Translations under genes and position numbers: made by a program
In this document: positions 1 through 64,000 of the stretch, piece by piece
How positions within the stretch are numbered: the first letter of the stretch is position 1
Layout: the number at the start of each line of letters is the position of its first letter
Source of the DNA: Tropicibacter alexandrii
GTDB lineage: Bacteria; Pseudomonadota; Alphaproteobacteria; Rhodobacterales; Rhodobacteraceae
DNA length: 64,000 nt
Reading direction: 5' to 3'
Assembly: GCF_003667315.2 (NCBI RefSeq)
Contig: NZ_RCTZ02000005.1
Location: 1-64,000 of the forward strand
The notes under the pieces: generated by a model
The model's input: the letters and a program-made list of their open reading frames with translations, nothing else
Told to the model about the DNA's origin: nothing
The model's database searches: none

Positions 1-1
1 C

Positions 2-1191
2 GTTTCAGTCCCATGGTTCGTCTCCTTTGCTGCAATAAATGCTATCAAAGGAGCGGCATCAAACCGCGACACGTCCAAGCCGACGTTTGAAGAGTTGTGG
101 CATTTCTACAAGCGTGAAAAGAAGCCGACTCTCTCCTTGGGGCGCCAGCGACGTTTGGACGAACTTTACAAGCTCTATTTCAAACCTATGCTTGCAAAAG
201 TCCCCGCGAGCCAACTGCCGGATGCGATCCGCGCGATGCGCGATCGTATGATCGGCGATGAAGTTAAAAAAATACCTCCGTGGCTTGGGGACAATCGCGA
301 CGAGAAGCAGGGCGCAAGAACCGAACCGCTCTCGCGCAACACTATCAAGGACATCGTCGATATCGCTGCGGCGACCCTCAACTTTCTTATTGACGAACGT
401 ATCGTCGTTGGCCCGAGCCCAGTTCCGGCGATCCGGGTTCCTGGGACGACCGCGCCAATTGATAGGACACCGAAGGGTCGGCACCTTACCTTCGAAGAAA
501 TCGGCAAGCTGATCCACGCGTGTAAATGTCGGCATCATCTCCACATGATGTTGCTTGAGCTTGGCTGCGCCAGCAGAAGCGGTGTCTTTACTCAAATGCG
601 CATCGACCAAGTTCTTTGGGATTTCGATGCTATCGACACGCTTCCCAGCGGGCAGCTTCAAACTCGGAAGGTGAAGCCCGTCATCCCGGTGACGGGTCCC
701 ATGTTTTGGGTCGTGCCGGAGGCGGTGTCTTCTGCCGGACCTGACCTGCATCTCATTCACTACCGATCTCAAGGGCTCACTGGCCGCAACGGAACGCAGA
801 TCATTCACCGCATTGCAAAGCGCGCCCTTGGCGAGGAGAAAGCAAAGCGTGTGAACTGGTACTCTTTCCGGCACACACTCATTGACTGGCTTGAGATGCG
901 AGTGCCAGCGAGGAGCCTTTCCATGGCTGTTGGTCATATTTCCGTCTTTGACAGCAAAGAGCGGCGGCAGTTTCGGCAAAATGACGGAAGCCGTACAACG
1001 CTGATATATTTGCGCAGAAGCTCGCGCATCTCGACCCGGTTCGGAAAGCACTTGAAGAAGAATGGTGGCCAGAAGTACAGAAGCATTGCGCAATCGACCT
1101 TCGATTGGACGACACAAAGGTCCAAGATGAATGGGCGGCAGCAGCAGCATTGGGAAAAAGTAGATGCAGGGCAGGTGCAAGTGTTCTGTAA
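2..1191 (+). pseudogene. Tyrosine-type site-specific integrase, 5' partial and frameshifted near its 3' end
   Basis: The reading frame is open to the left edge, so the N-terminus lies outside the window. The visible protein has the phage-integrase catalytic layout: an Arg-I region (ASRSG, near base 570), a Lys-containing strand (TRKVKP), the box-II motif YSFRHTLIDWLE and a following GH. Family members end with a tyrosine and a segment like LAHLDP. Here the frame reads TTLIY and then turns into unrelated sequence, while the next frame from about 1012 reads AQKLAHLDPVRKALEEEWW and stops at 1191. This indicates a frameshift around 1005-1012 just after the catalytic Tyr. The uncorrected frame runs on to 1213. 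The gene points at the adjacent guaB fragment and probably drove integration of an element lying to the left. It may be inactive, or the shift may be a sequencing error. Confidence 0.82.
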
Positions 1192-1214
1192 GTTATTGAA
1201 AAGGAATACTTGAT

Positions 1215-1271
1215 ATGGGCGTGCACGACGTGCAGATCACGCGCGAGTCCCCCAACTACCGGATCGGCTGA
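1215..1271 (+). pseudogene. guaB: Displaced 3' end of IMP dehydrogenase gene; probable attachment site (att)
   Basis: Eighteen codons and a stop encode a peptide containing VHDVQITRESPNYRIG. This closely matches the conserved C-terminus of IMP dehydrogenase (in E. coli, VHDVTITKESPNYRLGS). No other part of guaB precedes it; the sequence switches directly to integrase-associated DNA. This is the arrangement left when an integrative element enters the 3' end of a gene: one junction keeps the whole gene and the other keeps only the displaced tail. The stop codon overlaps the start of the next gene (TGATG), so the original guaB was probably translationally coupled to the MBL-fold gene. The match was recognised from memory of the family, not by alignment. 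Confidence 0.8.
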
Positions 1272-2050
1272 TGCGGGGCGTGGATCGCTACACCGTTGGT
1301 GAGGTCGAGGTTCTTTGCCTCACCGACGGCGAGACCGTGTTCGGCCCGGAGGTCTTTCCCGCGCTGGACACGGCCACCTGTGACGCGCGGCTGGAGCGCG
1401 CCGGGCTGGATGGCATCGCGTCGGAATTCAACGCTTATGTGCTGCGCCATGCGGGCGGGATCGACCTTGTCGATACCGGCTGTGGGACGCAGTTCGGCCC
1501 CAAAGCCGGGCGTCTGGCGGCGCTTCTGGCCGAATTGGAGATCGCGCCGGGCGATATTGCCCGCATCATCCATACCCATCTGCATCGCGACCATGTGGGC
1601 GGCAGCTTTGACGGCAACCGGCTGGTCTTTCCGCAGGCGCAGGTGCTGATGCACCGTCTTGAGGCGGTGCAATGGCGTGACACCGACGGCCCCGGCGCGC
1701 AGGTCATCGACCGGGCGAACAGGCTCAGCCTGTTCGAGGACGGCGCCGATCTGGGCCATGGCATCACGCTATGGCACCTGCCGGGCCATACGAATGGCCA
1801 TTGCGGGTTGAAGATCGGCAATTTGCGTCTGGTGGGCGACATCGTCCATTCGGAGGCGCTGCAACTGCCCGATCCGTCGCTGTCGCCGATGTATGACACC
1901 GATGGCGCGCAGGCCGCCGAGACGCGCCGCAACGCGCTGGCCGAAATCGCGCGCGACGGGCTGGTCTGGTCGGGCTCGCACATGCTGGGGCCGCAGAAAT
2001 TCGCGCGGCTGACGGCGGTCGGGGACGGATTCGAGCGGGGCGCGTTGTGA
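1271..2050 (+). CDS. MBL-fold metallo-hydrolase
   Basis: This is a 259-residue metallo-beta-lactamase-fold hydrolase. The zinc motif HTHLHRDHVGG (HxHxDH) lies at about residue 100. Downstream metal ligands are plausible in HLPGHTNGH and in the LVGDIVHS strand. The substrate cannot be read from the sequence; relatives include lactonases, thioesterases and glyoxalase II-like enzymes. No signal peptide is visible, so it is probably cytoplasmic. The ATG overlaps the stop of the guaB fragment, and its own stop overlaps the GTG start of the methyltransferase gene. It therefore sat inside a guaB-MBL-rsmB transcription unit that the integration has cut from its original promoter. Confidence 0.9.
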   Translation: MRGVDRYTVGEVEVLCLTDGETVFGPEVFPALDTATCDARLERAGLDGIASEFNAYVLRHAGGIDLVDTGCGTQFGPKAGRLAALLAELEIAPGDIARIIHTHLHRDHVGGSFDGNRLVFPQAQVLMHRLEAVQWRDTDGPGAQVIDRANRLSLFEDGADLGHGITLWHLPGHTNGHCGLKIGNLRLVGDIVHSEALQLPDPSLSPMYDTDGAQAAETRRNALAEIARDGLVWSGSHMLGPQKFARLTAVGDGFERGAL

Positions 2051-3216
2051 CCCCGGCGGCGCGCCTTCAGGCCGCCATCGAGGTGCTGGACCGCGTGATC
2101 GCGGGCGACGCCGCCGAGAAGGCCCTGACCAACTGGGCGCGGGGCGCGCGCTATGCCGGGTCAAAGGACCGCGCCGCCGTGCGCGACCACGTCTTTGACG
2201 TGCTGCGGATGTGGCGCTCAACCGCGGCCTTGGGCGGCGGAGAGACGGGCCGCGCCCGGGTGCTGGGCCTGCTGCGCGCGCAAGGCATCGCGCCCGAAAC
2301 CCTGTTCACCGGCGAGGGCCACGCGCCTGCGCCCCTTGCGCCCGACGACGGCACGGGCCATGCCCCCCAAGGCTACGAGGGCTGGGATCTGCCCGACTGG
2401 ATCGCCGAGCGGCTGGTCGCGGGCCATGGCGACGCCGCTGCCGGGATCGCCGAGGCCCTGCGCCAGCGCGCGCCGGTCTTTCTGCGGGCCAACTTGCTGA
2501 AAACAGACGTGGATCATGCCATCGCCACCCTGGCCGAGGCCGGGATCGAGGCGCAGCCGCATCCCCTTGCGCCGACCGCCTTGCAGGTCACCGAAGGCGC
2601 CCGCAAGATCGCCAACAGCGCCCCCTTCACGGACGGGCTTGTCGAGTTGCAGGACGCCGCAAGCCAGGCAGTTTGTGCCATGCTTCCCCTGGAACCGGGC
2701 CTGCGCGTGCTCGACTATTGCGCCGGGGGTGGCGGCAAGTCGCTGGCCATGGCGGCCCGGACGCGCGGCACGATCGAGGCGCATGACGCCAATCCCCGCC
2801 GCATGTCCGATCTGCCCGCCCGCGCCGCGCGCGCCGGGGCCGATATCAAGCCCGTCGACCGCCCTCGCGGCCAGTATGATCTGGTGCTGTGCGATGTTCC
2901 CTGCTCCGGGTCCGGGGCGTGGCGTCGGTCGCCCGAAGGCAAATGGCGTCTGAACGCCACGGATCTCGTGACGTTGAGGCAAGTTCAGGCCGACATTCTG
3001 GAGACCTGTGCGCAGTTGGTGAGCGCGGACGGCGTGCTCGCCTACGCGACCTGTTCCGTACTTGCCGAGGAAAACGACAACCAGATCAACGCCTTCCTAG
3101 GTCGGAACCCGGATTGGTCCGTCACCACCTCGCGGCAATTCCTGCCCGAAGACGGCGGAGACGGCTTTTTCGTGGCCTGCCTCACCCGAAAAGATGCGAC
3201 GCAACGCAACTATTGA
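2047..3216 (+). CDS. rsmB: RsmB/NOP2-family RNA cytosine-C5 methyltransferase
   Basis: This 389-residue protein has an N-terminal NusB-like region (about residues 1-130) and a C-terminal SAM-dependent methyltransferase domain. The SAM loop is DYCAGGGGKSLAMA at about residue 223. The catalytic motifs are DVPCSGSGAWRRSPE (motif IV, PC) and YATCSVLAEENDNQ (motif VI, TC), the two cysteines typical of m5C RNA methyltransferases. By family it should methylate cytosine in 16S rRNA (C967 in E. coli), although paralogues with other RNA targets exist. Translation starts at a GTG that overlaps the upstream stop, so it is coupled to the MBL-fold gene. Confidence 0.9.
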   Translation: MTPAARLQAAIEVLDRVIAGDAAEKALTNWARGARYAGSKDRAAVRDHVFDVLRMWRSTAALGGGETGRARVLGLLRAQGIAPETLFTGEGHAPAPLAPDDGTGHAPQGYEGWDLPDWIAERLVAGHGDAAAGIAEALRQRAPVFLRANLLKTDVDHAIATLAEAGIEAQPHPLAPTALQVTEGARKIANSAPFTDGLVELQDAASQAVCAMLPLEPGLRVLDYCAGGGGKSLAMAARTRGTIEAHDANPRRMSDLPARAARAGADIKPVDRPRGQYDLVLCDVPCSGSGAWRRSPEGKWRLNATDLVTLRQVQADILETCAQLVSADGVLAYATCSVLAEENDNQINAFLGRNPDWSVTTSRQFLPEDGGDGFFVACLTRKDATQRNY

Positions 3217-3313
3217 GAGAATCTTTGATTGGGTTAACGTCGCATTAACGGGAATTGCTTCGAATGACGGGGACCGAATCGAGATCGGACCTGGAACCGG
3301 ACGGGGGAAGAGC

Positions 3314-5605
3314 GTGGATATCGGAATGCGGCCGAACGCAGAGAGATGGGTGTTTTCACCGGTGGCCGGGGCCGCCTTGCTGCTGATATTCGCCTGCATG
3401 TCGCTCGTGGTGTCGGTTATCGTGGATTACCGCGTGGCACAGGTGGCGGCGCTGGCGGCGACCGGCACCTTTGGTGCGATTGCCGTGGGCTGGCTGACCT
3501 TCGACATGCTGCAACGCCGCCGCGCGGTGCGCAAACGCGGCCTCGTCGCCGAAATCATCGATCGTGAAACCGCGTTCTGCTTCATCACCGATTCCGAGGG
3601 CGAGATTTTCTACGCCAACCAGACTGCGCGGCAGCGCTTTGCGCCCCGTCCGCAGGCGCATCTGGCAGAGGTGCTGCGCGAGATTTTCGCCAGTTCCGAA
3701 GGCATCCTTTACCGGCTCTACCAAAAGGCGCTGAGCTCCGGTGCGGCCTCCGAGGACATCACCAGCCATGCCGAAGGCTATCGCGTGCAGGTCCGGGTGT
3801 TTTCGCCCCGTCTCGTGCTGTGGCGGTTCGAGGCGGAGATCTCGCGCGGGGCGGTCCCGCGCGAATTGCGCAGCCCGGTCATGTCATTGGGGCGCAACGG
3901 CGCAATCCTGTTCCTGAACGCGGCGGCGCGCGAATTGCTGGGCCAGCGGCCCAAGCGGCTCGAAGAGGTGTTCCTCGATCTGCCCCTGCGCAATGGCGGG
4001 GTGCATCAGCTGACGGTTGGCGATGGCCGCCAGAAGGTGCTTGTCCAGACCAGCGATATCGGCGGTGGCCGTCTCGAAGTGACGCTTGCGCCCCTGCCGG
4101 ATCACAGTGAACAGCCCGAGCCGGGCAGCGGGTTCGAGACCTTGCCGGTGCCGCTGATCAAGGTGTCGCCCGACGGGACGATCCTGCGCGCCAATTCCGA
4201 GGCGCGCCGGATGCTCAACCTGAGCCGCGAAAAGCCCGGCAACCTTGTCGAGCACATGGAAGGGCTGGGCCGCGCCATCAAGGACTGGCTCAAGGAAGCC
4301 GCCGAGGGCCGCGACCTGCACCGCTCCGAATTCCTGCGGCTGACGCGCGAGGATTGCGAGGTCTTCGTGCAGGTCACGCTGAACCGCGTGGTCGAGAATG
4401 GCGTGACTGCACTGGTGGCGGTGCTGAACGACGCGACCGAGTTGAAAACGCTCGAGGCGCAATTCGTCCAAAGCCAGAAGATGCAGGCCATCGGCCAGCT
4501 TGCGGGCGGGGTCGCGCACGACTTCAACAACCTTTTGACCGCGATTTCAGGCCATTGCGACCTGCTCTTGCTGCGCCACGATCAGGGCGACCCCGATTAT
4601 GGCGATCTGGTTCAGATCAACCAGAACGCCAATCGCGCGGCAGCTCTGGTCGGGCAATTGCTGGCCTTTTCACGCAAGCAGACCATGCAGCCCGAGGTCA
4701 TGGACCTGCGCGACACCATGTCGGATCTCGCACATCTGCTGAACCGTCTCGTGGGCGAGAAGGTCCGCCTGACGCTGAAACACGACCCCGTCCTGCCACC
4801 GGTGCGCGGCGACCGCCGTCAGTTGGAGCAGGTCATGATGAACCTCGTGGTCAATGCCCGCGACGCCATGCCCGATGGCGGCGAAATCGTCGTGGAAACC
4901 GAACGCCGCGTGCTGCGCGAACCGCTGACTCGTGATCGGGCGGTGGTGGCGCCGGGGACTTATGTCTCGGTCCGGATCACCGACGAGGGCACGGGCATCC
5001 CCAAGGACAAGCTGCAAAAGGTCTTTGAGCCCTTCTTCACCACGAAGCGCCCGGGCGAGGGCACCGGGCTGGGCCTGTCCACGGTGTACGGCATCGTCAA
5101 GCAGACCGGCGGCTTCATCTTTGTCGACAGCGTGGTGGGGCAGGGCACCTGCTTTACGCTGCTGTTCCCTGCGCATGAGGCGCCCGTCGAAAAGGCCGTT
5201 CCCACGGAGGTGGCGCCGGCGCGCAAGCTGCCGCAGAAAGGCTCCGGGGTCGTGCTTCTGGTGGAGGACGAAGCACCGGTGCGGGCCTTCGCGGCGCGTG
5301 CGCTGCGCTTGCGCGGTTATACCGTGATCGAGGCGGAGACCGCCGAGGATGCGCTGGACAAGCTGGAGGATGCCGACCTGCACGTGGACATCTTCGTGAC
5401 GGACGTGGTGATGCCCGGCATGGACGGACCGACTTGGGTGCGCAAGGCGCGTGAAACGCGGCCTGACACCAATGTGGTCTTCGTGTCCGGCTATGCCGAG
5501 GATGTGTTCGGCGAGGGCAGCGAGGAGATACCGAACTCTGTGTTCCTCGCCAAGCCGTTCTCTCTGTCCGACCTGACTGAAATCGTGCACCAGCAGTTGA
5601 ACTGA
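3314..5605 (+). CDS. cckA: Cell-cycle hybrid histidine kinase CckA
   Basis: This is a membrane hybrid kinase of about 763 residues. Two transmembrane helices near the N-terminus are followed by PAS-like regions. The HisKA dimerisation domain has the H-box [16 protein letters not shown]. The HATPase domain has the N-box [13 protein letters not shown] and [10 protein letters not shown], with [20 protein letters not shown]. The C-terminal receiver carries the phospho-acceptor in [12 protein letters not shown] and a lysine in LAKPF. In alphaproteobacteria CckA feeds the ChpT-CtrA phosphorelay, which controls cell cycle, motility and gene-transfer-agent genes. GTG 3314 is preferred because GGGGGAAG lies just before it; the frame is open up to 3194, inside the upstream gene. 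chpT and ctrA are not in the window. Confidence 0.9.
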
Positions 5606-5619
5606 GCCGATCGAATGTG

Positions 5620-5639
5620 GGATGGGTTAGGACCCATCC
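5620..5639. terminator. Hairpin between convergent genes
   Basis: GGATGGGT-TAGG-ACCCATCC is a perfect 8-bp stem with a 4-base loop, 14 bases after the cckA stop and just before the stop of the convergent sulfotransferase-like gene. No T-run follows on either strand, so intrinsic termination is possible but not proven. Confidence 0.45.
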
Positions 5640-5648
5640 TACCCAAGC

Positions 5649-6254
5649 CTAGACCGCCTTTTCCCAGACGGCGAAATCATCGGCGCATTTCCGGCGCAGT
5701 TTGGCTTCGGTCTCGTCCGACAGCGCCAGAGCGGCCTTGGGCGAGACATTGGCGCGCGGCAAGTCGATCTCGACCCCCAGCCTGTCCGACAGGAAATCCA
5801 GCAGCCCTGACTGGTTCTCGTATTTGAACAGATGCGTGGCCGAGACACCGTTCGGCCTCGGCTCGATGAACTTCGCCTGCGAGCCGACATTCGCAAATGG
5901 CGGTCTCTCGCCTGTCGCGTAGGCTTGGCAGAACGTATCGAAATCCATGCCTTGGGTCGAGGTGGGGCGCCCGGCGAGGAAAGGTCGTTGGCGATAGCGA
6001 TACCACGACCCCAGCCAGTCGATCGGTTCCCGGATGACCGCCAGGATATCCATGTGCTCGGCCCCCATTTTTTCGTACATGGGTCTGAAGAAACGGTTGT
6101 AGCGATAGATCGGCGCGTGTTTGAGCTCGGGCGGGTCGTTGACCACCATCGATGCGTGCGGCGCCAGCGCGCGGGCATAGGCGGATGTCCCCGTCTTGGG
6201 CACGGCCAGCATGACAAGCCGTTGTTTCCAGAAAACGAGCATCGCTGACTCCAT
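5649..6254 (-). CDS. Sulfotransferase-family protein
   Basis: The product has about 197-201 residues. Near the N-terminus it has a PAPS 5'-phosphosulfate-binding-like loop (LAVPKTGTSAYARAL), and about 55 residues later a 3'-phosphate-binding-like segment (VIREPIDWLGSWYRYR). These are the two hallmark regions of sulfotransferases. The acceptor is unknown; roseobacter homologues are often labelled sulfotransferase or, by old misannotation, gamma-glutamyl kinase. The true start may be ATG 6242 (MLVFWKQ) rather than 6254. The gene is divergent from recA and convergent with cckA, with no partner gene beside it. Confidence 0.75.
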   Translation of the reverse strand: MESAMLVFWKQRLVMLAVPKTGTSAYARALAPHASMVVNDPPELKHAPIYRYNRFFRPMYEKMGAEHMDILAVIREPIDWLGSWYRYRQRPFLAGRPTSTQGMDFDTFCQAYATGERPPFANVGSQAKFIEPRPNGVSATHLFKYENQSGLLDFLSDRLGVEIDLPRANVSPKAALALSDETEAKLRRKCADDFAVWEKAV

Positions 6255-6347
6255 CTTGCGTCAACACATCTTTAACCCTCCTGCGGCAAGCTGCGAAAGG
6301 AAAGATTTGACTTGAACTGTTCACGTTTTGGTCCCATTAAGGTTGGT

Positions 6348-6362
6348 GAACAAGAGGTGAAC
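6348..6362. promoter_or_regulatory. LexA SOS box upstream of recA
   Basis: GAAC-AAGAGGT-GAAC is GAAC-N7-GAAC, the reverse complement of GTTC-N7-GTTC, the known LexA operator of alphaproteobacteria such as Rhodobacter and rhizobia. It lies 52 bp before the recA start, where LexA would block the recA promoter. A weaker half-match (GTTC-N7-GGTC) lies at 6319-6333. Confidence 0.85.
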
Positions 6363-6414
6363 AAACCTATTGATTGCCGTGACCATCGGCATGTGGAATA
6401 AGGACCCGAACCAA

Positions 6415-7488
6415 ATGGCAACGGCAGATCTCCTTTCTATGAGCAACAAGCGCGACGCGGACAAGCAAAAGGCGCTCGACAGCGCCTTGGCCCAGATCGA
6501 ACGGCAGTTCGGCAAGGGCTCGATCATGAAACTGGGCGGTGAGAACGCGCTCAAGGATATCGAGTCGACCTCGACTGGCTCTCTGGGCCTCGATATCGCG
6601 CTGGGGATCGGCGGTCTGCCCAAGGGGCGGATCATCGAGATCTACGGGCCCGAATCCTCCGGCAAGACCACCCTGACCCTGCATGTGGTTGCGGAGGAAC
6701 AGAAAAAGGGCGGTGTCTGCGCATTTGTCGATGCCGAACACGCGCTCGACCCGAGCTATGCCAAGAAGCTGGGTGTCAATCTTGACGAACTGCTGATCTC
6801 GCAGCCCGACACGGGCGAGCAGGCGCTTGAGATCACCGACACACTGGTGCGGTCCGGCGCGGTCAACCTCGTCGTGGTCGACTCGGTTGCGGCGCTGACG
6901 CCAAAATCCGAGCTTGAAGGCGATATGGGCGACAGCAGCGTCGGCGTGCATGCCCGCCTGATGAGCCAGGCCATGCGCAAGCTGACGGCGTCGATCAGCC
7001 GGTCCAATTGCATGGTGATCTTCATCAACCAGATCCGCATGAAGATCGGCGTGATGTTCGGCTCGCCCGAAACCACCACCGGCGGCAACGCGCTGAAATT
7101 CTACTCCTCCGTCCGTCTCGACATCCGTCGCATCGGCGCGATCAAGGACAAGGACGAAGTCGTGGGCAATCAGACCCGCGTCAAGGTCGTCAAGAACAAG
7201 GTGGCGCCGCCCTTCAAGCAGGTTGAATTCGACATCATGTATGGCGAAGGCATCTCGAAGATGGGCGAGCTGCTGGACCTTGGTGTGAAGGCTGGTGTCG
7301 TGGACAAGTCCGGCGCGTGGTTCAGCTATGGCGACGAGCGGATCGGGCAGGGGCGTGAGAACGCCAAGAATTACCTGCGCGAGAACACCCGCGTCGCGCT
7401 GGAGATCGAGGACAAGATCCGTGCGGCGCACGGTTTGGACTTTCACATGCCGGAAGACGATCCGGATATGGTCGACGACGAGGATTGA
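6415..7488 (+). CDS. recA: Recombinase RecA
   Basis: RecA of 357 residues, the usual length for the family. It shows the Walker A motif GPESSGKTT, the IEIYGPE lead-in, the loop-2 region [16 protein letters not shown] and an acidic C-terminal tail ([10 protein letters not shown]). It forms ATP-dependent filaments on single-stranded DNA for homologous recombination and triggers LexA self-cleavage. ATG 6415 is chosen because AAGGAC lies about 10 bases upstream; in-frame starts at 6370 and 6391 would give extra residues not seen in relatives. The upstream SOS box predicts DNA-damage induction. Confidence 0.98.
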
Positions 7489-7528
7489 TCGTCGCATGAG
7501 TTTCGGCGCGCTTTGCGCGTCGACCGGG

Positions 7529-7599
7529 GAGGGGGGCGTTGCCCCCCTCTTGGCCTTCGGCCAATTCACCCCCCAAGGTATTTTTGGACCAAAGAAGAG
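7529..7599. repeat. GC-rich hairpin plus conserved tail; repeat family copy 1, likely recA terminator
   Basis: A 9-bp hairpin GAGGGGGGC-GTT-GCCCCCCTC at 7529-7549 is followed by a tail reading CCCCCAAGGTATTTTTGG and then CCAAAGAAGA. The same layout, a G/C hairpin and then CCCCGGGGTATTTCAACC and AAGAAGAA, recurs at 38212-38259. It is therefore a dispersed intergenic element. Here it lies between recA and alaS and probably ends the recA transcript. Confidence 0.65.
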
Positions 7600-7688
7600 T
7601 TGGCGGGCAGCTGTGCCCCGCACCCTTATGGACAGTGCGTCTGCGGAGCGATACATGAAGCGCAAACCCAAGACTTGAGGGGCGCGTC

Positions 7689-10361
7689 ATGGCCAGCCTG
7701 AACGACATTCGTTCCACCTTTCTGAACTACTTCGAAAAGCAGGGACACCAGATCGTGGCGTCCAGCCCGCTTGTCCCGCGCAATGACCCGACGCTGATGT
7801 TCGTCAACTCGGGCATGGTGCAGTTCAAGAACTGCTTTACCGGCGTCGAGAAGCGCGACTATGTCCGCGCGACCACCGCGCAGAAATGCGTGCGGGCGGG
7901 GGGCAAGCACAACGATCTGGACAATGTGGGTTATACTGCGCGGCACCACACGTTCTTCGAGATGCTGGGCAACTTTTCGTTCGGCGACTATTTCAAGACC
8001 GAGGCGATCCCCTTTGCCTGGGAAGTGGTGACGAAAGAATTCGGCATCGACCCCTCGCGGCTGCTGACCACCGTCTATCATACCGATGACGAGGCCTTCG
8101 AGATCTGGAAGAAGGTCGGTGTGCCCGAGGATCGGATCATCCGCATCGCGACCTCCGACAATTTCTGGCAGATGGGGCCGACCGGGCCTTGTGGCCCCTG
8201 CACCGAGATTTTCTACGATCACGGCGACCACATCTGGGGTGGCCCTCCGGGAAGCCCCGAGGAAGACGGCGATCGCTTCATCGAGATTTGGAACGTTGTT
8301 TTCATGCAGAACGAGCAGTTCGAGGACGGCTCGATGAAGGCGCTGGACATGCAGTCGATCGATACCGGCATGGGGCTGGAGCGGATCGGCGCCCTATTGC
8401 AGGGCAAGCATGACAACTACGACACCGACCTGATGCGCTCGCTGATCGAGGCCTCGGCCCATGCGACCAGCGTCGACCCGGACGGGCCGGGCAAGATGCA
8501 TCATCGCGTGATCGCCGACCACCTGCGCTCGACGTCCTTCCTGATTGCCGATGGTGTGATGCCGTCGAACGATGGTCGCGGCTACGTGCTGCGCCGGATC
8601 ATGCGCCGTGCCATGCGCCACGCGCATCTGCTGGGCGCGACCGATCCCCTGATGCACAAGCTGGTGCCCGCTTTGGTGCGCCAGATGGGTGGCGCCTATC
8701 CGGAATTGCAGCGCGGTCAGGCGCTGATCGAAGAGACCTTGATGCTGGAAGAAACCCGCTTCAAGCAGACCTTGGATCGCGGGCTGAAACTGCTGGATGA
8801 CGAATTGGCGGGCCTGCCCGAGGATGCGGCGCTGCCCGGTGAGGCGGCGTTCAAGCTGTATGACACCTACGGCTTCCCTCTGGACCTGACGCAGGACGCG
8901 CTGCGCGAAAAGGGCCGGTCCGTGGACACCGACGGGTTTGATGCCGCCATGGCCGAGCAGAAGGCCAAGGCCCGTGCCGCATGGCAGGGCTCGGGCGAGG
9001 CGGCCGATTCCGCCGTCTGGTTCGAACTGGCCGAAAAGCACGGCGCGACCGACTTCCTTGGTTACGACACCGAAACCGCCGAGGGGCAGGTGCTGGCGCT
9101 GGTGCGCGACGGGGCCGAGGTTGCGGAACTGAAGGCGGGCGAGACCGGTGTGGTCGTGTTGAACCAGACGCCGTTCTACGGCGAAAGCGGCGGTCAGGTC
9201 GGCGACACCGGCTGGCTGCGCCGTCTGGAGAACGAGGATGAGGGGGCCGACGTCACCGACACCCAGAAGATGGGCGGGGGCAAGATCTTTGCCCATGCGG
9301 TGAGCGTGACCAATGGCACGATCAAGAAGGGCGACGCGCTGGGGCTGGAGGTCGATCACAAGCGGCGTTCGGCCATTCGTGCCAATCACTCGGCCACCCA
9401 CCTGCTGCACGAGGCGCTGCGCGGCGCGCTTGGCGACCACGTGGCGCAGCGCGGCTCGCTGAATGCGCCGGATCGCCTGCGGTTCGACTTCAGCCATGGC
9501 AAGGCGCTGTCGGCGGAGGAGTTGCAGCGCGTCGAGGACGAGGTGAACACCTATGTCCGCCAGAACACGCCTGTTTCGACCCGGATCATGACGCCCGACG
9601 ACGCCCGTGCCATCGGCGCTCAGGCGCTGTTCGGCGAGAAATACGGCGACGAGGTGCGCGTGGTGTCGATGGGCCGTCAGACCGGCTCGGGTAAGGGCAA
9701 CGACGGCCAGACCTATTCGATCGAATTGTGTGGCGGTACGCATGTGGCGGCGACCGGAGATATCGGCGCGTTTGTCCTGCTGGGCGACAGTGCCTCCAGC
9801 GCCGGGGTGCGTCGGATAGAGGCGCTGACCGGACCGGGGGCCGAGGCCTATCTGAGGGCGCAGCGCGCGGTCGTGGCGACCCTTGCATCCGAGCTGAAAA
9901 CCACGCCGGATCAGATGGTTGAGCGCATCAAATCCGAATTGACCAAGGTCAAGGACCTGACCAACGAGGTCGCGACCCTGCGTCGCCAGCTGGCCATGGC
10001 TGGGGGCGCGCAGGATGCCACGGGCGGTGAGACGCGCGAGATCGACGGTGTGAAATTCGTGGCGCAGGTGTTGAAGGGCGTGACCGGAAAGGACCTGCCG
10101 CCGCTGATCGACGAGCACAAGGCGCGCATCGGCTCGGGCGCGGTGCTGCTGATCGCCGATGGTGACAAGGTTGCCGTGGCCGCCGGTGTCACCGATGATC
10201 TGACGGGCCGCGTCAGCGCCGTGGATCTGGTCAAGGCCGCCGTGGCAGAGATGGGGGGCAAGGGCGGCGGTGGCCGTCCCGACATGGCGCAAGGCGGGGC
10301 GAAGGATGCCTCCGCTGCCGATGCCGCCATCAAGGCCGCAGAAGCCGTGATCGCCGGCTAA
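7689..10361 (+). CDS. alaS: Alanyl-tRNA synthetase
   Basis: AlaS of 890 residues, close to the usual 870-890. The N-terminal class II catalytic core begins with [18 protein letters not shown] and contains [20 protein letters not shown] and [17 protein letters not shown]. The editing domain has the zinc motif [12 protein letters not shown] (HxxxH) with the later CGGTH. The C-terminal Ala/DHHA1-like region contains [12 protein letters not shown]. It charges tRNA-Ala with alanine and removes mischarged Ser or Gly. No T-box or other leader is visible in the 200 bases before it. Confidence 0.98.
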
Positions 10362-10368
10362 GACCGAG

Positions 10369-10389
10369 GTCCCGGGTCAGGCCCGGGAC
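10369..10389. repeat. CCCGGG-type palindromic repeat, copy 1
   Basis: GTCCCGGG-TCAGG-CCCGGGAC forms an 8-bp stem just after the alaS stop. The core word CCCGGGTCAGGCCCGGG is repeated exactly at 39224-39240, and a related inverted copy lies at 39177-39197. It is a REP-like dispersed element that may also attenuate read-through from alaS. Confidence 0.6.
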
Positions 10390-10418
10390 AGCGTCACACC
10401 ATAAGGAAAGGTATCGCC

Positions 10419-10706
10419 ATGCCCGCTCTCTGGATCGCTCATGTCACCGTCACCGATGAAGAAGCCTATGGCAAATATGCCAAGCTTGCCGGGCCGGCCA
10501 TCGCCGCACATGGCGGCAGTTTCATCGCGCGCGGGGGACGTTACGTGCAACTCGAAGGCAAGGACCGGCCTAGAAACGTCGTGGCGCGCTTTCCCTCGGT
10601 GGAGGCGGCTGTCGACTGCTACCACTCCGACGCCTACCAAGAGGCGCTCAGCCATGCGCGCGGCGCGTCCGAACGTGAGCTGCTGGTGGTCGAGACGTCC
10701 GAGTGA
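10419..10706 (+). CDS. DUF1330 domain-containing protein
   Basis: A 95-residue protein with the DUF1330 pattern: an opening ALWIAHVTVTDEEAYGKYAKLA, a central GGSFIARGG followed by a charged turn, then VARFPSVEAAVDCYHSDAYQEAL. The family forms small dimeric alpha/beta barrels of unknown function, structurally like antibiotic-biosynthesis monooxygenase (ABM) folds. No catalytic role is established. Its TGA overlaps the GTG start of the MOSC gene, so the two are probably co-translated. Confidence 0.85.
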   Translation: MPALWIAHVTVTDEEAYGKYAKLAGPAIAAHGGSFIARGGRYVQLEGKDRPRNVVARFPSVEAAVDCYHSDAYQEALSHARGASERELLVVETSE

Positions 10707-11170
10707 GGACATTGGCCGATCTGAGGCGCACTTTCCCGCATGCCGGGAAAGTGGAATGGATCGGCCTGCGCTCTGCACGCAAGGAGCGAATGACCGTGGT
10801 GGCAGAGGCACAGGTCACGCCTGACGGGTTGCTGGGCGATCACGGGCGGCTTGGCAAACGCGCCGTCACCTTGATACAGGCAGAGCATCTTCCGGTGATT
10901 GCGGCCTTGGCCGGGCGGGAGGTGTCGGCGGCAGATTTGCGGCGCAATATCGTGGTGAGCGGGCTCAATCTGACCGCTGCACGCGAATTTGGTTTGCGCA
11001 TCGGCGATGTTGAACTGTCCTTGACTGTGCCCTGCGCGCCCTGTTCGCGCATGGAAACGGTGTTGGGGGCAGGTGGGTACAATGCCATGCGCGGTCATGG
11101 CGGGTGGTGTGCCGAGGTCCTCAGTGGCGGTGTTTTGCCGACCGGGGCGGAAGTTACAGTTCTTCTTTGA
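10703..11170 (+). CDS. MOSC domain protein
   Basis: The 155-residue product is a short stand-alone MOSC (molybdenum cofactor sulfurase C-terminal) domain. It shows GLLGDHGRLGKRAVTLIQAEHL, the segment ADLRRNIVVSGLNL and the conserved cysteine region VPCAPCSRMET. MOSC domains are thought to bind or transfer sulfur to metal-sulfur centres; the YiiM class also reduces N-hydroxylated compounds. The specific substrate here is unknown. The GTG start overlaps the DUF1330 stop (GTGA). Confidence 0.85.
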   Translation: MRTLADLRRTFPHAGKVEWIGLRSARKERMTVVAEAQVTPDGLLGDHGRLGKRAVTLIQAEHLPVIAALAGREVSAADLRRNIVVSGLNLTAAREFGLRIGDVELSLTVPCAPCSRMETVLGAGGYNAMRGHGGWCAEVLSGGVLPTGAEVTVLL

Positions 11171-11524
11171 AGTGTTCGGCGTAATTTCGCCGCGGGTTTT
11201 TCCAAGATCGGCAGGCGCTCGCTTGCCGCTGCAAAGCGGCTTCGGAAAGCGACTGATTCGTGTCATTTTGGGGCTGGCAGGTGCCCGAAGAGGCATAATT
11301 TTTTCGATACCAAGAATTGTTTCCGAATTGGAAATATCCACAACCCCTAGTTCGGGGCAAAAGCATTTGGAAACTATGGCAGGACAGGCACAGATTCCCG
11401 GTTTTTGGACCAAATTCGGGGTCAAAGGACGATTTTGCCGGTCTAGGTCAGGAATTCCTGTCGCGCCCCCGCGAAAATCTTGGCTAAGCTTCTCTCACCT
11501 TCAATTTTTCTTGGGAGAAAGATC
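11171..11524. other. 354-bp intergenic region, no gene recognised
   Basis: The stretch between the MOSC gene and the small secreted-protein gene has no recognisable coding sequence. It is more AT-rich in its middle (about 11295-11345) than the flanks. It presumably holds the promoter of the downstream gene; GGGAGAAAG at about 11513-11521 is that gene's ribosome-binding site. Confidence 0.5.
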
Positions 11525-11794
11525 ATGAAAAAAGTTCTTGCTGGCGCCATCCTTGCCGCGTCGACCCTGGCCGCTCCGGCCTTTGCCTGGGAAGGCAAAG
11601 TCGTCGCGTGCTACGACAAAGTCTGGGTTCCGGCCACCTATTCCTACTCCAAGGAGCTGATCATGGCGTCCCACACCGAGTGGGAGTGGCAGGACGGCCA
11701 GATGGTGAAGGTGTGGTACCCCGCCGTCTACAAAGAGAGCAAGCACATGAAATCGCCGGGCCACTACATCGCCCGCAAGGCGGCCTGCAAGTAA
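11525..11794 (+). CDS. Small secreted protein of unknown function
   Basis: The 89-residue product starts with a clear Sec signal peptide (MKKVLAGAILAASTLAAPAFA, cleaved before WEG). The mature part of about 68 residues is rich in Tyr, Trp and Lys and has two cysteines, one in VACYDK and one two residues from the end, which could form a disulfide in the periplasm. No family is recognised. The start is supported by GGGAGAAAG a few bases upstream; an in-frame extension to 11480 would bury the signal peptide. It stands alone, with a strong terminator after it. Confidence 0.75.
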   Translation: MKKVLAGAILAASTLAAPAFAWEGKVVACYDKVWVPATYSYSKELIMASHTEWEWQDGQMVKVWYPAVYKESKHMKSPGHYIARKAACK

Positions 11795-11816
11795 TTTGCA
11801 TTTTTTCATCTAAGGA

Positions 11817-11856
11817 GAGGCGCGGGGACTGCCACCCCGCGCCTCTTCGCTTTTCT
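11817..11856 (+). terminator. Rho-independent terminator of the small secreted-protein gene
   Basis: An 11-bp perfect stem (GAGGCGCGGGG at 11817-11827 with CCCCGCGCCTC at 11835-11845) and a 7-base loop are followed by TTCGCTTTTC, a T-rich tail on the plus strand. Confidence 0.85.
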
Positions 11857-11893
11857 GGGCACTGGATACGCGCCCGAGACCCGCGCCCAAAGA

Positions 11894-11926
11894 AAAACGC
11901 CCCGTGTCTTGCGACCGGGGCGTTTT
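11894..11926. terminator. Bidirectional terminator, typA side
   Basis: AAAACGCCCC (11894-11903) pairs with GGGGCGTTTT (11917-11926). There is an A-run before and a T-run after the stem, so it works on either strand. It lies 18 bases past the typA stop on the minus strand. Confidence 0.85.
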
Positions 11927-11944
11927 CGTTGACCTGTCAGGCGT

Positions 11945-13762
11945 TTACGGCTGACGCGACATGCGCTTGCGCTCATGCGGATCGAGATACCGCTTGCGCA
12001 GACGGATCGCGTTCGGCGTGACCTCGACCAGTTCGTCGTCGTTGATATAGGCGATGGCCTCTTCCAGCGACAGCGTGATCGGCGTGGTCAGGCGCACGGC
12101 CTCGTCCGTGCCCGAGGCGCGGACGTTGGTCAGCTTCTTGCCCTTGAGCGGGTTCACTTCGAGATCGTTGTCGCGCGAATGCTCGCCGATGATCATGCCC
12201 TGATAGACGGGCGCCTGTGCGCCGATCATCATCTTGCCGCGATCTTCGAGGTTCCACAGCGCATAGGCCACGGCCTCGCCGTTTTCCATCGAGATCAGCA
12301 CGCCCTGACGACGGCCCGGGATCGGACCCTTGTGCGGGGTCCAGCCATGGAAGACGCGGTTCAGCACGCCGGTGCCGCGCGTGTCGGTCAGGAACTCGCC
12401 GTGATAGCCGATCAGACCGCGCGAGGGCACATGGGCGATGATCCGGGTCTTGCCCGCGCCCGAGGGACGCATCTCGACCAGTTCACCCTTGCGATGGCCG
12501 GTGATCTTTTCGATCACGGCACCCGAGTATTCGTCATCGACGTCGATGGTGGCCTCTTCGACGGGCTCGTTCATCACGCCGTCGATCTCTTTCATGATGA
12601 CCTGCGGGCGCGAGATCGACAGTTCAAAGCCCTCGCGGCGCATGTTTTCGATCAGGACGCCCATCTGAAGTTCGCCACGGCCCGACACCTCGAAGGCCTC
12701 GCCGCCGGGGGTGTCCTTGATGCGGATCGCGACGTTGGTTTCGGCCTCTTTATACAGGCGGTCCCGGATCACGCGCGATTGCACCTTCTTGCCGTCACGG
12801 CCCGCCAGCGGGCTGTCGTTGATGCCGAAGGTGACGGTGATGGTCGGCGGGTCGATCGGCTGGGCTGCCAGCGGCGTGTCCACGGCCAGCGCGCAGATCG
12901 TGTCGGCGACGGTCGTTTTGGTCATCCCGGCGATGGAGACGATGTCACCTGCCTCGGCCTCTTCGATGTCCTGCTGTTGCAGACCGCGGAAGGCCTGAAT
13001 CTTGGTCACGCGGAACTGTTCGATCTTCTGACCGATGCGGCTGATGGACTGCACGGTCTGGCCAACCTTGAGCTTGCCGGATTCGACCCGGCCCGTCAGC
13101 ATCCGGCCCACGAACGGGTCGGCGCCCAGCGTCACTGCCAGCATGGTGAAGTCGTCATCGCGCTTTTTCACCTGCTTGGGCTGCGGCACGTGGTTGACGA
13201 TCAACTGGAACAGCGCGTCGAGGTTCTTGCGCGGGCCATCGAGTTCGGCGTCACACCAGCCGGAGCGGCCAGAGGCATAAAGATGCGGGAAGTCCAGCTG
13301 GTCCTCGTCGGCGTCGAGGTTCGAGAACAGGTCGAACACTTCGTCCAGCGCGCGGTCGGGTTCCGCGTCGGGCTTGTCGACCTTGTTCAGCACCACGATG
13401 GGGCGCAGGCCAAGCGCCAGCGCCTTCGAGGTCACGAACTTGGTCTGCGGCATCGGGCCTTCGGCGGCGTCCACCAGCAGTACCACACCGTCGACCATCG
13501 ACAGGATGCGTTCCACCTCGGCGCCGAAATCGGCGTGGCCGGGCGTGTCGACGATGTTGATCCGCGTGCCTTTCCATTCGACGCTGGTCGCCTTGGCAAG
13601 GATGGTGATCCCGCGCTCGCGTTCCAGATCGTTGCTGTCCATGGCGCGCTCGGCCACGGCCTGGTTGGCGCGGAAGGCGCCGGATTGTTTCAGTAGCTCG
13701 TCAACCAGGGTTGTCTTGCCGTGGTCAACGTGGGCGATGATCGCGACATTGCGCAATTCCAT
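11945..13762 (-). CDS. typA: Ribosome-associated translational GTPase TypA/BipA
   Basis: This is a 605-residue protein, the standard BipA length. The G domain begins MELRNVAIIAHVDHGKTTLV with the P-loop AHVDHGKT. It also shows the switch region RERGITILAK, DTPGHADFG (G3) and NKVDKPDAE (G4). EF-G-like domains III and V and the BipA-specific C-terminal domain (ending PHERKRMSRQP) follow. It binds 70S ribosomes and aids assembly and stress or cold adaptation. Start 13762 has AAGGACG upstream; the frame remains open to 14047, but that extension is not seen in the family. Confidence 0.95.
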   Translation of the reverse strand: MELRNVAIIAHVDHGKTTLVDELLKQSGAFRANQAVAERAMDSNDLERERGITILAKATSVEWKGTRINIVDTPGHADFGAEVERILSMVDGVVLLVDAAEGPMPQTKFVTSKALALGLRPIVVLNKVDKPDAEPDRALDEVFDLFSNLDADEDQLDFPHLYASGRSGWCDAELDGPRKNLDALFQLIVNHVPQPKQVKKRDDDFTMLAVTLGADPFVGRMLTGRVESGKLKVGQTVQSISRIGQKIEQFRVTKIQAFRGLQQQDIEEAEAGDIVSIAGMTKTTVADTICALAVDTPLAAQPIDPPTITVTFGINDSPLAGRDGKKVQSRVIRDRLYKEAETNVAIRIKDTPGGEAFEVSGRGELQMGVLIENMRREGFELSISRPQVIMKEIDGVMNEPVEEATIDVDDEYSGAVIEKITGHRKGELVEMRPSGAGKTRIIAHVPSRGLIGYHGEFLTDTRGTGVLNRVFHGWTPHKGPIPGRRQGVLISMENGEAVAYALWNLEDRGKMMIGAQAPVYQGMIIGEHSRDNDLEVNPLKGKKLTNVRASGTDEAVRLTTPITLSLEEAIAYINDDELVEVTPNAIRLRKRYLDPHERKRMSRQP

Positions 13763-14094
13763 GGGTCTCGTCCTTATTTCAGGGGTTGGCAGGCCCCTAG
13801 CCGGGTCTGGGTCAAAAGGCCAGAGAAAAACGGGCGATTGGGTGTGGCATGGTCGCACCAGCCCGGGAATGTCTCGGAAAAGGCGGGAACCGGCGGCTGT
13901 TCGCCGATCCAACACCGTGCCGGGCAGGGCTTTGAGCCAAGCCCCGCTCATCCGAGCCTCGAGTCCGGAAAACTTCCGCTTATCAAATGCTTGTGAAGTG
14001 GAACTTCGCGGCAGAGCCCATAGTTGAGCAGGTATCACGAGGCGCAAAACAAATCAGCGCCAACGGATCAGAGCAGACAGAAAGGACGTGCTCC
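13763..14094. other. 332-bp divergent intergenic region between typA and an outer-membrane protein gene
   Basis: No gene is seen here. It should contain divergent promoters for typA (minus) and the beta-barrel gene (plus). AAAGGACG at 14081-14088 is the ribosome-binding site of the latter. A loose GGAAC...GTT arrangement near 14010-14035 was not strong enough to call as a promoter. Confidence 0.4.
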
Positions 14095-14673
14095 ATGAAA
14101 CGCATTCTTATTGCGACAGTCGCTTCCCTGACCGCGACCACCGCATTTGCAGGTGGCGCCGACATGCCGCCGCCGGACGCGGTGGTCGTGCAGCCCGCAA
14201 CACCGGCCCCCGTCAGCTATGGCGGCGACTGGACCGGCTTCTACGGTGGTCTGAGCTATGGCAACCTCGACGCGCAAGCGGGCGGTGCCAGCGACAACGA
14301 CCAAACTTTTGCCGGCCATATCGGCTATGACTATGACCTCGGCGATTTCGTCGTGGGTGGCGAATACGAATACCAGGATGGCGGCGACGTGAACCTTGCC
14401 GGCGTCGATGTCGACAATGTGCAGCGGCTCAAGCTGCGCGGCGGCTATGACTTCGGCCGGACGCTGGTCTATGCAACGGCCGGTGCCGCCCAGATCGACA
14501 CGTCGATCGGTGATTCCACTGGTGCCGTCGGCGGTGTCGGCGTCGAATACAAGGTCACCGACAACTTCTCTGTCGGGGGCGAGGCGCTTGGCCACAACTT
14601 CAACGACATCGGTGGCACCGGGGTCGATGCCCAAGCGCAGACCTTCATGCTGCGCGGCAACTTCCGCTTCTGA
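14095..14673 (+). CDS. Outer-membrane beta-barrel protein
   Basis: A 192-residue protein with a signal peptide (MKRILIATVASLTATTAFA), a short Pro-rich linker and then alternating hydrophobic/polar strands typical of an 8-stranded barrel. These begin WTGFYGGLSYGNLDA, include GHIGYDYDLGDFVVGGEYEY and LKLRGGYDFGRTLVYATAG, and end LRGNFRF with the C-terminal Phe recognised by the BAM machinery. It resembles the Omp25/Omp31-like family of alphaproteobacteria. Its role is probably structural rather than enzymatic. It is a single-gene unit followed by a terminator. Confidence 0.85.
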   Translation: MKRILIATVASLTATTAFAGGADMPPPDAVVVQPATPAPVSYGGDWTGFYGGLSYGNLDAQAGGASDNDQTFAGHIGYDYDLGDFVVGGEYEYQDGGDVNLAGVDVDNVQRLKLRGGYDFGRTLVYATAGAAQIDTSIGDSTGAVGGVGVEYKVTDNFSVGGEALGHNFNDIGGTGVDAQAQTFMLRGNFRF

Positions 14674-14696
14674 TCTTGTCCAAGTCGAGATCTACG

Positions 14697-14725
14697 GCGC
14701 GTCCCTTCGGGGGCGCGCTTTTTTC
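14697..14725 (+). terminator. Rho-independent terminator of the barrel-protein gene
   Basis: GCGCGTCCC-TTC-GGGGGCGCGC forms a strong stem (one T-G pair), directly followed by six T residues. Confidence 0.85.
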
Positions 14726-14729
14726 ATGT

Positions 14730-15059
14730 CTAATGCGGCGTGGTGTCCGAAAACAGATTGATGACGAGGATGCCGGCGAGGATCAGTCCGATTCCAATGA
14801 TGGCAGGCAAATCCAGCCGCTGACCGAAGACGAAAAGGCCGATTGCTGCAATTGTCACTATTCCGAGGCCGGACCACAGCGCGTAGGCGAGCCCGACGGG
14901 GAAGTATTTCAGCGCATGTCCCAGCAGGTAGAACGCAGCCGCGTAGGCGATCACGACTACCAGTGACGGCAGCGGGCGGGTAAAGGCCTGACTGGCCTGA
15001 AGTGCCGTGGTTCCAATGGTTTCCGCGATGATCGCAAGCGCAAGGATGACATAGGGCAT
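14730..15059 (-). CDS. Small multidrug resistance (SMR) family efflux protein
   Basis: The protein has 109 residues, the normal SMR length, with four transmembrane helices. TM1 carries the essential glutamate in ALAIIAETIGTTALQAS. The TM3 motif reads GLAYALWSGLGIVTIAAIG, and the TM4 region LPAIIGIGLILAGILVIN follows. SMR proteins work as dual-topology dimers in the inner membrane, exporting cations, guanidinium or polyamines against protons. Subclass (EmrE, Gdx or SugE) cannot be fixed by eye. The start is ATG 15059; the longer frame to 15383 has no family support. Confidence 0.9.
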   Translation of the reverse strand: MPYVILALAIIAETIGTTALQASQAFTRPLPSLVVVIAYAAAFYLLGHALKYFPVGLAYALWSGLGIVTIAAIGLFVFGQRLDLPAIIGIGLILAGILVINLFSDTTPH

Positions 15060-15222
15060 GGCGGGCTCCGGCAGTGCGTGTGTCCAGCTAGTCAGCCCGG
15101 TACGGGAATTGCAATCCCCGCAAGACCGCTCGGAAAAGGTATTTCCAATTTTACCGATACTTAACCAGCTGGAAGGACGCCCGCGCCTAAGGTTCGGGAT
15201 GTCATTCCAACTGGAGGTAAAG

Positions 15223-15795
15223 ATGAAACGCGCACTGATGCTGACGACTTTCCTTGCGACGCTGTCCGGCGCCGCGCAGGCGGCAGAACCCGTCGAGGCC
15301 ATGCAGGGCTTTCTGACCGAACATATCATGGGCTGGGCGGCCAGCCCCGTGGTGATCGATGCGATCAATGGCCAGAACGTCACGACCCTTGGCTATGACG
15401 CCGCCCGGATCGACGAACTCGATCAGGCTTGGCGCGCGGAGGTGGGCACCAGTGCCACGCCGACGATCGACCCTGTCCTGTTCAACGCGGCCTCCGATTA
15501 CCTGCGGGCGCAGGTCGAGGCGATGGGCGGTGCGGTGACCGAGATCTTCATCATGGATGGGGTGGGCCTGAACGTCGCCGCCTCCGACGCGACCTCCGAT
15601 TACTGGCAGGGCGACGAGGACAAGTGGCAACAGACCTATGCCGTCGGCGCCGGGGCGCATCACTTCTCGGAAATCGAGTTCGATGAATCGAGCCAGACCT
15701 ATCAGGCCCAGATCTCGGTGACGATCACCGATCCCGCCACGGGGGCACCGATTGGCGCGATGACCGTGGGGGTCGATGCTGAACTGTTGATGTGA
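15223..15795 (+). CDS. Secreted stand-alone PDC/Cache-like sensor protein
   Basis: The 190-residue product has a signal peptide (MKRALMLTTFLATLSGAAQA) and a mature domain resembling the PDC/Cache ligand-binding fold. Typical features are IFIMDGVGLNVAASDATSDYWQ, GDEDKWQQTY and the closing strands QISVTITDPATGAPIGAMTVGVD. These domains are usually fused to receptors, but this one ends after the fold with no membrane anchor. CTGGAGGTAAAG precedes the ATG. The chemoreceptor gene starts 41 bases after the stop, or overlaps it if GTG 15792 is used. The pair probably act together, with this protein presenting a ligand to the receptor. Confidence 0.75.
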   Translation: MKRALMLTTFLATLSGAAQAAEPVEAMQGFLTEHIMGWAASPVVIDAINGQNVTTLGYDAARIDELDQAWRAEVGTSATPTIDPVLFNAASDYLRAQVEAMGGAVTEIFIMDGVGLNVAASDATSDYWQGDEDKWQQTYAVGAGAHHFSEIEFDESSQTYQAQISVTITDPATGAPIGAMTVGVDAELLM

Positions 15796-15836
15796 CCACG
15801 GCAGGCGCAACGCAGTCTTTTGTTTTGGGGGATACA

Positions 15837-17600
15837 ATGAGCAAATCGAACAGAACACGTGTTTGGGGCATGGCCCTGCACTCGGTTTTTCTGCGTTGCG
15901 CCGGCATCATGGCGGTGACGACGGTGGTCGTCGCCGGCACCATGGCCTACCAGTCCGCACGCCTGACAGAGGGTCTGGCCAAACACGGGGTGATCGAGCA
16001 ACTTGACAAGGCGTCCTTGTCCACTGCCGAGGCACTGGTCAAGCCGATCCGTTTCAAGTCACTCCCGAAAGTGCAGGAGACCATCGACAACAGTCTCGCG
16101 CTTGCGGGCGATCTTGGCAGAGGGGGCTTGGTCCTCGATCTCGAGGGCAATGTGCTGGCCGAAAGTGGCGTCGCCGATGACCCCGACCTGTCCGGAGAAC
16201 TGGCCGCGCTTGCCGCCGCCGCCCTTGCGGATGCTGCCGTGGTGTCGGGCGAGTCCGGTTTGATGCGGGCCGAGCCGATCTATGCCGAACCCGGCGGTGA
16301 TGTGATCGGTGCGATGGCGATGGCGTTCTCCGCCGATGTGCAACTGGCCGCGGTGCGCAGCCAGAACCTCGAAATCCTGATGATCGCGGTTGGTCTGTTC
16401 GTCGTCCTGTCGCTGCTGTCCACGTTGCTGCTGCGCCGGACGCTGGGGCGACCCCTGAACCAGATGACCGGCGCAATCGCCACGGTCGCCAAGGGCGATT
16501 ATGATCTCGAACTGGCAATGACCGCGCGCCGCGATGAATTCGGTTCGATGGCGCAGAACCTTCAGGATCTGACGACGACGCTGAAGGCAAATCGCGATGC
16601 CGACGCGCAACGGGCCAGCCAGATGGAGGAACAGACGCGCGTGGTCGAGGAACTGTCGCAGGCCCTTGACCGGCTGGCGGAGGGGGTTCTGGCGCAGGAA
16701 ATCACCCAAACGTTCCCCTCCGAATACGAGGCGCTGCGAAACAACTTCAACCGCGCCGTCGCCTCCCTTCGGACCGCGATCCTGAAGGTCCGGCAGAGCG
16801 CAACGAACATCACCGGCTCTGCCGAGGAAATCTCGCGCGCATCCGATGATCTGTCGCAGCGCACCGAAACGCAGGCGGCGACGCTGGAACAATCTGCCGC
16901 CGCGCTCGAGGAATTGCTCAACAGCGTCAATGCTGCCGCCCAGAATGCCGGCAATGCCGATGCAACGGTGCGCAACGCCCGCGAAATCGCGACCCGCAAC
17001 GGCGAGATCATGCGCGAGGCGATCTCGGCCATGGGCGAGATCGAAAAAAGTTCGGACCAGATTTCGGAAATCATCACCGTGATCGACGACATCGCCTTCC
17101 AGACGAACCTTCTGGCTTTGAATGCGGGGGTCGAGGCGGCGCGCGCCGGCGAGTCCGGCAAGGGCTTTGCCGTGGTAGCCTCCGAGGTGCGGGGGCTTGC
17201 CCAGCGATCGGCAGAGGCGGCGCAACAGATCAAGGACCTGATCATCGGATCGACCGAACAGGTTCAGAGCGGCGTCGAACTGGTGGAGCGTGCAGGCAAT
17301 GCGCTGCAGGAAATGGTGACCAAGGTCGCCGAAATCTCGGACATGGTCGCAGAGATCGCGCAGGGGGCCGGGGAACAGGCACGCGGTCTGGACGAGATCA
17401 ATGTCGGCGTGGCCAATCTGGACCGCGTGACCCAGCAGAACGCGGCCATGGTCGAAGAGGCAACCGCCGCCGCGCATATGCTCAAGAGCGATGCGGGCGG
17501 GCTGGCCGATCAGGTCGCGGTCTTCATCACCGATGCGTCGGGCGCGCCGGACATGGCCCCGGCGCCCGCTTCGGCGGCCCGGTCGGTACGGGCGGGCTGA
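15837..17600 (+). CDS. Methyl-accepting chemotaxis protein (transmembrane)
   Basis: A receptor of 587 residues. TM1 (IMAVTTVVVAGTMAYQ) is near the N-terminus, followed by a periplasmic segment of about 130 residues and TM2 (ILMIAVGLFVVLSLLSTLLL). A HAMP domain follows (RRTLGRPLNQMTGAIATVAKGDYD). The cytoplasmic coiled-coil carries the conserved hairpin tip [20 protein letters not shown] and then [22 protein letters not shown]. It would signal through CheW/CheA. ATG 15837 follows GGGGGATACA; a GTG at 15792 overlapping the previous stop is an alternative. Its last 91 bases overlap the convergent LysR gene. Confidence 0.92.
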   Translation: MSKSNRTRVWGMALHSVFLRCAGIMAVTTVVVAGTMAYQSARLTEGLAKHGVIEQLDKASLSTAEALVKPIRFKSLPKVQETIDNSLALAGDLGRGGLVLDLEGNVLAESGVADDPDLSGELAALAAAALADAAVVSGESGLMRAEPIYAEPGGDVIGAMAMAFSADVQLAAVRSQNLEILMIAVGLFVVLSLLSTLLLRRTLGRPLNQMTGAIATVAKGDYDLELAMTARRDEFGSMAQNLQDLTTTLKANRDADAQRASQMEEQTRVVEELSQALDRLAEGVLAQEITQTFPSEYEALRNNFNRAVASLRTAILKVRQSATNITGSAEEISRASDDLSQRTETQAATLEQSAAALEELLNSVNAAAQNAGNADATVRNAREIATRNGEIMREAISAMGEIEKSSDQISEIITVIDDIAFQTNLLALNAGVEAARAGESGKGFAVVASEVRGLAQRSAEAAQQIKDLIIGSTEQVQSGVELVERAGNALQEMVTKVAEISDMVAEIAQGAGEQARGLDEINVGVANLDRVTQQNAAMVEEATAAAHMLKSDAGGLADQVAVFITDASGAPDMAPAPASAARSVRAG

Positions 17601-18493
17601 TCCTGCGTCGTGGCGTGCAGCGTGGTCCGGACGCTATCGACCAGTGACTTGCGCAGCCATGCATGCATCGGCGCGTGATGTGTGCGCGTGGTCCAGACCA
17701 GCGATATCCGGAAGGGAGCTGGAAACGGGCAGGGCAGGTGGACCATCTGTCCTGTCAGCTGCGCCGCCAGCCGCGCGGGAATGGTCGATATCAGGTCGGT
17801 CCCCGCCAGCAGCTGGTCGATCCCGGCGGGGCTTGGCACGTCGATGATGGTGTTCAAGGCGTGACCCTCCGCTTCGAGGTCGCGCATGTATCCCGATCGC
17901 CAATCGGCACCGTAGCTGACGGTCACGTGCCGCGCCGCAAGGTAGTCTGCGGCCGTGAGCGGGGCTGGGGCCAAGGGGTTTGCCGCATCCATGACGCAGA
18001 CATACCGGTCATCGACCAGTGTGCGGCAGAAATAGTCGCTGGCTTCCGGAACGATCGGGCCCATCAGCAGGTCCGCTTCGCCGGATTTCAGCAGGTCGGG
18101 TCCCAAATGGGTCGCCTGCACGAGGCGCAGCCGCAATCCCGGCGCCTCGCGTTGCAGGTTGCGCAGGATGGTCGGCAGCCAGAGCAGACGCTCATAGTAG
18201 TTGCACGCGACGGTCACGGTGCCTTCGGCCTCGCTGGGGCAGAAAACGGCAGGCGCCGCCATGCGGTCGAATTGCGCCAGTAGATCGATCGCCTGCACCA
18301 CCAGCCCGTCGCAACGTTCGGTTGGAATGACACGTCCGCCTTGGCGGAAAAACAGCGGGTCGCCAAAGAACCGCCGCAGCTTTTCGATCGTGTAGCTGAC
18401 GGCGGATTGGTTCACGTCCAATTGCGCGGCCGCGCTGGTGAAGGAGCGCAACTGGTGGACCAAGACCAGAACGCGCAGCGCGGCGAGATCCAT
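17510..18493 (-). CDS. LysR-family transcriptional regulator
   Basis: The N-terminal winged helix-turn-helix is clear: DLAALRVLVLVHQLRSFTSA, then AAQLDVNQSAVSYTIEKLRRFFGDPLF. The effector domain follows (GTVTVACNYYERLLWLPTIL), with the C-terminal half ending in a long low-complexity tail. That tail is written on the strand opposite the last 91 bases of the receptor gene, so it may be a readthrough extension. Start 18493 (MDLAALR) is the typical LysR beginning; 18526 is possible. It is divergent from the P450 gene, its most likely target. The inducer is unknown. Confidence 0.9.
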   Translation of the reverse strand: MDLAALRVLVLVHQLRSFTSAAAQLDVNQSAVSYTIEKLRRFFGDPLFFRQGGRVIPTERCDGLVVQAIDLLAQFDRMAAPAVFCPSEAEGTVTVACNYYERLLWLPTILRNLQREAPGLRLRLVQATHLGPDLLKSGEADLLMGPIVPEASDYFCRTLVDDRYVCVMDAANPLAPAPLTAADYLAARHVTVSYGADWRSGYMRDLEAEGHALNTIIDVPSPAGIDQLLAGTDLISTIPARLAAQLTGQMVHLPCPFPAPFRISLVWTTRTHHAPMHAWLRKSLVDSVRTTLHATTQDQPARTDRAAEAGAGAMSGAPDASVMKTAT

Positions 18494-18557
18494 GTTCGAT
18501 GACGGCTCGGCCAAGGGTAGCTCCATTCGAAAATTCGATAGTCTGCATCAGCATTAT

Positions 18558-18576
18558 CCAATTGTTGCATGATTGG
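18558..18576. promoter_or_regulatory. Putative LysR operator in the LysR/P450 divergent promoter
   Basis: CCAAT-N9-ATTGG is an inverted repeat in the 122-bp space between the LysR start and the P450 start. LysR proteins bind interrupted palindromes in divergent promoters, so this is the best candidate, but it has not been tested. Confidence 0.45.
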
Positions 18577-18615
18577 CGGCCCCTTATCCAGTGTCCCAAA
18601 GGGAGGAGCACCGAG

Positions 18616-19791
18616 ATGGCCATGGCACCGGTCCGCGAGGACGTCACCGTTCACCAGATGATCGACAACCCCTATCCGGTCTACCGGCAGATGCGGGCAG
18701 AGACCCCGGTCGTGCAGGTGCCCTCGGTCAAGCGCACGCTGTTGACCAAGGCCGCCGACTGTCGCCATGTGAAGGACCATCCGGAACTGTTCAGCTCGAA
18801 CGATCCGTCGACCCCGATGGAGAAGGCTTTCGAGGCGCATACCCTGATGCGCAAGGACGGCGCGGAACACCTCGCGGAACGCAATGCGATGATGCCGACC
18901 TTCAGCCCGCGCAACCTCAAGACCATCTGGGGCCCGATGTACGAGCGGCTCGCCGAGGAATATCTGGATCGGCTGCCCAAGACCGAGGTGATCGATCTGT
19001 TCCCGATGTTGGCGGGGCCCCTGGCCGCGCGCATCCTTGCCGAAACGATGGGCATGCCGGACGCCTCGGACGAGGAGATGCAGCATTGGTCGCAGGCTTT
19101 GATCGACGGGGCGGGCAATTTCGGCTGGTTCGACGAGCCGTTCGAACGTGTGGCCAAGGCCAATGTGGCGATGAATGCCAATATCGCGGCCAATGAAAAA
19201 CGTCTGCGGGATGCGCCCGACCAGTCGGCCCTGTCGGTCATGATTCACGCCGAAAACCCGATCCCGCGAAGCCAGATCGTTGCCAATATCAAGATCGCCA
19301 TCGGTGGCGGGATCAACGAACCGCGCGACGCGGCCTTGACCATCCTTTACGGCCTGCTCAGCAACCCCGGCCAACTTGAAGAGATCAAGGCCAGCGGCAA
19401 TTGGCAGGCGGCCTTCGAGGAGGGCGTGCGCTGGGTTGCGCCGATTCAGGTCTCCAGCCGTCTGGTGCTGGAGGACACGGAAATCCGGGGCTGCGACATC
19501 CCCAAGGGCACGGTGCTGATGACCTGTCAGGCCAGTGCCAACCACGACGAAGAGGTGTTCGAAGACGGGCACCTCTACAATGCTTTGCGCAAGCCCGCGC
19601 CGCATCAGAGCTTTGGGTCAGGGCCGCATCACTGCATGGGCACCCATATGGCGCGAATGATGGTCGGGCGGACGCTGATCCCGATGATCTTCGACAAGTT
19701 TCCGAACATGCGTCTGGTCGAGCCGGAAAGCGTGGTCTGGAAGGGGTTCGGATTTCGCGGACCGCTCAATCTTCCGGTGCGTCTGACCTGA
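18616..19791 (+). CDS. Cytochrome P450
   Basis: This is a soluble bacterial P450 of 391 residues. The heme-binding loop FGSGPHHCMGTHMARMM provides the cysteine ligand. The K-helix ExxR is EEGVRW, and the expected HDEEVF segment (ASANHDEEVF) precedes the heme loop. The I-helix reads AIGGGINEPRDAALT, so the usual acid-Thr pair of AGxDT is replaced by Ile-Asn before Glu-Pro. P450cin also has Asn in place of the Thr. No redox partner is nearby. Start 18616 follows GGGAGGAGC. The gene is probably controlled by the divergent LysR gene and overlaps the convergent CoA-transferase by 26 bases. The substrate is unknown. Confidence 0.92.
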   Translation: MAMAPVREDVTVHQMIDNPYPVYRQMRAETPVVQVPSVKRTLLTKAADCRHVKDHPELFSSNDPSTPMEKAFEAHTLMRKDGAEHLAERNAMMPTFSPRNLKTIWGPMYERLAEEYLDRLPKTEVIDLFPMLAGPLAARILAETMGMPDASDEEMQHWSQALIDGAGNFGWFDEPFERVAKANVAMNANIAANEKRLRDAPDQSALSVMIHAENPIPRSQIVANIKIAIGGGINEPRDAALTILYGLLSNPGQLEEIKASGNWQAAFEEGVRWVAPIQVSSRLVLEDTEIRGCDIPKGTVLMTCQASANHDEEVFEDGHLYNALRKPAPHQSFGSGPHHCMGTHMARMMVGRTLIPMIFDKFPNMRLVEPESVVWKGFGFRGPLNLPVRLT

Positions 19792-20866
19792 GCGCGGGCA
19801 CGGGGCCATAGGCGCGCGGCTCTCCGATGAACTGCGCCCCCGGCGCTGGCAGGTTGACCGGGCCGCCCGGTGTCTCCAGCGTGATCCTGCGCAGATGCGG
19901 ATGGGCCGCCAGTCCGGCCATGTCATTGACCGAGGCCAGCGCGATCCCGGCTTCGGTCAGGATCGAGATGGCGTCGGCGGCATCAAGACGGGCGAAGGCC
20001 TCTGCAACGATCCGGTCGGTCAGGTCGCGGTTCTCGACGCGGGCCAGATTGGTGGCGAGGCGCGGATCGGTGCCCATCCCGGCATCGCCGATGAACTGCG
20101 AACACAGCGCCCGCCACTCCCGATCCGACTGGATCGAGATCAGGATCGGCGCGCCGCTCTTCGGCTGGAATACGCCATAGGGCGCAATCGAGGGATGGGC
20201 GAGGCCGACGCGTTTCGGGCTCTTGCCGCCCTCGTGGTTCAACAGGGGCACGGTCAGCCATTCGGCCATGACGTCGAACATCGACACGGTGATATCCGCG
20301 CCCTCGCCGGTGATGCCGCGCCGGATCATCGCTTCGAGGATTGCGGCATGCGCCGTCGCCCCCGTGGCGATGTCCACGACCGATACGCCCACGCGCGACG
20401 GTTCGGATGGGCCGCCGGTGATCGAGCACAACCCGGATTCCGCCTGTATCAACAGGTCATAGGCCTTGCGGTCGGCCAAGGGGCCGTCGTCGCCATAGCC
20501 GGAGATGGAGCAGGTGATCAGCCGAGGATGCCGCGCGCGCAGATCGGCCGGGCCAAAGCCGAGGCGCGCCAATGCGCCCGGCTTCAGGTTCTGGATCAGC
20601 ACATCGGCGCCCGCGATCAGCTCGGTCAGGGCGGCCTTGCCCGCATCCGAGCCCAGATCGAGGCAGACACTTTCCTTGCCGCGGTTCAGCCAGACGAAAT
20701 AGCTCGATTGTCCGGCGGCCACGTCATCGTAGCCGCGCGCGAAATCGCCCTCGGGCCGTTCGACCTTGATGACCCGCGCGCCCGCGTCCGCCAACCGGGC
20801 CGAGGCAAAAGGGGCGGCCACGGCCTGTTCGACCGCCACGACGGTCACACCGTCGAGTGCGCGCAT
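19766..20866 (-). CDS. CaiB/BaiF-family (class III) CoA-transferase
   Basis: A 366-residue class III CoA-transferase. It shows the opening LDGVTVVAVEQAVAAPFASA, the CoA-proximal ARVIKVERPEGDFARGYD, NRGKESVCLDLGSDAGK and LIQNLKPGALARLG. The SGYGDDGPLADRKAYDLLIQ region has the catalytic aspartate of the family in YDLLIQAESGL. It transfers CoA between carboxylic acids. The start overlaps the stop of the acyl-CoA dehydrogenase gene (TGATG), so the two enzymes probably act in sequence: CoA activation and then oxidation of an unknown acid. Specificity cannot be inferred. Confidence 0.92.
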   Translation of the reverse strand: MRALDGVTVVAVEQAVAAPFASARLADAGARVIKVERPEGDFARGYDDVAAGQSSYFVWLNRGKESVCLDLGSDAGKAALTELIAGADVLIQNLKPGALARLGFGPADLRARHPRLITCSISGYGDDGPLADRKAYDLLIQAESGLCSITGGPSEPSRVGVSVVDIATGATAHAAILEAMIRRGITGEGADITVSMFDVMAEWLTVPLLNHEGGKSPKRVGLAHPSIAPYGVFQPKSGAPILISIQSDREWRALCSQFIGDAGMGTDPRLATNLARVENRDLTDRIVAEAFARLDAADAISILTEAGIALASVNDMAGLAAHPHLRRITLETPGGPVNLPAPGAQFIGEPRAYGPVPALRSDAPED

Positions 20867-22026
20867 CAGAACGACCTCGGCAGGCCAAGCACGTGTTCGG
20901 CCACGTAAGACAGGATCAGGTTGGTCGAGATCGGCGCAACTTGATACAGCCGCGTCTCGCGGAACTTGCGTTCGACGTCGTATTCGCAGGCGAAACCGAA
21001 CCCGCCATGGAATTGCAGGCAGGCATTCGCCGCTTCCCATGACGCCTTGGCCGCCAGCATCTTGGCCATGTTCGCCTCGGCCCCGCAGGGCTTGCCCGCA
21101 TCGTAGAGCGCGCAGGCCTGATAGCGCATCAGGTCGGCGGCGCGCACCTCGATATAGGCCTCGGCGATCGGGAATTGCACGCCTTGGTTCTGGCCGATGG
21201 GGCGGCCGAACACCTCGCGCTGGCTGACATACTCGGTCACCTTGTCGGTGAACCAGTAGCCGTCCCCGATGCATTCGGCGGCGATCAGCGCGCGCTCGGC
21301 GTTGAGCCCGGTGAGGATGTATTTGAAGCCCTGACCCTCTTCGCCGATCAGGTTCTCCGCCGGGATTTCCAGATTGTCGAAGAACAGTTCGTTGGTCTCG
21401 TGGTTGACCATGTTGGCGATGGGCTTGACGCTCATGCCGGATTGCATCGCCTGCTTGATGTCGACCAGAAAGATCGACAGGCCCTGCGATTTCTTCTTCA
21501 CCTCCGACAAGGGGGTCGTGCGCGCCAAGAGGATCATCAGGTCGGAATGTTGCACCCGGCTGATCCAGACCTTCTGCCCGTTGATGACGTAGCGGTCGCC
21601 TTTCTTGACTGCGGTCGTCTTCAACTGGGTCGTGTCCGTGCCCGTCGTCGGCTCTGTCACGCCCATCGATTGCAGGCGCAACTCGCCGCTGGCGAGTTTC
21701 GGCAGGATCTCGGCCTTCTGCCGGTCTGAGCCGTGGCGAACCAGCGTGTTCATGTTGTACATCTGGCCGTGACACGCGCCAGAATTGCCACCGGCGCGGT
21801 TGATCTCTTCCATGATGACGCTGGCCTCCAGCAGGCCAAGGCCCGACCCGCCGAATTCCTCGGGGATGAGCGCGGCCATCCATCCCTCGCGGGTCAGCGC
21901 ATCGACGAATGCCTCGGGATAGCCGCGCGCCTCGTCGACCTTGCGGTGATATTCGGGCGGAAACTGGGCGCAGAGGGCACGTACACCGTCGCGGATATCC
22001 GTGTAGGGATCGTCGATCATCATCAT
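20866..22026 (-). CDS. Acyl-CoA dehydrogenase
   Basis: This flavoenzyme of 386 residues has the full ACAD layout. The N-terminal helical domain contains LIPEEFGGSGLGLLEASVIMEE. The middle beta-domain has QSMGVTEPTTGTDTTQLKTTA and the substrate-binding VINGQKVWISRVQHSD. The C-terminal domain ends in LQFHGGFGFACEYDVERKFRE, with the catalytic glutamate in CEY. Three ATG codons in a row start the gene (22026, 22023, 22020) after GGAAGG. It sits between the M20 hydrolase and the CoA-transferase on one strand, probably a single operon. Confidence 0.93.
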   Translation of the reverse strand: MMMIDDPYTDIRDGVRALCAQFPPEYHRKVDEARGYPEAFVDALTREGWMAALIPEEFGGSGLGLLEASVIMEEINRAGGNSGACHGQMYNMNTLVRHGSDRQKAEILPKLASGELRLQSMGVTEPTTGTDTTQLKTTAVKKGDRYVINGQKVWISRVQHSDLMILLARTTPLSEVKKKSQGLSIFLVDIKQAMQSGMSVKPIANMVNHETNELFFDNLEIPAENLIGEEGQGFKYILTGLNAERALIAAECIGDGYWFTDKVTEYVSQREVFGRPIGQNQGVQFPIAEAYIEVRAADLMRYQACALYDAGKPCGAEANMAKMLAAKASWEAANACLQFHGGFGFACEYDVERKFRETRLYQVAPISTNLILSYVAEHVLGLPRSF

Positions 22027-22086
22027 CTCGGATGGCCTTCCTTGAAACCGTTTCCCTGAGGTAGCCAAAGCCGTGACGAGACGCAA

Positions 22087-23244
22087 TCAGCCGAGCACAT
22101 TGCGGAGGCAGCGACCGAACAGGCGCACGCCGTCGGGGATCAGCGCATCGGGAAAGTCGTAGTCGGGATTGTGCAGGGCGGGCGTGGTTTCGCCCGCGCC
22201 AAGCAGCACCATGGCGGATTTCGAACAACTGCCGAAGCGCCCGAAATCCTCGGAGGCGCGCATCGGCAACGGCATGTTTGCTTCGGGGAAGGCCTCGTCC
22301 TCGATGGCGCGCCGAAAGATGTCGACCGCCTCGGGGTGGTTTTCGCAATGCGCAAAGATGTCATGATATCCGATGGTGACGGACAGGTTGTCCGGACGCG
22401 CCGCATCTGTGATCTCGCTCTCCGCTGCCTGAACCAGTGCCGCCATGCGGTCGTCGCGTTGTGTGCGCAAGGTCAGCCAAAGTTCGGCCCGTCCGGGGGC
22501 AATGCCAAAGGCCGGCTCCCCGATGCGCACATGGGTGATCGTCACCAGAGAGAACTCCGGATCAGAGGGCGTGCCGCCCTTGCCCAAGGCGGTCAGGCGA
22601 GTGATCAGCCGCGCGATGGCAGGCGCGGGCGAGACGCCGGTTTCGGGTTGGGACGCATGGGCCGTGCGCCCTTCGAGGATCAGTTTCATCCCGCGAGACG
22701 CGCAGTTCATCACCCCGGACGTGATCGCCACATGGCCCAGCGGCAGACCGGGAAAGTTGTGCAACGCGAGGGAGATATCCGGCTGGATCTGGTCGAATTT
22801 CGGGTCCGAGATGACTGCGGCGGCGCCGGCGCCGGTTTCCTCTGCGGGTTGGAACAGCACGATGGCACGTCCCGAGGCGGGACGGTTTCGACCCAGATGT
22901 TTCGCCAGCCCGAGCACGATGGCCATGTGTCCGTCATGCCCGCACAGATGCGCCTTGCCGGGGGTGGTCGACCTGTAGGGTGCCGTGCCGGTTTCGAAGA
23001 TCGGCAAACCGTCCAGTTCGCAGCGGATCATGATGCTTGGACCGGGGCGCGCGCCGGCATATATCGCCGCCACGCCGCTGCCGCCCAAGCCGGTGATCAG
23101 GCTGTCGGGGCCGGTTTCGGCGAGGGCCTCTGCAACGGTGGCCGCGGTCGCGGCTTCGTCCCCGGACAGGTCTGGCGCACGGTGAAGATCGCGTCGCAAG
23201 GCGGTCAAAGCATCGAGGTCCTGCGGGGTCAACGACATGGTCAT
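22087..23244 (-). CDS. M20-family amidohydrolase/peptidase
   Basis: The product has 385 residues and the dizinc M20 layout. The metal-binding site is HLCGHDGHMA, the catalytic and metal glutamates are in FQPAEETGAGA, and a C-terminal histidine lies in PALHNPDYDFPD. Between them lies a dimerisation (lid) domain of about 110 residues. It resembles hippurate, IAA-amino-acid or N-acyl amino acid hydrolases that release a carboxylic acid from an amide. It is the first gene of a set with the acyl-CoA dehydrogenase and CoA-transferase, which suggests hydrolysis of an amide followed by CoA activation of the acid. Confidence 0.92.
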   Translation of the reverse strand: MTMSLTPQDLDALTALRRDLHRAPDLSGDEAATAATVAEALAETGPDSLITGLGGSGVAAIYAGARPGPSIMIRCELDGLPIFETGTAPYRSTTPGKAHLCGHDGHMAIVLGLAKHLGRNRPASGRAIVLFQPAEETGAGAAAVISDPKFDQIQPDISLALHNFPGLPLGHVAITSGVMNCASRGMKLILEGRTAHASQPETGVSPAPAIARLITRLTALGKGGTPSDPEFSLVTITHVRIGEPAFGIAPGRAELWLTLRTQRDDRMAALVQAAESEITDAARPDNLSVTIGYHDIFAHCENHPEAVDIFRRAIEDEAFPEANMPLPMRASEDFGRFGSCSKSAMVLLGAGETTPALHNPDYDFPDALIPDGVRLFGRCLRNVLG

Positions 23245-23312
23245 GCTGCTCTCCGGGATTTGTCTGTCCCGTCTGTAGCATGCGCGATCCGGCTGACCAA
23301 TGCGCGCGGGGG

Positions 23313-24542
23313 CTAGAAGAACTCCATGGCGAGCAGTTCGTCCTTGTCAGCCGCGTTCGTGCCCGAGGCGGACTGGTGGGCGGCCCGCTGCGATTGCATG
23401 ACATAGCGTTCGGACATGTCCTGCATCAGGTCGCTCAGCGCGGCAGGATCGATATCGGGTCCGTTCGAGGCAATATGCGACAGTCGGTCGACAGAGCCGA
23501 TGATCCCCTCCATCTGCTGTCGGACGATGTCCTGAAACTGGATCGTGGCGAGGGCCGCAAGGATTTCCGTCTGAATCTCGCTTCCGGCCGCGTTCTGACG
23601 GCGCAACGTCTCCTGCTCTTTCTCGATCAGTTCCGAGAATTCGCGGGCCAGTGCGGCCAGCTTGCCCCGCGCGTCGTCGAGAACCGCCCGCTGCAGTTCC
23701 AGCTTGTCCTCGATATTGTCCTCGGGAGACGCGCCTTCGCCGTTCGTACCGCTTGAGAACCTGTCCAGAACCGTGCGCGCGCTGGAAATCAGCGGTTCCA
23801 GCCGGACCGTCAACCCTTGGGTTTCGTTGGCCATCTTGCGGATTTCCCCGGCGATCACCGTGAAACCCGCGCCGTGATCCCCGGCCCGCGCCGCCTCGAT
23901 CTCGGCATTGATGGCGAGGATGTTGATCGCCTTGGCGATGCTGCCGATATGCTCGACCTCCTTGCGCAGGTTGCTGACCGTCGTGTGCACGGTGCCAAGC
24001 GCCTGACGCGACAGGGTCATCACCTCGGTCACCACCTGGCTGGAATCCTGCGCCTGTTGAATGGCGGCGTCGAGATCGCGCCGTTCGGTTTCGTGCCGCG
24101 CGGCGAGGTATTCGACGCGTTCGACCCAAGCCAGTGCCTCGGTGCTCTTGGCGTTGAGGTGAACCATGCGGTCTTCGATGGCGGTCAGTCTCTGGACGAA
24201 GGACGTGCTGGCCCCCTCGGTGTCGCCGATCACGTTGCGGGCCTGATTGGCCAAAATCTGGCAAATCTGCGGAAGATCCCGGGCCCAGGGGGCAGTGTCC
24301 GGCGCAGGGGCGCTGACCGGAACCTGCCAGGTGTCCGTTGGGTCGTCGTCGGCCGCAGTATCGGTTTCGCCGGTGGCGGGCTCAGGCACGCGCGCCGGGG
24401 CGAGTTGGCCCAGCGCGTGGTTCAGGCCCACGATCGACAGGGCCAAAGCCGCGCCCAGCCCGGGTATCTGCCCGACCGACAGCAGGAAAAACGCGGCTTC
24501 CGTGATCGCCATCAGGATCGACGTTCTGACGATGAATGTCAT
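23313..24542 (-). CDS. Short membrane chemoreceptor-like protein at the end of the che operon
   Basis: The protein has 409 residues. Two closely spaced N-terminal transmembrane helices (residues about 6-46) leave no room for a periplasmic sensor domain. A cytoplasmic linker and a receptor-like coiled-coil follow, with the tip NILAINAEIEAARAGDHGAGF and VIAGEIRKMANET. After the coiled coil it diverges from normal receptors, with a segment ATIQFQDIVRQQMEGI that resembles sequences in CheZ- and PilJ-type proteins. No HAMP domain or CheR-binding pentapeptide is visible. It lies 15 bases after the second cheY and is the last gene of the operon. Its input may be membrane state or a partner protein. 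Confidence 0.82.
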   Translation of the reverse strand: MTFIVRTSILMAITEAAFFLLSVGQIPGLGAALALSIVGLNHALGQLAPARVPEPATGETDTAADDDPTDTWQVPVSAPAPDTAPWARDLPQICQILANQARNVIGDTEGASTSFVQRLTAIEDRMVHLNAKSTEALAWVERVEYLAARHETERRDLDAAIQQAQDSSQVVTEVMTLSRQALGTVHTTVSNLRKEVEHIGSIAKAINILAINAEIEAARAGDHGAGFTVIAGEIRKMANETQGLTVRLEPLISSARTVLDRFSSGTNGEGASPEDNIEDKLELQRAVLDDARGKLAALAREFSELIEKEQETLRRQNAAGSEIQTEILAALATIQFQDIVRQQMEGIIGSVDRLSHIASNGPDIDPAALSDLMQDMSERYVMQSQRAAHQSASGTNAADKDELLAMEFF

Positions 24543-24557
24543 GGCGTATCTTCCCCT

Positions 24558-24929
24558 TCAGCCGTTGGGGAGCAGTTTCTTCAGCGCCCCCTGAAGCTGG
24601 ACCGGGTCGGCGGGCTTTACCAGCCAACCCGTCGCACCGGCCGACTTGGCCTCGTCCCGCCGCTCGCGCTGCGACTCGGTGGTCAGCACCAGCATCGGTG
24701 TGAAGCGGTGTTTCGGGCTGCCGCGCAGCGCGCGTATCAAATCGGCGCCATTCTTGCCCGGCATGTTGAAATCGGTGATCATCAGGTTGAAGGAAAGGCC
24801 CCCCTGCACCTTCTTGAAAGCGTCTTCTGCGCTGATGGCCGTGGCCACCTGATAGCCGAAGCGTTGCAACATCTGGCTCATGCTCATCAGCACCGTCGAA
24901 CTGTCATCGACAAGGAGTATCGTGCTCAT
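24558..24929 (-). CDS. cheY: CheY-like single-domain response regulator (second copy)
   Basis: The 123-residue product is a receiver domain alone. The acidic pair is in ILLVDDSSTVL, the phospho-acceptor aspartate in LMITDFNMPGKNGADLI, Ser/Thr in LVLTTES and lysine in WLVKPADP. There is no output domain. It lies between the STAS gene and the membrane receptor-like gene and would be phosphorylated by the operon's CheA. Whether it acts as an output or as a phosphate sink relative to the other CheY is unknown. Confidence 0.92.
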   Translation of the reverse strand: MSTILLVDDSSTVLMSMSQMLQRFGYQVATAISAEDAFKKVQGGLSFNLMITDFNMPGKNGADLIRALRGSPKHRFTPMLVLTTESQRERRDEAKSAGATGWLVKPADPVQLQGALKKLLPNG

Positions 24930-24940
24930 CTCGTTCCTTC

Positions 24941-25186
24941 CTACGTGGGGGCGACCGTCAGGGTGCCGGTCAGCAAACCGGTCCAGTCAGAGCGTCCTTC
25001 CGTTCCGACGATGCGGGGACGTGTCGCCAAAAGCACCTGCAATATGGCCGTGTGGGCGTGGCCGACAGCGCTTAGATCGACGACGGGATCGTCCTGCGCA
25101 CAGATCCATGCATACAGGTCCTCGGCTTCGACGATCTCGCAATGGCCGGTCAGGGTTGCGCGGCCGTCCTTCAGGTCCAGCGGCAT
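24941..25186 (-). CDS. Small STAS-like protein in the che operon
   Basis: This 81-residue protein (MPLDLKDGRATLTGHCEIVE at its start) has the beta-alpha pattern of a STAS/MlaB-like domain: a paired strand, then VVDLSAVGHAHTAILQVLLA where STAS proteins have the DLS..xxDSxG region. The usual phosphorylatable Ser is not obvious; the position reads Ala-His-Thr. It starts 16 bases inside the cheA 3' end and ends 11 bases before cheY, so it is a true operon member. STAS domains mediate protein contacts in stress and partner-switch signalling. The family assignment is by pattern only. Confidence 0.7.
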   Translation of the reverse strand: MPLDLKDGRATLTGHCEIVEAEDLYAWICAQDDPVVDLSAVGHAHTAILQVLLATRPRIVGTEGRSDWTGLLTGTLTVAPT

Positions 25187-27456
25187 CGGATCACCTCCGC
25201 CAGATTGAGGGCAAGCAGGACCGATCCGTCGCCCAGCAAGGCGGTCCCCGAGAAACATTCGGAATGACGCAAAAGGCCCTCCATGGGTTTGACGATCGCA
25301 TCCACGCCGGCATGGAACCGATCCACGACCAGCCCAACCTCGTTCCCGTCCACCTCTACGACCATGAGGTTGATATCGCGTTTAGACGTGTCCGGCGGGC
25401 AGCCGAAAAGGTCGCGCAGATGCAACAGCGGGATCATCCGCTGGCGCAGCAGAACGGTTTCGTTGTCGCGGTGGCGGTGAATCCGGTCTCGTGGCAGGCG
25501 CTGGCTTTCGACGACGGCATCGACCGAAACGCCGTAGTAGCCGCCATCGACCTCGATCATCATCAGGCGCTGGACCGCCATGGACAAGGGCAAGGCGATG
25601 CGGACGGTGGTGCCTTGGCCTGCGGTGCTGTTCAGGGAAATCGTGCCGCCGATCCGGCGGACCATGCTGGCGACGACATCCATGCCGACGCCGCGCCCCG
25701 ACAGGTCCGATATCTGCTCCTTCGTCGACAGGCCGGGTGCCATGACCAACTGCAACGCCGTCGCGTCCGCCATGGCCGACAGGGTGTCGGCATCGACCAA
25801 CCCCTTTTCCAAGGCCTTCGCCCGGACGCGATCGAGGTCGATCCCCCGCCCGTCGTCGCTGACCTCGATGATGACGCTGTCATCCTGCTGGTAGGCCTTC
25901 AGGCGGATTGTGCCCTCGTCAGACTTGCCCGAGGCGCGGCGGTCTGCGACCGTCTCCAGCCCATGATCCACCGCGTTGCGGATCAGGTGAACCATCGGGT
26001 CGGCCAGTTCCTCGACCACGGATTTGTCGGCCTCGGTATCCTCGCCCTCGACCACCAGTCGGATGCGTTTGTCCAGCTTGCGCGACAGGTCGCGCACAAG
26101 CCGGTTGAACCGCCCGAAAACCGTGCCGACCGGCACCATCCGCACCTTCATCACGGCGGTCTGCAATTCGTCGGCAATGCGGTTGATCACGTCATGCTGG
26201 CTCTTGATTTCGCGGGCCAGCGTCTTGCTTGGTACACCTTGTTCGGCGCGGCGGGCGAGGAAGGGCAGGGCGTTCTTGGCAACGATCAACTCGCCCGCGA
26301 GGTTCATGAGCATGTCGATCCTGTCGGCATCGACCCGGATGGAGATCGCCTTGCGACTTTCGGTCTTCGGCTCGACCGGGCCCAGATCGGGTTCGAGGTC
26401 GGGCTGCGGCTCGTTCGGCGCTGCGGGCTGGGCAAGCTGCGTGCCCAACGCCTCGGCGAGGCCATCGAGGCGCGTTTCGGCCTCTGGGGCCTCGGGGTCG
26501 AGCCCGGTCAGGCTGGCGCGGATGTCTTGCAGCGCGCCGGTATCGCAGCGCCGGGCGATGGCGATCAGCATACGGCGGGCGACCGCGATGCGTGCGGGCG
26601 CGGTCTGCTCGGCGCCCTGCGCGGCCAGCAGCCGCCGTTGAGAGCCGATCAGGTCACGCGCGAGCGCCAGCGTATCGCCATCGATCTCGGACCGGGCTGT
26701 TGCGTCCGTGCTCAGCCGGGTTAGCTGGACCTGATCCTCGACATACAGGAAATGCGCGCGCAGGGCGACTTCGTCTGCGCAGGCCACCGCCGCGAACCCC
26801 AGTCGCGCCTCGAACGGATCCATCCGGCCCGGCTCCGGCCAGACCTCCGGCGCGACCGTGCCAACCCATCGCAGACCGGGGGTGTTCATCACCGTCAAAA
26901 GCGGGTCATCGCCGGAATAGAAGGCGTTCGCATCGGGCGTATAGTCGATCCGCCAGCATTCGGGTTCCCCGGCGCAGCGCTGCTTGTCCTCGGTGGCCAT
27001 ATCGTCCGGCCAGACGCCGGTGGCAGGGGGCGGGGCCGCGCCCCCCGGCGTGTCGGTGCGCGTATCGCTGTCCTCGGTCAGCGGTTGGCGCAATTTCGCC
27101 GCGAGCCGATCCGCGCTGGCATCGGCGCCATCGGCGAGCTCCTGATGCGCTTCGAGTTGGTCCAGCCAGTCCGAAACCTGATCCAGCAGCATCAACAGCA
27201 TGTCCGCAAGATCCGGGGTGAATGGCACGTCGCCCTCGCGCACCGCGTCCAGCAGGTCCTCGCCCGCATGCACGGCCTTGGTGAAGGGCGCGATCTCGAA
27301 CAGGCCGGACGCCCCCTTGATCGTGTGTACGGCGCGGAACAGCGCCGCAAGATGGTTTTTGTCCGCAGGCGCGGCCTCCAGCGCGAGCAGCGCCAGCGAG
27401 GCCTCCTCCAGCAAGCTGCGGCCTTCGGTCAGAAATTGTTCGAGCAAGGGGTTCAT
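25171..27456 (-). CDS. cheA: Chemotaxis histidine kinase CheA
   Basis: CheA of 761 residues. P1/HPt has the phosphorylated His44 in LFRAVHTIKGASGLF. Residues of about 130-330 are not a standard P2 and contain a segment (DPLLTVMNTPGLRWVGTVAP) like a regulatory domain seen in some CheA variants. P3 dimerisation starts near VDADRIDMLMNLAGELIVAKNA. The P4 ATPase has HLIRNAVDHGLE, DDGRGIDLDRVR and GRGVGMDVV. P5, CheW-like, is at the C-terminus. It autophosphorylates and donates to the two CheY proteins and CheB. The start overlaps the preceding cheY stop (ATGA). Confidence 0.95.
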   Translation of the reverse strand: MNPLLEQFLTEGRSLLEEASLALLALEAAPADKNHLAALFRAVHTIKGASGLFEIAPFTKAVHAGEDLLDAVREGDVPFTPDLADMLLMLLDQVSDWLDQLEAHQELADGADASADRLAAKLRQPLTEDSDTRTDTPGGAAPPPATGVWPDDMATEDKQRCAGEPECWRIDYTPDANAFYSGDDPLLTVMNTPGLRWVGTVAPEVWPEPGRMDPFEARLGFAAVACADEVALRAHFLYVEDQVQLTRLSTDATARSEIDGDTLALARDLIGSQRRLLAAQGAEQTAPARIAVARRMLIAIARRCDTGALQDIRASLTGLDPEAPEAETRLDGLAEALGTQLAQPAAPNEPQPDLEPDLGPVEPKTESRKAISIRVDADRIDMLMNLAGELIVAKNALPFLARRAEQGVPSKTLAREIKSQHDVINRIADELQTAVMKVRMVPVGTVFGRFNRLVRDLSRKLDKRIRLVVEGEDTEADKSVVEELADPMVHLIRNAVDHGLETVADRRASGKSDEGTIRLKAYQQDDSVIIEVSDDGRGIDLDRVRAKALEKGLVDADTLSAMADATALQLVMAPGLSTKEQISDLSGRGVGMDVVASMVRRIGGTISLNSTAGQGTTVRIALPLSMAVQRLMMIEVDGGYYGVSVDAVVESQRLPRDRIHRHRDNETVLLRQRMIPLLHLRDLFGCPPDTSKRDINLMVVEVDGNEVGLVVDRFHAGVDAIVKPMEGLLRHSECFSGTALLGDGSVLLALNLAEVIRCRWT

Positions 27457-27848
27457 GCGCGTTCCTCCGCCGGAAAGAAGGACAAGAGCGTGGACAGGAT
27501 GTTCGGTTTGACCGGCTTGACGAGGTAGTGATTGGCCCCGGCCGCAAAGGCCTGTTCGGCGTCATGCACCTGTGCCTCGGTCGAGATCATCACCGCTGGG
27601 ACGTCGCGCGTATGCGGCATGGTCCGGGCGGCGTCGAGGAATCGATAGCCATCCATCACCGGCATGTTCACGTCGATCAGCATCAGGTCGATGGTGCGAT
27701 CCAGCGCGCGTTCCAGCGCCTCCATGCCGTTTTCAGCCTCGATCACGGTCCACCCCGCCGCTTCGATCAGGCTGCGATGGTACATCCGGACGGTCGTGGC
27801 GTCGTCGACGACAAGCGCCGTGGGTCGGTGGGCGGCGGGTGTTGTCAT
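27453..27848 (-). CDS. cheY: CheY-like response regulator (first copy)
   Basis: The 131-residue product is a receiver domain only. It shows TALVVDDATTVRMYHRSL, the phospho-acceptor aspartate in LMLIDVNMPVMDGYRFLD, VMISTEA and the lysine in YLVKPVKPN. The ATG at 27848 overlaps the cheR stop (ATGA), and its own stop overlaps the cheA start. An upstream open extension to 28031 lies inside cheR and is not used. It is the likely main phospho-signal output of the operon, though its target is unknown because no flagellar or pilus genes are present. Confidence 0.92.
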   Translation of the reverse strand: MTTPAAHRPTALVVDDATTVRMYHRSLIEAAGWTVIEAENGMEALERALDRTIDLMLIDVNMPVMDGYRFLDAARTMPHTRDVPAVMISTEAQVHDAEQAFAAGANHYLVKPVKPNILSTLLSFFPAEERA

Positions 27849-28693
27849 GACAAGGGCCTCTGGTAGACGATGGCGTCCGTGAACTTGCGGACCGTGTAGA
27901 GCGAGGACATTCGGCTCATCGATTCCGAATGACCCAGAAACAGGAATCCACCGGGGTTGAGCGCGTCGAACAAGGTGTCGGCGGCCCGGCGGCGGGACTG
28001 ATCGTCGAAGTAGATCAACATGTTGCGGCAAAAGATGACGTCATAGCCTTTCAGGGCGCGCGTCTGTTGCGGATCGGACAGGTTCCGCGGGAAGAACCGC
28101 ACCGCATCGCGGATCTGGTCCGAAATGCGGTAGCGCCGGCCAGCCAGCGGGGTGAAATGCCGCTTGAGCATCGCCGGGGGGACATGCTGGACCGAGCGTT
28201 CGCCGAACACCCCGTCCTCGCATTTCCCCAGCGCCACGGTATCGATATCGCAGCCCGACAGCTCGACATCGTGCTGGGCAAGGCCGGGCCATTCCTCGAT
28301 CAGGTGCAACGCGATGCTATAAGGTTCCTCGCCAGTGGAGCAGGGCAGGGACAAAAGCCGGATCGGTCCCTTTCGGCGGCGTCGATTGTGCACCACCTCG
28401 TCCATCACGTCGCTGACCAGAACGCGGAACTGGTGATCCTCGCGAAAGAAATACGTCTCGTTCACGGTCATCTGGTTGACCAGTTCCTGAAACTCGGACT
28501 GGCTGGCCTCGAACCGCATATGGACGAAATATTCGCGGAAGGATCGGGCGCCGGTCGCCTCGATCCGGCGCAAGATGCGCTTGTCCACGAAGTAGCGCTT
28601 GGAGTCGTCGAACTCGATCCCGGTCTTCTTGTAGAAGTATTCCCGGAACTGCTTGAATTCGTCCAACGTCAAGGCTGTGACGGCCATGGTCAT
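27845..28693 (-). CDS. cheR: Chemotaxis protein methyltransferase CheR
   Basis: The product of about 282 residues has the CheR N-terminal helical domain (EFKQFREYFYKKTGIEFDDS) and the SAM-dependent methyltransferase fold. SAM-binding motifs are SLPCSTGEEPYSIALHL and later DVIFCRNMLIYFDD, followed by NPGGFLFLGHSESM. It methylates glutamates in receptor signalling helices. Start 28693 overlaps the HEAT-repeat gene stop (ATGA); 28687 is an alternative. CheR presence together with CheB implies that at least one receptor here is subject to methylation adaptation. Confidence 0.94.
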   Translation of the reverse strand: MTMAVTALTLDEFKQFREYFYKKTGIEFDDSKRYFVDKRILRRIEATGARSFREYFVHMRFEASQSEFQELVNQMTVNETYFFREDHQFRVLVSDVMDEVVHNRRRRKGPIRLLSLPCSTGEEPYSIALHLIEEWPGLAQHDVELSGCDIDTVALGKCEDGVFGERSVQHVPPAMLKRHFTPLAGRRYRISDQIRDAVRFFPRNLSDPQQTRALKGYDVIFCRNMLIYFDDQSRRRAADTLFDALNPGGFLFLGHSESMSRMSSLYTVRKFTDAIVYQRPLS

Positions 28694-29322
28694 CCGGCGG
28701 ACCCCGCTGCGATGTTCTCGATCCGGGCGATGACGGTGTCGGCGGCGAACTGGATATAGGGCTCGTCGGCGAAGCGCGTGCTTACCTCGCGCAGCGCCGC
28801 CAGATGTTCCGGCCCGCCTATGTCGGTCAGCCGGTCGATGGCGGTGCCGACCACGTTGGTATGGGTTTCGCGCATCAACAGGTCGCGCAACCACAGCGGC
28901 GCATCGGGATGCGGCAGCAGCCGCAGGATGTCCACCGCCATGATGCGCACATCCGGGTCCGGGCTTTGCAGCAGCGGCGCCATATGGCCGGCGACCGCCG
29001 TCGACATCTTCTGCAGGAGCGTCACCGCCTCGTTGCGCATTTCGGCCGTGTCGCTGGACAGCAGGTCGATGATCCCGGGCACCGTGTCGGCATCGTTCTG
29101 CTCGGCCAGCGCATCGAAGAGCGCGGCCCGCACCAGCGGCGACGGTTCGTCCGCGAGCCGGGCCAGCAGCAACGGTGCTGCGCCGTCGATCTCGGCGAGG
29201 CCAAGGGCGGCGGCCCGGCGTTTGGACTCGCTGCCGTCGGCCAGCTGTCTTTGCAGGGTGCTTCGGCTCGTCTTGCGGGCGGATTTGGAAGCAGAGGGTT
29301 CGGACTGGGGGATCAGCGGCAT
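28690..29322 (-). CDS. HEAT-repeat protein in the che operon
   Basis: A 210-residue protein with a basic, Ser/Lys-rich N-terminus (about 30 residues), followed by repeated pairs of helices of HEAT type. Repeats read, for example, ADEPSPLVRAALFDALAE, SSDTAEMRNEAVTLLQKM and QSPDPDVRIMAVDILRLL. HEAT arrays are scaffolds and have no catalytic site. It lies between cheB (overlap TGATG) and cheR (overlap ATGA), so it is translated with the adaptation enzymes and probably tethers CheB or CheR or recruits them to the receptor. Such a gene is not part of the standard E. coli chemotaxis set. Confidence 0.85.
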   Translation of the reverse strand: MPLIPQSEPSASKSARKTSRSTLQRQLADGSESKRRAAALGLAEIDGAAPLLLARLADEPSPLVRAALFDALAEQNDADTVPGIIDLLSSDTAEMRNEAVTLLQKMSTAVAGHMAPLLQSPDPDVRIMAVDILRLLPHPDAPLWLRDLLMRETHTNVVGTAIDRLTDIGGPEHLAALREVSTRFADEPYIQFAADTVIARIENIAAGSAG

Positions 29323-30386
29323 CAGGCGGTCCTTTTCACGCGCACCCGGGATGTCCAGGCGATGAGTTGCTCGGCGATCTGTCCGCTGGGCAGGATTTCT
29401 GTGGCGCCGCCGTATTCGATCAGTTTCATCGGCATGCCGAAGACCGCGGCGCTGTCTTCGGATTCGGCGATGGTCAGGCCGCCTTCGGCATGCAGCCGGG
29501 CAAACTCCCGCGCGCCGTCGTCGCCCATGCCGGTCAACTGCACGCCGATCAGCTTGGTCGCGGGCAGTGTCTCAAGCGCCGAGGCGACCATGCGCGAGAC
29601 GCTCGGATGCCAGCTGTAGGAGTCGTCGATTGCGACCGGGGTCGCGGCCAGCCGCCGGAAGCGCATCGTGACCTCGGCATCGCCACCGCCGGAAATCACG
29701 TGCACTTGGCCCGGCAGCAATGGGCAGGGCTTGGTCAATTCCGACACCTGCAGCGCGCAGGTGCTGTTGAGCCGGTCGGCGAAGACGCCGGTAAAGCGCG
29801 GCGGCATGTGCTGCGCGATGAGGATCGGCACCGGAAAACTGGCCGGCAAAGCGCCAAGGATGTCGCCCAGAATGGCTGGTCCGCCGGTCGAGACCCCGAT
29901 CAGCACCAGTTCGGGGCGGGCCTCCGTTTGGGCGGCGGATCTTGCAGGGGCGCGTCGTTCCTTCGGCTCGGGCGGGGCCTGACGCCGTGCGGGCCGCCGC
30001 TTGCGCCCGGCGCTGCGGACCTTGGCGCGCAACTCGGCAAAGACCTCGCGGATATTGTGAGAGACGGTGCCGCCCGGTTTGGCGACGAAATCCGTCGCCC
30101 CCAGTTCGAGCGCCTCGAAGCTGGCCAGTGCGCCGCGCGTGGTCAGCGAAGAGACCATGATCACCGGCACCCGCTCGATTTCCATCATGTGGGCAAGGCA
30201 GGTCAGGCCGTCCATGCGCGGCATGTTGATATCCAGCGTGACGACATCCGGGCGCAGTTGAGCGAACTTGGTCAGCGCATCTTCGCCATCGCGCGCCGTC
30301 TTGACCTCGATATCCGGGTCGGTTGCAAAACATTCTGTCAGCAGGGTCCGCATCAGGGCGGAGTCGTCAACGATAAGCAGGCGCAT
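29322..30386 (-). CDS. cheB: Chemotaxis methylesterase/deamidase CheB
   Basis: CheB of 354 residues. The N-terminal receiver (residues 1-120) has MRLLIVDDSALMRTLL and the phospho-acceptor in VVTLDINMPRMDGL. The C-terminal esterase has the catalytic triad: Ser in IGVSTGGPAIL, His in IAQHMPPRFTG and Asp in TGMGDDGAREF. It removes methyl groups added by CheR and deamidates receptor glutamines. The gene follows the triple-CheW gene by 7 bases and overlaps the HEAT gene. Confidence 0.95.
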   Translation of the reverse strand: MRLLIVDDSALMRTLLTECFATDPDIEVKTARDGEDALTKFAQLRPDVVTLDINMPRMDGLTCLAHMMEIERVPVIMVSSLTTRGALASFEALELGATDFVAKPGGTVSHNIREVFAELRAKVRSAGRKRRPARRQAPPEPKERRAPARSAAQTEARPELVLIGVSTGGPAILGDILGALPASFPVPILIAQHMPPRFTGVFADRLNSTCALQVSELTKPCPLLPGQVHVISGGGDAEVTMRFRRLAATPVAIDDSYSWHPSVSRMVASALETLPATKLIGVQLTGMGDDGAREFARLHAEGGLTIAESEDSAAVFGMPMKLIEYGGATEILPSGQIAEQLIAWTSRVRVKRTA

Positions 30387-30393
30387 CTAAAGG

Positions 30394-31965
30394 TCAGGCT
30401 ATAGCAGGTTCCGGTCGGGTGACGTCGGCGAGGTCGCCGGCGCCGACAAGTGTTTCGGCATGGGTGATCAGCAGCATCCGCCGCCCGGCATCCAGTTTGG
30501 CAACCTGCTGGACGAGATGGTCGGCATGGTTCGGCATCCTTGGCGCGGCATCCAGCGCAGCGCCGGGTATGCGCAGCACCTCGGTCACCGAGTCGACGAT
30601 GAAACCCGTTCGTTTGCCGTCGACAGTGAGGACCAGGATGCGCTGGCGGTCATGGCGGGGCAGGTCGGGGAGCGAGAACATCCGCCGCAATTCCACGACC
30701 GGCAGGACCGACCCACGCAGGTTGATGATCCCCTCGACCGTGGCGGGCGCGTTGGGAACGCGCGACAGCTGCTCGGGGACGCGGATGATTTCCTGAACGT
30801 CGTGGATGTTGACGCCGTATTCCTGTTGATCCAGCTGATAGACCACCAACTGCATCTCGTCCGTCGCATCGAAGCCCATCTCGGCCTCCTCCTCGGTGTC
30901 GGGGTCCATGCCGGTTTCGGCGCGGCTGTCTTGTTCAAGCGCCAAGGCCTCCTGCACGGCAGGCAGGTCGAGCAGGGCCGTGGCGGACAGGATCGAGACA
31001 AGCCTCTGGCCGTCGTCCAACTGGCACACCGCCTCGATTTCGTCCCGGTCGCCTCGGCGCAACACGCCGGGCAGCTTGTCCCGTGTCTCTGCCCGGATGC
31101 GCAGGACCTCGCGGACCTGGTCCACCACCATGCCGACGCGGCGCGCGGGCGTGGTGCCAAGGGTGATGACCATGACCCGGTTGTGGTCGGCCCGATCGGT
31201 ATCGGGCAGCCCAAACAGGCGGCGCAGGCTGACGATCGGCAGCAGGCGGTCGCGCAAGGTGATCAGCCCGAGCACGTGGGATTGGCTCTTGGGAACTTGG
31301 GCGATCTGTTCGGGAACCCGGACGATCTCGTCGACCTGGCCAATCGGAAAGGCATATTCCTCGCCGTTCAGAAGCAGGCTGACCAGCTGGATCATCTCCT
31401 CCTCGGTTTCGACCTCGAGAGGATCGGCGCGTTTTCCGGCCCCCAGACCCGGCCCGGTGACGGAAACTTCGCGATCCGGGAATTGCCTGCGGACGACATC
31501 GCGGACATCCAGAAGTTGCAGCATGTCGATGCCCGCGATGCCCTTGGCGACGCCGCGGAGCACGTCGGAGGACAGCGCGCCATCGTCGTCGCGGGCGTCC
31601 TCGATGCGCTGTGGATCGACGTTCAGCACCCGGGCCACGCGATCGACGATCAGCCCGACCCGTTGCCCGGCATCGACGACGATCACCCGACTGGCATCAT
31701 CGGGGGCGCGCGGCGGCAGATCCAGCGCCGTGCGCAGGTCGAGGACCGGAAGCACCTCGCCACGCAGGTTTGCGAGCCCGGTCAGAACCGGCGGCGTCAG
31801 GGGCACCGACACGGTCGTCGGTACGCGGATGATCTCTTGCACGGTTTCGATCGGAAAGCCGAAGCATTCCTTGCCAAGATGAAAGCTGACGAACTGACGG
31901 ATGTCGGCGGCGCCTTCGGTCTCGTCCCGGTCGTCGTCGAACTTGAGGGTTTCGCTCATGGTCAT
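30394..31965 (-). CDS. cheW: Triple-domain CheW coupling protein
   Basis: The 523-residue product contains three CheW domains in tandem (about residues 23-160, 191-337 and 370-508). Each has the family core: TVQEIIRVPTTVSVPLTPP with NLRGEVLPVLDL in the first; QVDEIVRVPEQIAQVPKSQ with TLRDRLLPIVSL in the second; and VQEIIRVPEQLSRVPNAP with NLRGSVLPVVEL in the third. The second domain differs at the NLRG position. No receiver domain is attached, so it is not CheV. It could cross-link several receptors or CheA molecules into an array. It lies between the soluble receptor gene and cheB. Confidence 0.93.
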   Translation of the reverse strand: MTMSETLKFDDDRDETEGAADIRQFVSFHLGKECFGFPIETVQEIIRVPTTVSVPLTPPVLTGLANLRGEVLPVLDLRTALDLPPRAPDDASRVIVVDAGQRVGLIVDRVARVLNVDPQRIEDARDDDGALSSDVLRGVAKGIAGIDMLQLLDVRDVVRRQFPDREVSVTGPGLGAGKRADPLEVETEEEMIQLVSLLLNGEEYAFPIGQVDEIVRVPEQIAQVPKSQSHVLGLITLRDRLLPIVSLRRLFGLPDTDRADHNRVMVITLGTTPARRVGMVVDQVREVLRIRAETRDKLPGVLRRGDRDEIEAVCQLDDGQRLVSILSATALLDLPAVQEALALEQDSRAETGMDPDTEEEAEMGFDATDEMQLVVYQLDQQEYGVNIHDVQEIIRVPEQLSRVPNAPATVEGIINLRGSVLPVVELRRMFSLPDLPRHDRQRILVLTVDGKRTGFIVDSVTEVLRIPGAALDAAPRMPNHADHLVQQVAKLDAGRRMLLITHAETLVGAGDLADVTRPEPAIA

Positions 31966-31985
31966 GGTGCCCTCCCGGCAGGCGT

Positions 31986-33908
31986 TCAGGCGGTCTGCAA
32001 CTCGTCGGCGACAGCAGCGATATGATCGATGGCACTGGCCAGCTCCTCGGCCCCCTCGTTTTGCTGACGTGCGGCGGCGGAGGCTTCCTCCGTGGCGCTC
32101 TGAGCCTCTTCGGCGGCGGCGGCGATCTGTTCCATCCCGGCCTTGGCATTGCTCACGGCGCTGGACACTTCTTCCGATGCGGATTGAATGTCGCGGTTTC
32201 CATCCAGCACGGTCTGCATATCCGCCAACACGCTGGCCAACTGGTCGGTGGTGACGCGCGCGCGCTCGACCTCGGTCATCGAGGCATCCGCAATGCCCAG
32301 AAGGTCGCCGCGCACGATCCCGATCTGGTCCTGGATGCCCTTGACCATGTCCTTGATCTGCTCGGCATTTTCGGCGGCGTCATTGGCGAGGTTCTGGATG
32401 TCGGTCGACACCACGGCGAACCCCTTGCCGTATTCGCCGGCCCGGGCCGCCTCGACGGCGCCGTTGACCGCCAGCATGCTGGTCTGGATCGCGACGTTGG
32501 AAATCGCATCGACGATCTTGTCGATCTTGCGGCTGATCAGCTCCAGTTCCTGAATCTCGGTGACCGAGGTGCGCCCGGCCTCCATCGCGAAATTGATGCC
32601 TGCGATGATCTCGTCGACGGTCGCGCGGTTCTCGGTGAGCAGGTTGCCGATCATTTCGCCCTTGGTCAGCGCCTCCGCCGAGCGGGCGGTGGCCATCTGC
32701 ACGTTGCGCTCGATCTGTGCGATCCCGGCAACGCCCTCTTCGACGGCGGCGGCTTGGGTCGCGGCGGTTTCGGAAATCTGGCTGATCGCGGCCATGATCT
32801 CGGAGCTGGACCGATTCAGTTCCTGAATGGTCGAAGACAGTTCCTCGGCGGCGGCGGCGACTTCCTCGGCGGATTTGGCGATATCGGTCGAGTTCTTCAG
32901 TTCCTCGGACAGCAGGTCGAGATCGTTGGCTGCCCGCTCAGCTTCCTGCAGGGCCTGCGATTGTTGGTCGACGGCCTTGCGCGCCTCTTCGGCACCGGCG
33001 GACTGCTCCTCGGCTGCGGCGGCGACCTCTTCTGCGCCCCGCTGCGCCTGAGCGGCGGCGGTGCCCATCTCGATGGCCGCCGAGGCAAGTTCGCTGGCGC
33101 CGGTCGAAATGATGATGATGTCCTGACGGATCGTGGCAAGCTGGCTGGTGACCAATTTGCCCTTTTCGACCTCGTCGGCGGCACGGGTGGCGGATTGCTG
33201 CACCCCGTCCGAGATGCGCTGCGCCCCGGCCTGGATCTGCTTGATCAGCTCCTCGATGCTGGTGGCGTTCGATTCCGAGGCCTCGGCCAAGGTGCGCACC
33301 GTATCGGCCACGACCGCAAACCCCTTGCCATGCTTTCCGGCGCGGGCCGCCTCGATCGCGGCGTTCAGCGCCAGAAGGTTGGTCTGGTCGGCGATGCGGA
33401 TCACCTGATTGACCGCGTCGATCACGTTGTTGGTCTGGCTTTCCAGCTCGGTCATTAGGGCGACCGATGCGTTTTGCCGGTCAGAGGCGCGGCCGACATT
33501 CTCCACCAGCTTGACGATGCCGCTGCTGGTATCCTCGATCAGGACCTGAAGCCGCGCGGTGGTGTCCCGGGACATCTCGGCGGCCTCTTGCTGCAGGGCG
33601 ACACGCCGGTTGATCTGGGTCATCGCGGCGGCGCTTTCTTCGGCGGCGGAGGCGGCCTGTTCCGCGCCAGAGGCGATCTGCATCATGGATTGCGACAGCT
33701 GTTCGGTGGCTGCCGCCGCCTCTGTCACACCGCCACCGAGACGTACGGTGGCCTCGGCGATGCGCTCTGCCGCCTGTTGCTGGCGGGCCAGTGTACGGGC
33801 GCGCTGGCGCTTTTGATCGACGGTCACGCTGCCGCGTGTCGGGGTCTTTGCGGTCTCGTCCACGGTGACGGACCCGGTTGCGGTTTTGTGTTTGCTGACC
33901 AATGCCAT
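31986..33908 (-). CDS. Soluble chemoreceptor with two signalling tips
   Basis: The 640-residue protein has no transmembrane helix and no recognisable sensor domain. Almost all of it is predicted coiled coil (Ala/Glu-rich heptads). It holds two receptor signalling hairpins. The first, residues about 172-200, is [20 protein letters not shown] followed by [10 protein letters not shown]. The second, residues about 471-500, is [20 protein letters not shown] followed by [11 protein letters not shown] short GSVTVD motif is repeated at residues 12-17 and 26-31. Start 33908 is preferred; the frame to 34145 lacks coding signs. It is the first gene of the che operon, and a cytoplasmic signal or partner protein would be its input. 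Confidence 0.9.
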
Positions 33909-34122
33909 GCGGGCGCCCTTTTTCAATGCCGTTGCGCTGGCGCCACAAGCATTCGCGCGAGGCATGCGGATGGAGCCGTTGCCGTAGGGGTACCGCGTGG
34001 AAATGAATTGACGGTTAAACTTGGAACACCACATCGTTCGCAACCTATGCGGTAGCGAGGTGCTGTCGAACGGCGGTGGAAATGACATGAGCTTTGGGCC
34101 GCAAAGGGCCGTTTTCCAAAGG

Positions 34123-34953
34123 CTATCCCAGTTCCATGCTGGCAATCGCCTGAAGCGTCGCGCCCGCGGAAACGGCGGTGCCGCGATACATCCGGGCGGT
34201 GGAAAAGACGGGCGAAAACCCGTGGTCGTGCAGGGCGGTCGCCAGATGCGTGTTCGACGCGGGCAGGTCGATCATCACGGGGGATTCGCCCGACAGCGCG
34301 GCGGCCTGCCGCGCCAATCGCAGCGCGCGGTCCGCATCCGGGGCCACGATCGGGCCGATCTTGCAGCCGTCGCGGCACTGGCGCACGGTGGCAAAGCCGA
34401 TCAGCGTGCCGTCGTCCCGCAAGGCCACGGTCTTGCGGGTGGCGGTCTGGCGGACCCATGCGCGCAGGAAGGCCGGACGGGCGATGCCGGTGGCCGCGTG
34501 GTCGAGCGCGAAGATGGCGGCGTGATCCTCCGCCTCGATCAGGTCGGCCGGTTGATCCGGGGCGGCAAGGTGGCCCAGATACCGCGCGGATTGACCAGTG
34601 CGCACGAACCCGGAGCGGGCATAGTTCGCCTCTTGCGCGGGAACTCCGTCCAGACCGACGGTTCTCGCGCCGGCATGACCCAGCGCGTGACGCCACAGCC
34701 CGTAGCCGATGCCCTCTCCGCGAAAGGCGGGCAGGCACAGGTACAGGCCGAGAAACGCAACGCTGTCGGACAGATTCACCACCGAAATGGCCGCAACGGG
34801 CTGACCGTCGATTTCGGCGAGGAAGAAGCCCTCGGGATCGGTGGCATGGAACGCCTCCGCATCCTCCAGACCGGGGTTCCACCCCTCGGCGGCGGCCCAA
34901 TCCAGCATCAGCCGAACCTCGGGCAGGGACGCGGTGCGGAACAGGGGCGTCAT
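34123..34953 (-). CDS. GNAT-family N-acetyltransferase
   Basis: The 276-residue product has an N-terminal GNAT domain whose acetyl-CoA-binding motif A is [20 protein letters not shown] at residues of about 75-95. A C-terminal half resembles the Acetyltransf_18/DUF1248-type second domain ([20 protein letters not shown]). It would acetylate an amine substrate. Its start overlaps the stop of the GntR regulator gene (ATGA), so both are translated together and it may act in the pathway that regulator controls. Confidence 0.85.
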
Positions 34954-35636
34954 CGGTTCAGCGCCTCGCGCAGCGAGGCCGGTGGCTGCGTCACGTTGCG
35001 CAGGTCGAGCGAGGCGATGAGATCGAGCAGGTGGCTTTTCATCAACTGCTCTGCCGTCGCGCCGTCGCGTCCTTCAAAGGCGTCCAACAAGGCGTGATGG
35101 GCTTGGGTTTCGCACATGGCCGCACGCCTGCGCCAGTAAAGCGCGATGATCAGGGACGATCTCGAAATGAGTTCGGAGATGAAGCCCTCGATCGTGGTCT
35201 GGTCGGCGATGCGGGCGATCTCGATGTGGAACTGCCCGGACAGATACAGCGCCCGTCCGTTTTCGCCCGCGTCAAGCGCGGCATGTTCCTGCCGGATGTT
35301 TTCGTGCAGCAGCGCAAGCCCGTCATCCGTCATCCGTTCCGCGGCGGACCATGCGGTCCTTGGTTCCAAGAGCGCCCGTGCCTCGAAGACCTCGCGCGCC
35401 TCGCGCACCGAGGGTTGCGCGACGAAGGCGCCGCGATTGCGCTTCAACTCGACGAGGTGGCGGTGTGACAGCGCCAGCAGGGCAGCGCGGACGATGGTGC
35501 GGCTGATCCCGTAGGCCTCGCCCAACTCATCCTCGCCCAGCTTGGTGCCGGGCGGCAGGCGGTGTTCGTGGATCGCGCGTTCGAGATCGGCCGATACCGT
35601 TTCCGCGGACCATACCTTGGTGTTGAGACTGTTCAT
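34950..35636 (-). CDS. GntR-family (FadR subfamily) transcriptional regulator
   Basis: A 228-residue regulator. The N-terminal winged helix-turn-helix contains LPPGTKLGEDELGEAYGISRTIVRAALLAL. The C-terminal all-helical FCD ligand domain has EVFEARALLEPRTAWSAAER and metal-type histidines in HIEIA and SHLLDLI. It usually represses until a carboxylic acid or related ligand binds. It is divergent from the ABC transporter operon, and a palindrome TTGTATACAA typical of GntR operators lies between them. It is followed by a GNAT gene with overlap. Confidence 0.92.
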   Translation of the reverse strand: MNSLNTKVWSAETVSADLERAIHEHRLPPGTKLGEDELGEAYGISRTIVRAALLALSHRHLVELKRNRGAFVAQPSVREAREVFEARALLEPRTAWSAAERMTDDGLALLHENIRQEHAALDAGENGRALYLSGQFHIEIARIADQTTIEGFISELISRSSLIIALYWRRRAAMCETQAHHALLDAFEGRDGATAEQLMKSHLLDLIASLDLRNVTQPPASLREALNR

Positions 35637-35727
35637 GCCGACCTGCCACTTCTCTCTCTGTTTCGCATCTTCGCGATTCGGCGTCAGGGGGACAAGTCGC
35701 GGAGAGGAAACTTGGTTGCATCGGAAA

Positions 35728-35737
35728 TTGTATACAA
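35728..35737. promoter_or_regulatory. Likely GntR operator in the GntR/ABC-transporter divergent promoter
   Basis: TTGTATACAA is a perfect 10-bp palindrome, of the kind bound by many GntR/FadR-type regulators. It lies in the 246-bp space between the divergent GntR gene and the transporter operon. A partly similar TTTGTGCACAG lies just downstream. Confidence 0.65.
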
Positions 35738-35882
35738 AGTTGTGCCCGAATTTGTGCACAGCCAAGCCGCAACCGTTCAAAATTTGGGCACTTCCTGTTT
35801 TCGCCGTGGTGCGGATAGGAAATTCCTGCCCTTGGACGAAAAGCCGATCCCATGCTGAGCTCGTCAATTCGATGAGGGTGGC

Positions 35883-36857
35883 ATGCGGACGGGATACGAT
35901 CTGGAACTGGTTCATGTGACCAAGCGCTATGGCAACACGGTGGCCGTGCGTGATCTGAACCATGTTTTTGCGCCGGGCAGCTATGTCTGCCTGCTGGGGC
36001 CGTCGGGCTGTGGCAAATCCTCGACCCTGCGCATGATCGCCGGGCACGAGGACGTGTCGGACGGCTCGATCCTGCTGGATGGCCAAGATGTGTCGACCCT
36101 TGCCCCCGCGCAGCGCGGCACGGCGATGATGTTCCAGAACTATGCGCTGTTCCCGCATCTGTCGGTGCGCGACAACGTCGCGTTTTCGCTGCGCATGAAG
36201 GGCGTGGACAAGGTCACGCGCCACAAGAAGGCCGATGAGCTGCTGGAACTGGTGGACATGACGCGCCTTGCCGACCGCCTGCCTGCGCAGCTGTCGGGCG
36301 GTCAGCAACAGCGCGTGGCGCTGGCCCGCGCGCTGGTCACGCAGCCCAAGGTCCTGCTGCTGGACGAGCCTTTGTCGGCGCTCGACCCGTTCCTGCGCAT
36401 CCGCATGCGCGCCGAGTTGAAAAAGCTGCAACGGGAACTGGGCATCACCTTCATCCACGTCACCCACGGTCAGGACGAGGCACTGGCCTTGGCCGACGAG
36501 ATCGTCGTGATGAACAACGCCGTGATCGAGCAGGCCGGTCCCGCGCGCGCGGTCTGGGCGACCCCCGTGACCGAATTCGTCGCGCGTTTCATCGGCGGGC
36601 ATAACGTGATCGCGCTGGAGGGCGGCAAGGCGACCGTGCGCGCCGATGCGGTGACGCTGGCCGATCAGGGCATGGCCGCCACCGTGACGGCGGTCGAATA
36701 CCAAGGCGCCTCCGTGGCCGTCACCACCCTGACCGAAGGCGGCGACGAGGTGCTCGCGCTGATGCCCGAGGAGCAATTCTTTACCTCACCGAAATCCCCC
36801 GGCGATGCGGTCAAGCTCGCATGGGACGAGGGGCGGCTGCACCGCCTCCGGGCCTGA
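35883..36857 (+). CDS. ABC transporter ATP-binding protein (spermidine/putrescine type)
   Basis: The 324-residue ATPase of an importer has Walker A GPSGCGKSS, a Q-loop in MMFQNYALFPH, signature LSGGQQQRVALARAL, Walker B VLLLDEP and the H-loop in IHVTHGQDE. A C-terminal TOBE-like regulatory region follows. It resembles PotA/FbpC-type ATPases and drives uptake together with the binding protein and two permeases that follow. Similarity is to the polyamine/opine family, but the substrate is not certain. Confidence 0.93.
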   Translation: MRTGYDLELVHVTKRYGNTVAVRDLNHVFAPGSYVCLLGPSGCGKSSTLRMIAGHEDVSDGSILLDGQDVSTLAPAQRGTAMMFQNYALFPHLSVRDNVAFSLRMKGVDKVTRHKKADELLELVDMTRLADRLPAQLSGGQQQRVALARALVTQPKVLLLDEPLSALDPFLRIRMRAELKKLQRELGITFIHVTHGQDEALALADEIVVMNNAVIEQAGPARAVWATPVTEFVARFIGGHNVIALEGGKATVRADAVTLADQGMAATVTAVEYQGASVAVTTLTEGGDEVLALMPEEQFFTSPKSPGDAVKLAWDEGRLHRLRA

Positions 36858-36910
36858 TCGGGCCACCAAACCACCCCATCGAAACCCGTCCAACAGAGAG
36901 GACAGAGACT

Positions 36911-38182
36911 ATGGCAAAACCCAAGGTAGGCTACTCCCGCCGTTCGTTCCTGAAGACCAGCGGTGCCGCGATGGCCGCATCCACGCTGCCCGCCCCGATG
37001 CTGTGGGCGCAAGAGACCAAGGACATCGTCCTGCGCCAGTTCGGCACCGGCGTGTCGAACCTGAACGACGTGGCCAACAAGGTGAAGGAAGACCTCGGCT
37101 TCACGCTGGAAATGACGGCGCTGGATTCCGACAGCGTCACGCAGCGTGCGGCCACCCAGCCGGACAGCTTTGACATCGCCGATATCGAGTACTGGATCTG
37201 CAAGAAGGTCTGGCCGACCGGCAACCTGCAAGCGATGGATACCTCGAAGATCGCCAATTACGACAAGATCGTCGGCATCTTTCGCGATGGCAAGCTGACG
37301 CCCGAGTCCACGATTGCCCAAGGCACAGCGCCGCACACCGTCGGCTTCGTCGATGGCCCCGGTGGCACCTCCTTTGCCGAGACAGAGACCGGCTGGATGA
37401 CGCTGATCCCGACGATTTACAATGCCGACACACTGGGCATCCGCCCCGACCTGATCGGTCGCCCCATCGAGTCGTGGACCGAATTGCTGAACCCCGAGTT
37501 CAAGGGCAAGGCCTCGATCCTCGACATTTCCTCGATCGGCATCATGGACATGGCCATGGTTTGCGAGGCCATGGGTGAGATCCAGTATGGCGACAAGGGC
37601 AACATGACCCGCGAAGAGATCGACAAGACCATGGCGATCTTCACCGAGGCCAAGCAGAACGGTCAGTTCCGCGCCTTCTGGAAGACCTTCGACGAGAGCG
37701 TGAACCTGATGGCCTCGGGCGAAGTGGTGATCCAGTCTATGTGGTCGCCCGCCATCACCGCGGTCAAGTCGCGCGGCATCGACTGCGTCTACCAGCCGCT
37801 GAAAGAGGGTTATCGCAGCTGGGGCGGCGGCATCGGCCTGTCGTCCTCGCTGTCGGGCATGGAGCTGGATGCAGCCTACGACTACATCAACTGGTATCTG
37901 TCCGGCTGGGTCGGTGGCTACCTGATGCGTCAGGGCTATTACTCGGCGGTGCCGGAGACCTCGAAGCAGTTCATGTCGGAAAACGAGTGGGGTTACTGGT
38001 TCGAGGGCAAGCCTGCGACCGGCGACATCACCTCGCCCACCGGCGACGTGCTGGCGAAGGCGGGCGATGTGCGCGATGGCGGCTCGTTCCAGGAACGCAT
38101 GGGTTCGGTCGCCTGCTGGAACGCGGTGATGGACGAGAACCAGTACATGGTCCGCAAGTGGAACGAGTTCATCGCAGCGTAA
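36911..38182 (+). CDS. Extracellular solute-binding protein of the PotD/PotF type
   Basis: The product has 423 residues and begins with a Tat-type leader (YSRRSFLKTSGAAMAASTLPA) that crosses the membrane folded. The mature region is a periplasmic binding protein of the spermidine/putrescine or iron/opine class, with TLIPTIYNADTLGIRPD, SWTELLNPEFKGKASILD and SGEVVIQSMW. It captures the substrate for the ABC importer. The start is supported by GAGAGGACAGAGACT upstream. The following repeat hairpin at 38212 may partly terminate transcription so that the binding protein is made in excess. Confidence 0.93.
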   Translation: MAKPKVGYSRRSFLKTSGAAMAASTLPAPMLWAQETKDIVLRQFGTGVSNLNDVANKVKEDLGFTLEMTALDSDSVTQRAATQPDSFDIADIEYWICKKVWPTGNLQAMDTSKIANYDKIVGIFRDGKLTPESTIAQGTAPHTVGFVDGPGGTSFAETETGWMTLIPTIYNADTLGIRPDLIGRPIESWTELLNPEFKGKASILDISSIGIMDMAMVCEAMGEIQYGDKGNMTREEIDKTMAIFTEAKQNGQFRAFWKTFDESVNLMASGEVVIQSMWSPAITAVKSRGIDCVYQPLKEGYRSWGGGIGLSSSLSGMELDAAYDYINWYLSGWVGGYLMRQGYYSAVPETSKQFMSENEWGYWFEGKPATGDITSPTGDVLAKAGDVRDGGSFQERMGSVACWNAVMDENQYMVRKWNEFIAA

Positions 38183-38190
38183 TGGGTTTC

Positions 38191-38259
38191 GCCGCCTGAC
38201 GGCGGCGATCCGCGGGGGCTCTGCCCCCGCACCCCCGGGGTATTTCAACCAAGAAGAAA
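38191..38259. repeat. GC-rich hairpin plus conserved tail; repeat family copy 2
   Basis: Two hairpins occur in a row: GCCGCC-TGAC-GGCGGC (38191-38206) and GCGGGGGC-TCT-GCCCCCGC (38212-38230). A tail reading ACCCCCGGGGTATTTCAACC and AAGAAGAA follows. The second hairpin and tail match the layout at 7529-7599. Lying between the binding-protein and permease genes, it may set differential expression. Confidence 0.65.
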
Positions 38260-38281
38260 CAGGCAGGGGCGCGGAGGTCCG

Positions 38282-39148
38282 ATGGCGGCGAATATCCTGA
38301 AGAACCGGCATGTGCTGGGATGGTTGCAGGCGGCACCTCTGGCGCTGGTGCTGGTGGGGTTCCTGCTGGCCCCCATCGTGATGATCGTGATCGTCAGCTT
38401 TTGGGGCGCGACCGAGTTTTCGATCTATCCCGCCTTCCTGTGGGACAATTACGAATTCCTGTTCGGCTCGCCCGTGACCTACAAGGTGTTCTGGGCGACC
38501 TTCAAATACGCTTTCATCACATGGGCGTTGACCCTGTCCATCGGGTTTACGGTGGCGTATTTTCTGGCCTTCCACGTGCGCAGCCTGACGGTGCAGATCG
38601 CGCTGTTCCTGATTTGCACGATCCCGTTCTGGACGTCGAACATCATCCGGATGATCTCTTGGATTCCGTTCCTTGGGCGCAACGGGATTGCCAACCAGAC
38701 ACTGATCTCATGGGGGGTCATCGATGAGCCGCTGGAATGGCTGCTCTATTCCGATTTCTCGGTGATCCTCGCCTTTGTGCACTTGTATACGCTGTTCATG
38801 GTGGTGCCCATCTTCAACACCATGATGCGGATCGACAAATCGCTGCTGGAGGCGGCGCGGGACAATGGCGCGAGCGGCTTTCAGACGCTGGTGCATGTGA
38901 TCGTTCCGCTGACCAAGCCGGGCATCATGATCGGGACGATTTTTGTCGTGACGCTGGTGATGGGCGATTTCATCACCGTGCGGTTCATGAGCGGATCGCA
39001 GCGCGCCAATGTGGGCCGGCTGATCTCCAACGACATCGCGCTGCTGCAATACCCAAGCGCCGCCGCGACCGCCGTGGTGCTGCTGTGCACCGTGCTGATC
39101 GTGATTGCCATCCTGCTGCGCTTCGTCAACATCCGAAAGGAGCTGTGA
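38282..39148 (+). CDS. ABC transporter permease (PotB type)
   Basis: The 288-residue inner-membrane protein has about six transmembrane helices. The EAA loop that contacts the ATPase reads DKSLLEAARDNGASGFQTLVHVIVPLTKPG. N-terminal helices begin LQAAPLALVLVGFLLAPIVM. It forms the channel with the second permease. It is separated from the binding-protein gene by the hairpin repeat and from the second permease by another repeat block. Confidence 0.93.
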   Translation: MAANILKNRHVLGWLQAAPLALVLVGFLLAPIVMIVIVSFWGATEFSIYPAFLWDNYEFLFGSPVTYKVFWATFKYAFITWALTLSIGFTVAYFLAFHVRSLTVQIALFLICTIPFWTSNIIRMISWIPFLGRNGIANQTLISWGVIDEPLEWLLYSDFSVILAFVHLYTLFMVVPIFNTMMRIDKSLLEAARDNGASGFQTLVHVIVPLTKPGIMIGTIFVVTLVMGDFITVRFMSGSQRANVGRLISNDIALLQYPSAAATAVVLLCTVLIVIAILLRFVNIRKEL

Positions 39149-39176
39149 TCCCATGCCTGCCGCCTTGCGTCCCCCC

Positions 39177-39242
39177 GTCCCGGGCTTGACCCGGGACCTC
39201 CCGGCCCATTTCGAAGAGGAGGCCCCGGGTCAGGCCCGGGGC
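39177..39242. repeat. Pair of CCCGGG palindromic repeats between the two permease genes
   Basis: Two palindromes occupy the space between the permeases: GTCCCGGG-CTTGA-CCCGGGAC at 39177-39197 and GCCCCGGG-TCAGG-CCCGGGGC at 39222-39242. The second holds the exact 17-base core seen after alaS (10371-10387), and the first is the same type in inverse orientation. They are REP-like dispersed elements. Confidence 0.65.
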
Positions 39243-39252
39243 GCGTGACACC

Positions 39253-40089
39253 ATGGAACGCCGTCCGCGCTCTTTCTACATTCTCGCCGCGTTCTTTGGT
39301 CTGTTCGTGCTGTTTCTCTATGGCCCGATCCTGACCATCGGCATCCTGAGTTTCCAAGGCCCGCAGGGGGGCCTGACCTTTCCGATGAACGGCGTGTCCC
39401 TGCACTGGTTCCGCGACCTGTTTCAGGAACAGGCGGTGGGCGATATCTGGGGGGCGTTCCGGCGCAGCTTCGGTCTTGGGCTGATGGTCATGGTGACGAC
39501 GGTGGTTGTCTCGGTCATGGCGGGGCTGGCGTTTCGCAAGCGGTTCACCGGCTCGGCGGTGCTATTCTATGCCGCCATCACATCGCTGGTGATCCCGTCG
39601 ATCCTTGTCTCGCTAGGGGTCGGGCTGATCTTCAACCAGCTTGGGTTCAAGATTCACTGGGCGACCTCGGGCTTTGGCTCTCAGCTGACATGGACGCTGC
39701 CCTTCGGCCTGCTGATCATGTTCGCGGTCTTCAACCGCTTTGACAAAAGCTATGAGGAGGCCGCGCGCGACCAAGGCGCGACCGCCTGGCAGACGATCCG
39801 CTTCGTGGTGCTGCCGATCATCGCGCCATCGCTGATCGGGGTGGCCCTGTTCGGCTTCACGCTCAGCTACGACGAATTTGCCCGGACGCTGCTGACGGCG
39901 GGCAGCTACAACACCCTGCCGCTGGAGATCTTCGGCATGACGACCAATGTCACGACGCCGGTGATCTACGCGCTGGGGACGCTGACCACGCTGTTTTCCT
40001 TTGGCATCATTGCGGTGTTTATCCTGACGGCGGTCATCCTCAACAGGCGCCGGGCGCGGCTGGGGTCGGATGCGGGGCAGGGGGTATGA
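39253..40089 (+). CDS. ABC transporter permease (PotC type)
   Basis: The 278-residue permease has six predicted helices and the EAA motif EEAARDQGATAWQTIRFVVLPIIAPS. The opening is RSFYILAAFFGLFVLFLYGPI. It pairs with the PotB-type permease. Its stop overlaps the start of the racemase gene (ATGA), which links the transporter directly to a metabolic enzyme. Confidence 0.93.
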   Translation: MERRPRSFYILAAFFGLFVLFLYGPILTIGILSFQGPQGGLTFPMNGVSLHWFRDLFQEQAVGDIWGAFRRSFGLGLMVMVTTVVVSVMAGLAFRKRFTGSAVLFYAAITSLVIPSILVSLGVGLIFNQLGFKIHWATSGFGSQLTWTLPFGLLIMFAVFNRFDKSYEEAARDQGATAWQTIRFVVLPIIAPSLIGVALFGFTLSYDEFARTLLTAGSYNTLPLEIFGMTTNVTTPVIYALGTLTTLFSFGIIAVFILTAVILNRRRARLGSDAGQGV

Positions 40090-40736
40090 AGCTCACCTAC
40101 ATCAACCCCAACGCCACGGTCAGCATGACCGATGGGATCGTTGCCGTGGCGCAGGCAGCCTTGCCCGAGGCAGAGGTGACAGGCCTGACCAATCAGGACG
40201 GACCACCGGCGATACAGGGCGCCGAGGACGGCGCGGCGGCGGTGCCCGGCCTGTTGAAACGTCTGGCCGATGCACGGGATGCCGATGCCATCGTGATCGC
40301 CTGTTTCGACGATACCGGGCTGGCTGAAGCGCAGGCCCAAGCGCATTGCCCGGTCTTGGGGATCGGGCAGGCGTCCTACCTGATGGCGGCGCTTCTCGGG
40401 CTGCGGTTTTCCGTGGTGACGTCGATGGCCGTGTCGATCCCGGTGATCGAGGAGAACATCGTCAATGCAGGTTGGGACGGCGCGCGGGCCTCTGTCCGGG
40501 CCAGCGGCCTGCCGGTGCTGGTCATCGACGAGGGCGCGCCCGAAACCATTGCGCGCATTGCACAGGAGGTCGAACTGGCCCGCGTGCAGGATGGGGCCGC
40601 CTGCGCCGTTCTGGGCTGCGCGGGCATGGGGCCACTGCGCGCGCAATTGCAGGCGCAATGCCAGATCCCGCTGATCGACGGCGTCGCGGCCTCGGCGCAT
40701 CTGGCCAAGGCGGCGCTGGATTACCTCAAGGGGTGA
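40086..40736 (+). CDS. Aspartate/glutamate or hydantoin racemase family protein
   Basis: A 216-residue enzyme with the family opening MKLTYINPNATVSMTDGIVA. Two catalytic cysteines are placed as expected: Cys73 in IVIACFDDTG and Cys178 in VLGCAGMG. Members are cofactor-independent racemases of aspartate, glutamate, hydantoins or allantoin, or decarboxylases of arylmalonates. The NPN opening is typical of the hydantoin racemase group. It is fused by overlap to the transporter operon and so probably acts on the imported compound. Confidence 0.87.
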   Translation: MKLTYINPNATVSMTDGIVAVAQAALPEAEVTGLTNQDGPPAIQGAEDGAAAVPGLLKRLADARDADAIVIACFDDTGLAEAQAQAHCPVLGIGQASYLMAALLGLRFSVVTSMAVSIPVIEENIVNAGWDGARASVRASGLPVLVIDEGAPETIARIAQEVELARVQDGAACAVLGCAGMGPLRAQLQAQCQIPLIDGVAASAHLAKAALDYLKG

Positions 40737-40739
40737 CGG

Positions 40740-41921
40740 CTATTCCGCCGCCATCTTGGATTTGACCGGCACCGTCAACTCACCGGCCAAAGCGGCGTCG
40801 ATTGCGCGGCGCCCGTATTGCAGACCGCATTCGAAGCTGCCGAAGAGGAACTCTGTATTCGCGCCAGTGGCAAAGCCCTTCTGGATGCCTTCGCCGATCA
40901 CGAAATCCTCGTCGAAGACGATGCGGATCAGGTCGTAATTCTTCGCCCAGTAGCGTTCGGCCTTCTCGGTCCTCGGTTCCTCGGGGATCAGCATCATGCA
41001 GTTGAAGATGCAGGTGTCCGGACCGGTCGGGATGATCGTGTGGATATAGACGTGATCGGTCTGCACCTGCGCGAAATTCGCCGGGAACAGGTAGTTCTGC
41101 GTCAGGAAATAGGGGCGATAGGTCCAGTCCTCGGCGGGCACGTCCTTGAGGTCGAGGATCTTCGGCAAGGGCACGGCATGGCGCACATGCGCGCCATAGC
41201 TGAGATGCACGGACTGGTTGTCCAGATAGGCGTGGCAGGCGGTTTTCGCGTGGGCGTAGCAGAAGTGGTAGCTTTCCTGAAACCCTTCCAGCGCGATGCG
41301 CCAGTTCATGTTCCGGTTCAGGCTCCACGTGCGGTAGATCACATGGGTGTCAAGGCTCAGGCCCTGCAATTGCTCGGCCATGGGCGCGAGCCAGACGTCG
41401 ATGTCGATCTCGTCCTCTTGCGGGCTGGGCACGACCCAGATCAGACCAAACCGTTCGAAGACAGGCAGTTCCACCAGCCCATGTTTCGACTTGTCGAGAC
41501 CCTCGAAGCCAAATTGCTGCGGCACGCCGCGCAGCTTGCCGTCCAGACCGTAGGTCCAGGCGTGGTAGGGGCAGGAAAAGGTGCGGGCCTTGCCACAGGG
41601 CTTGTCCTCGACCCGCGCGCCACGGTGGCGGCAGACATTGTAGAAGGCGCGGATGTCACCGGCCTGCGTGCGGGTGATCAACAGCGGCACGCCCAGATCG
41701 TCATTGGTGAAATAGTCGCCCGGCTCTGCCACTTGCGACACATGCCCCATGATGATCGGGAAGGTGCGGAACAGCGTCTCGGTCTCGGCCTTGACCCGGT
41801 CCGGGTCGAAATAGTTCGACACCGGATGCGTCATCACGCCGTCCAGCATGTCGGTGGTGCCGGCCTCGGCGTGGTCAAGCACGCGCTGGATGATCCCGCG
41901 CTCTTCCTGAGTGATGGTCAT
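40740..41921 (-). CDS. Rieske non-heme iron oxygenase, alpha subunit
   Basis: The 393-residue oxygenase has a Rieske [2Fe-2S] domain (CRHRGARVEDKPCGK with CPYHAW, residues about 84-107). The mononuclear-iron domain shows NWRIALEGFQESYHFCYAH with the two-His ligands. It belongs to the group of single-gene alpha subunits such as glycine betaine, carnitine and stachydrine demethylases. No reductase gene is adjacent, so it would borrow one. Start 41921 replaces the longer 41978. It is convergent with the racemase gene, ending 4 bases from its stop, and a functional link is inferred only from position. Confidence 0.9.
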   Translation of the reverse strand: MTITQEERGIIQRVLDHAEAGTTDMLDGVMTHPVSNYFDPDRVKAETETLFRTFPIIMGHVSQVAEPGDYFTNDDLGVPLLITRTQAGDIRAFYNVCRHRGARVEDKPCGKARTFSCPYHAWTYGLDGKLRGVPQQFGFEGLDKSKHGLVELPVFERFGLIWVVPSPQEDEIDIDVWLAPMAEQLQGLSLDTHVIYRTWSLNRNMNWRIALEGFQESYHFCYAHAKTACHAYLDNQSVHLSYGAHVRHAVPLPKILDLKDVPAEDWTYRPYFLTQNYLFPANFAQVQTDHVYIHTIIPTGPDTCIFNCMMLIPEEPRTEKAERYWAKNYDLIRIVFDEDFVIGEGIQKGFATGANTEFLFGSFECGLQYGRRAIDAALAGELTVPVKSKMAAE

Positions 41922-42068
41922 GGTCGTGCTCCTCCCGCTGGTCGTACCTGTCTTAGAAACACGCTGGCACGCATGCAAGAGGCACGGCGGCGCAGGCAGT
42001 CCGGCGCTGGCCTGACAGGACGTGTCCGGGGGGGTATCGCGTCAGGCCGATCCGGCCTTGGACGCGGC

Positions 42069-43529
42069 TCAGGCGGAGTGCCGTTGCAATGCAGGCGCGT
42101 CCTCATCAAGCTGTGTCAGGGCCATGCAGCGGCGGTTGCAGGGTTGATCGGGACGCCCATGCGCCCGGGCATCCGCCATGCAGGCATCGCATTTGACGAA
42201 ATCCATGACCGAAAGAACCGGGGCATTGATCCGCCCGATGGCGCTGACGCATTGGTTTCGCCCGGAATGCTTGGCGACATAAAGCGCGGTATCGACCGTC
42301 TTCACCGCCTCGCGGATCGTCTCATGGGCCGGATCGAACCGTCCGTAACCGATCGAGGCGGTGATCCGCGGCACCGGCACGTCATCGCCTGCGAGGTCGG
42401 ACAGGTCGAGCGCCTCGACCGCGGCGCGCAACTGCTCGCCGATCTTGGCCAGCGCCCGGTCCGGCATCGCTTCCGCCCAGACGAGGATTTCCTCACCGCC
42501 CCAGCGGGTCACCGTGCGGGCCGGGCCGAACAGGTCCTTCGCGGTCGCGACCACGCGCTTGAGCACCTCGTCCCCGGCATCGTGGCCATAGGTGTCGTTG
42601 ATCGTCTTGAAATGGTCGAGGTCCAGAAGCAGTAGAGACGAGGGGCGCCGATGTCTTGGATCGCGGTGAAACCCCGCCCGGTTCAGGGCACCCGTCAGCG
42701 GGTCCGAGAAGGCGAGCTTTTCCATGGCGGCCTGATTCTGCCCGACCATGTCGGCCACCCAGAACGACAGCGCCATCAAGGCCGCCGAGGTCAGGCCAAA
42801 GCCCGCCTCGATCCCCGGGATCTGGCTGGGCGACAGGTCATAGGCTTGGCTGATCTTGAACGCGGCCCCCCATGGCAGGGCCTGCGAGGCAAGCAGCAGC
42901 GGCCACAGCATCGCCCGCGTGCGGCGGCAGTGCAGCGCCTTGACCGGGGCCGTGGCGCGATAGCGGATGAACAGGGCCGCGTTGCACGCCATCAACGCAA
43001 GGATGGAAAAGATCGAAGCGTCGAGGTTCCAGAACAGCAAGTGGACCGCGAAATGGGCGATCACGTAGCTGCCCGCGCTCATCGAGACCACGGTCAACAA
43101 TCCTGCGGCGCGCAGCGACACCCGCTCTGACAACAAGGTCAGCGACAGCGCCGCGGCCACCGATGCGGTCTCGATCGCGAACCTGCCCTGACCGGTGACG
43201 CCGTCGAGGCGAAGCGCAGGAAGCACGGTCTCGACCGCATCGGTCATGCCGGGAAACAGCGCCTCCGTGATGCGCCATGCGGACAGTCCAAGGGCGAGGC
43301 TCAGCAGCACGGTCGCCACCGCATAGGCCGGTCTGTCGCGTCGGCGCGTCATGGCGGCCAGTAGGATGACCGAGTAGCAAAAGGCCGAAATCGGCTGCAG
43401 CGATACCCCGGTCCCGATATTGGTCAGGTAGGCGTTGTGATAAAGACCCGTGGCCAGAATGACGAAAGCAAGCGGGGCGAGCACCCGCTTGAACACCCGT
43501 TCGGTGGCTGGATCGATCAGGTGGGTCAT
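42069..43529 (-). CDS. Membrane diguanylate cyclase (GGDEF)
   Basis: The 486-residue product has eight or so transmembrane helices in the first 270 residues and a GGDEF domain. This starts SDPLTGALNRAGFHRD and carries the active site TRWGGEEILVWAEA with GGEE. The RxxD inhibitory site normally just upstream is absent. The C-terminus has an unusual cysteine cluster (VMDFVKCDACMADARAHGRP followed by CNRRC) that could bind a metal or sense redox state. It makes cyclic di-GMP. It is a single gene upstream of the aldehyde dehydrogenase. Confidence 0.9.
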   Translation of the reverse strand: MTHLIDPATERVFKRVLAPLAFVILATGLYHNAYLTNIGTGVSLQPISAFCYSVILLAAMTRRRDRPAYAVATVLLSLALGLSAWRITEALFPGMTDAVETVLPALRLDGVTGQGRFAIETASVAAALSLTLLSERVSLRAAGLLTVVSMSAGSYVIAHFAVHLLFWNLDASIFSILALMACNAALFIRYRATAPVKALHCRRTRAMLWPLLLASQALPWGAAFKISQAYDLSPSQIPGIEAGFGLTSAALMALSFWVADMVGQNQAAMEKLAFSDPLTGALNRAGFHRDPRHRRPSSLLLLDLDHFKTINDTYGHDAGDEVLKRVVATAKDLFGPARTVTRWGGEEILVWAEAMPDRALAKIGEQLRAAVEALDLSDLAGDDVPVPRITASIGYGRFDPAHETIREAVKTVDTALYVAKHSGRNQCVSAIGRINAPVLSVMDFVKCDACMADARAHGRPDQPCNRRCMALTQLDEDAPALQRHSA

Positions 43530-43802
43530 CGGAACCTTCGCACGGTCTAAAGCCTAATGATGTATTTGGGATGTGTTAACAGAAGGTAAAATCTGCCTCC
43601 GGTTAGCGGCGCTCCGGTGGTTTCTCAGGGTTTTCGGCGAATTTGGCACAGTGGATGTGGCACGGAGGCACGCGCAGGGCAGGGCGCGGGCGCGGGTGTC
43701 GGCGCGCCGACCGCGCGCGTTCAACCGCTCGTGACCACGGGCGCGGAACGCCGCAGATCAGCGGGCGTTGGGCGGTGAGGAACGCATTCGAAAGGACAAG
43801 AT

Positions 43803-45200
43803 ATGAAGGACGCTCACAGCGCCGACCGCGCCATCACGACGACCAACCCGGCCACCGAGAAGCAGTTGGACAGCTATCCGCTGATGTCCGATGCCGAGAT
43901 GGTCTCTGCCCTCGAAGCCTGCCACGCCGCCTTCACCGATTGGCGACACAAGACCCACAAAGAGCGGGGTGAGGTCCTGAAGGCCATCGGTGCCGGACTG
44001 CGCGCGCGCAAGGAAGAGTTTGCCGCGCTGATGACCCGCGAGGTCGGCAAGCGTCTGGAAGATAGCCGCAACGAGATCGAACTGTGCGCCGCCATCTGCG
44101 ACTGGACGGCACAGGCCGGGCCCGAGATCTTGGCCGACGAAACGCGCGAGATACAGGACGGGCGCAAGGGCGTGATCACCAAGTCCCCCATCGGCGTCAT
44201 CTATGGCATCCAGCCGTGGAACTTCCCCGCCTATCAGGCCGTGCGCTACGCCATCGCGAACCTGATGGCAGGCAACGGGGTGTTGCTGAAACACGCAAGC
44301 AACTGCACCGGGTCCGGGCTTATGCTGCGCGACATCTTCGAAGAGGCTGGCCTGCCGAAGAACCTCTTCACCGTCCTGTTGATCGACCACGACCAGTCCG
44401 ACGACCTGATCGGCCACAAGCTGGTGCGCGGGGTGACGATGACCGGCAGCGCCGGGTCGGGCAGCAAGATCGCCGCCAAGGCCGGTGAACATCTCAAGAA
44501 ATCGGTGATGGAGCTTGGGTCGAACGATGCCTATCTCGTGCTCGAAGATGCCGACGTCGAGCTTGCGGTGAAAACCTGCGTCACGGGCCGGATCTTCAAC
44601 AACGGCGAAACCTGCGTGAACGCCAAGCGGTTCATCGTGACGGACAAGGTCTATGACGCCTTCATCGACGGGTACATCAAGGCGATGGGCGACGTGACGC
44701 TGGGCGATCCGACACGCGAGGATACCGATCTCGGCCCGATGGCGCGCGGGGATCTGCGCGACACGCTGCACGAGCAGGTCCAGCAATCCGTTGCCAAGGG
44801 CGCACGCATCGCCGTGGGCGGCAAAATCCCCGATGGCACCGGCTATTACTATCCCGCGACGGTGCTGACCGAGGTCGCGCCGGGCCAGCCAGCCTATGAC
44901 GAGGAACTGTTCGGGCCGGTCGCTTCGGTGATCCGCGCGAAGGATGACGAGGACGCCATGCGCATCGCCAATGACAGCCGCTTCGGGCTGGGCGGCGGCA
45001 TCTTCAGCAAGGACGAGGACCGGGCGCTGGAACTGGCACGGGCGCATTTCGACACCGGGATGGTGTTCATCAACCACTTCAACCTTGCAACGCCGGAAAT
45101 GCCTTTTGGCGGTGTGAAGGATAGCGGCTATGGCCGTGAACATGGTGGCTTCGGCATGAACGAATTCGTCAATGCCAAGGCGATCACCCTGCCGGGCTGA
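43803..45200 (+). CDS. NAD(P)-dependent aldehyde dehydrogenase, succinate-semialdehyde type
   Basis: The 465-residue enzyme has the cofactor loop MTGSAGSGSKIAAKAG, the general base in VMELGSNDAYLVLED (ELG) and the nucleophilic cysteine in NNGETCVNAKRF. The N-terminal ITTTNPATEKQLDSYPLMSD and PFGGVKDSGYGREHG near the C-terminus match the succinate-semialdehyde dehydrogenase group, but other aldehydes are possible. AAAGGACAAGAT precedes the ATG. It is a single gene followed by a strong terminator. Confidence 0.92.
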   Translation: MKDAHSADRAITTTNPATEKQLDSYPLMSDAEMVSALEACHAAFTDWRHKTHKERGEVLKAIGAGLRARKEEFAALMTREVGKRLEDSRNEIELCAAICDWTAQAGPEILADETREIQDGRKGVITKSPIGVIYGIQPWNFPAYQAVRYAIANLMAGNGVLLKHASNCTGSGLMLRDIFEEAGLPKNLFTVLLIDHDQSDDLIGHKLVRGVTMTGSAGSGSKIAAKAGEHLKKSVMELGSNDAYLVLEDADVELAVKTCVTGRIFNNGETCVNAKRFIVTDKVYDAFIDGYIKAMGDVTLGDPTREDTDLGPMARGDLRDTLHEQVQQSVAKGARIAVGGKIPDGTGYYYPATVLTEVAPGQPAYDEELFGPVASVIRAKDDEDAMRIANDSRFGLGGGIFSKDEDRALELARAHFDTGMVFINHFNLATPEMPFGGVKDSGYGREHGGFGMNEFVNAKAITLPG

Positions 45201-45216
45201 TCCGGTTCCGCAAACG

Positions 45217-45251
45217 AAAAAGGGCGGAGGCTGGCTGGCCTCCGCCCTTTT
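45217..45251 (+). terminator. Strong terminator after the aldehyde dehydrogenase gene
   Basis: AAAAGGGCGGAGGC pairs with GCCTCCGCCCTTTT, a long near-perfect stem with a short loop and terminal T-run (A-run on the other side). It also ends the convergent DUF982 gene, which stops at 45273. Confidence 0.9.
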
Positions 45252-45272
45252 GTCATGGTGGTTCGTCTCGTG

Positions 45273-45530
45273 TCAGGCGGCGTGCAGACGGTCGGGGCGG
45301 AACCCGGCCCGAAGCGCGGCCACGAGGAACGCATGGCGCGCGTCCTCGACCGGGCGCATGCAATCCATCGCCGCGTCTATCCGGTCCAGCGCGATGTCAC
45401 GGGTCTCATCGCTGACCGGCCACTTGCGACGCAGCCAGTAGCGCGCCTTTTCGATCGTGCTGAAGCGTTCCGCGCGTCCATCCTGAGGCGCGATCAGGGT
45501 CATCGGCTGACCCCATTGTATTTCCATCAT
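45273..45530 (-). CDS. DUF982 domain-containing protein
   Basis: An 85-residue protein whose core FSTIEKARYWLRRKWPVSDE followed by LDRIDAAMDCMRPVEDARHAFLVAAL matches the DUF982 family of alphaproteobacteria, of unknown function. The start at 45530 (or 45527) is set by AAGGAT just upstream; an extension to 45581 lacks a site. It is a single small gene bounded by the shared terminator. Confidence 0.75.
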   Translation of the reverse strand: MMEIQWGQPMTLIAPQDGRAERFSTIEKARYWLRRKWPVSDETRDIALDRIDAAMDCMRPVEDARHAFLVAALRAGFRPDRLHAA

Positions 45531-45677
45531 CTTGATATCCTTGAAGTCTCGATGCGATGGGGCCGGCGGCTTGATACGCACGCCGGGCCTGCCACCGCGG
45601 GCACCGCCACGCGGGCGATGCCGGGTTTGTTGGTTGGGAAGGACCTGCCACGGCCTTAAACGGGCCGGGTGACCGGG

Positions 45678-45914
45678 TCAGTCCGTCTTGTCACCGTCGC
45701 GCGCCTGCCGCGCGGCCTTGAGCCTTGCGGTCTTCTCGGCACGGGCGCGGGCATCCTCGTCGAGGATTTCCCACGCCGCGGTCGACGTCTTGTCCAAGGC
45801 CGTCTTGGGCCCCGCGCTTTGCGTTCTTGGGGTGCTGCCGGGCTTGCGGGCCTTCGGGGCCTTGCCGTCATGCAGCCGCATTCCGTCGAACATGTCCTCG
45901 AAACCCCCGCTCAT
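45678..45914 (-). CDS. Small charged hypothetical protein
   Basis: The 78-residue product has a basic middle and a highly charged C-terminal helix (LDEDARARAEKTARLKAARQ). No family is recognised. Its start overlaps the stop of the preceding small gene (ATGA), which suggests they are translated together. It has no signal peptide or membrane helix. Confidence 0.5.
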   Translation of the reverse strand: MSGGFEDMFDGMRLHDGKAPKARKPGSTPRTQSAGPKTALDKTSTAAWEILDEDARARAEKTARLKAARQARDGDKTD

Positions 45915-46087
45915 GACAGAACAGGCTCTTCGAGGGTGATCCGGTCAGGCTGAGCAGCCATCCCGCACATGGTCAGGTGGGCCTGCCCTTGGTCTGCCGT
46001 CGCAAGACCGGCGATCGTCCGATGGCCCTGCATGGCGGGCGCACCCCCCGGTCCGGGCTTGAACCGTCTCGTGTTGTCATGGGCCAT
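45911..46087 (-). CDS. Very small hypothetical protein
   Basis: A 58-residue reading frame starting MAHDNTRRFKPGPGGAPAM, with GGGAGG about 8 bases upstream, and overlapping the next small gene. No family is recognised. It could be noncoding; the ribosome-binding site and overlap are the only support. Confidence 0.35.
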   Translation of the reverse strand: MAHDNTRRFKPGPGGAPAMQGHRTIAGLATADQGQAHLTMCGMAAQPDRITLEEPVLS

Positions 46088-46422
46088 GTGCGCCGCCTCC
46101 CGGGTCGTGCTGCCCGCGGAATTGCGGCAGCATGGCAAAGTCGATCCGGGTCGAGCGGCGACGACCGCACAAGCAGAAGCGTCCCGTCGAACAGAAAAAA
46201 CGTAAGCCTCTTACAGGTGGGGCGGCACGCCCCCGGCGGCAAGGGGCGCAGAGAAATTCCCTCAGTCAAAGCTTGATGATGCGGATCGCGGGCGCTGCCT
46301 CGGTGCGGCTGATATTGGGCGACAGGACGGGCGGCTCGAAGATCCCGACCACAGTGCGGGGTCGGCTTCGCTGGGTGGTGAGGGGATGGGGTATTGCTCA
46401 TGCCACAGCGCAGCGACGGGCC
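46088..46422. other. 335-bp region with no supported gene
   Basis: Open frames exist on both strands but none has family support. The bases after about 46132 would read as a basic peptide on the plus strand, which is most likely chance. Confidence 0.4.
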
Positions 46423-48789
46423 TCACATCGGGCTTTGCGCGCCGTCTGTGAGGCTTTCGCTGCGCCTTGCACGGATATGATGCCACGCAATGGCGCACAG
46501 CGCCAAGCCGATGGCGGGCGCGTACAGCTCTGGCGCGCGCATCAAAACGCCGAGGGCAAGCGCAAGGCGCAGGACGATCTCGGCACTGCGCAGGCGCGCG
46601 CCGTCGAACCGGGCCAGCGCGCTGGCGATCAGGTACAGCGCCAGACACAGGCGGGCCAGCAGCAGCGCAAGGCCGGCCCAGTCGATGCCCGCCGAATAGC
46701 CGGGCAGGAAGGCTCCGCCGGTGCTGTTCGGGTCGATCTTGGCGGCGTCGATCAGCAGCAGTTCCGGGTAGAAGGCGAAGATGAAGGGCAGGATGAACAT
46801 GACGATGCCCGCGCCCACGGCTGCAAAGCCAGTGCGCATCGGGTCGCCCTTGGTGATCGAGGCGGCGGCAAAGGCGGCGACGGCGACGGGCGGTGTGATG
46901 GCGGAGGCCACGGCAAAGAAGAAGATGAACATATGCGCGGTGAAGGTCGCGATGCCCAGCCCGATCACCAGCGGCCCCATCAGCAGGGCGACGTTCACAT
47001 AGGCGGGCACCGTGGGCATGCCCATGCCCAGAAGGATCGCCAGCAGCATGGTCACGAACAACGCGAGGAACAGGAACATGCCGCCTTGGGACAGCTCGTC
47101 GCCGAACATCCGCAACAGGCCCAGCACGTCACGCGCGATAAAGCCCGACAGGCCGGTGAAGTTCAGGCAGAAGTCGATGACCGAGACGGACAGGAACATC
47201 AGGTAGAGCGTCGAGATCAGGATGCCCGCATCGGCCAAGGCGCCGACGATCTGGCCGGGTTTCTTGCGCACATCCGGATCGAGGAAGAACAGGCAGACCA
47301 GCAGGATACAGGCCCACCAGCCCGCCGACCCCGCATCGCCCGCCGAGTTCTGCACCAGCTGGAACACAAAGGGCAGGTCGGGGGCGCGGCAGGCCTCGCC
47401 GGTGACGATGGTCTCGATCCCCATCAGCGCCGCGATGGGGCCGCAGCCGATGGCTTCTTTCGGGGTGATGAGCAGGAACAGGATCAGCAGGATCGGGGCA
47501 AAGATCATCACGAGGTTCAGAATGTCCTGACGGCTCAGCAGCATGTCCGGGGTCTTTTCGCCGACAGGCTGGATGCCCTGTTTGCGGGCCTGAAAGACCA
47601 CCGTCAAAAAGAGCACGCCGAAATAGGCGGCGGCGGGGAGGATCGCGGCGACGATGACCTCGCGATAGGGGGTGACGGTCATGGCCGACAGGACAAAGGC
47701 CGCGACACCCATCACCGGGGGCATGATCTGCCCACCGGACGACGCCGCCGCCTCGACCCCGCCTGCGAAATTGCGGGTGAAGCCGCGTTTGAGCATCATC
47801 GGAATGGTCAGCACGCCGGTGGACAGCACGTTGACCACCGGACCGCCGGAAATCGTGCCGAACAGGGCAGAGGATACGATGGCGGCATGCGCAGGCCCGC
47901 CGCGCAGCTTGCGGGTCCAGAGGAAGGCGATCTTGATCAGCGACTGGCCCCCGGCGGAAATCCCGAACAGCGAACCAAGTACGATATAGGGGAATACCGA
48001 GGACAGCAGGATGCCCATGAACCGGCCCAATAGCCCTTGGGAGGTGTTGACCAGCACATCCTCGACATTGGGGCGGCCATCCATCAGGGCGCGTGGTTCC
48101 CCCCCGAGCTTGGTGATCAGGTACTTGTTCATGTCCTCGGCACCGAAGATGTACCAGATCGCCACGGTCAGCAGCGTGTAGGCCGCGATAAAGATCGCCA
48201 CCGCCACCAGCGGCAGCCCCCAGACGCGGACGTTATAGGCGAGAAAGACGGAAATTCCCGCGCCGACGATGGCAAAAATCCAGATGCCGGTATCGTTGAT
48301 GCAGGACGGATCGTCGACCGATGTGGGTTCGGGCAGGCCATAGAGCGCCGCGAATTCCTTTTCCTCGGCCAGCGCCTTGGCGATCAGCTCTGCGCGCTCG
48401 CCGGTGAACTGGTCGATCAGGCAGATCGAGTCGATTTCGATCACGTAGGTCAGGGCGACCGCCACGGCCATCATCACCAAGGCGATATCCATGACCATGG
48501 CAAAGCCGCGCCGACCCGGCCCGCGCTCGCGGTCCTGTTCATAAAAGGAATGCCGAGTGGCAACGATGACCATCATCAGCACGAAGGCGATGGGGTAGAG
48601 GAATTCGTAGGGGAACTTGCGGATCACGAAGCCGGGGTTGCCCACCATGTCCGTCACCCATTCATCCAGCCCCGGTATCGAGGGGATGGTGTTGAACAGT
48701 CCGATGGTGACGAGCACCAACCCAAGCACCCGCGCCACGGGCAGGGCGCGGTTGACCGGCGGCAGGATCGTGTCGGATTGGGTGGTCAT
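46423..48789 (-). CDS. TRAP transporter fused permease (TAXI type)
   Basis: The 788-residue membrane protein combines a small-subunit-like N-terminus and the large DctM-type permease, with roughly 16-18 helices. Diagnostic segments include GGPVVNVLSTGVLTIPMM, GGVEAAASSGGQIMPPVMGV, the loop MPTVPAYVNVALLMGP and ITPPVAVAAFAAASITKGDP. It carries out sodium-driven uptake of a substrate delivered by the TAXI binding protein encoded upstream. Start 48789 (MTTQSDT) is preferred over the longer frame. It is the last gene of the sulfatase operon. Confidence 0.93.
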   Translation of the reverse strand: MTTQSDTILPPVNRALPVARVLGLVLVTIGLFNTIPSIPGLDEWVTDMVGNPGFVIRKFPYEFLYPIAFVLMMVIVATRHSFYEQDRERGPGRRGFAMVMDIALVMMAVAVALTYVIEIDSICLIDQFTGERAELIAKALAEEKEFAALYGLPEPTSVDDPSCINDTGIWIFAIVGAGISVFLAYNVRVWGLPLVAVAIFIAAYTLLTVAIWYIFGAEDMNKYLITKLGGEPRALMDGRPNVEDVLVNTSQGLLGRFMGILLSSVFPYIVLGSLFGISAGGQSLIKIAFLWTRKLRGGPAHAAIVSSALFGTISGGPVVNVLSTGVLTIPMMLKRGFTRNFAGGVEAAASSGGQIMPPVMGVAAFVLSAMTVTPYREVIVAAILPAAAYFGVLFLTVVFQARKQGIQPVGEKTPDMLLSRQDILNLVMIFAPILLILFLLITPKEAIGCGPIAALMGIETIVTGEACRAPDLPFVFQLVQNSAGDAGSAGWWACILLVCLFFLDPDVRKKPGQIVGALADAGILISTLYLMFLSVSVIDFCLNFTGLSGFIARDVLGLLRMFGDELSQGGMFLFLALFVTMLLAILLGMGMPTVPAYVNVALLMGPLVIGLGIATFTAHMFIFFFAVASAITPPVAVAAFAAASITKGDPMRTGFAAVGAGIVMFILPFIFAFYPELLLIDAAKIDPNSTGGAFLPGYSAGIDWAGLALLLARLCLALYLIASALARFDGARLRSAEIVLRLALALGVLMRAPELYAPAIGLALCAIAWHHIRARRSESLTDGAQSPM

Positions 48790-49017
48790 GGTGGGTCCCT
48801 CATGGGTGGGTCTGAGACGGGAAGTCAGACAACTGGCCGAACCTGTGCCTGGTGTTTCAGCCATCCGCAGGTTGGCAACGCGCTGACCGCCCCCATGGGT
48901 GGCGTAATCCGCGCCACCCGCGGTCGGCTTGCCCTGCTGAACGTGCCTTGCGCTGGATCAGGCAAGCCTGATCGCGGTATCGGGAACAGGGGGCCGGATC
49001 GCGGCCCCCCTTGGCAT

Positions 49018-50073
49018 TTACTGCACTTCGGCGCAGTCGGGCACGTCATAGCCCGCTTCTTCCCAAGCGGCGACGGCACCGGGGTGGTATTTCAACGACA
49101 GACCGCCACAGAAGCCGGTGGCCTTGGCGTCGAGCACGTCGAAATTCACCGTCCCGCCATAGGGCGCGCGCTTTTTCAGCTCGGGGATCGTGGCGATGTA
49201 TTCCGCCGTGATCGCCTTGACCGTGTCGAAATCCAGATCGGCGCGGACATAGGTGGCAAACGGCACACCCGGCGAGCGGAAGATGCCATCCTCGGAAATC
49301 AGGTGCACGCCCGACCCCTCGCCATAGCCCATATCCTCCCATTTGACCTCGACCGGCGCGTTGCCGGGGGCCGAGAGGAACCTTTGCATTCCTTCGCTTT
49401 CCCAGATCGCCTTGGGCACGGAAATGATGTTCACGTCGCCGGTGGACTGCATCTGCACGACGCGGTCCGAGGGCTGCGTGATCGGCACCATGACGGCCTC
49501 GGCGGAGCCATCGACCAGCACCGAGGGCAACTGCCCCCAATTGGTCTGGAAGCCCTTGTAATCCTCGCCATCCTTGAAGCCGCCGGAGCCGAACAGGATG
49601 GTCTGGCGCCCCATGGTCAGTGCCGCACCGCGCGGCGGGCCGTTCCACACGGTCTTGTCCTTGAGATCCTCGTACTTGGTGATGCCGGTGGCGACTGGGG
49701 TGATCAGCCCGTAGGCCCCCGCGTTATAGGGCGCGATGGCCTGCACCTTGGCGGCCAGCGCCGCACCGTTTTCCCCCTGCGCCGAGAACGGGCCACGGCC
49801 TTTTTCCAGCAGGAAATGCAGAATGGTGGGCGCGGTGATGATGTCGGATTTGCCCTCGGCCACGTTGACCATGGAATTGGTCGCGGTCTGGCCTTCCTGC
49901 ACTTGCAGGTTGGCGATGCCCGCCCGCGCGGTCACATCCGCAAGGTGGGTCATCATCAGGTGCGGCGAGTTGCCGGCGCTGGATGTTTCGGCGCTCAGGT
50001 TGACCTGCGCCTGCGCGGTGCTGGCAAGGGCAAGCGCGGCCAGCGCCGCGAAGCTGGTTTTAATAATGTTCAT
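49018..50073 (-). CDS. TAXI-family TRAP solute-binding protein
   Basis: The 351-residue periplasmic protein has a signal peptide (MNIIKTSFAALAALALASTAQA) and the TAXI layout. Key segments are AETSSAGNSPHLMMTHLADV, NVAEGKSDIITAPTIL, YNAGAYGLITPVATGI and EAVMVPITQPSDRVV. It binds the substrate and delivers it to the fused permease, encoded 228 bases downstream. The ligand is unknown; the operon's sulfatase suggests a sulfated or phosphonate ester or its product. Confidence 0.92.
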   Translation of the reverse strand: MNIIKTSFAALAALALASTAQAQVNLSAETSSAGNSPHLMMTHLADVTARAGIANLQVQEGQTATNSMVNVAEGKSDIITAPTILHFLLEKGRGPFSAQGENGAALAAKVQAIAPYNAGAYGLITPVATGITKYEDLKDKTVWNGPPRGAALTMGRQTILFGSGGFKDGEDYKGFQTNWGQLPSVLVDGSAEAVMVPITQPSDRVVQMQSTGDVNIISVPKAIWESEGMQRFLSAPGNAPVEVKWEDMGYGEGSGVHLISEDGIFRSPGVPFATYVRADLDFDTVKAITAEYIATIPELKKRAPYGGTVNFDVLDAKATGFCGGLSLKYHPGAVAAWEEAGYDVPDCAEVQ

Positions 50074-50094
50074 CGGTTTCCTCCCTGTGGTCGT

Positions 50095-51780
50095 TTACTC
50101 GCCGGGAACCGGGTCGCGGCGGGTCATGTCGGGGGCCGTGCGGCCCGTGTATTTGCGCGTGAAATCCTCTGGCAGATCGTGTTCGCCCACGACACCAATC
50201 AGCACGCCCTTGAAGGCCGCGCCTTTCTTGCGGGCGGCGCGGATCGTATCGTCGCTGATCGTGGTGCGGGCGGCGGGGCGCGCCGTCCAGTCGAACAGCC
50301 CATCATACAGCCGGTCGATGGTGTCCGCAAAAGCCGGGTCGCCGCCCAGATCGACCAGCTCGTTCGGGTCGTTCCTCAGGTCGAACAGCATGGGCCGGTG
50401 GCCGGATTCGAAATGGATCATCTTCCAATCATGGTCGGCGATCATGAACATCCGCGCGTCCTTGGGTGCGATATCCAGCCGGTCGCAGAGCGGGCTGGCC
50501 GAGAAATCGTATTCGCAGATCACGTAGTCGCGCTTGGGCGCGTCACCGCCGCGCAGAAGCGGCAGCAGCGATTGCCCTTCGAGGATGTGATCCAGTTTCG
50601 ACGCATCGCCGCCCGCCACTTCGACGAAGGTGGGCAGGAAGTCGAGACATTCGACCAGCGCGTCGCTGGTGGTGCCACGGGTCGCATCCGCCTCGGGCGC
50701 GGGGTCGTAAATGATCAGCGGCACCTTGACCGAGGCCTCGTGGAAGAAGGTTTTTTCCCCCATCCAGTGGTCGCCCATGAAGTCGCCGTGATCCGAGGTC
50801 ACGACGATCATCGTGTCCTCCATCCGGCCCGTGCGTTCGAGGAAATCGAACAGCACGCCCATCTGGTCGTCGCATTGCTTGATCAACCCCATATAGGCGG
50901 TCAGCACCTTGGCGCGCACCTCGTCGCGGGAAAACGCCTTGCCCACCGGGTTGTTCTGAAACCCCTTGAAGATCGGGTGATCGGTCTCGCGTTCCGCGTT
51001 GTTGCGCACCGGGTCGAGGAAATCCTTGGGGCCGTACATGCTGGCATAGGGTTCGGGCACGATATAGGGCCAGTGCGGCTTGATATAGGACAGGTGGCAG
51101 AGCCAAGGTCCGTCGGCCTGTTCGATGAACGCGATGCCGCGGCGGGTCAGGTAGGGGGTTTCGCTGTCCTCTTCGCGGATGTTCGCGGGCAGGTCGGAGT
51201 TTTCGAGGAACCAGCCGGACAGCACATTGCCATCCTCATCGCGGGCGCTGTTGGCAAAGTCGTGCCACGGATTGTCGGATTGATAGCCCTTGCCGCGCAG
51301 GTAGTCGTTGTATTTCAGCGCGCCGCCCGCGTCATACAGGCCATCGGGCCCGTCGGGACGCATACCGTCATCGCGCTCGAACACGTCGAAGCCGCATTCG
51401 CTGACCCGCGCGCCGATCACGCTGTCGGGTTCCAGACCCAGACGGCGCATGCCTTCGGCATCGGCGGCCATGTGGGTCTTGCCCACCAGCCAGCAGCCCA
51501 TGCCCAGATCGCGCAGGTGGTCGCCCATCGTCAGCTCGCCGACCTTCAGAGGGGTGTTGTTCCAGCTGGCGCCGTGGCTGTGCACGTAGCGGCCCGTATA
51601 TGTCGACATGCGCGACGGGCCACACAGCGGCGACTGGATGGTGCAGCGGTTGAACCGCACACCTTTCGAGGCCAGCCGGTCGAGGTTCGGCGTGTGCAGA
51701 TGCGGGTGGCCGTAGCAGGACAGGTAATCCCAGCGCAGCTGGTCGAACATGATGAAAAGGATATTCTTCGGCTGCGCCAT
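50095..51780 (-). CDS. Sulfatase-family hydrolase (arylsulfatase/phosphonate monoester hydrolase type)
   Basis: A 561-residue alkaline-phosphatase-superfamily enzyme. The formylglycine site is SPLCGPSRMSTYTGRY, with Cys53 in CxPSR needing oxidation by a maturase. Metal ligands are in ILFIMFDQLRWDYL and in VTSDHGDFMGD. The sequence around these resembles the phosphonate monoester hydrolase/arylsulfatase group. There is no signal peptide, so it works in the cytoplasm on an imported substrate. It is encoded directly before the binding protein and permease, and a LysR regulator gene lies upstream. No maturase gene is in the window. Confidence 0.92.
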   Translation of the reverse strand: MAQPKNILFIMFDQLRWDYLSCYGHPHLHTPNLDRLASKGVRFNRCTIQSPLCGPSRMSTYTGRYVHSHGASWNNTPLKVGELTMGDHLRDLGMGCWLVGKTHMAADAEGMRRLGLEPDSVIGARVSECGFDVFERDDGMRPDGPDGLYDAGGALKYNDYLRGKGYQSDNPWHDFANSARDEDGNVLSGWFLENSDLPANIREEDSETPYLTRRGIAFIEQADGPWLCHLSYIKPHWPYIVPEPYASMYGPKDFLDPVRNNAERETDHPIFKGFQNNPVGKAFSRDEVRAKVLTAYMGLIKQCDDQMGVLFDFLERTGRMEDTMIVVTSDHGDFMGDHWMGEKTFFHEASVKVPLIIYDPAPEADATRGTTSDALVECLDFLPTFVEVAGGDASKLDHILEGQSLLPLLRGGDAPKRDYVICEYDFSASPLCDRLDIAPKDARMFMIADHDWKMIHFESGHRPMLFDLRNDPNELVDLGGDPAFADTIDRLYDGLFDWTARPAARTTISDDTIRAARKKGAAFKGVLIGVVGEHDLPEDFTRKYTGRTAPDMTRRDPVPGE

Positions 51781-51873
51781 CGTTGGTTTTCCTCCCTGAA
51801 TCGCCTTCGACGGGCGATGTCAGACCAGTAAGGCGTATTTTTTCAGCATTTTGAAATAAAACTCATGCCATAG

Positions 51874-52803
51874 CTATAACTGATCTGGTATATCATGGAA
51901 TTGCTGCGATGCGGCGCGCACATGCTGCGCCAGCAGTTCGGCCTCGGGCGACAGGTCCCGGTCGCGCATGAAGGACAGCCCGACCGACGACATCAACTCG
52001 TCGCCGCGAATCCCCAGATCGACCAGCGTGCCCTCGGACAGTTCCCGACGGATCGCACCCTTGGGCAGGCAGGCCACCGCCATGTTGTGCCGCAGGAAGG
52101 TGCGTGTGAATTCAAACGAGACGGTCTCGATCTGGTTGGCAAAAGGGGGGATGCCGCGCGCCCGCAGGAACTTGTCCATCTCGCGACGGATGATCGTGTC
52201 GGACAGGGGCACGATCATCAGTTGATCCTCGAAATCCACCAGCATGGGATGCGCACCGGGCTGTGCCAGCGGATGGGTGTGATGGGCGACGAAGAGCAGT
52301 TCCTCGGTATAGAGCTGCTCGAACGTGACGCCTTGCAGATGTTCGGGTGACAGCAGGCGGCCAAGGATGAAATCCAGATCGCCGCGCGCCATCTTGGCGA
52401 TCAGTTCGACCACGCCAGCCCAATGCAGGGCTATATCTGTTTCGGGATAGGCGGTCTTGAAGCTGCCGACCGCGTCGACGGCGACGGTGCGGGCCACGTT
52501 GGGCAGCAAGCCAAAGGCCACGCGCGCATTGGCGCCACCCCCCGATGCGGCGGCGGCCCCGGTTTCGATCTGGGTCAGGGCGATGTCGAAATGGCGCGAC
52601 AGGCGCTGTCCGGCCTCGGTCAGGTGCAACCCGCGCCCCGTGCGGTCGAACAGGGGCTGGCCGATGATGTGCTCGATCTCGGCCAAGGTGCGCGACACGG
52701 CGGGTTGCGAGGAATTCAGAACGCGGGCGGCATGGGTGACGGACCCGGCGCGCGCCACGGCAAGAAAGCACCTGATGTGGCGCATGCGTATCTGGTTGAA
52801 CAT
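51874..52803 (-). CDS. LysR-family transcriptional regulator (PcaQ-like)
   Basis: The 309-residue regulator has the N-terminal helix-turn-helix IRMRHIRCFLAVARAGSVTH with AARVLNSSQPAVSRTLAEIEH, followed by a periplasmic-binding-like effector domain. It resembles the PcaQ/GbpR group. Start 52803 (MFNQIRM) is preferred over 52824. It lies 93 bases upstream of the sulfatase start on the same strand and probably controls that operon. The inducer is unknown. Confidence 0.92.
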   Translation of the reverse strand: MFNQIRMRHIRCFLAVARAGSVTHAARVLNSSQPAVSRTLAEIEHIIGQPLFDRTGRGLHLTEAGQRLSRHFDIALTQIETGAAAASGGGANARVAFGLLPNVARTVAVDAVGSFKTAYPETDIALHWAGVVELIAKMARGDLDFILGRLLSPEHLQGVTFEQLYTEELLFVAHHTHPLAQPGAHPMLVDFEDQLMIVPLSDTIIRREMDKFLRARGIPPFANQIETVSFEFTRTFLRHNMAVACLPKGAIRRELSEGTLVDLGIRGDELMSSVGLSFMRDRDLSPEAELLAQHVRAASQQFHDIPDQL

Positions 52804-53500
52804 TCCCGGCCCTTTTGGCCGCAACTTTGACGGGGCGGTCGCGTCAGATCAAGGGGCGCGGGGGCTGCTGCCCGGGTTGTGCCATGCGATACAGCGCGCA
52901 GGTCCTCAGCGGCAGCTGACTGGCCGGAGCTTGGGAAGTGTCTGAGCACGTTCGATATCTTGTGAAGCTATCCACGCTGATGGCGTGGGCCGGGAAAGGC
53001 CTCGTCTGTCGCTTTCCAAAATCCGGGGGCTTGGTCTACTGCCCGGCCGTGCATTTCTGAAAGAAATGTCACGGGAGGGGTTAGTTAAAGGCGGCCGAGA
53101 GATCGCGGCGCTGCCAGCGGTCCTCATCCTCCCGCCAGCCCGCCGCGAGATGGCGCTCGGCGACAGGTTCGGCACGCCCTTCGCCCTGTCGCTGCACAGC
53201 GACAGCTCCGATCCCGGTCTGAACTTCGCGCTCGGGGGCGCTGCCATGCCTGACAGAACCCGGGACGGGCTGAAGGGCTTTCCGCAGGCCGTCGCTGCCG
53301 CTTTTTGCCAGACCAACGAAGTCTGCCGATTCAACTCTCAGGGGCGGCGGGACAGAACCAATGAGGACACTGGCCTCACGTCCCATGTCGACACAGGTCG
53401 TGGGCGCCAGGAAAAACCCATTGGTATGTCGTAGTACATTGTCGCCGTGTGCATCTGGCTGTATCCTGCGCCTTCGAGCCAAAAATAACCTACCTGCGCG
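52804..53500. other. 697-bp region with no supported gene
   Basis: Between the LysR gene and the heme oxygenase, open frames occur on both strands (for example 52985-53434 plus and 52906-53334 minus) but none has family support or typical codon patterns. It may be the remains of older sequence. It must contain the promoters of the flanking genes. Confidence 0.45.
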
Positions 53501-54067
53501 ATGACCGAGACACCACACAGCACCTTGCGTTTGCGGTTGCAGACGGAAACACGGGCGTCGCACGAGGACCTCGACCGAACTGTGTCTCGGTTCGACCTCA
53601 GAACGCGCGATGGTTTCGAGCTTTTCCTGCAAATGCAGTCAGTCGCTCTGAGGGCCATCGCACCGCATGCAGCGCGGTCGACCATAGCGGAATGCATTGA
53701 CGACCTTCTGGCACGCGCTGAAACCGATCTGCGCGCGATCGCCGCGTGGGCGCATCGTGATGCGATGGAGGTCGGATCGCTGCATCCGTTGGCCATTGAT
53801 TACGTCATAGCAGGGTCACGGTTGGGTACAAAAGTGCTGCGGACCAGATGGCTTGACGCGGATGATCCGGACGTGCGTCAGGCCGATGCCTATTTTTCCG
53901 CGCCAAGCTACATCGAGCTCTGGAAATCGTTTTGCGAGACGGCGAATGGGATGCCGTCGGTCGGCGATGTCGCGGATCAGATCGTTTGCGATGCCGACCG
54001 CATTTTCAAGCTTTATCACATGTGTGCCCTCGCGCCGCAAATGACGAAAGGAGAGGTCCATGCGTGA
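53501..54067 (+). CDS. Heme oxygenase (biliverdin-producing)
   Basis: The 188-residue product resembles bacterial heme oxygenases. The proximal heme ligand is His21 in TRASHEDLDRTV. The distal helix appears as HPLAIDYVIAGSRLGTKVL, where the family has a Gly-rich stretch. It would convert heme to biliverdin, iron and CO. Its 3' end overlaps the bacteriophytochrome gene by 8 bases, a classic pairing, since biliverdin is that receptor's chromophore. No ferredoxin reductase is adjacent. Confidence 0.85.
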   Translation: MTETPHSTLRLRLQTETRASHEDLDRTVSRFDLRTRDGFELFLQMQSVALRAIAPHAARSTIAECIDDLLARAETDLRAIAAWAHRDAMEVGSLHPLAIDYVIAGSRLGTKVLRTRWLDADDPDVRQADAYFSAPSYIELWKSFCETANGMPSVGDVADQIVCDADRIFKLYHMCALAPQMTKGEVHA

Positions 54068-56627
54068 TCCAGAGCCAAACGCGCGGCAGGAAAACGTTGA
54101 CCTGACCAACTGCGACCGAGAGCCGATTCATATTCTCGGACATGTGCAGAGCTACGGCTGTCTGATCGCGCTCTCTGCCGACTGGATCATCACATATGCT
54201 TCGGAAAACTGCGCCGATCTGCTGGGCCTTGCCGCGCAAGACATTGTCGGGTCACGGTTTTCGGACGTGTTCTCTCGGGAAACCGTCCATCACCTCAGAT
54301 CGAAGATGCAGGTGCTGAGCTACCAAGCAGGTGCTGCACGCGTTTTTGGATACCCGGCTTTGGAGGACGAACGCCTTTTCGATATTTCCATCAGCCAAAG
54401 CGACCACAACATCATTTTCGAATTCGAACCGCGTGACGTCGCCGATCAGAAAGACCTTGATCGCTCCACCGTTCGGGCCTTGATCGAACGGGTCAAGCGG
54501 CACGATAAGGTCGAAGACATGGCGCGCGAGGCGGTGCGGGCCATCCGGCTCATGTCAGGCTTTGACCGGGTGATGGCCTATCGTTTCAACGAAGATGATA
54601 CGGGCACGGTCATTGCCGAAATCTGCCAGCCCGATCAGGACGCCTATCTGGGCCTTCGGTATCCTGCCAGTGATATTCCCAAACAGGCCCGCGCGCTGTA
54701 TCTTCGCAGCCCGCTTCGGATCATTGCGGACGTCAACGCCAAGACCTACCCCATCCATCCTTCGCTCGATCCCAATGGTCGGCCTCTGGACCTGTCGCTT
54801 GCGGTGACGCGCGCGGTCTCTCCGATCCATCTGGAATATCTTCGCAACATGGGCGTTGCAGCGTCGATGTCCGTATCGATCATTCGGAACGGGAAACTTT
54901 GGGGCCTTTTTGCGTGCCACCATCAGTCGCCCAGATATATCAGCTATGAATTGCGCAGTGAGATCGAGCTGTTCTCGGAGCTATTTAACTATCAGCTCGC
55001 GCAGGTGGAACTCACCACGGAATTGGCCGAAACAGACCGTGCGCGTTTGTTGCACGACAGGCTGATGGCGCAGCTTTCGGGCGGCGAATCCATGTTCGAC
55101 ACCTTCGAGGTTCTGTCCGAGAACATCCGGGAGGTTGTTCCCTTCGACGGTGCAGCGATCTTTACCGAGGGCGAGTATAAATCCACCGGTTCCGCCCCGA
55201 CCGAAGAAGAATTCCTGGGGCTGGCTCGGTTCTTGAACACGACCCCCTCCGGTCAGGTTTACCAAACCAACGCGCTGTCTTCTCGATACCCCAACGCCGA
55301 AGGATTTTCTGATCGCGTGGCGGGGATCATGGCGCTGCCCGTGTCGCGCACGCCGCGCGATTATTTTGTCTTGTTTCGGCGTGAGATTGCAGAATCCGTC
55401 AATTGGGCCGGTAATCCAGAGAAACCAGTCGAGCTTGGCCCGAACGGCGTGCGTTTGACACCAAGGAAAAGTTTCGACGCTTGGCGAGAGGTCGTGCGCG
55501 GCCAATCGGCACCGTGGCGCGTTGCGGAGCTGCGGGCGGCTGATGCGCTTCGCGTGACGCTGCTGGAAGTCGTGCTAAAAATGGCCGATGAACGCAACGC
55601 GGTGCGCAAACTGGCCCAGAACCAGCAGGAACTTCTCGTTGCGGAACTGAACCATCGGGTCCGCAACATTTTGAACCTGATCCGCGGCCTTGTCTCGCAA
55701 GGGCAGGAAGATGCGCGAAACTTGGATGAATACCGATCCGTCCTCGAAGACCGTATTTTCGCTCTGGCCCGTGCGCATGACCAGCTTACGCAGACCGAAT
55801 GGAGCTGGGTTTCGTTCCGCTCTCTCGTTGAAACCGAGATCAAAGCGTTTCTTACCTCCAAGGCCTCTCGCGTGCGCATCACCGGCGACGAGATAGACCT
55901 GTCGCCCACCGCTTTTTCCACGCTGGCTCTGGTGATTCATGAACTCGTGACCAACTCTGCCAAATATGGCGCGCTCAACGATTCATCGGGTCGCGTCAAC
56001 CTTGATGTGCGGTTGCAGCCTGACGGGATTGCGAAATTGGCATGGCGTGAAGAAAACGGACCGCCTGTTCAAGCTCCGAAGCGGCGCGGATTCGGGACGA
56101 CAATCATAGAACGGTCCATCCCATTCGAGCTGAAGGGGCAAGCGGACACCCGTTACCATGTCACGGGTTTCGAAGCGGATTTCGTACTGCCTTCGTTCCA
56201 CGTTCGACCCGCGTCGGAAACAAATCAATCAGTGCAGAGCGTGACATCGGTCGAGACGCCCGAGGTTCAGCTGCATGGGCATTGTCTGGTTGTCGAAGAC
56301 AACATGGTCATCGCGCTGGATGCGTCCGACATGCTCTCCGCTATGGGCGCGGAACACGTGCATACGGCAAGTTCAGTCGCGGACGGGTTGGCGATCCTTT
56401 CAAAGCGCACCATCTCTTTCGCCCTGCTTGACGTGAATCTGGGTGACGAAACGTCGATCCCGATCATCGAAAAATGCTTGGAATTGGGTATTCCGACTAT
56501 TTTGGCGACCGGGTACGGAGCAAGCGAGGATTTGCTGAGCCGGTTTCCAAAAACGCCGGTCCTCAATAAACCATACAACTCCGACAGTTTGTCTCGAATG
56601 GTGTCAACGACCTTTGGAGAAAGCTGA
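54060..56627 (+). CDS. Bacteriophytochrome HWE histidine kinase with C-terminal receiver
   Basis: The 855-residue photoreceptor has PAS (VDLTNCDREPIHILGHVQSY, with biliverdin-binding Cys18), GAF (DIP motif LRYPASDIPKQARALYL; VSPIHLEYLRNMGV; HHQSPRY) and PHY domains. The HWE-type kinase follows, with the H-box in VAELNHRVRNILNLIRGL, N-box VIHELVTNSAKYGALN and the WREENGPPV signature. The receiver at the end has LVVEDNMVIALD, the aspartate in ALLDVNLGDET and a lysine in VLNKPYN. Light would switch kinase output to its own receiver or to another protein. It is coupled to the heme oxygenase gene. Confidence 0.93.
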   Translation: MRDPEPNARQENVDLTNCDREPIHILGHVQSYGCLIALSADWIITYASENCADLLGLAAQDIVGSRFSDVFSRETVHHLRSKMQVLSYQAGAARVFGYPALEDERLFDISISQSDHNIIFEFEPRDVADQKDLDRSTVRALIERVKRHDKVEDMAREAVRAIRLMSGFDRVMAYRFNEDDTGTVIAEICQPDQDAYLGLRYPASDIPKQARALYLRSPLRIIADVNAKTYPIHPSLDPNGRPLDLSLAVTRAVSPIHLEYLRNMGVAASMSVSIIRNGKLWGLFACHHQSPRYISYELRSEIELFSELFNYQLAQVELTTELAETDRARLLHDRLMAQLSGGESMFDTFEVLSENIREVVPFDGAAIFTEGEYKSTGSAPTEEEFLGLARFLNTTPSGQVYQTNALSSRYPNAEGFSDRVAGIMALPVSRTPRDYFVLFRREIAESVNWAGNPEKPVELGPNGVRLTPRKSFDAWREVVRGQSAPWRVAELRAADALRVTLLEVVLKMADERNAVRKLAQNQQELLVAELNHRVRNILNLIRGLVSQGQEDARNLDEYRSVLEDRIFALARAHDQLTQTEWSWVSFRSLVETEIKAFLTSKASRVRITGDEIDLSPTAFSTLALVIHELVTNSAKYGALNDSSGRVNLDVRLQPDGIAKLAWREENGPPVQAPKRRGFGTTIIERSIPFELKGQADTRYHVTGFEADFVLPSFHVRPASETNQSVQSVTSVETPEVQLHGHCLVVEDNMVIALDASDMLSAMGAEHVHTASSVADGLAILSKRTISFALLDVNLGDETSIPIIEKCLELGIPTILATGYGASEDLLSRFPKTPVLNKPYNSDSLSRMVSTTFGES

Positions 56628-57030
56628 GAGTCGGAAATGTCCACTTGGCTGGTCGTTGCTCCTGATGTCTTTGAACGCGCTTGCCGAGGGCATAGGCAGC
56701 CAGAGCCGTGGTGCTAGGATTGTCGCGGCGTCCGCCCCGAAGTTGCGATTGTCGACAACGCAGCGAATTGCATTTTTGGCCGCGCTGTCGAGCTCGACGG
56801 TCCGAAAATGCAGTGCGATGCGTGAATGATCGCTGTCGTTGCGCTTCGGTGCCGTGTCGACATTTGCTTTGGACGTTAGGATTGGGCCGAGAGCGACGGA
56901 GATCTCGCCCAAGGCTGAGGTCTTGTTCGCCGCAGCGCCGCTTGACCGCTTCGAGCCCACATTGACCGATGCTGCAAACTGTAAGAAGGTCTGGTAGTTG
57001 GATTATGTAATAGTAAGCAAAGGCGAAAAA
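56628..57030. other. 403-bp region with no supported gene
   Basis: A mixed region between the phytochrome gene and a small accessory gene. Frames on both strands are open but show no recognised domain. It marks the transition into lower-GC accessory DNA. Confidence 0.4.
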
Positions 57031-57489
57031 ATGTCTGACAATTGGATATTGTTCGTTCCCAAAATGCCAGAGCATGTACCGCCGCCGGGAAATGCCAAGG
57101 CCGCTCTCGAAATCTTGGAAGAATTGATGCCCGATGCCGATGAAATCGAAATTATTCAGAATGAGCATGTCCAGTTTTTTGACTGTGGTGCGAATCTGGA
57201 AACGGTCACCTGTCCTCGATGCAGTGCTGATATCGACTTTGATTGGTGGGGCGAGACTATGTCCTCAGACCTTGATGAAGAGACAGGATTTCGACTTGAC
57301 GCCTATTCAATGCCTTGCTGTTCGACACCCGTCGCACTTAATGAACTGGTCTACGAGTTTCATCAGGCTTTCGGTCGCATTGCCTTGTGCGCTATGAATC
57401 CGAACATAGGGAAAGTATCGGATAATGCCGTAAGAAAGATCGAGTCAGCACTTGGTTGTGACATATCAGTCGTCTATCAACATTTTTGA
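57031..57489 (+). CDS. Orphan immunity-like protein with a Cys cluster
   Basis: This 152-residue cytoplasmic protein starts MSDNWILFVPKMPEHVPPPG. Cysteines lie in VTCPRCSADIDFDWWG (CPxC) and SMPCCSTPVALNELVYEF, a probable zinc ribbon. The tail region HQAFGRIALCAMNPNIGKV resembles a family of small proteins seen next to toxins, but no toxin gene is present. The base composition is more AT-rich than the core. Start 57031 follows AAAGGCG; TTG 56998 is an alternative. Its function is not established. Confidence 0.65.
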   Translation: MSDNWILFVPKMPEHVPPPGNAKAALEILEELMPDADEIEIIQNEHVQFFDCGANLETVTCPRCSADIDFDWWGETMSSDLDEETGFRLDAYSMPCCSTPVALNELVYEFHQAFGRIALCAMNPNIGKVSDNAVRKIESALGCDISVVYQHF

Positions 57490-57766
57490 GCCTTGCGCAC
57501 ATTGCCGACATTAGCGCACCCGCTGCGAATTGGCGCTTAGTACGCCTTGCCGACCGTCACCCATCGAGAATGCTGCGCGATGCACGAATGGCCGCATTGA
57601 TGACGGTGCGGTGCTGAATCAACGGTCGCTTCGAACGGCAAGGACTAGGCCGCTAGTGTCAGCCCTGCAATGTAGCGGGATAGGCGCACAATGAAGTCGG
57701 TTTCGGCTTTTGGCAGACACCCTGCCGCAAACCCTAAGACATCATTGGCAGAGAAGGAGGCAAACC

Positions 57767-58312
57767 ATGCTGGTTGGCTATGCTCGTACATCAACACTGG
57801 AACAGAAAGCCGGGCTTGAGGCCCAGATAGACGACCTGAAAGCCGCAGGCTGTGAACGGCTGTGGCAGGAACAAACCAGTTCCGTTTCACAAAGAGAGGG
57901 ACTGAGGCAGGCAATGGCATTTTGCCGGGAAGATGACATCTTTGTCGTGACCAAGCTGGATCGTCTGGCCCGGTCCGTCCGTCACCTAGGCGAGATCATC
58001 GAAGAGTTGGACGGCAAGGGCGTTGGCTTGCGCATCCTGAGCCTTGGGTTGGACACGACCACGGCAACGGTCAAGTTGATGCTGAACGTTCTGGGCTCGG
58101 TGGCGCAGTTTGAACGCGAGATGATGCTTGAGAGGCAGCGTGAGGGCATCCAGAAGGCCAAGGCTGACGGGAAGTACAAGGGACGGGCTCCGACTGCCCA
58201 GCGCCTCTCAGGGGAAGCACAGGCGCTCTTGAGGCAAGGTGTGAGCAAGCGGCAGATTGCCCGTGATCTGGGGATATCCGAAAGGTCCGTTCATCGGATC
58301 ACTTCAGCCTGA
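57767..58312 (+). CDS. Serine recombinase (resolvase/invertase family)
   Basis: The 181-residue enzyme has the catalytic serine in LVGYARTSTLEQKAGLEAQ, arginines in TKLDRLARSVRHL, and MMLERQREGIQKAKADGKYKG leading to a C-terminal helix-turn-helix (SKRQIARDLGISERSVHRI). It resembles Tn3/Hin-type small serine recombinases. GAAGGAGG precedes the ATG. A weak inverted pair (GTGTCAGCC at about 57656 and GGCAGACAC at 57712) upstream could be a target but is not convincing. It is the first of two serine recombinases in this island. Confidence 0.92.
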   Translation: MLVGYARTSTLEQKAGLEAQIDDLKAAGCERLWQEQTSSVSQREGLRQAMAFCREDDIFVVTKLDRLARSVRHLGEIIEELDGKGVGLRILSLGLDTTTATVKLMLNVLGSVAQFEREMMLERQREGIQKAKADGKYKGRAPTAQRLSGEAQALLRQGVSKRQIARDLGISERSVHRITSA

Positions 58313-58675
58313 AAAGACGTGTGGTTTGGGCGACGAGACTGGTTCGGCGAACCACAGGTATGCAAAACTATTGTGATAAAAGGGTATGGTGACAAATTTC
58401 GCCGCCACGCGCCTCTGTTTAAAATCAGATGCTTGTATGGCGTTGAAATTTTATGGCGGAGAGACAGGGATACGACTTCAATTTCATAAATCCTATATTT
58501 CTCAGTGGCTTACTGTCTACATGTGGTACATTTTCGCCGATGGTTCAAGACGTACTACATATTGAGCTCTTCAACTATCGACCCGCTGACCACAATCAAG
58601 CGATGTGGCTTCGTGGCTCAGGGTTGCGGTTGACGGGGAGTTATTGCCGAAAGCGACAGTTCAATCTCGCTCACT
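58313..58675. other. 363-bp AT-rich region with no supported gene
   Basis: This lies between the recombinase and the unknown gene on the opposite strand. A 79-codon open frame at 58453-58692 has no homology signal and overlaps the neighbour. The base composition is unlike the chromosome core. Confidence 0.4.
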
Positions 58676-59569
58676 TCAACTTGGTCTCTTGATCGGTGCC
58701 GTGACCTCATCAGGGTAACCGGCTGCGGCTTGCTGTAACGCATGGGGCGGCAATTTTGACCTTGCCAGTTCCAAGTATTCATCCAGCGATCCAATGCTCG
58801 GACCAAGTATCCTGAAGACATGCAGGAAGGGATCGTAGGTCACCTTCGAAGCGAGGTAGATGGCCCACCAGTTGAGTGTGAAGAATGAACTTGTTATCTC
58901 CCTTGCTGCCCCCGCAGCATCGAGGCCCTCATAAACATATCCTTTGTCGAATGGGTTGTAAGTACCCCCCACCTCAGATGGTGCTTTACTCACAAAGTGA
59001 AACAGTCTGCCGTGCTGCCAGTGGGTCGGCACATGCGCGTATGTCCACGAAACGATGAGTTTGAAGCGATCGAGTTTGCAGCTGAGTTGTCGGGTCGGTG
59101 TATCGAATGGGAGTGCGGCGTCCAGTTCAGCAGGAGCGACAGCGACATTGTATATGAGCGATTTTTCGAGTGGGTTTAGCCGCCCTAGGCTCCTTACGGC
59201 GTCCTTGGCTCCGGGGTGGCAGTTATACTTGATTGCGCCCAAGTTCACGGCCAGACGGGAGTAGATAGGTTGAACGCCGCCGTTCTTCAGTGGCCAAGAG
59301 TTGAGTATCGAGTGAACCTCCTTGCCGCCGTCCAGCGTCAGGGTCTGCTTGATGGTCGCGAGGTCTGCTTTCGGGCTGGGATGTATTGAATATCGTTGTT
59401 CTTTTACTCCAGCGCCCGAGATACTGCTGATTTCACCTACGTCAGTCACTGTGTCGCCGTGGGCCATGACCAGAAGTATGGTTCCGTCCTTCGTGCACCG
59501 TGCTTTGAAGAGTTGTTTTGGTTTGTCGTCGACCCTGACGGAGAACCTCGTGAATGGCTTTTTTGTCAT
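58676..59569 (-). CDS. Hypothetical accessory protein
   Basis: The product has 297 residues, starts MTKKPFTRFSVRVDDKPKQL and contains one long, mostly soluble, beta-rich sequence. Segments such as CTKDGTILLVMAHGDTVTD and YSIHPSPKAD show no family I recognise. A hydrophobic stretch near FFTLNWWAIYLASKVTYDPF is too polar to be a sure membrane helix. It lies between two serine recombinases and is likely part of a mobile island. Its function is unknown. Confidence 0.65.
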   Translation of the reverse strand: MTKKPFTRFSVRVDDKPKQLFKARCTKDGTILLVMAHGDTVTDVGEISSISGAGVKEQRYSIHPSPKADLATIKQTLTLDGGKEVHSILNSWPLKNGGVQPIYSRLAVNLGAIKYNCHPGAKDAVRSLGRLNPLEKSLIYNVAVAPAELDAALPFDTPTRQLSCKLDRFKLIVSWTYAHVPTHWQHGRLFHFVSKAPSEVGGTYNPFDKGYVYEGLDAAGAAREITSSFFTLNWWAIYLASKVTYDPFLHVFRILGPSIGSLDEYLELARSKLPPHALQQAAAGYPDEVTAPIKRPS

Positions 59570-59787
59570 GGCATTTCGTCTCCCCGTCAGAACGGTTCAC
59601 CAGCAGGAGTTTCACTCGTTTTCGGTCTGGGGCTGAGACTACAGTCTCAATGCCTGCCTAACGATGTCGCCCCGATGGGCTACCTAGACTCGAATGCAAA
59701 GGAAGGGGCCAACACAAGCCAACCGTGGGCTTGTTTCAGGCTTGTAAGAATGAGCATGAGCCGATGGGTTGGGTTCTATCGGCAGGA

Positions 59788-60423
59788 CTACGCTCCCCAC
59801 CGCTCCAGAGCTGCCTCAGCCGCCACGGGGTCGTCCTTGATCCTCAGCACGGTCTGACGGGAGAGGCCAGTGGCCTTGGCTATGGTCGTGGTCCCGGCTC
59901 CCTGTGCGGCCATCGTCTGCACTTGGGAGAGCGTGTCACGGTCGTAGCTCGGTTTCTTGCCCCGGTACTTCCCGGTGATGCCCTTGGCTGCCTCTATGCC
60001 CGCCTTCTGGGCCTCTTTCGTGGCCTCAGCTTGTGCCTGTGCCGTCGCTGCCATGAAGGCAATGAGAGCGTCTCTCACGGCCTCCTGCATGGGGTCCGTC
60101 GTGGCCCCGTTGAAGGTCATGTTGTTGATCACCGTGCGGATCACGACGCCCCGGCGCATGAATTCGCGGATCGTGTCGGTCACGTCTTGGTAGTTGCGCC
60201 CCAGCCGGTCCACCCAGCGGACCACCAGCACGTCGCCTTTCCGCAGCTTATCGAAGAGCCGCTTGCCCTCGGGGCGTTCCCTCAGGACGGTGCTGACGCC
60301 TGAGACCCCGTGGTCTGCGACCACCTCGTCCAGCTTGAACCCCGCTTTCTCAGCTTGGGTCTTCTGGTGTGCCAAGGTCTGGTCGGTCGTGCTGACGCGG
60401 GCGTAGAGTATGGTCTGGGGCAT
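59788..60423 (-). CDS. Serine recombinase (Tn3-type resolvase)
   Basis: The 211-residue enzyme has the catalytic serine in TILYARVSTTDQTLAHQKTQ, LVVRWVDRLGRNYQDVTDTI with its arginines, the E-helix MEAVRDALIAFMAATAQAQA-like region and a C-terminal helix-turn-helix (GAGTTTIAKATGLSRQTVLRI). Upstream of its start is a res-like array of TGTCCG motifs (60436-60548). It should resolve cointegrates or excise DNA between two res sites. No transposase is present beside it, so it may be a remnant of a Tn3-family element. Confidence 0.93.
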   Translation of the reverse strand: MPQTILYARVSTTDQTLAHQKTQAEKAGFKLDEVVADHGVSGVSTVLRERPEGKRLFDKLRKGDVLVVRWVDRLGRNYQDVTDTIREFMRRGVVIRTVINNMTFNGATTDPMQEAVRDALIAFMAATAQAQAEATKEAQKAGIEAAKGITGKYRGKKPSYDRDTLSQVQTMAAQGAGTTTIAKATGLSRQTVLRIKDDPVAAEAALERWGA

Positions 60424-60435
60424 GGTGCTTCCTGT

Positions 60436-60548
60436 TGTCCGATTGGGTTGTGTCCGTTGATATTTATGTCCGATGATGGAAGTCAACCCTTGCGGACACC
60501 CTTTCCGAGTCAATCTGATATGTCCGTTAACCCATACCCCAGCGGACA
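60436..60548. promoter_or_regulatory. Probable res recombination site with TGTCCG motifs
   Basis: Six copies of TGTCCG or its complement CGGACA occur at 60436, 60451, 60467, 60493 (inverted), 60521 and 60543 (inverted). The Tn3/gamma-delta half-site starts TGTCYGATA. The outer pair 60521-60548 spans exactly 28 bp, the length of a Tn3 res site I, and 60467-60498 spans 32 bp. The resolvase start at 60423 is closest to the motifs with site III character, as in Tn3. Confidence 0.75.
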
Positions 60549-61103
60549 AAAGTGAAGAGGCAGGCTGACGAGGTGACAATACCGGGTTGCAGCTTCGGGT
60601 TACCGCTGCTACGCCTAGAGGCAAGGCCACCAATGCAAAGTCGCATAGATCACAAGGCCTTGCGTGAACCTCGACAAGGATACACGCATGTACATCTACA
60701 TCCCCTTCCTCGGCAGTCTCTACGTCCAACGCCTGTCAGCGGCCTTTGCCAATCGCCCTTGCTTCGTTGAGCGGGTAGACCCCGGTGACGGTGGTAGGGA
60801 GTACAACTTGGTGGCCCGACGCTGGGACATTCTGCTGGCCTCTGCGGGCGCTCACAGGGCTGAGCTTAGAAGGGCTCAGTTGCAGATAGGGGAATCCTGC
60901 GCTAAGGAGATTCAGTGCCGCTGTTCCACTTGAACTTGCAGGATTATGCGTCCCGTAAGCCTTTGATCTGCCTGACAGCGTTTTTGGCCAAAGCAACCAG
61001 TAGTTCAGTGGGGACAGCGAAGGTCGGCTATGCGGACTTTGCTGCCATAGCGACGATGAGTTAGCTTGCCGCGACGTGGCACTTTAGTGAATCGAGAGGG
61101 TTG
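60549..61103. other. 555-bp region with a repeat arm and no supported gene
   Basis: Between the res site and the SUKH gene there is only a 31-bp repeat arm at 60877-60907. An open frame from 60664 to 60933 ends inside that arm and is probably not a gene. Confidence 0.45.
60877..60907 (+). repeat. Inverted-repeat arm A flanking the SUKH gene
   Basis: A 31-base arm from CAGTTGCAGATAGGGG to CCTGCGCTAAGG matches, in reverse orientation, 61567-61600. The only difference is a 3-base insertion in the other copy. Together they flank the SUKH gene by about 200 bases on the left and 56 on the right. Confidence 0.7.
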
Positions 61104-61511
61104 ATGCTGGAAGACAAAGACTGGCAAATCGAAGCGGGTGCTACGGAAAGTGAAATTGCGGGTCTGATTGCTGCCTCCGCACATCCCCTGCCTGCTGACT
61201 ATCTATCCTACCTGAACTTTAGTAACGGCGGCGAAGGCCCACTATCGATTGATCCACAATGGCTAGTTTTGGATAATACAGCATTGGTAGCACATTTCTT
61301 GCGCGAAGGCACCTTTGCCGAATTCTTCCCCGGCCTTGTGGTGATCGGAAGCAACGGCGCGGGAGAGGCTATCGCATTTGATTTTCGACAAGGCGTGGCA
61401 AAAGGGGTTGTCTGCTTTGACATGACAAACATTGATTCGACCGAAAGTATTCGACATCTCGCAGCCTCATTTACCGAACTGATGTCTCTTGTGACCTCGC
61501 GAGGGGCATGA
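61104..61511 (+). CDS. SMI1/KNR4 (SUKH) family protein, orphan immunity candidate
   Basis: A 135-residue protein with the SUKH-fold pattern: LEDKDWQIEAGATESEIAGL at the start, HPLPADYLSYLNFSNGGEGP where the family has the conserved PxxYxxFL...NGG, and FFPGLVVIGSNGAGEAIAFD. SUKH proteins often neutralise toxins of contact-dependent or secreted systems, but no toxin gene lies here. GAGAGGG precedes ATG 61104. It is flanked by inverted repeats and followed by a stem-loop. Confidence 0.85.
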   Translation: MLEDKDWQIEAGATESEIAGLIAASAHPLPADYLSYLNFSNGGEGPLSIDPQWLVLDNTALVAHFLREGTFAEFFPGLVVIGSNGAGEAIAFDFRQGVAKGVVCFDMTNIDSTESIRHLAASFTELMSLVTSRGA

Positions 61512-61857
61512 TCCTCCGCTAAGGGCTCACTGCGGTCATTTTCCGCACCGCAGAACCGTGGCGCTACCTTAGCGCAGGATTCCGCCCCTATCTGCAACTG
61601 ACCCCTAGAAGGGTCGCCTCGTGGCCTCTCGACATGGACAACTGAGGCCCCCACACAGCCTTCGCTGGGGCCTGCTGTGGCCTCAGCTCTGGTCGGCACT
61701 GGCAACACCCGGCAGCGCAAAGACGGGCCTTCCTTGCAGCTCTGTGAAGCTGTGTCACCTATGCTCCCCGGCCCCCTGACATGCAGAGGGGGGAAACAGA
61801 AGCGCTCGACCTATATGGTAAGCCGCTCAGATATTTGCGCCGTGAAAATGGCCGGGT
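61512..61857. other. 346-bp region with repeat arm and stem-loop
   Basis: This holds repeat arm B (61567-61600) and an imperfect stem-loop starting TGAGGCC (61643) and ending GGCCTCA (61685). No gene is supported. Confidence 0.5.
61567..61600 (-). repeat. Inverted-repeat arm B flanking the SUKH gene
   Basis: The reverse complement reads CAGTTGCAGATAGGGG, then CGG, then AATCCTGCGCTAAGG. It pairs with arm A at 60877-60907. It may be a dispersed repeat copied in both orientations rather than a transposon end. Confidence 0.7.
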
Positions 61858-62658
61858 CTAGAAGGGCCACTCGATGTCTTCGTCTTCGTCCAGCAAATCG
61901 CCTTCGATGTCGTCGGTCTGCATCCAGTCGAAAACCATGCGGCTGTCCTTGCCCAAGCGACGGATCAGGACACGACCAATCGCTCTGGGGTAGCGGTGCT
62001 TGGCCTTGGTCAGCGCGTTGCCGATCTCCGCGTCGAGTGCGTCGGCTGCCGCTTGCGTGCGGGCATCGTCGTCTTCGTCCGTGTCGAACTGCGCATCAAT
62101 GTCACGCACGGCCCACTGGGCCAAGTGCCACTCCTTCGGAAAGCCCGATTGCATCTCGGTCAGCAGCTTGCGTGTCCGCCTCATGACGGCGATCTGGCTC
62201 TTGCTCACGCCGGATGCCTTGGCGGTATCGTCCTTCGAGTATGTGTAGCCCTTCTCTTCGTCCCAGAAACACACCAGCCACCACGCCGTGTCCGCTCTCT
62301 CCTTCGCCGTCAGCGGAAGGTTGGCCTTGGTGTTGCTATAGCTGGCCTGCAATCTCGCGCTTTCCAAGGTGCCTTCGAAGACGCGCACAGTCAGCAGTTT
62401 CTTGTACTTGCGGGCCTTGTAGGCGTAGTAGCGGTGGTGTCCTTCGATGATGTAGGTCTTCCCATCTTCCGGGTGCTGCCAGACCAACATTGGGTCCAGT
62501 TCTACGCCGCGTTTGATGCGTTCGGCCAAGTCTTGGACGTGGTGGTCCACGATGCCGCCTGTGCGCTTTGGCAGGAAATTGTCGGGATCAAGACGCAGGT
62601 CGCGCAACGCGATGGTCGTTTTCTTGGGTCTTCTCGGTCTAGCCTGTTGATTTCTCAT
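61858..62658 (-). CDS. ParB-like N-terminal domain protein
   Basis: The 266-residue protein has a ParB/Srx-like N-terminal domain: the strand IALRDLRLDPDNFLPK, then ERIKRGVELDPMLVWQ, and the motif TYIIEGHHRYYAYKARKY (GHHRYYA; the family has GxRRxxA). A helix-turn-helix-like region (YSKDDTAKASGVSKSQIAVM) follows, and the C-terminus is very acidic. It could bind DNA or be a nuclease-related regulator; a parA gene is absent. Start 62658 follows AAGGAT. It is in the island, minus strand. Confidence 0.82.
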   Translation of the reverse strand: MRNQQARPRRPKKTTIALRDLRLDPDNFLPKRTGGIVDHHVQDLAERIKRGVELDPMLVWQHPEDGKTYIIEGHHRYYAYKARKYKKLLTVRVFEGTLESARLQASYSNTKANLPLTAKERADTAWWLVCFWDEEKGYTYSKDDTAKASGVSKSQIAVMRRTRKLLTEMQSGFPKEWHLAQWAVRDIDAQFDTDEDDDARTQAAADALDAEIGNALTKAKHRYPRAIGRVLIRRLGKDSRMVFDWMQTDDIEGDLLDEDEDIEWPF

Positions 62659-62922
62659 GCGGATATCCTTCGTAACGATGTTGATGGGGCCTCTGGCAGC
62701 GCCGCACACGGCTGTACAGAATGCACCCTCTAAGGCTGCACCCTTGGGGTTGCCTTCGCGACCCGCTGTGGCTGTGGTCGTTGATGGTCGTTTTGCCCGT
62801 GGCGGCTAGGCTCATGGGAAAACCAAGGCCAGCCTAAGCCCTCTGTAGCGTTCCTGCCTTGGGCCTGCTGAAGGCGATCATGGGCAATGCACCAGCTTGC
62901 CCTGAGCTGAGCTGTGGCAACA

Positions 62923-62952
62923 CCGACCACGTCGCGTCCACCACGACTGGCA
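62923..62952 (+). repeat. Direct repeat copy 1, upstream of the ParB-like gene
   Basis: It shares with 63058-63087 a block starting CCGACCACGTCGCG and ending CACGACTG-CA, with three mismatches by eye. The two copies are 135 bp apart. Confidence 0.65.
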
Positions 62953-63057
62953 GGCAGGCCCTAGGTCCAGCTATGGGCATGCTTCAGGTCAAGCCCGTAG
63001 GCTTTCATTGACCCTATGGAGGAAAGCATTGGGCGGCTGAGGCCCAGCCACGTCACT

Positions 63058-63087
63058 CCGACCACGTCGCGCCCATCACGACTGACA
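63058..63087 (+). repeat. Direct repeat copy 2, upstream of the ParB-like gene
   Basis: This is the partner of 62923-62952, at the same orientation and 135 bp away. It may be an iteron-like binding site or a product of slippage. Confidence 0.65.
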
Positions 63088-63353
63088 AGCACAGCTGAGG
63101 CTACCTATAGCTGACCTCAGTCCAGCTCTAGCTTCCATCCCCCACTTGGTGGTGGGGGGAGGTGTAGCCATAGCCCTAGCTATAGCTGACCAGATCATCC
63201 CTTCAGCTCGATCCATAGATGCCCCCCTTACCCCCCGCGAAAGGAAGGAAAGAGGGCGGCATCGAGCTGGGTAAAACTTCAGCTTTCGAGTGCCATCAGA
63301 GAGGCCCCACACGGTTATCCGTGCGATGGTGTGACTTAATCCCTGCAGGTCGG

Positions 63354-64000
63354 TCAGAACGCTTCTAGGTAGCCTGCCTTGCGCAGGGCCTCCCAGACTG
63401 CCTGCTGTGCCTCCCTGAGGTTCTCCTCGGTCAGCCCGTGGTCGTATACGCTGGCAGAGTTGGCCTCTGCTGCCCAGCCACCAAGCTCGTAGATGCGATC
63501 CTCAGGGACACCGCCCCGTCGGGCCATCGTGCGCCACGTGTGCCTGAACGAATGCATGGCCAGCTTGCCGTCGGTCTCTGTGCCGAGCGTGGCTCTGCGA
63601 TATCGGGTGAACCACTGCGACACCGAGTTGGCTTTCTGCGTCGTCGGTTTCAGGGGCCACTCTGGGAACAATCGTCGGTCCTCGGGGCGCATGTCGGCTT
63701 GTGCAGCCTCCGCCAGTCCCATCCTCGCCGCGAGCAAGTCTTGCGCGGCCTCGACCACGGGCACAAAGCGGCGTGCATTGTCCGTCTTGCCCTTTGCGAT
63801 CTGAAACCCTGACGCGTCGGTCTTGACGTGCATCAACTTGAGTGAGCCGATTTCGTCAGCGCGGCATCCTGTGGCCAGTGCGAGCCGGAGGAGGTCCCCC
63901 TGACGCGACCCCCACTGCGGCGATCCGCTGAGTAGCTTGCTGACCTCGTCTGGCTTGAAGGCAGTACGGGTCTCATCCGCCGCACGCTTGCTCGACTTCT
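63354..64000 (-). CDS. Tyrosine-type integrase, 5' truncated by the window edge
   Basis: The frame runs to the right edge, so only the C-terminal catalytic domain (about 215 residues) is visible. Catalytic residues are Arg in LALATGCRADEIGSL, Lys in AKGKTDNARRFVPV, the box MHSFRHTWRTMARRGG, GGWAAEANSASV and Tyr in SVYDHGLTE. It looks intact to its stop at 63354. It belongs to the accessory island and differs from the left-edge integrase. No tRNA or att site was found next to its 3' end. Confidence 0.93.
   Translation of the reverse strand, partial: KSSKRAADETRTAFKPDEVSKLLSGSPQWGSRQGDLLRLALATGCRADEIGSLKLMHVKTDASGFQIAKGKTDNARRFVPVVEAAQDLLAARMGLAEAAQADMRPEDRRLFPEWPLKPTTQKANSVSQWFTRYRRATLGTETDGKLAMHSFRHTWRTMARRGGVPEDRIYELGGWAAEANSASVYDHGLTEENLREAQQAVWEALRKAGYLEAF

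Follow-up and report, generated by a model that had tools for sequence, protein, structure and literature searches.

Introduction

Chemosensory systems of the F9 class are recognised by two signatures, one being DosM, a receptor that carries two signalling domains, and the other a triple CheW, and full F9 clusters have been counted in 64 of 2,781 species (PMC9321776). The F9 array was first observed in Vibrio cholerae, by cryo-tomography. It is double-layered and purely cytoplasmic, has a height of about 35 nm, and apparently depends on DosM as an essential component; in cluster I of V. cholerae, DosM (VC1403) bridges two base plates made of CheA (VC1397) and the triple CheW (VC1402) (PMC7534058). 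VC1394 has been grouped with the McpA-like VCA1088 as short membrane receptors that have no assigned role. McpA itself has been reported to cluster with the F6 array, and the conserved C-terminus of McpA-like receptors has been published without a clear role (PMC7184735).

The protein CheZ carries an active motif, DxxxQ, that is preceded by a conserved F/Y-Q, and it consists of a helical hairpin, a linker and a CheY-binding C-terminal region (PMC7750401). In genomes with early F7 systems, cheZ is found only in F6 clusters (PMC7184735), and in the open-access literature we found no CheZ assigned to F9.

Here we analyze an operon of Tropicibacter alexandrii that lies within a window of 64,000 nucleotides (positions 1 to 64,000 of contig NZ_RCTZ02000005.1). 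Taken as a whole, it is probably best explained as an F9 system with a proposed receptor-CheZ chimera as its terminal protein and with the part roles suggested below.

Organization of the operon

Ten co-directional genes occupy positions 23313-33908 on the minus strand, and every frame has a terminal stop and no internal one. The intergenic distances from dosM to the last gene are +20, +7, -1, about -4, -4, -4, -16, +11 and +15, which bears out the compact ten-gene operon that an earlier note had read from the letters of this DNA. The cheR start is the ATG at 28693, in an ATGA overlap, which corrects an earlier call. Pfam and NCBIfam back all ten assignments except that of the STAS protein, for which the sequence match is weak. 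The genes that flank the operon encode an M20 peptidase and a GNAT protein.

Table 1 Genes of the operon in their order from dosM to the last gene, with coordinates in the window.
Gene and product	Coordinates	Strand	Support
dosM, 640-aa soluble two-tip receptor	31986..33908	-	two MCPsignal stretches, 1.3e-55
cheW3, 523 aa, three CheW domains	30394..31965	-	Pfam, three stretches, E 2.6e-92
cheB, receiver and methylesterase	29322..30386	-	Pfam REC and CheB
HEAT-repeat protein, 210 aa	28690..29322	-	Pfam HEAT_2 9.8e-21
cheR methyltransferase, 282 aa	27845..28693	-	Pfam CheR_N and CheR
cheY-1, single receiver domain	27453..27848	-	Pfam REC
cheA, 761 aa	25171..27456	-	Pfam Hpt, H-kinase_dim, HATPase and CheW
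STAS protein, 81 aa	24941..25186	-	Pfam STAS_2 weak (E 0.005); AlphaFold fold
cheY-2, single receiver domain; its downstream neighbor is the receptor/CheZ-like gene	24558..24929	-	Pfam REC
Membrane-anchored short receptor with CheZ-like signature	23313..24542	-	half MCPsignal domain (Pfam); motif

Class and array

Both F9 signatures are present, as the Pfam matches to the double-MCPsignal soluble receptor and the three-domain CheW confirm. DosM has no membrane segment and, as had been stated, no sensor domain. Its two tips (EAARAG) lie at residues 186 and 486, a spacing of exactly 300 residues that recurs in 66 of 69 two-tip relatives, which indicates that the geometry of the array is the class standard.

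One genome per species was scanned with an alignment of the triple CheW, and the frames of the best 80 loci were labelled and counted. The genes dosM, cheW3 and cheA stand together in 68 of these loci, which were selected by CheW3 similarity and so do not sample F9 at random. The labelled frames show that the set and order of the ten genes match those of other F9 operons, and the full ten-gene order, for which a search had been suggested, was met in dozens of genomes, so the arrangement is not a product of chance. Judged by its sequence, the operon is almost certainly a complete F9-class cluster. The earlier note had seen in the double tip and the triple CheW a possible cytoplasmic array of unusual geometry, with the HEAT and STAS proteins as possible new adaptors. 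All four features are real, and the first two do point to such an array; the architecture, however, is that of the published F9 class, to the tip distance of DosM, and the HEAT and STAS genes are general members of F9 operons. We therefore reject an unusual new array, and consider a novel geometry with new adaptors very improbable.

By analogy with V. cholerae, base plates of CheA and CheW3 would face each other in pairs, and DosM dimers would bridge the two plates and hold a double-layered cytoplasmic array together. The signal would come from other soluble receptors, CheA would phosphorylate CheY-1, CheY-2 and CheB, and adaptation of the array would be carried out by CheR and CheB.

Most of the F9 loci belong to alpha-, beta- and gammaproteobacteria, and a few to Thermodesulfobacteriota, Acidobacteriota, Deferribacterota and Bacillota. 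Within the host's own family the system is rare, as the F9 HEAT protein was found in 3 of 298 genomes, and this patchy distribution suggests that the operon was probably acquired horizontally. A quick CheW3 tree has long branches and gives the operon's CheW3 (best identity within the tree set, 44%) no supported placement, and thus does not prove transfer. The operon itself adds one further host to a known, sporadic class.

The HEAT and STAS proteins

The HEAT gene is present in 67 of the 68 full F9 loci, in 65 between cheB and cheR/cheY, and the STAS gene is present in 58 of the 68, in 57 directly after cheA. Far from being absent from orthologous operons, both thus appear to be standard components of F9, and the 68 loci rule out that they are local oddities. 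Their standing as partners in the operon, proposed earlier, is upheld by this conservation; their novelty is not, as they occur in F9 operons generally. We found no discussion of either in the F9 papers among the open-access literature.

The HEAT orthologues are strongly conserved, with R35, D124 and R126 invariant in all 70 aligned. The HEAT protein would most likely be a scaffold for the adaptation enzymes that are encoded on both sides of its gene. The STAS protein was modeled with AlphaFold from 46 orthologues (pLDDT 88, pTM 0.77), and the best PDB matches of the model are RsfB, SpoIIAA and RsbV (TM 0.55-0.7). As these are anti-sigma factor antagonists, the STAS assignment holds despite the weak Pfam match. 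The F9 family shares their fold and departs from them at the switch: where switch-type STAS proteins have DLSxVxxxDSSGL, it has DLxxCxHxHxAxLQ, with HxAx in place of DSSG and with a conserved CxHxH and Q that the three proteins do not have. Of 52 F9 STAS proteins, 51 carry alanine where the phosphorylatable serine would stand, and conservation of a histidine and of a glutamine is likewise 51 of 52. The family would not be switchable at the usual serine, which argues against a classical phospho-switch.

This bears on the possibility that the output of the system is a sigma-factor partner switch that runs through the STAS protein, like the CrsA/CrsR control of RpoS beside the F7-type Che1 of Shewanella. 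The fold is that of anti-sigma antagonists, F7 clusters too encode anti-sigma antagonists (PMC7184735), and CrsR and CrsA regulate RpoS in Shewanella (PMC9855816), which makes a link to sigma control possible for F9 STAS proteins. Nevertheless, the alanine at the switch position and the absence of any anti-sigma kinase or phosphatase among the ten genes make such an output improbable in our judgment. It is most likely that the STAS protein would instead serve as a fixed adaptor for either CheA or some output partner. We put forward the roles of both proteins tentatively and with considerable doubt, from their position and conservation.

The last gene and its CheZ-like signature

Two hydrophobic segments lie at the N-terminus of the last protein, and Pfam recognizes only half an MCPsignal domain in it. 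Its structural model has two membrane helices (2-23 and 29-46), followed by a single long helical hairpin between a linker and a tail that are both disordered. The earlier note called it a short membrane receptor-like protein, which undersells it; the CheZ signature was missed. This signature comprises the motif QFQDIVRQ at residues 335-342 (Q335, F, Q337, D338, IVR, Q342) and a C-terminus that reads MEFF here and IELF in the family consensus. In an alignment of 43 terminal proteins, selected for carrying the motif, no column is invariant except N212, which lies at the tip, Q335, Q337, D338 and Q342; Y380 and the C-terminal E407 and F409 are more than 90% conserved, so that the closing E-L/F-F hardly varies. 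In an unselected set, 54-55 of 56 terminal proteins retain Q335, D338 and Q342, above the conservation of the receptor tip. In classical operons cheZ adjoins cheY, and all 43 motif-bearing terminal genes adjoin a cheY as well.

Of 59 proteins of the terminal family, 48 carry the motif, compared with none of 88 DosM and one of about 14,900 other frames. When 15,038 frames were scored with a profile made from 17 genuine CheZ proteins, the top 15 all belonged to the terminal-receptor family. More than 10 bits were reached by 9 of 46 F9 terminal proteins and by 5 of 13 receptors that are linked to F7-like operons, compared with none of 79 DosM, 23 ordinary receptors and 184 heptad-preserving shuffles. 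With the motif masked, only 6 of the 46 F9 terminal proteins still score above 5 bits; as the signal is mostly gone, common descent and convergence on a catalytic helix are equally likely. A reverse search of 399 genomes, with a profile of the C-terminal 125 residues, recovered F9 members together with F7-linked receptors and one genuine CheZ at 2.3e-8. Pfam places CheZ matches within two terminal proteins of relatives (3-4e-4) and gives no significant CheZ match to the operon's own protein; across the terminal family, coiled-coil families such as DUF948 are nearly as frequent as CheZ. A profile-profile comparison with CheZ is in register but weak (probability 17%, E 0.0015), and a Foldseek search with the model of the last protein returned chemoreceptors and no CheZ.

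From these sequence features, we lean towards the view that the product of the last gene is a receptor-CheZ chimera that dephosphorylates CheY. Its signalling hairpin could dock in the array, its D-xxx-Q helix would dephosphorylate CheY-P, most likely that of the neighboring CheY-2, and its C-terminal ELF/FF tail would be a CheY-docking peptide as in CheZ. It is also possible, with a smaller but real chance, that the gene encodes a plain short transmembrane receptor, with its input going to the F9 array or to a different one, in which the QDxxxQ helix and the ELF tail serve for packing of the array, or for CheY binding without dephosphorylation. The MCP hairpin is indeed there and its tip is conserved, and the literature classes VC1394 as a 24H receptor. 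However, a plain receptor does not readily account for a motif and tail that are better conserved than the tip and held at a fixed spacing, for the lack of the motif in DosM and of a CheZ-profile signal in ordinary receptors, for the constant neighborhood of cheY, or for membrane segments that have no sensor domain between them. Overproduced Shewanella McpA enhances swimming in a CheA3-dependent manner (PMC9855816), an effect that speaks for the plain receptor and is compatible with, though not proof of, the chimera.

The terminal gene is evidently not indispensable, since it is missing from one group of F9 operons in alphaproteobacteria, where a PAS hybrid histidine kinase takes its place.

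The CheZ-like signature is also found in receptors beside F7-like cheY-cheA operons. These F7-linked receptors have a short hairpin and mostly an FF tail, and nearly all of the motif-bearing genes adjoin a cheY. Their motif, QFQDRxSQ, lies 111 residues past the tip in 12 of 13, and the same distance is 111-113 residues in most F9 members. It seems to us somewhat probable that the short receptors beside cheY in both F9 and F7-type (McpA-like) systems are array-dockable, membrane-anchored CheY-P phosphatases. As the literature assigns no role to VC1394 or to McpA-like receptors and cheZ in genomes with early F7 systems is confined to F6 clusters, a receptor-CheZ chimera would fill a gap. Our search of the open-access literature found no published CheZ signature in receptors. 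If the proposal is true, such chimeras would be the missing signal terminators, or off-switches, of two chemosensory classes that are both widespread, and would account for the conservation of the C-terminus in McpA-like receptors, which has lacked an explanation. The phosphatase reading of the last gene is the newest lead from this locus and, if borne out, would open a way into systems that have long been obscure in function.

Output and flagellar context

The operon contains no flagellar gene, as had been pointed out, but this does not extend to the genome. A profile search family by family found FlhA on another contig, so the host is flagellated and the idea that it has no flagellum is rejected. 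The FliM Pfam model has no match in the host genome, which, given the FlhA match, is probably due to divergence. The genome has one further CheA.

One possibility is that the operon steers flagellar rotation. In favor of this, the genome has FlhA, the operon encodes two CheY proteins, and F9 genomes are nearly always flagellated, at 41 of 42 other genomes checked here and 97% in published work (PMC9321776). We nonetheless regard it as unlikely, as the second CheA can serve motility, the operon itself is without a flagellar gene, and deletion of the F9 CheA of V. cholerae gives no phenotype under standard conditions (PMC7534058). A flagellated host with a second CheA, together with the 41 flagellated genomes, fits F9 as an accessory that stands beside a motility system.

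Comparison with known systems

The closest described system is cluster I of V. cholerae (VC1394-VC1403), which has the same two-tip soluble receptor, triple CheW, CheA, CheB, CheR, two CheY and terminal membrane receptor. Its published order (VC1394 receptor, cheY1, VC1397 cheA, cheY2, cheR1, cheB1, VC1402 and VC1403 DosM) is collinear with the operon, and its locus numbers, as distinct from its sequence, would leave room at the places where the STAS and HEAT genes stand here. Unlike V. cholerae, the host is an alphaproteobacterium of a kind that rarely bears F9.

With CheZ (PF04344), the terminal protein shares F/Y-Q-D-xxx-Q in a long hairpin helix, a flexible linker, a conserved C-terminal peptide and a cheY neighbor. 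It differs in that its motif sits in a membrane-anchored receptor and that its C-terminal peptide is IELF/TFF, whereas the genuine CheZ proteins in this comparison end in LLxSLGF or a near-equivalent; beyond the motif there is little similarity. The F7-linked receptors match the McpA-like receptors (P. aeruginosa McpA/CttP, V. cholerae VCA1088 and S. oneidensis SO_2117) in gene position, mcp-cheY-cheA-..., so that the two are equated by gene order and not by the sequences of the named proteins. In contrast to the F9 terminal protein, these receptors are encoded in F7-type operons with single CheW proteins.

Possible variation in the output of F9 operons

The terminal receptor/CheZ-like gene is missing from five alphaproteobacterial F9 loci (L015, L090, L093, L096 and L098), where a PAS-HisKA-HATPase-REC hybrid kinase lies downstream in its place; this replacement suggests a rewired output branch. 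In Gellertiella hungarica, the REC-GGDEF-EAL protein encoded just upstream of the F9 operon offers a hint of a c-di-GMP output.

As for flagellar markers, FlhA is found in the genome that contains the window, while the Pfam FliM model returns no match there, and the FliM of this lineage is probably too divergent for that model. An Azospirillaceae MAG that carries an F9 operon (L072) gives no FlhA match, which may mean either that this F9 host lacks flagella or that the MAG is incomplete.

Features located outside F9 operons
Feature	Location	Strand
Transmembrane receptor with HAMP and full signalling domain	window 15792-17600	+
REC-GGDEF-EAL protein	Gellertiella hungarica L069:3207-5147	

Related receptors and triple-CheW operons

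The separate transmembrane receptor of the window, one of 21 MCPsignal matches in its genome, sits ~6 kb past the 3' end of the F9 operon. Triple CheW proteins (26-27% identical) are also present at L016 and L017, in genomes of the same genus and same family as that of the window; their operons contain no DosM and no HEAT gene, that of L017 also encodes CheA, CheB, CheR, CheY and an F9-like STAS protein, and they apparently represent another triple-CheW system.

A CheZ-like motif also occurs in the receptors of L158-L169 and L175 (~380-440 aa), as QFQDRxSQ positioned 111 residues past the tip, with a C-terminal TFF in most. Their genes adjoin cheY-cheA of F7-type operons, the same operon position as that of the published McpA-like receptors.

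Follow-up and report, generated by a model that had tools for sequence, protein, structure and literature searches.

The 113-bp segment between positions 60436 and 60548 of the window, which is the whole 64,000-nucleotide stretch of DNA analysed here, looks from its sequence like the apparently intact three-subsite res of the adjoining serine resolvase gene. Together, res and resolvase probably constitute the multimer-resolution system of a 6.45-kb element that occupies tRNA-Ser(cga). A res of this kind is already known; what is unusual is the direction of the third binding site. The coordinates of the features are given in Table 1.

Table 1. Features of the res region and of the element carrying it (window positions unless a contig position is indicated)
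Feature	Position	Strand	Remarks
Distal att repeat	58454..58471	+	TGGCGGAGAGACAGGGAT; copy of the tRNA-Ser(cga) 3′ end
Cargo gene, 297 aa	58676..59569	-	within the element; no Pfam, PADLOC or NCBIfam match
Serine resolvase gene, 211 aa	59788..60423	-	Pfam Resolvase 3.8e-28, HTH_7 5.9e-9
Site III, gene-proximal half-site	60436..60449	+	TGTCCGATTGGGTT; head-to-tail with 60451..60464, 15-bp period
Site III, gene-distal half-site	60451..60464	+	TGTCCGTTGATATT; same orientation as its partner
res site II	60467..60498	-	32-bp inverted TGTCCG pair; contains AAGGGTTGAC
res site I	60521..60548	-	28-bp inverted TGTCCG pair; central AT is the predicted crossover point; aligned in relatives as TGTCCGnnAGGGTATACC...CGGACA
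Tn3-type miniature element, in the island	60872..61605		terminal inverted repeats GGGG/GGGC...GCTAAG, near-identical; 5-bp target duplication TAGAA
ParB-like gene, 283 aa	61858..62709	-	weak match to TIGR00180 parB_part, below cut-off; relatives in 5/7 bounded elements
Tyrosine integrase of the element	63354..64000, continues to contig ~64856	-	Pfam Phage_integrase; adjoins tRNA-Ser

The hexamer TGTCCG occurs six times in this segment, each time as a perfect half-site. The copies at 60436–60441, 60451–60456, 60467–60472 and 60521–60526 lie on the plus strand, and those at 60493–60498 and 60543–60548 on the minus strand. When the window was simulated 100 times under a first-order Markov model, no 113-bp stretch contained more than three copies. 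An earlier note on this DNA had described the six half-sites, a 28-bp pair like site I, a 32-bp pair like site II and their location directly upstream of the resolvase start. All of these were recovered: both inverted pairs consist of perfect half-sites, and 12 bp separate the site from the ATG of the resolvase gene (60423, minus strand). That the repeats could be random and not conserved is contradicted by the simulations and by the spacing, which is kept in relatives. Site I is gene-distal, and its centre is 52 bp, about five helical turns, from that of site II. The two half-sites left unexplained in the note form a same-direction pair 15 bp apart adjoining the gene, and by analogy we infer that they are paired as one site III.

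The designation of the region as a Tn3-like res was borne out for sites I and II. As in Tn3 and gamma-delta (PMC9943657), site I is a gene-distal 28-bp inverted pair with a central AT, site II is a longer inverted pair about five turns away with the same centre-to-centre distance of 52 bp, site III adjoins the gene and the resolvase has the same fold. The resemblance between sites IIL and IIIR that was noted for Tn3 is also present here. The designation fails at the third site, which in Tn3 is an inverted pair of about 25 bp, whereas the half-sites in the window and in the family are co-oriented. For site II of Tn3, PMC12217951 cites a length of 34 bp, versus 32 bp here; Tn3 also carries a transposase and this locus does not, and the proteins are only about 30% identical. 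A regulatory site with head-to-tail half-sites is found instead in the res of Sin (PMC2428073), likewise a stand-alone resolvase, whose segment before helix E aligns almost gap-free with that of the present protein. The Sin res, however, comprises 86 bp with two resolvase sites and an HU/IHF site between them, while three resolvase sites are present here and the inverted site II fills the middle. In appearance, sites I and II thus follow the Tn3 res, and the third site, with its head-to-tail half-sites, recalls site II of Sin.

The integrative island SGI1 (gene S027 and its res; PMC12217951) shares with this locus an island-borne serine resolvase, a three-subsite res upstream of it and a 28-bp site I. 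The two differ in size, SGI1 being much the larger, in the integration target, which for SGI1 is trmE, and in the replication module that SGI1 possesses. Box II of SGI1 spans 30 bp as compared with 32 bp here, and box III has been read as a weakly symmetric 25-bp site, in contrast to the two clear head-to-tail half-sites of this res. Multimer removal has been demonstrated for the SGI1 resolvase, and here it is a proposal from sequence. The resolvases of the Methylobacterium nodulans plasmids pMNOD06 and pMNOD07 are about 73% identical to the one studied here and have the same res layout, but these are small plasmids with no annotated integrase; no bench work on their resolvase was found. No open-access paper was found that describes a res of three sites whose site III is head-to-tail, and a prior description is possible in subscription papers.

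The conservation of the site was assessed in 34 loci obtained from one scan, nearly all from Alphaproteobacteria and mostly 69–84% identical. They include one record titled Alteromonadaceae, which is a metagenome-assembled genome, and one partial match at 41% (L037). A scan of 295 same-family genomes added 14 loci (about 5%); L008 is the same locus as L061. The upstream regions align as TGTCCGnnAGGGTATACC...CGGACA for site I and TGTCCGTAAGGGTTGAC...CGGACA for site II, followed by CGGACA and AACCCTTACGGACA. For the analysis of the layout 43 loci were used, with L007, L008, L069, L071 and L073 left out. The loci were fixed on sites I and II alone (site II of 32 or 33 bp, start of site I 49–51 bp upstream), and the half-site word of each locus was then sought downstream of them. 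These loci share the 28/32 spacing as well as the head-to-tail arrangement of the third pair. The site III half-sites peak solely at offsets 10 and 25 and in one orientation, with a mean match of 0.81 and 0.78 as compared with a background of about 0.22; at a threshold of at least five of six letters they are present in 33/43 and 28/43 loci. In the inverted orientation no peak occurs in the site III region of the 43 loci, where the match reaches at most 0.40. Because the loci's own words peak at two offsets in one orientation, the head-to-tail third site is, as far as the aligned loci indicate, a family trait. A recognisable res is absent at at least two relatives (L007 and L069) and doubtful at L073, the most distant one.

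The half-site words also vary together with the protein. Within a locus they agree at 0.725, versus 0.622 (sd 0.005) when the words are dealt out among the loci (45 loci). The recognition helix motif RQ is associated with TGTCCG or close variants, RP with TGCCCA (6 loci), RG with TGGCC (2 loci) and RN with TGTTCA (2 loci). RP, RG and RN each fit one change on the tree of the catalytic domain; the helix classes follow this tree, and the covariation therefore amounts to about three independent joint switches and not to 43 loci. Such joint switches are good evidence that enzyme and site work together. Since the half-site word changes with the recognition helix, the two appear to form a real protein–DNA system.

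The resolvase has the catalytic domain with Ser and Arg and the C-terminal helix-turn-helix of small serine resolvases, as seen from the Pfam matches, the invariant residues and the fold match. Arg9, Asp72, Arg73, Arg76 and the predicted nucleophile Ser11 are invariant in an alignment of 19 sequences, and they sit at known active-site positions. Its sequence relatives in the PDB are the Tn3, Sin and gamma-delta resolvases with nearly equal scores (Tn3 64.2 bits, Sin 62.6 bits). The AlphaFold model (mean pLDDT 80, pTM 0.54) matches gamma-delta, Tn3 and Sin alike, so by structure neither Tn3/gamma-delta nor Sin stands out as the nearest relative. The 211-aa protein is predicted to bind the adjoining res and to catalyse recombination there. 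A phage origin was considered and rejected; no phage relative among the matches listed exceeds about 36% identity.

The earlier note had also placed the site in an island, and the borders of this island could be defined. The tyrosine integrase lies beside tRNA-Ser(cga), which is encoded at contig positions 64884–64973 just outside the window, and an 18-bp direct repeat of the tRNA 3′ end is found at the far end. The other att copy is located at contig positions 64884–64901, past the end of the window. This arrangement is that of a tRNA-targeting element, and the 6.45 kb between the repeats hold res and resolvase. In another genome of this genus, a related integrase likewise occupies this tRNA-Ser, close to the end of a contig (L090, 1–600), so that tRNA-Ser(cga) appears to be a recurrent target. 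A clean empty tRNA-Ser site was not found in relatives, and other relatives differ downstream. Among the genes of the 6.45-kb element, none was recognised as serving replication or transfer.

Six other bounded elements of 4.7–9.5 kb were found at other tRNAs (L060, L061, L063, L064, L067 and L070). Their border repeats are 14–26 bp copies of the tRNA 3′ end. Tyrosine integrase and resolvase are present in all seven bounded elements, a ParB-like gene in five and an RNase H gene in two. The cargo of the other elements includes type I, IIG and II restriction-modification systems, defence-like genes and glycosyltransferases. In a plasmid search the resolvase family was also encountered on large replicons, and two small circular M. 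nodulans plasmids (12.6 and 9.8 kb), which have primase-type genes and no annotated integrase, contain a resolvase of this family with a res of the same layout. The resolvase reading frame of pMNOD07 is interrupted by stops, and the copy on pMNOD03 has no recognisable N-terminus or res.

Efficient recombination by a resolvase requires that two res lie in direct repeat on a single supercoiled molecule (PMC9943657). Because two directly repeated res are needed, the natural substrate would be two copies of the element, as in tandem integrants or dimeric circles. We propose that such multimers, which the element presumably forms, place two directly repeated copies on one DNA molecule, either by tandem integration or as a dimer of the excised circle. 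Once all three sites of each copy are filled by resolvase dimers, the two res would form an interwound synapse, and the exchange of strands at the central AT in site I would split the multimer into monomers. A single chromosomal res would be idle, save for probable binding and autoregulation of the resolvase at its own promoter region. Such autoregulation can be suggested by analogy only, since a simple scan detected no sigma-70 consensus promoter in the res region. For SGI1 it has been shown at the bench that a restored resolution system sped up the loss of multimers (PMC12217951). Several observations count against a role in multimer resolution, namely the lack of a recognised replication or transfer gene in the 6.45 kb, at least two relatives with no recognisable res, and the defects of the pMNOD07 and pMNOD03 copies.

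A variant of multimer resolution is that the system is a plasmid-type maintenance module, which resolves multimers of a plasmid-like replicating stage and not integrated tandems. The two small plasmids with primase-type genes and the same res layout are consistent with it, as are the ParB-like and RNase H genes that accompany the resolvase in some elements. However, no replication gene is recognised in the element studied here, and this variant is considered rather unlikely.

The position of the site directly upstream of the gene and a conserved TTGAC inside site II could also mean that the resolvase is mainly a repressor, of its own promoter or of that of a divergent small ORF beginning at 60688, and that recombination is secondary. 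Tn3 resolvase does autoregulate from res (PMC7157771). This reading is improbable, since it leaves unexplained the conserved 28-bp site I with its core around the central AT and the retention of all catalytic residues, and no consensus promoter was scored.

The miniature element of Table 1 lies about 320 bp from res. It contains a SUKH-family gene (61104–61511) and no transposase, and no further copy of its end sequence is present in the genome. Its proximity and 5-bp duplication, together with the Tn3 resemblance of the resolvase and of sites I and II, could be taken to mean that tnpR and res are the remnant of a Tn3-family transposon that lost tnpA and has no present role. A Tn3-family transposon has TnpA and terminal inverted repeats around tnpR and res, but the repeats of 60872–61605 do not enclose res. 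The earlier note had reported no transposase nearby; this was confirmed and extends to the whole genome (99.96% complete), in which no DDE_Tnp_Tn3 domain is found. Moreover, the res layout and the catalytic residues are kept across many genera, and the resolvase recurs with an integrase, and often with a ParB-like gene, in bounded elements with no transposase among the listed ORFs. It is thus very improbable that the locus is such a remnant.

The same note had suggested that the site may be an active target for DNA excision within the island, and that the genome be searched for a second copy. Two res would be needed for this, and neither an exact pattern search nor blastn revealed a second res in the genome. 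A 33-bp TGTCCG..CGGACA match on contig C15 was rejected as a second res, as it stands alone. Since the genome contains a single res and no Tn3 transposase was detected in it, the suggested excision within the island finds no support; the island itself would be excised by its tyrosine integrase, with the direct repeats of tRNA-Ser as the substrate. Excision or inversion within or between islands through two res is therefore the least probable reading, even with the two resolvase and res copies of Marivivens donghaensis HF1, given the one resolvase copy in every strong-match genome among the 295 genomes of the same family scanned and an integrase with tRNA repeats that accounts for excision. The two copies in M. 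donghaensis HF1 (L012 and L015) are located on different contigs; they show that a pair of res can be present in one genome.

It is conceivable, and only a little short of likely, that the present site represents an undescribed class of res, in which sites I and II follow the Tn3 pattern and site III is head-to-tail as in Sin. Such a class would be widespread in Alphaproteobacteria on very small tRNA-borne islands and small plasmids, and would have undergone natural specificity switches in which all half-sites change with the recognition helix. In PMC2428073 the regulatory sites of Tn3 are described as inverted pairs and Sin site II as head-to-tail, and the hypothesis of its authors is that Tn3 site III takes the role of Sin site II. 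A hybrid res, if true, would bear directly on this proposal. Models of the synapse rest on Tn3/gamma-delta, with inverted regulatory sites, and on Sin, with head-to-tail ones; a natural res with both layouts would allow a test of whether Tn3 site III and Sin site II are equivalent, as suggested. The relatives with switched words (TGTCCG, TGCCCA, TGGCC and TGTTCA) offer a ready natural data set for resolvase specificity. The results also point to a family of minimal islands that keeps a resolution system, several members of which carry restriction-modification or other defence-like cargo.

Just outside the left repeat of the element, positions 57767–58312 encode another small serine recombinase. 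Its best NCBIfam match, below the cut-off, is XisF; with this match and this location, it was rejected as the partner of res. The small ORF divergent from the resolvase gene spans 60688–60933 (MYIYIPFLGSLYVQR...), and its 3′ part runs into the miniature element. A similar ORF (IPFLGRLYAQR) is found beside the res of L036, at 3531–3839 on the minus strand.
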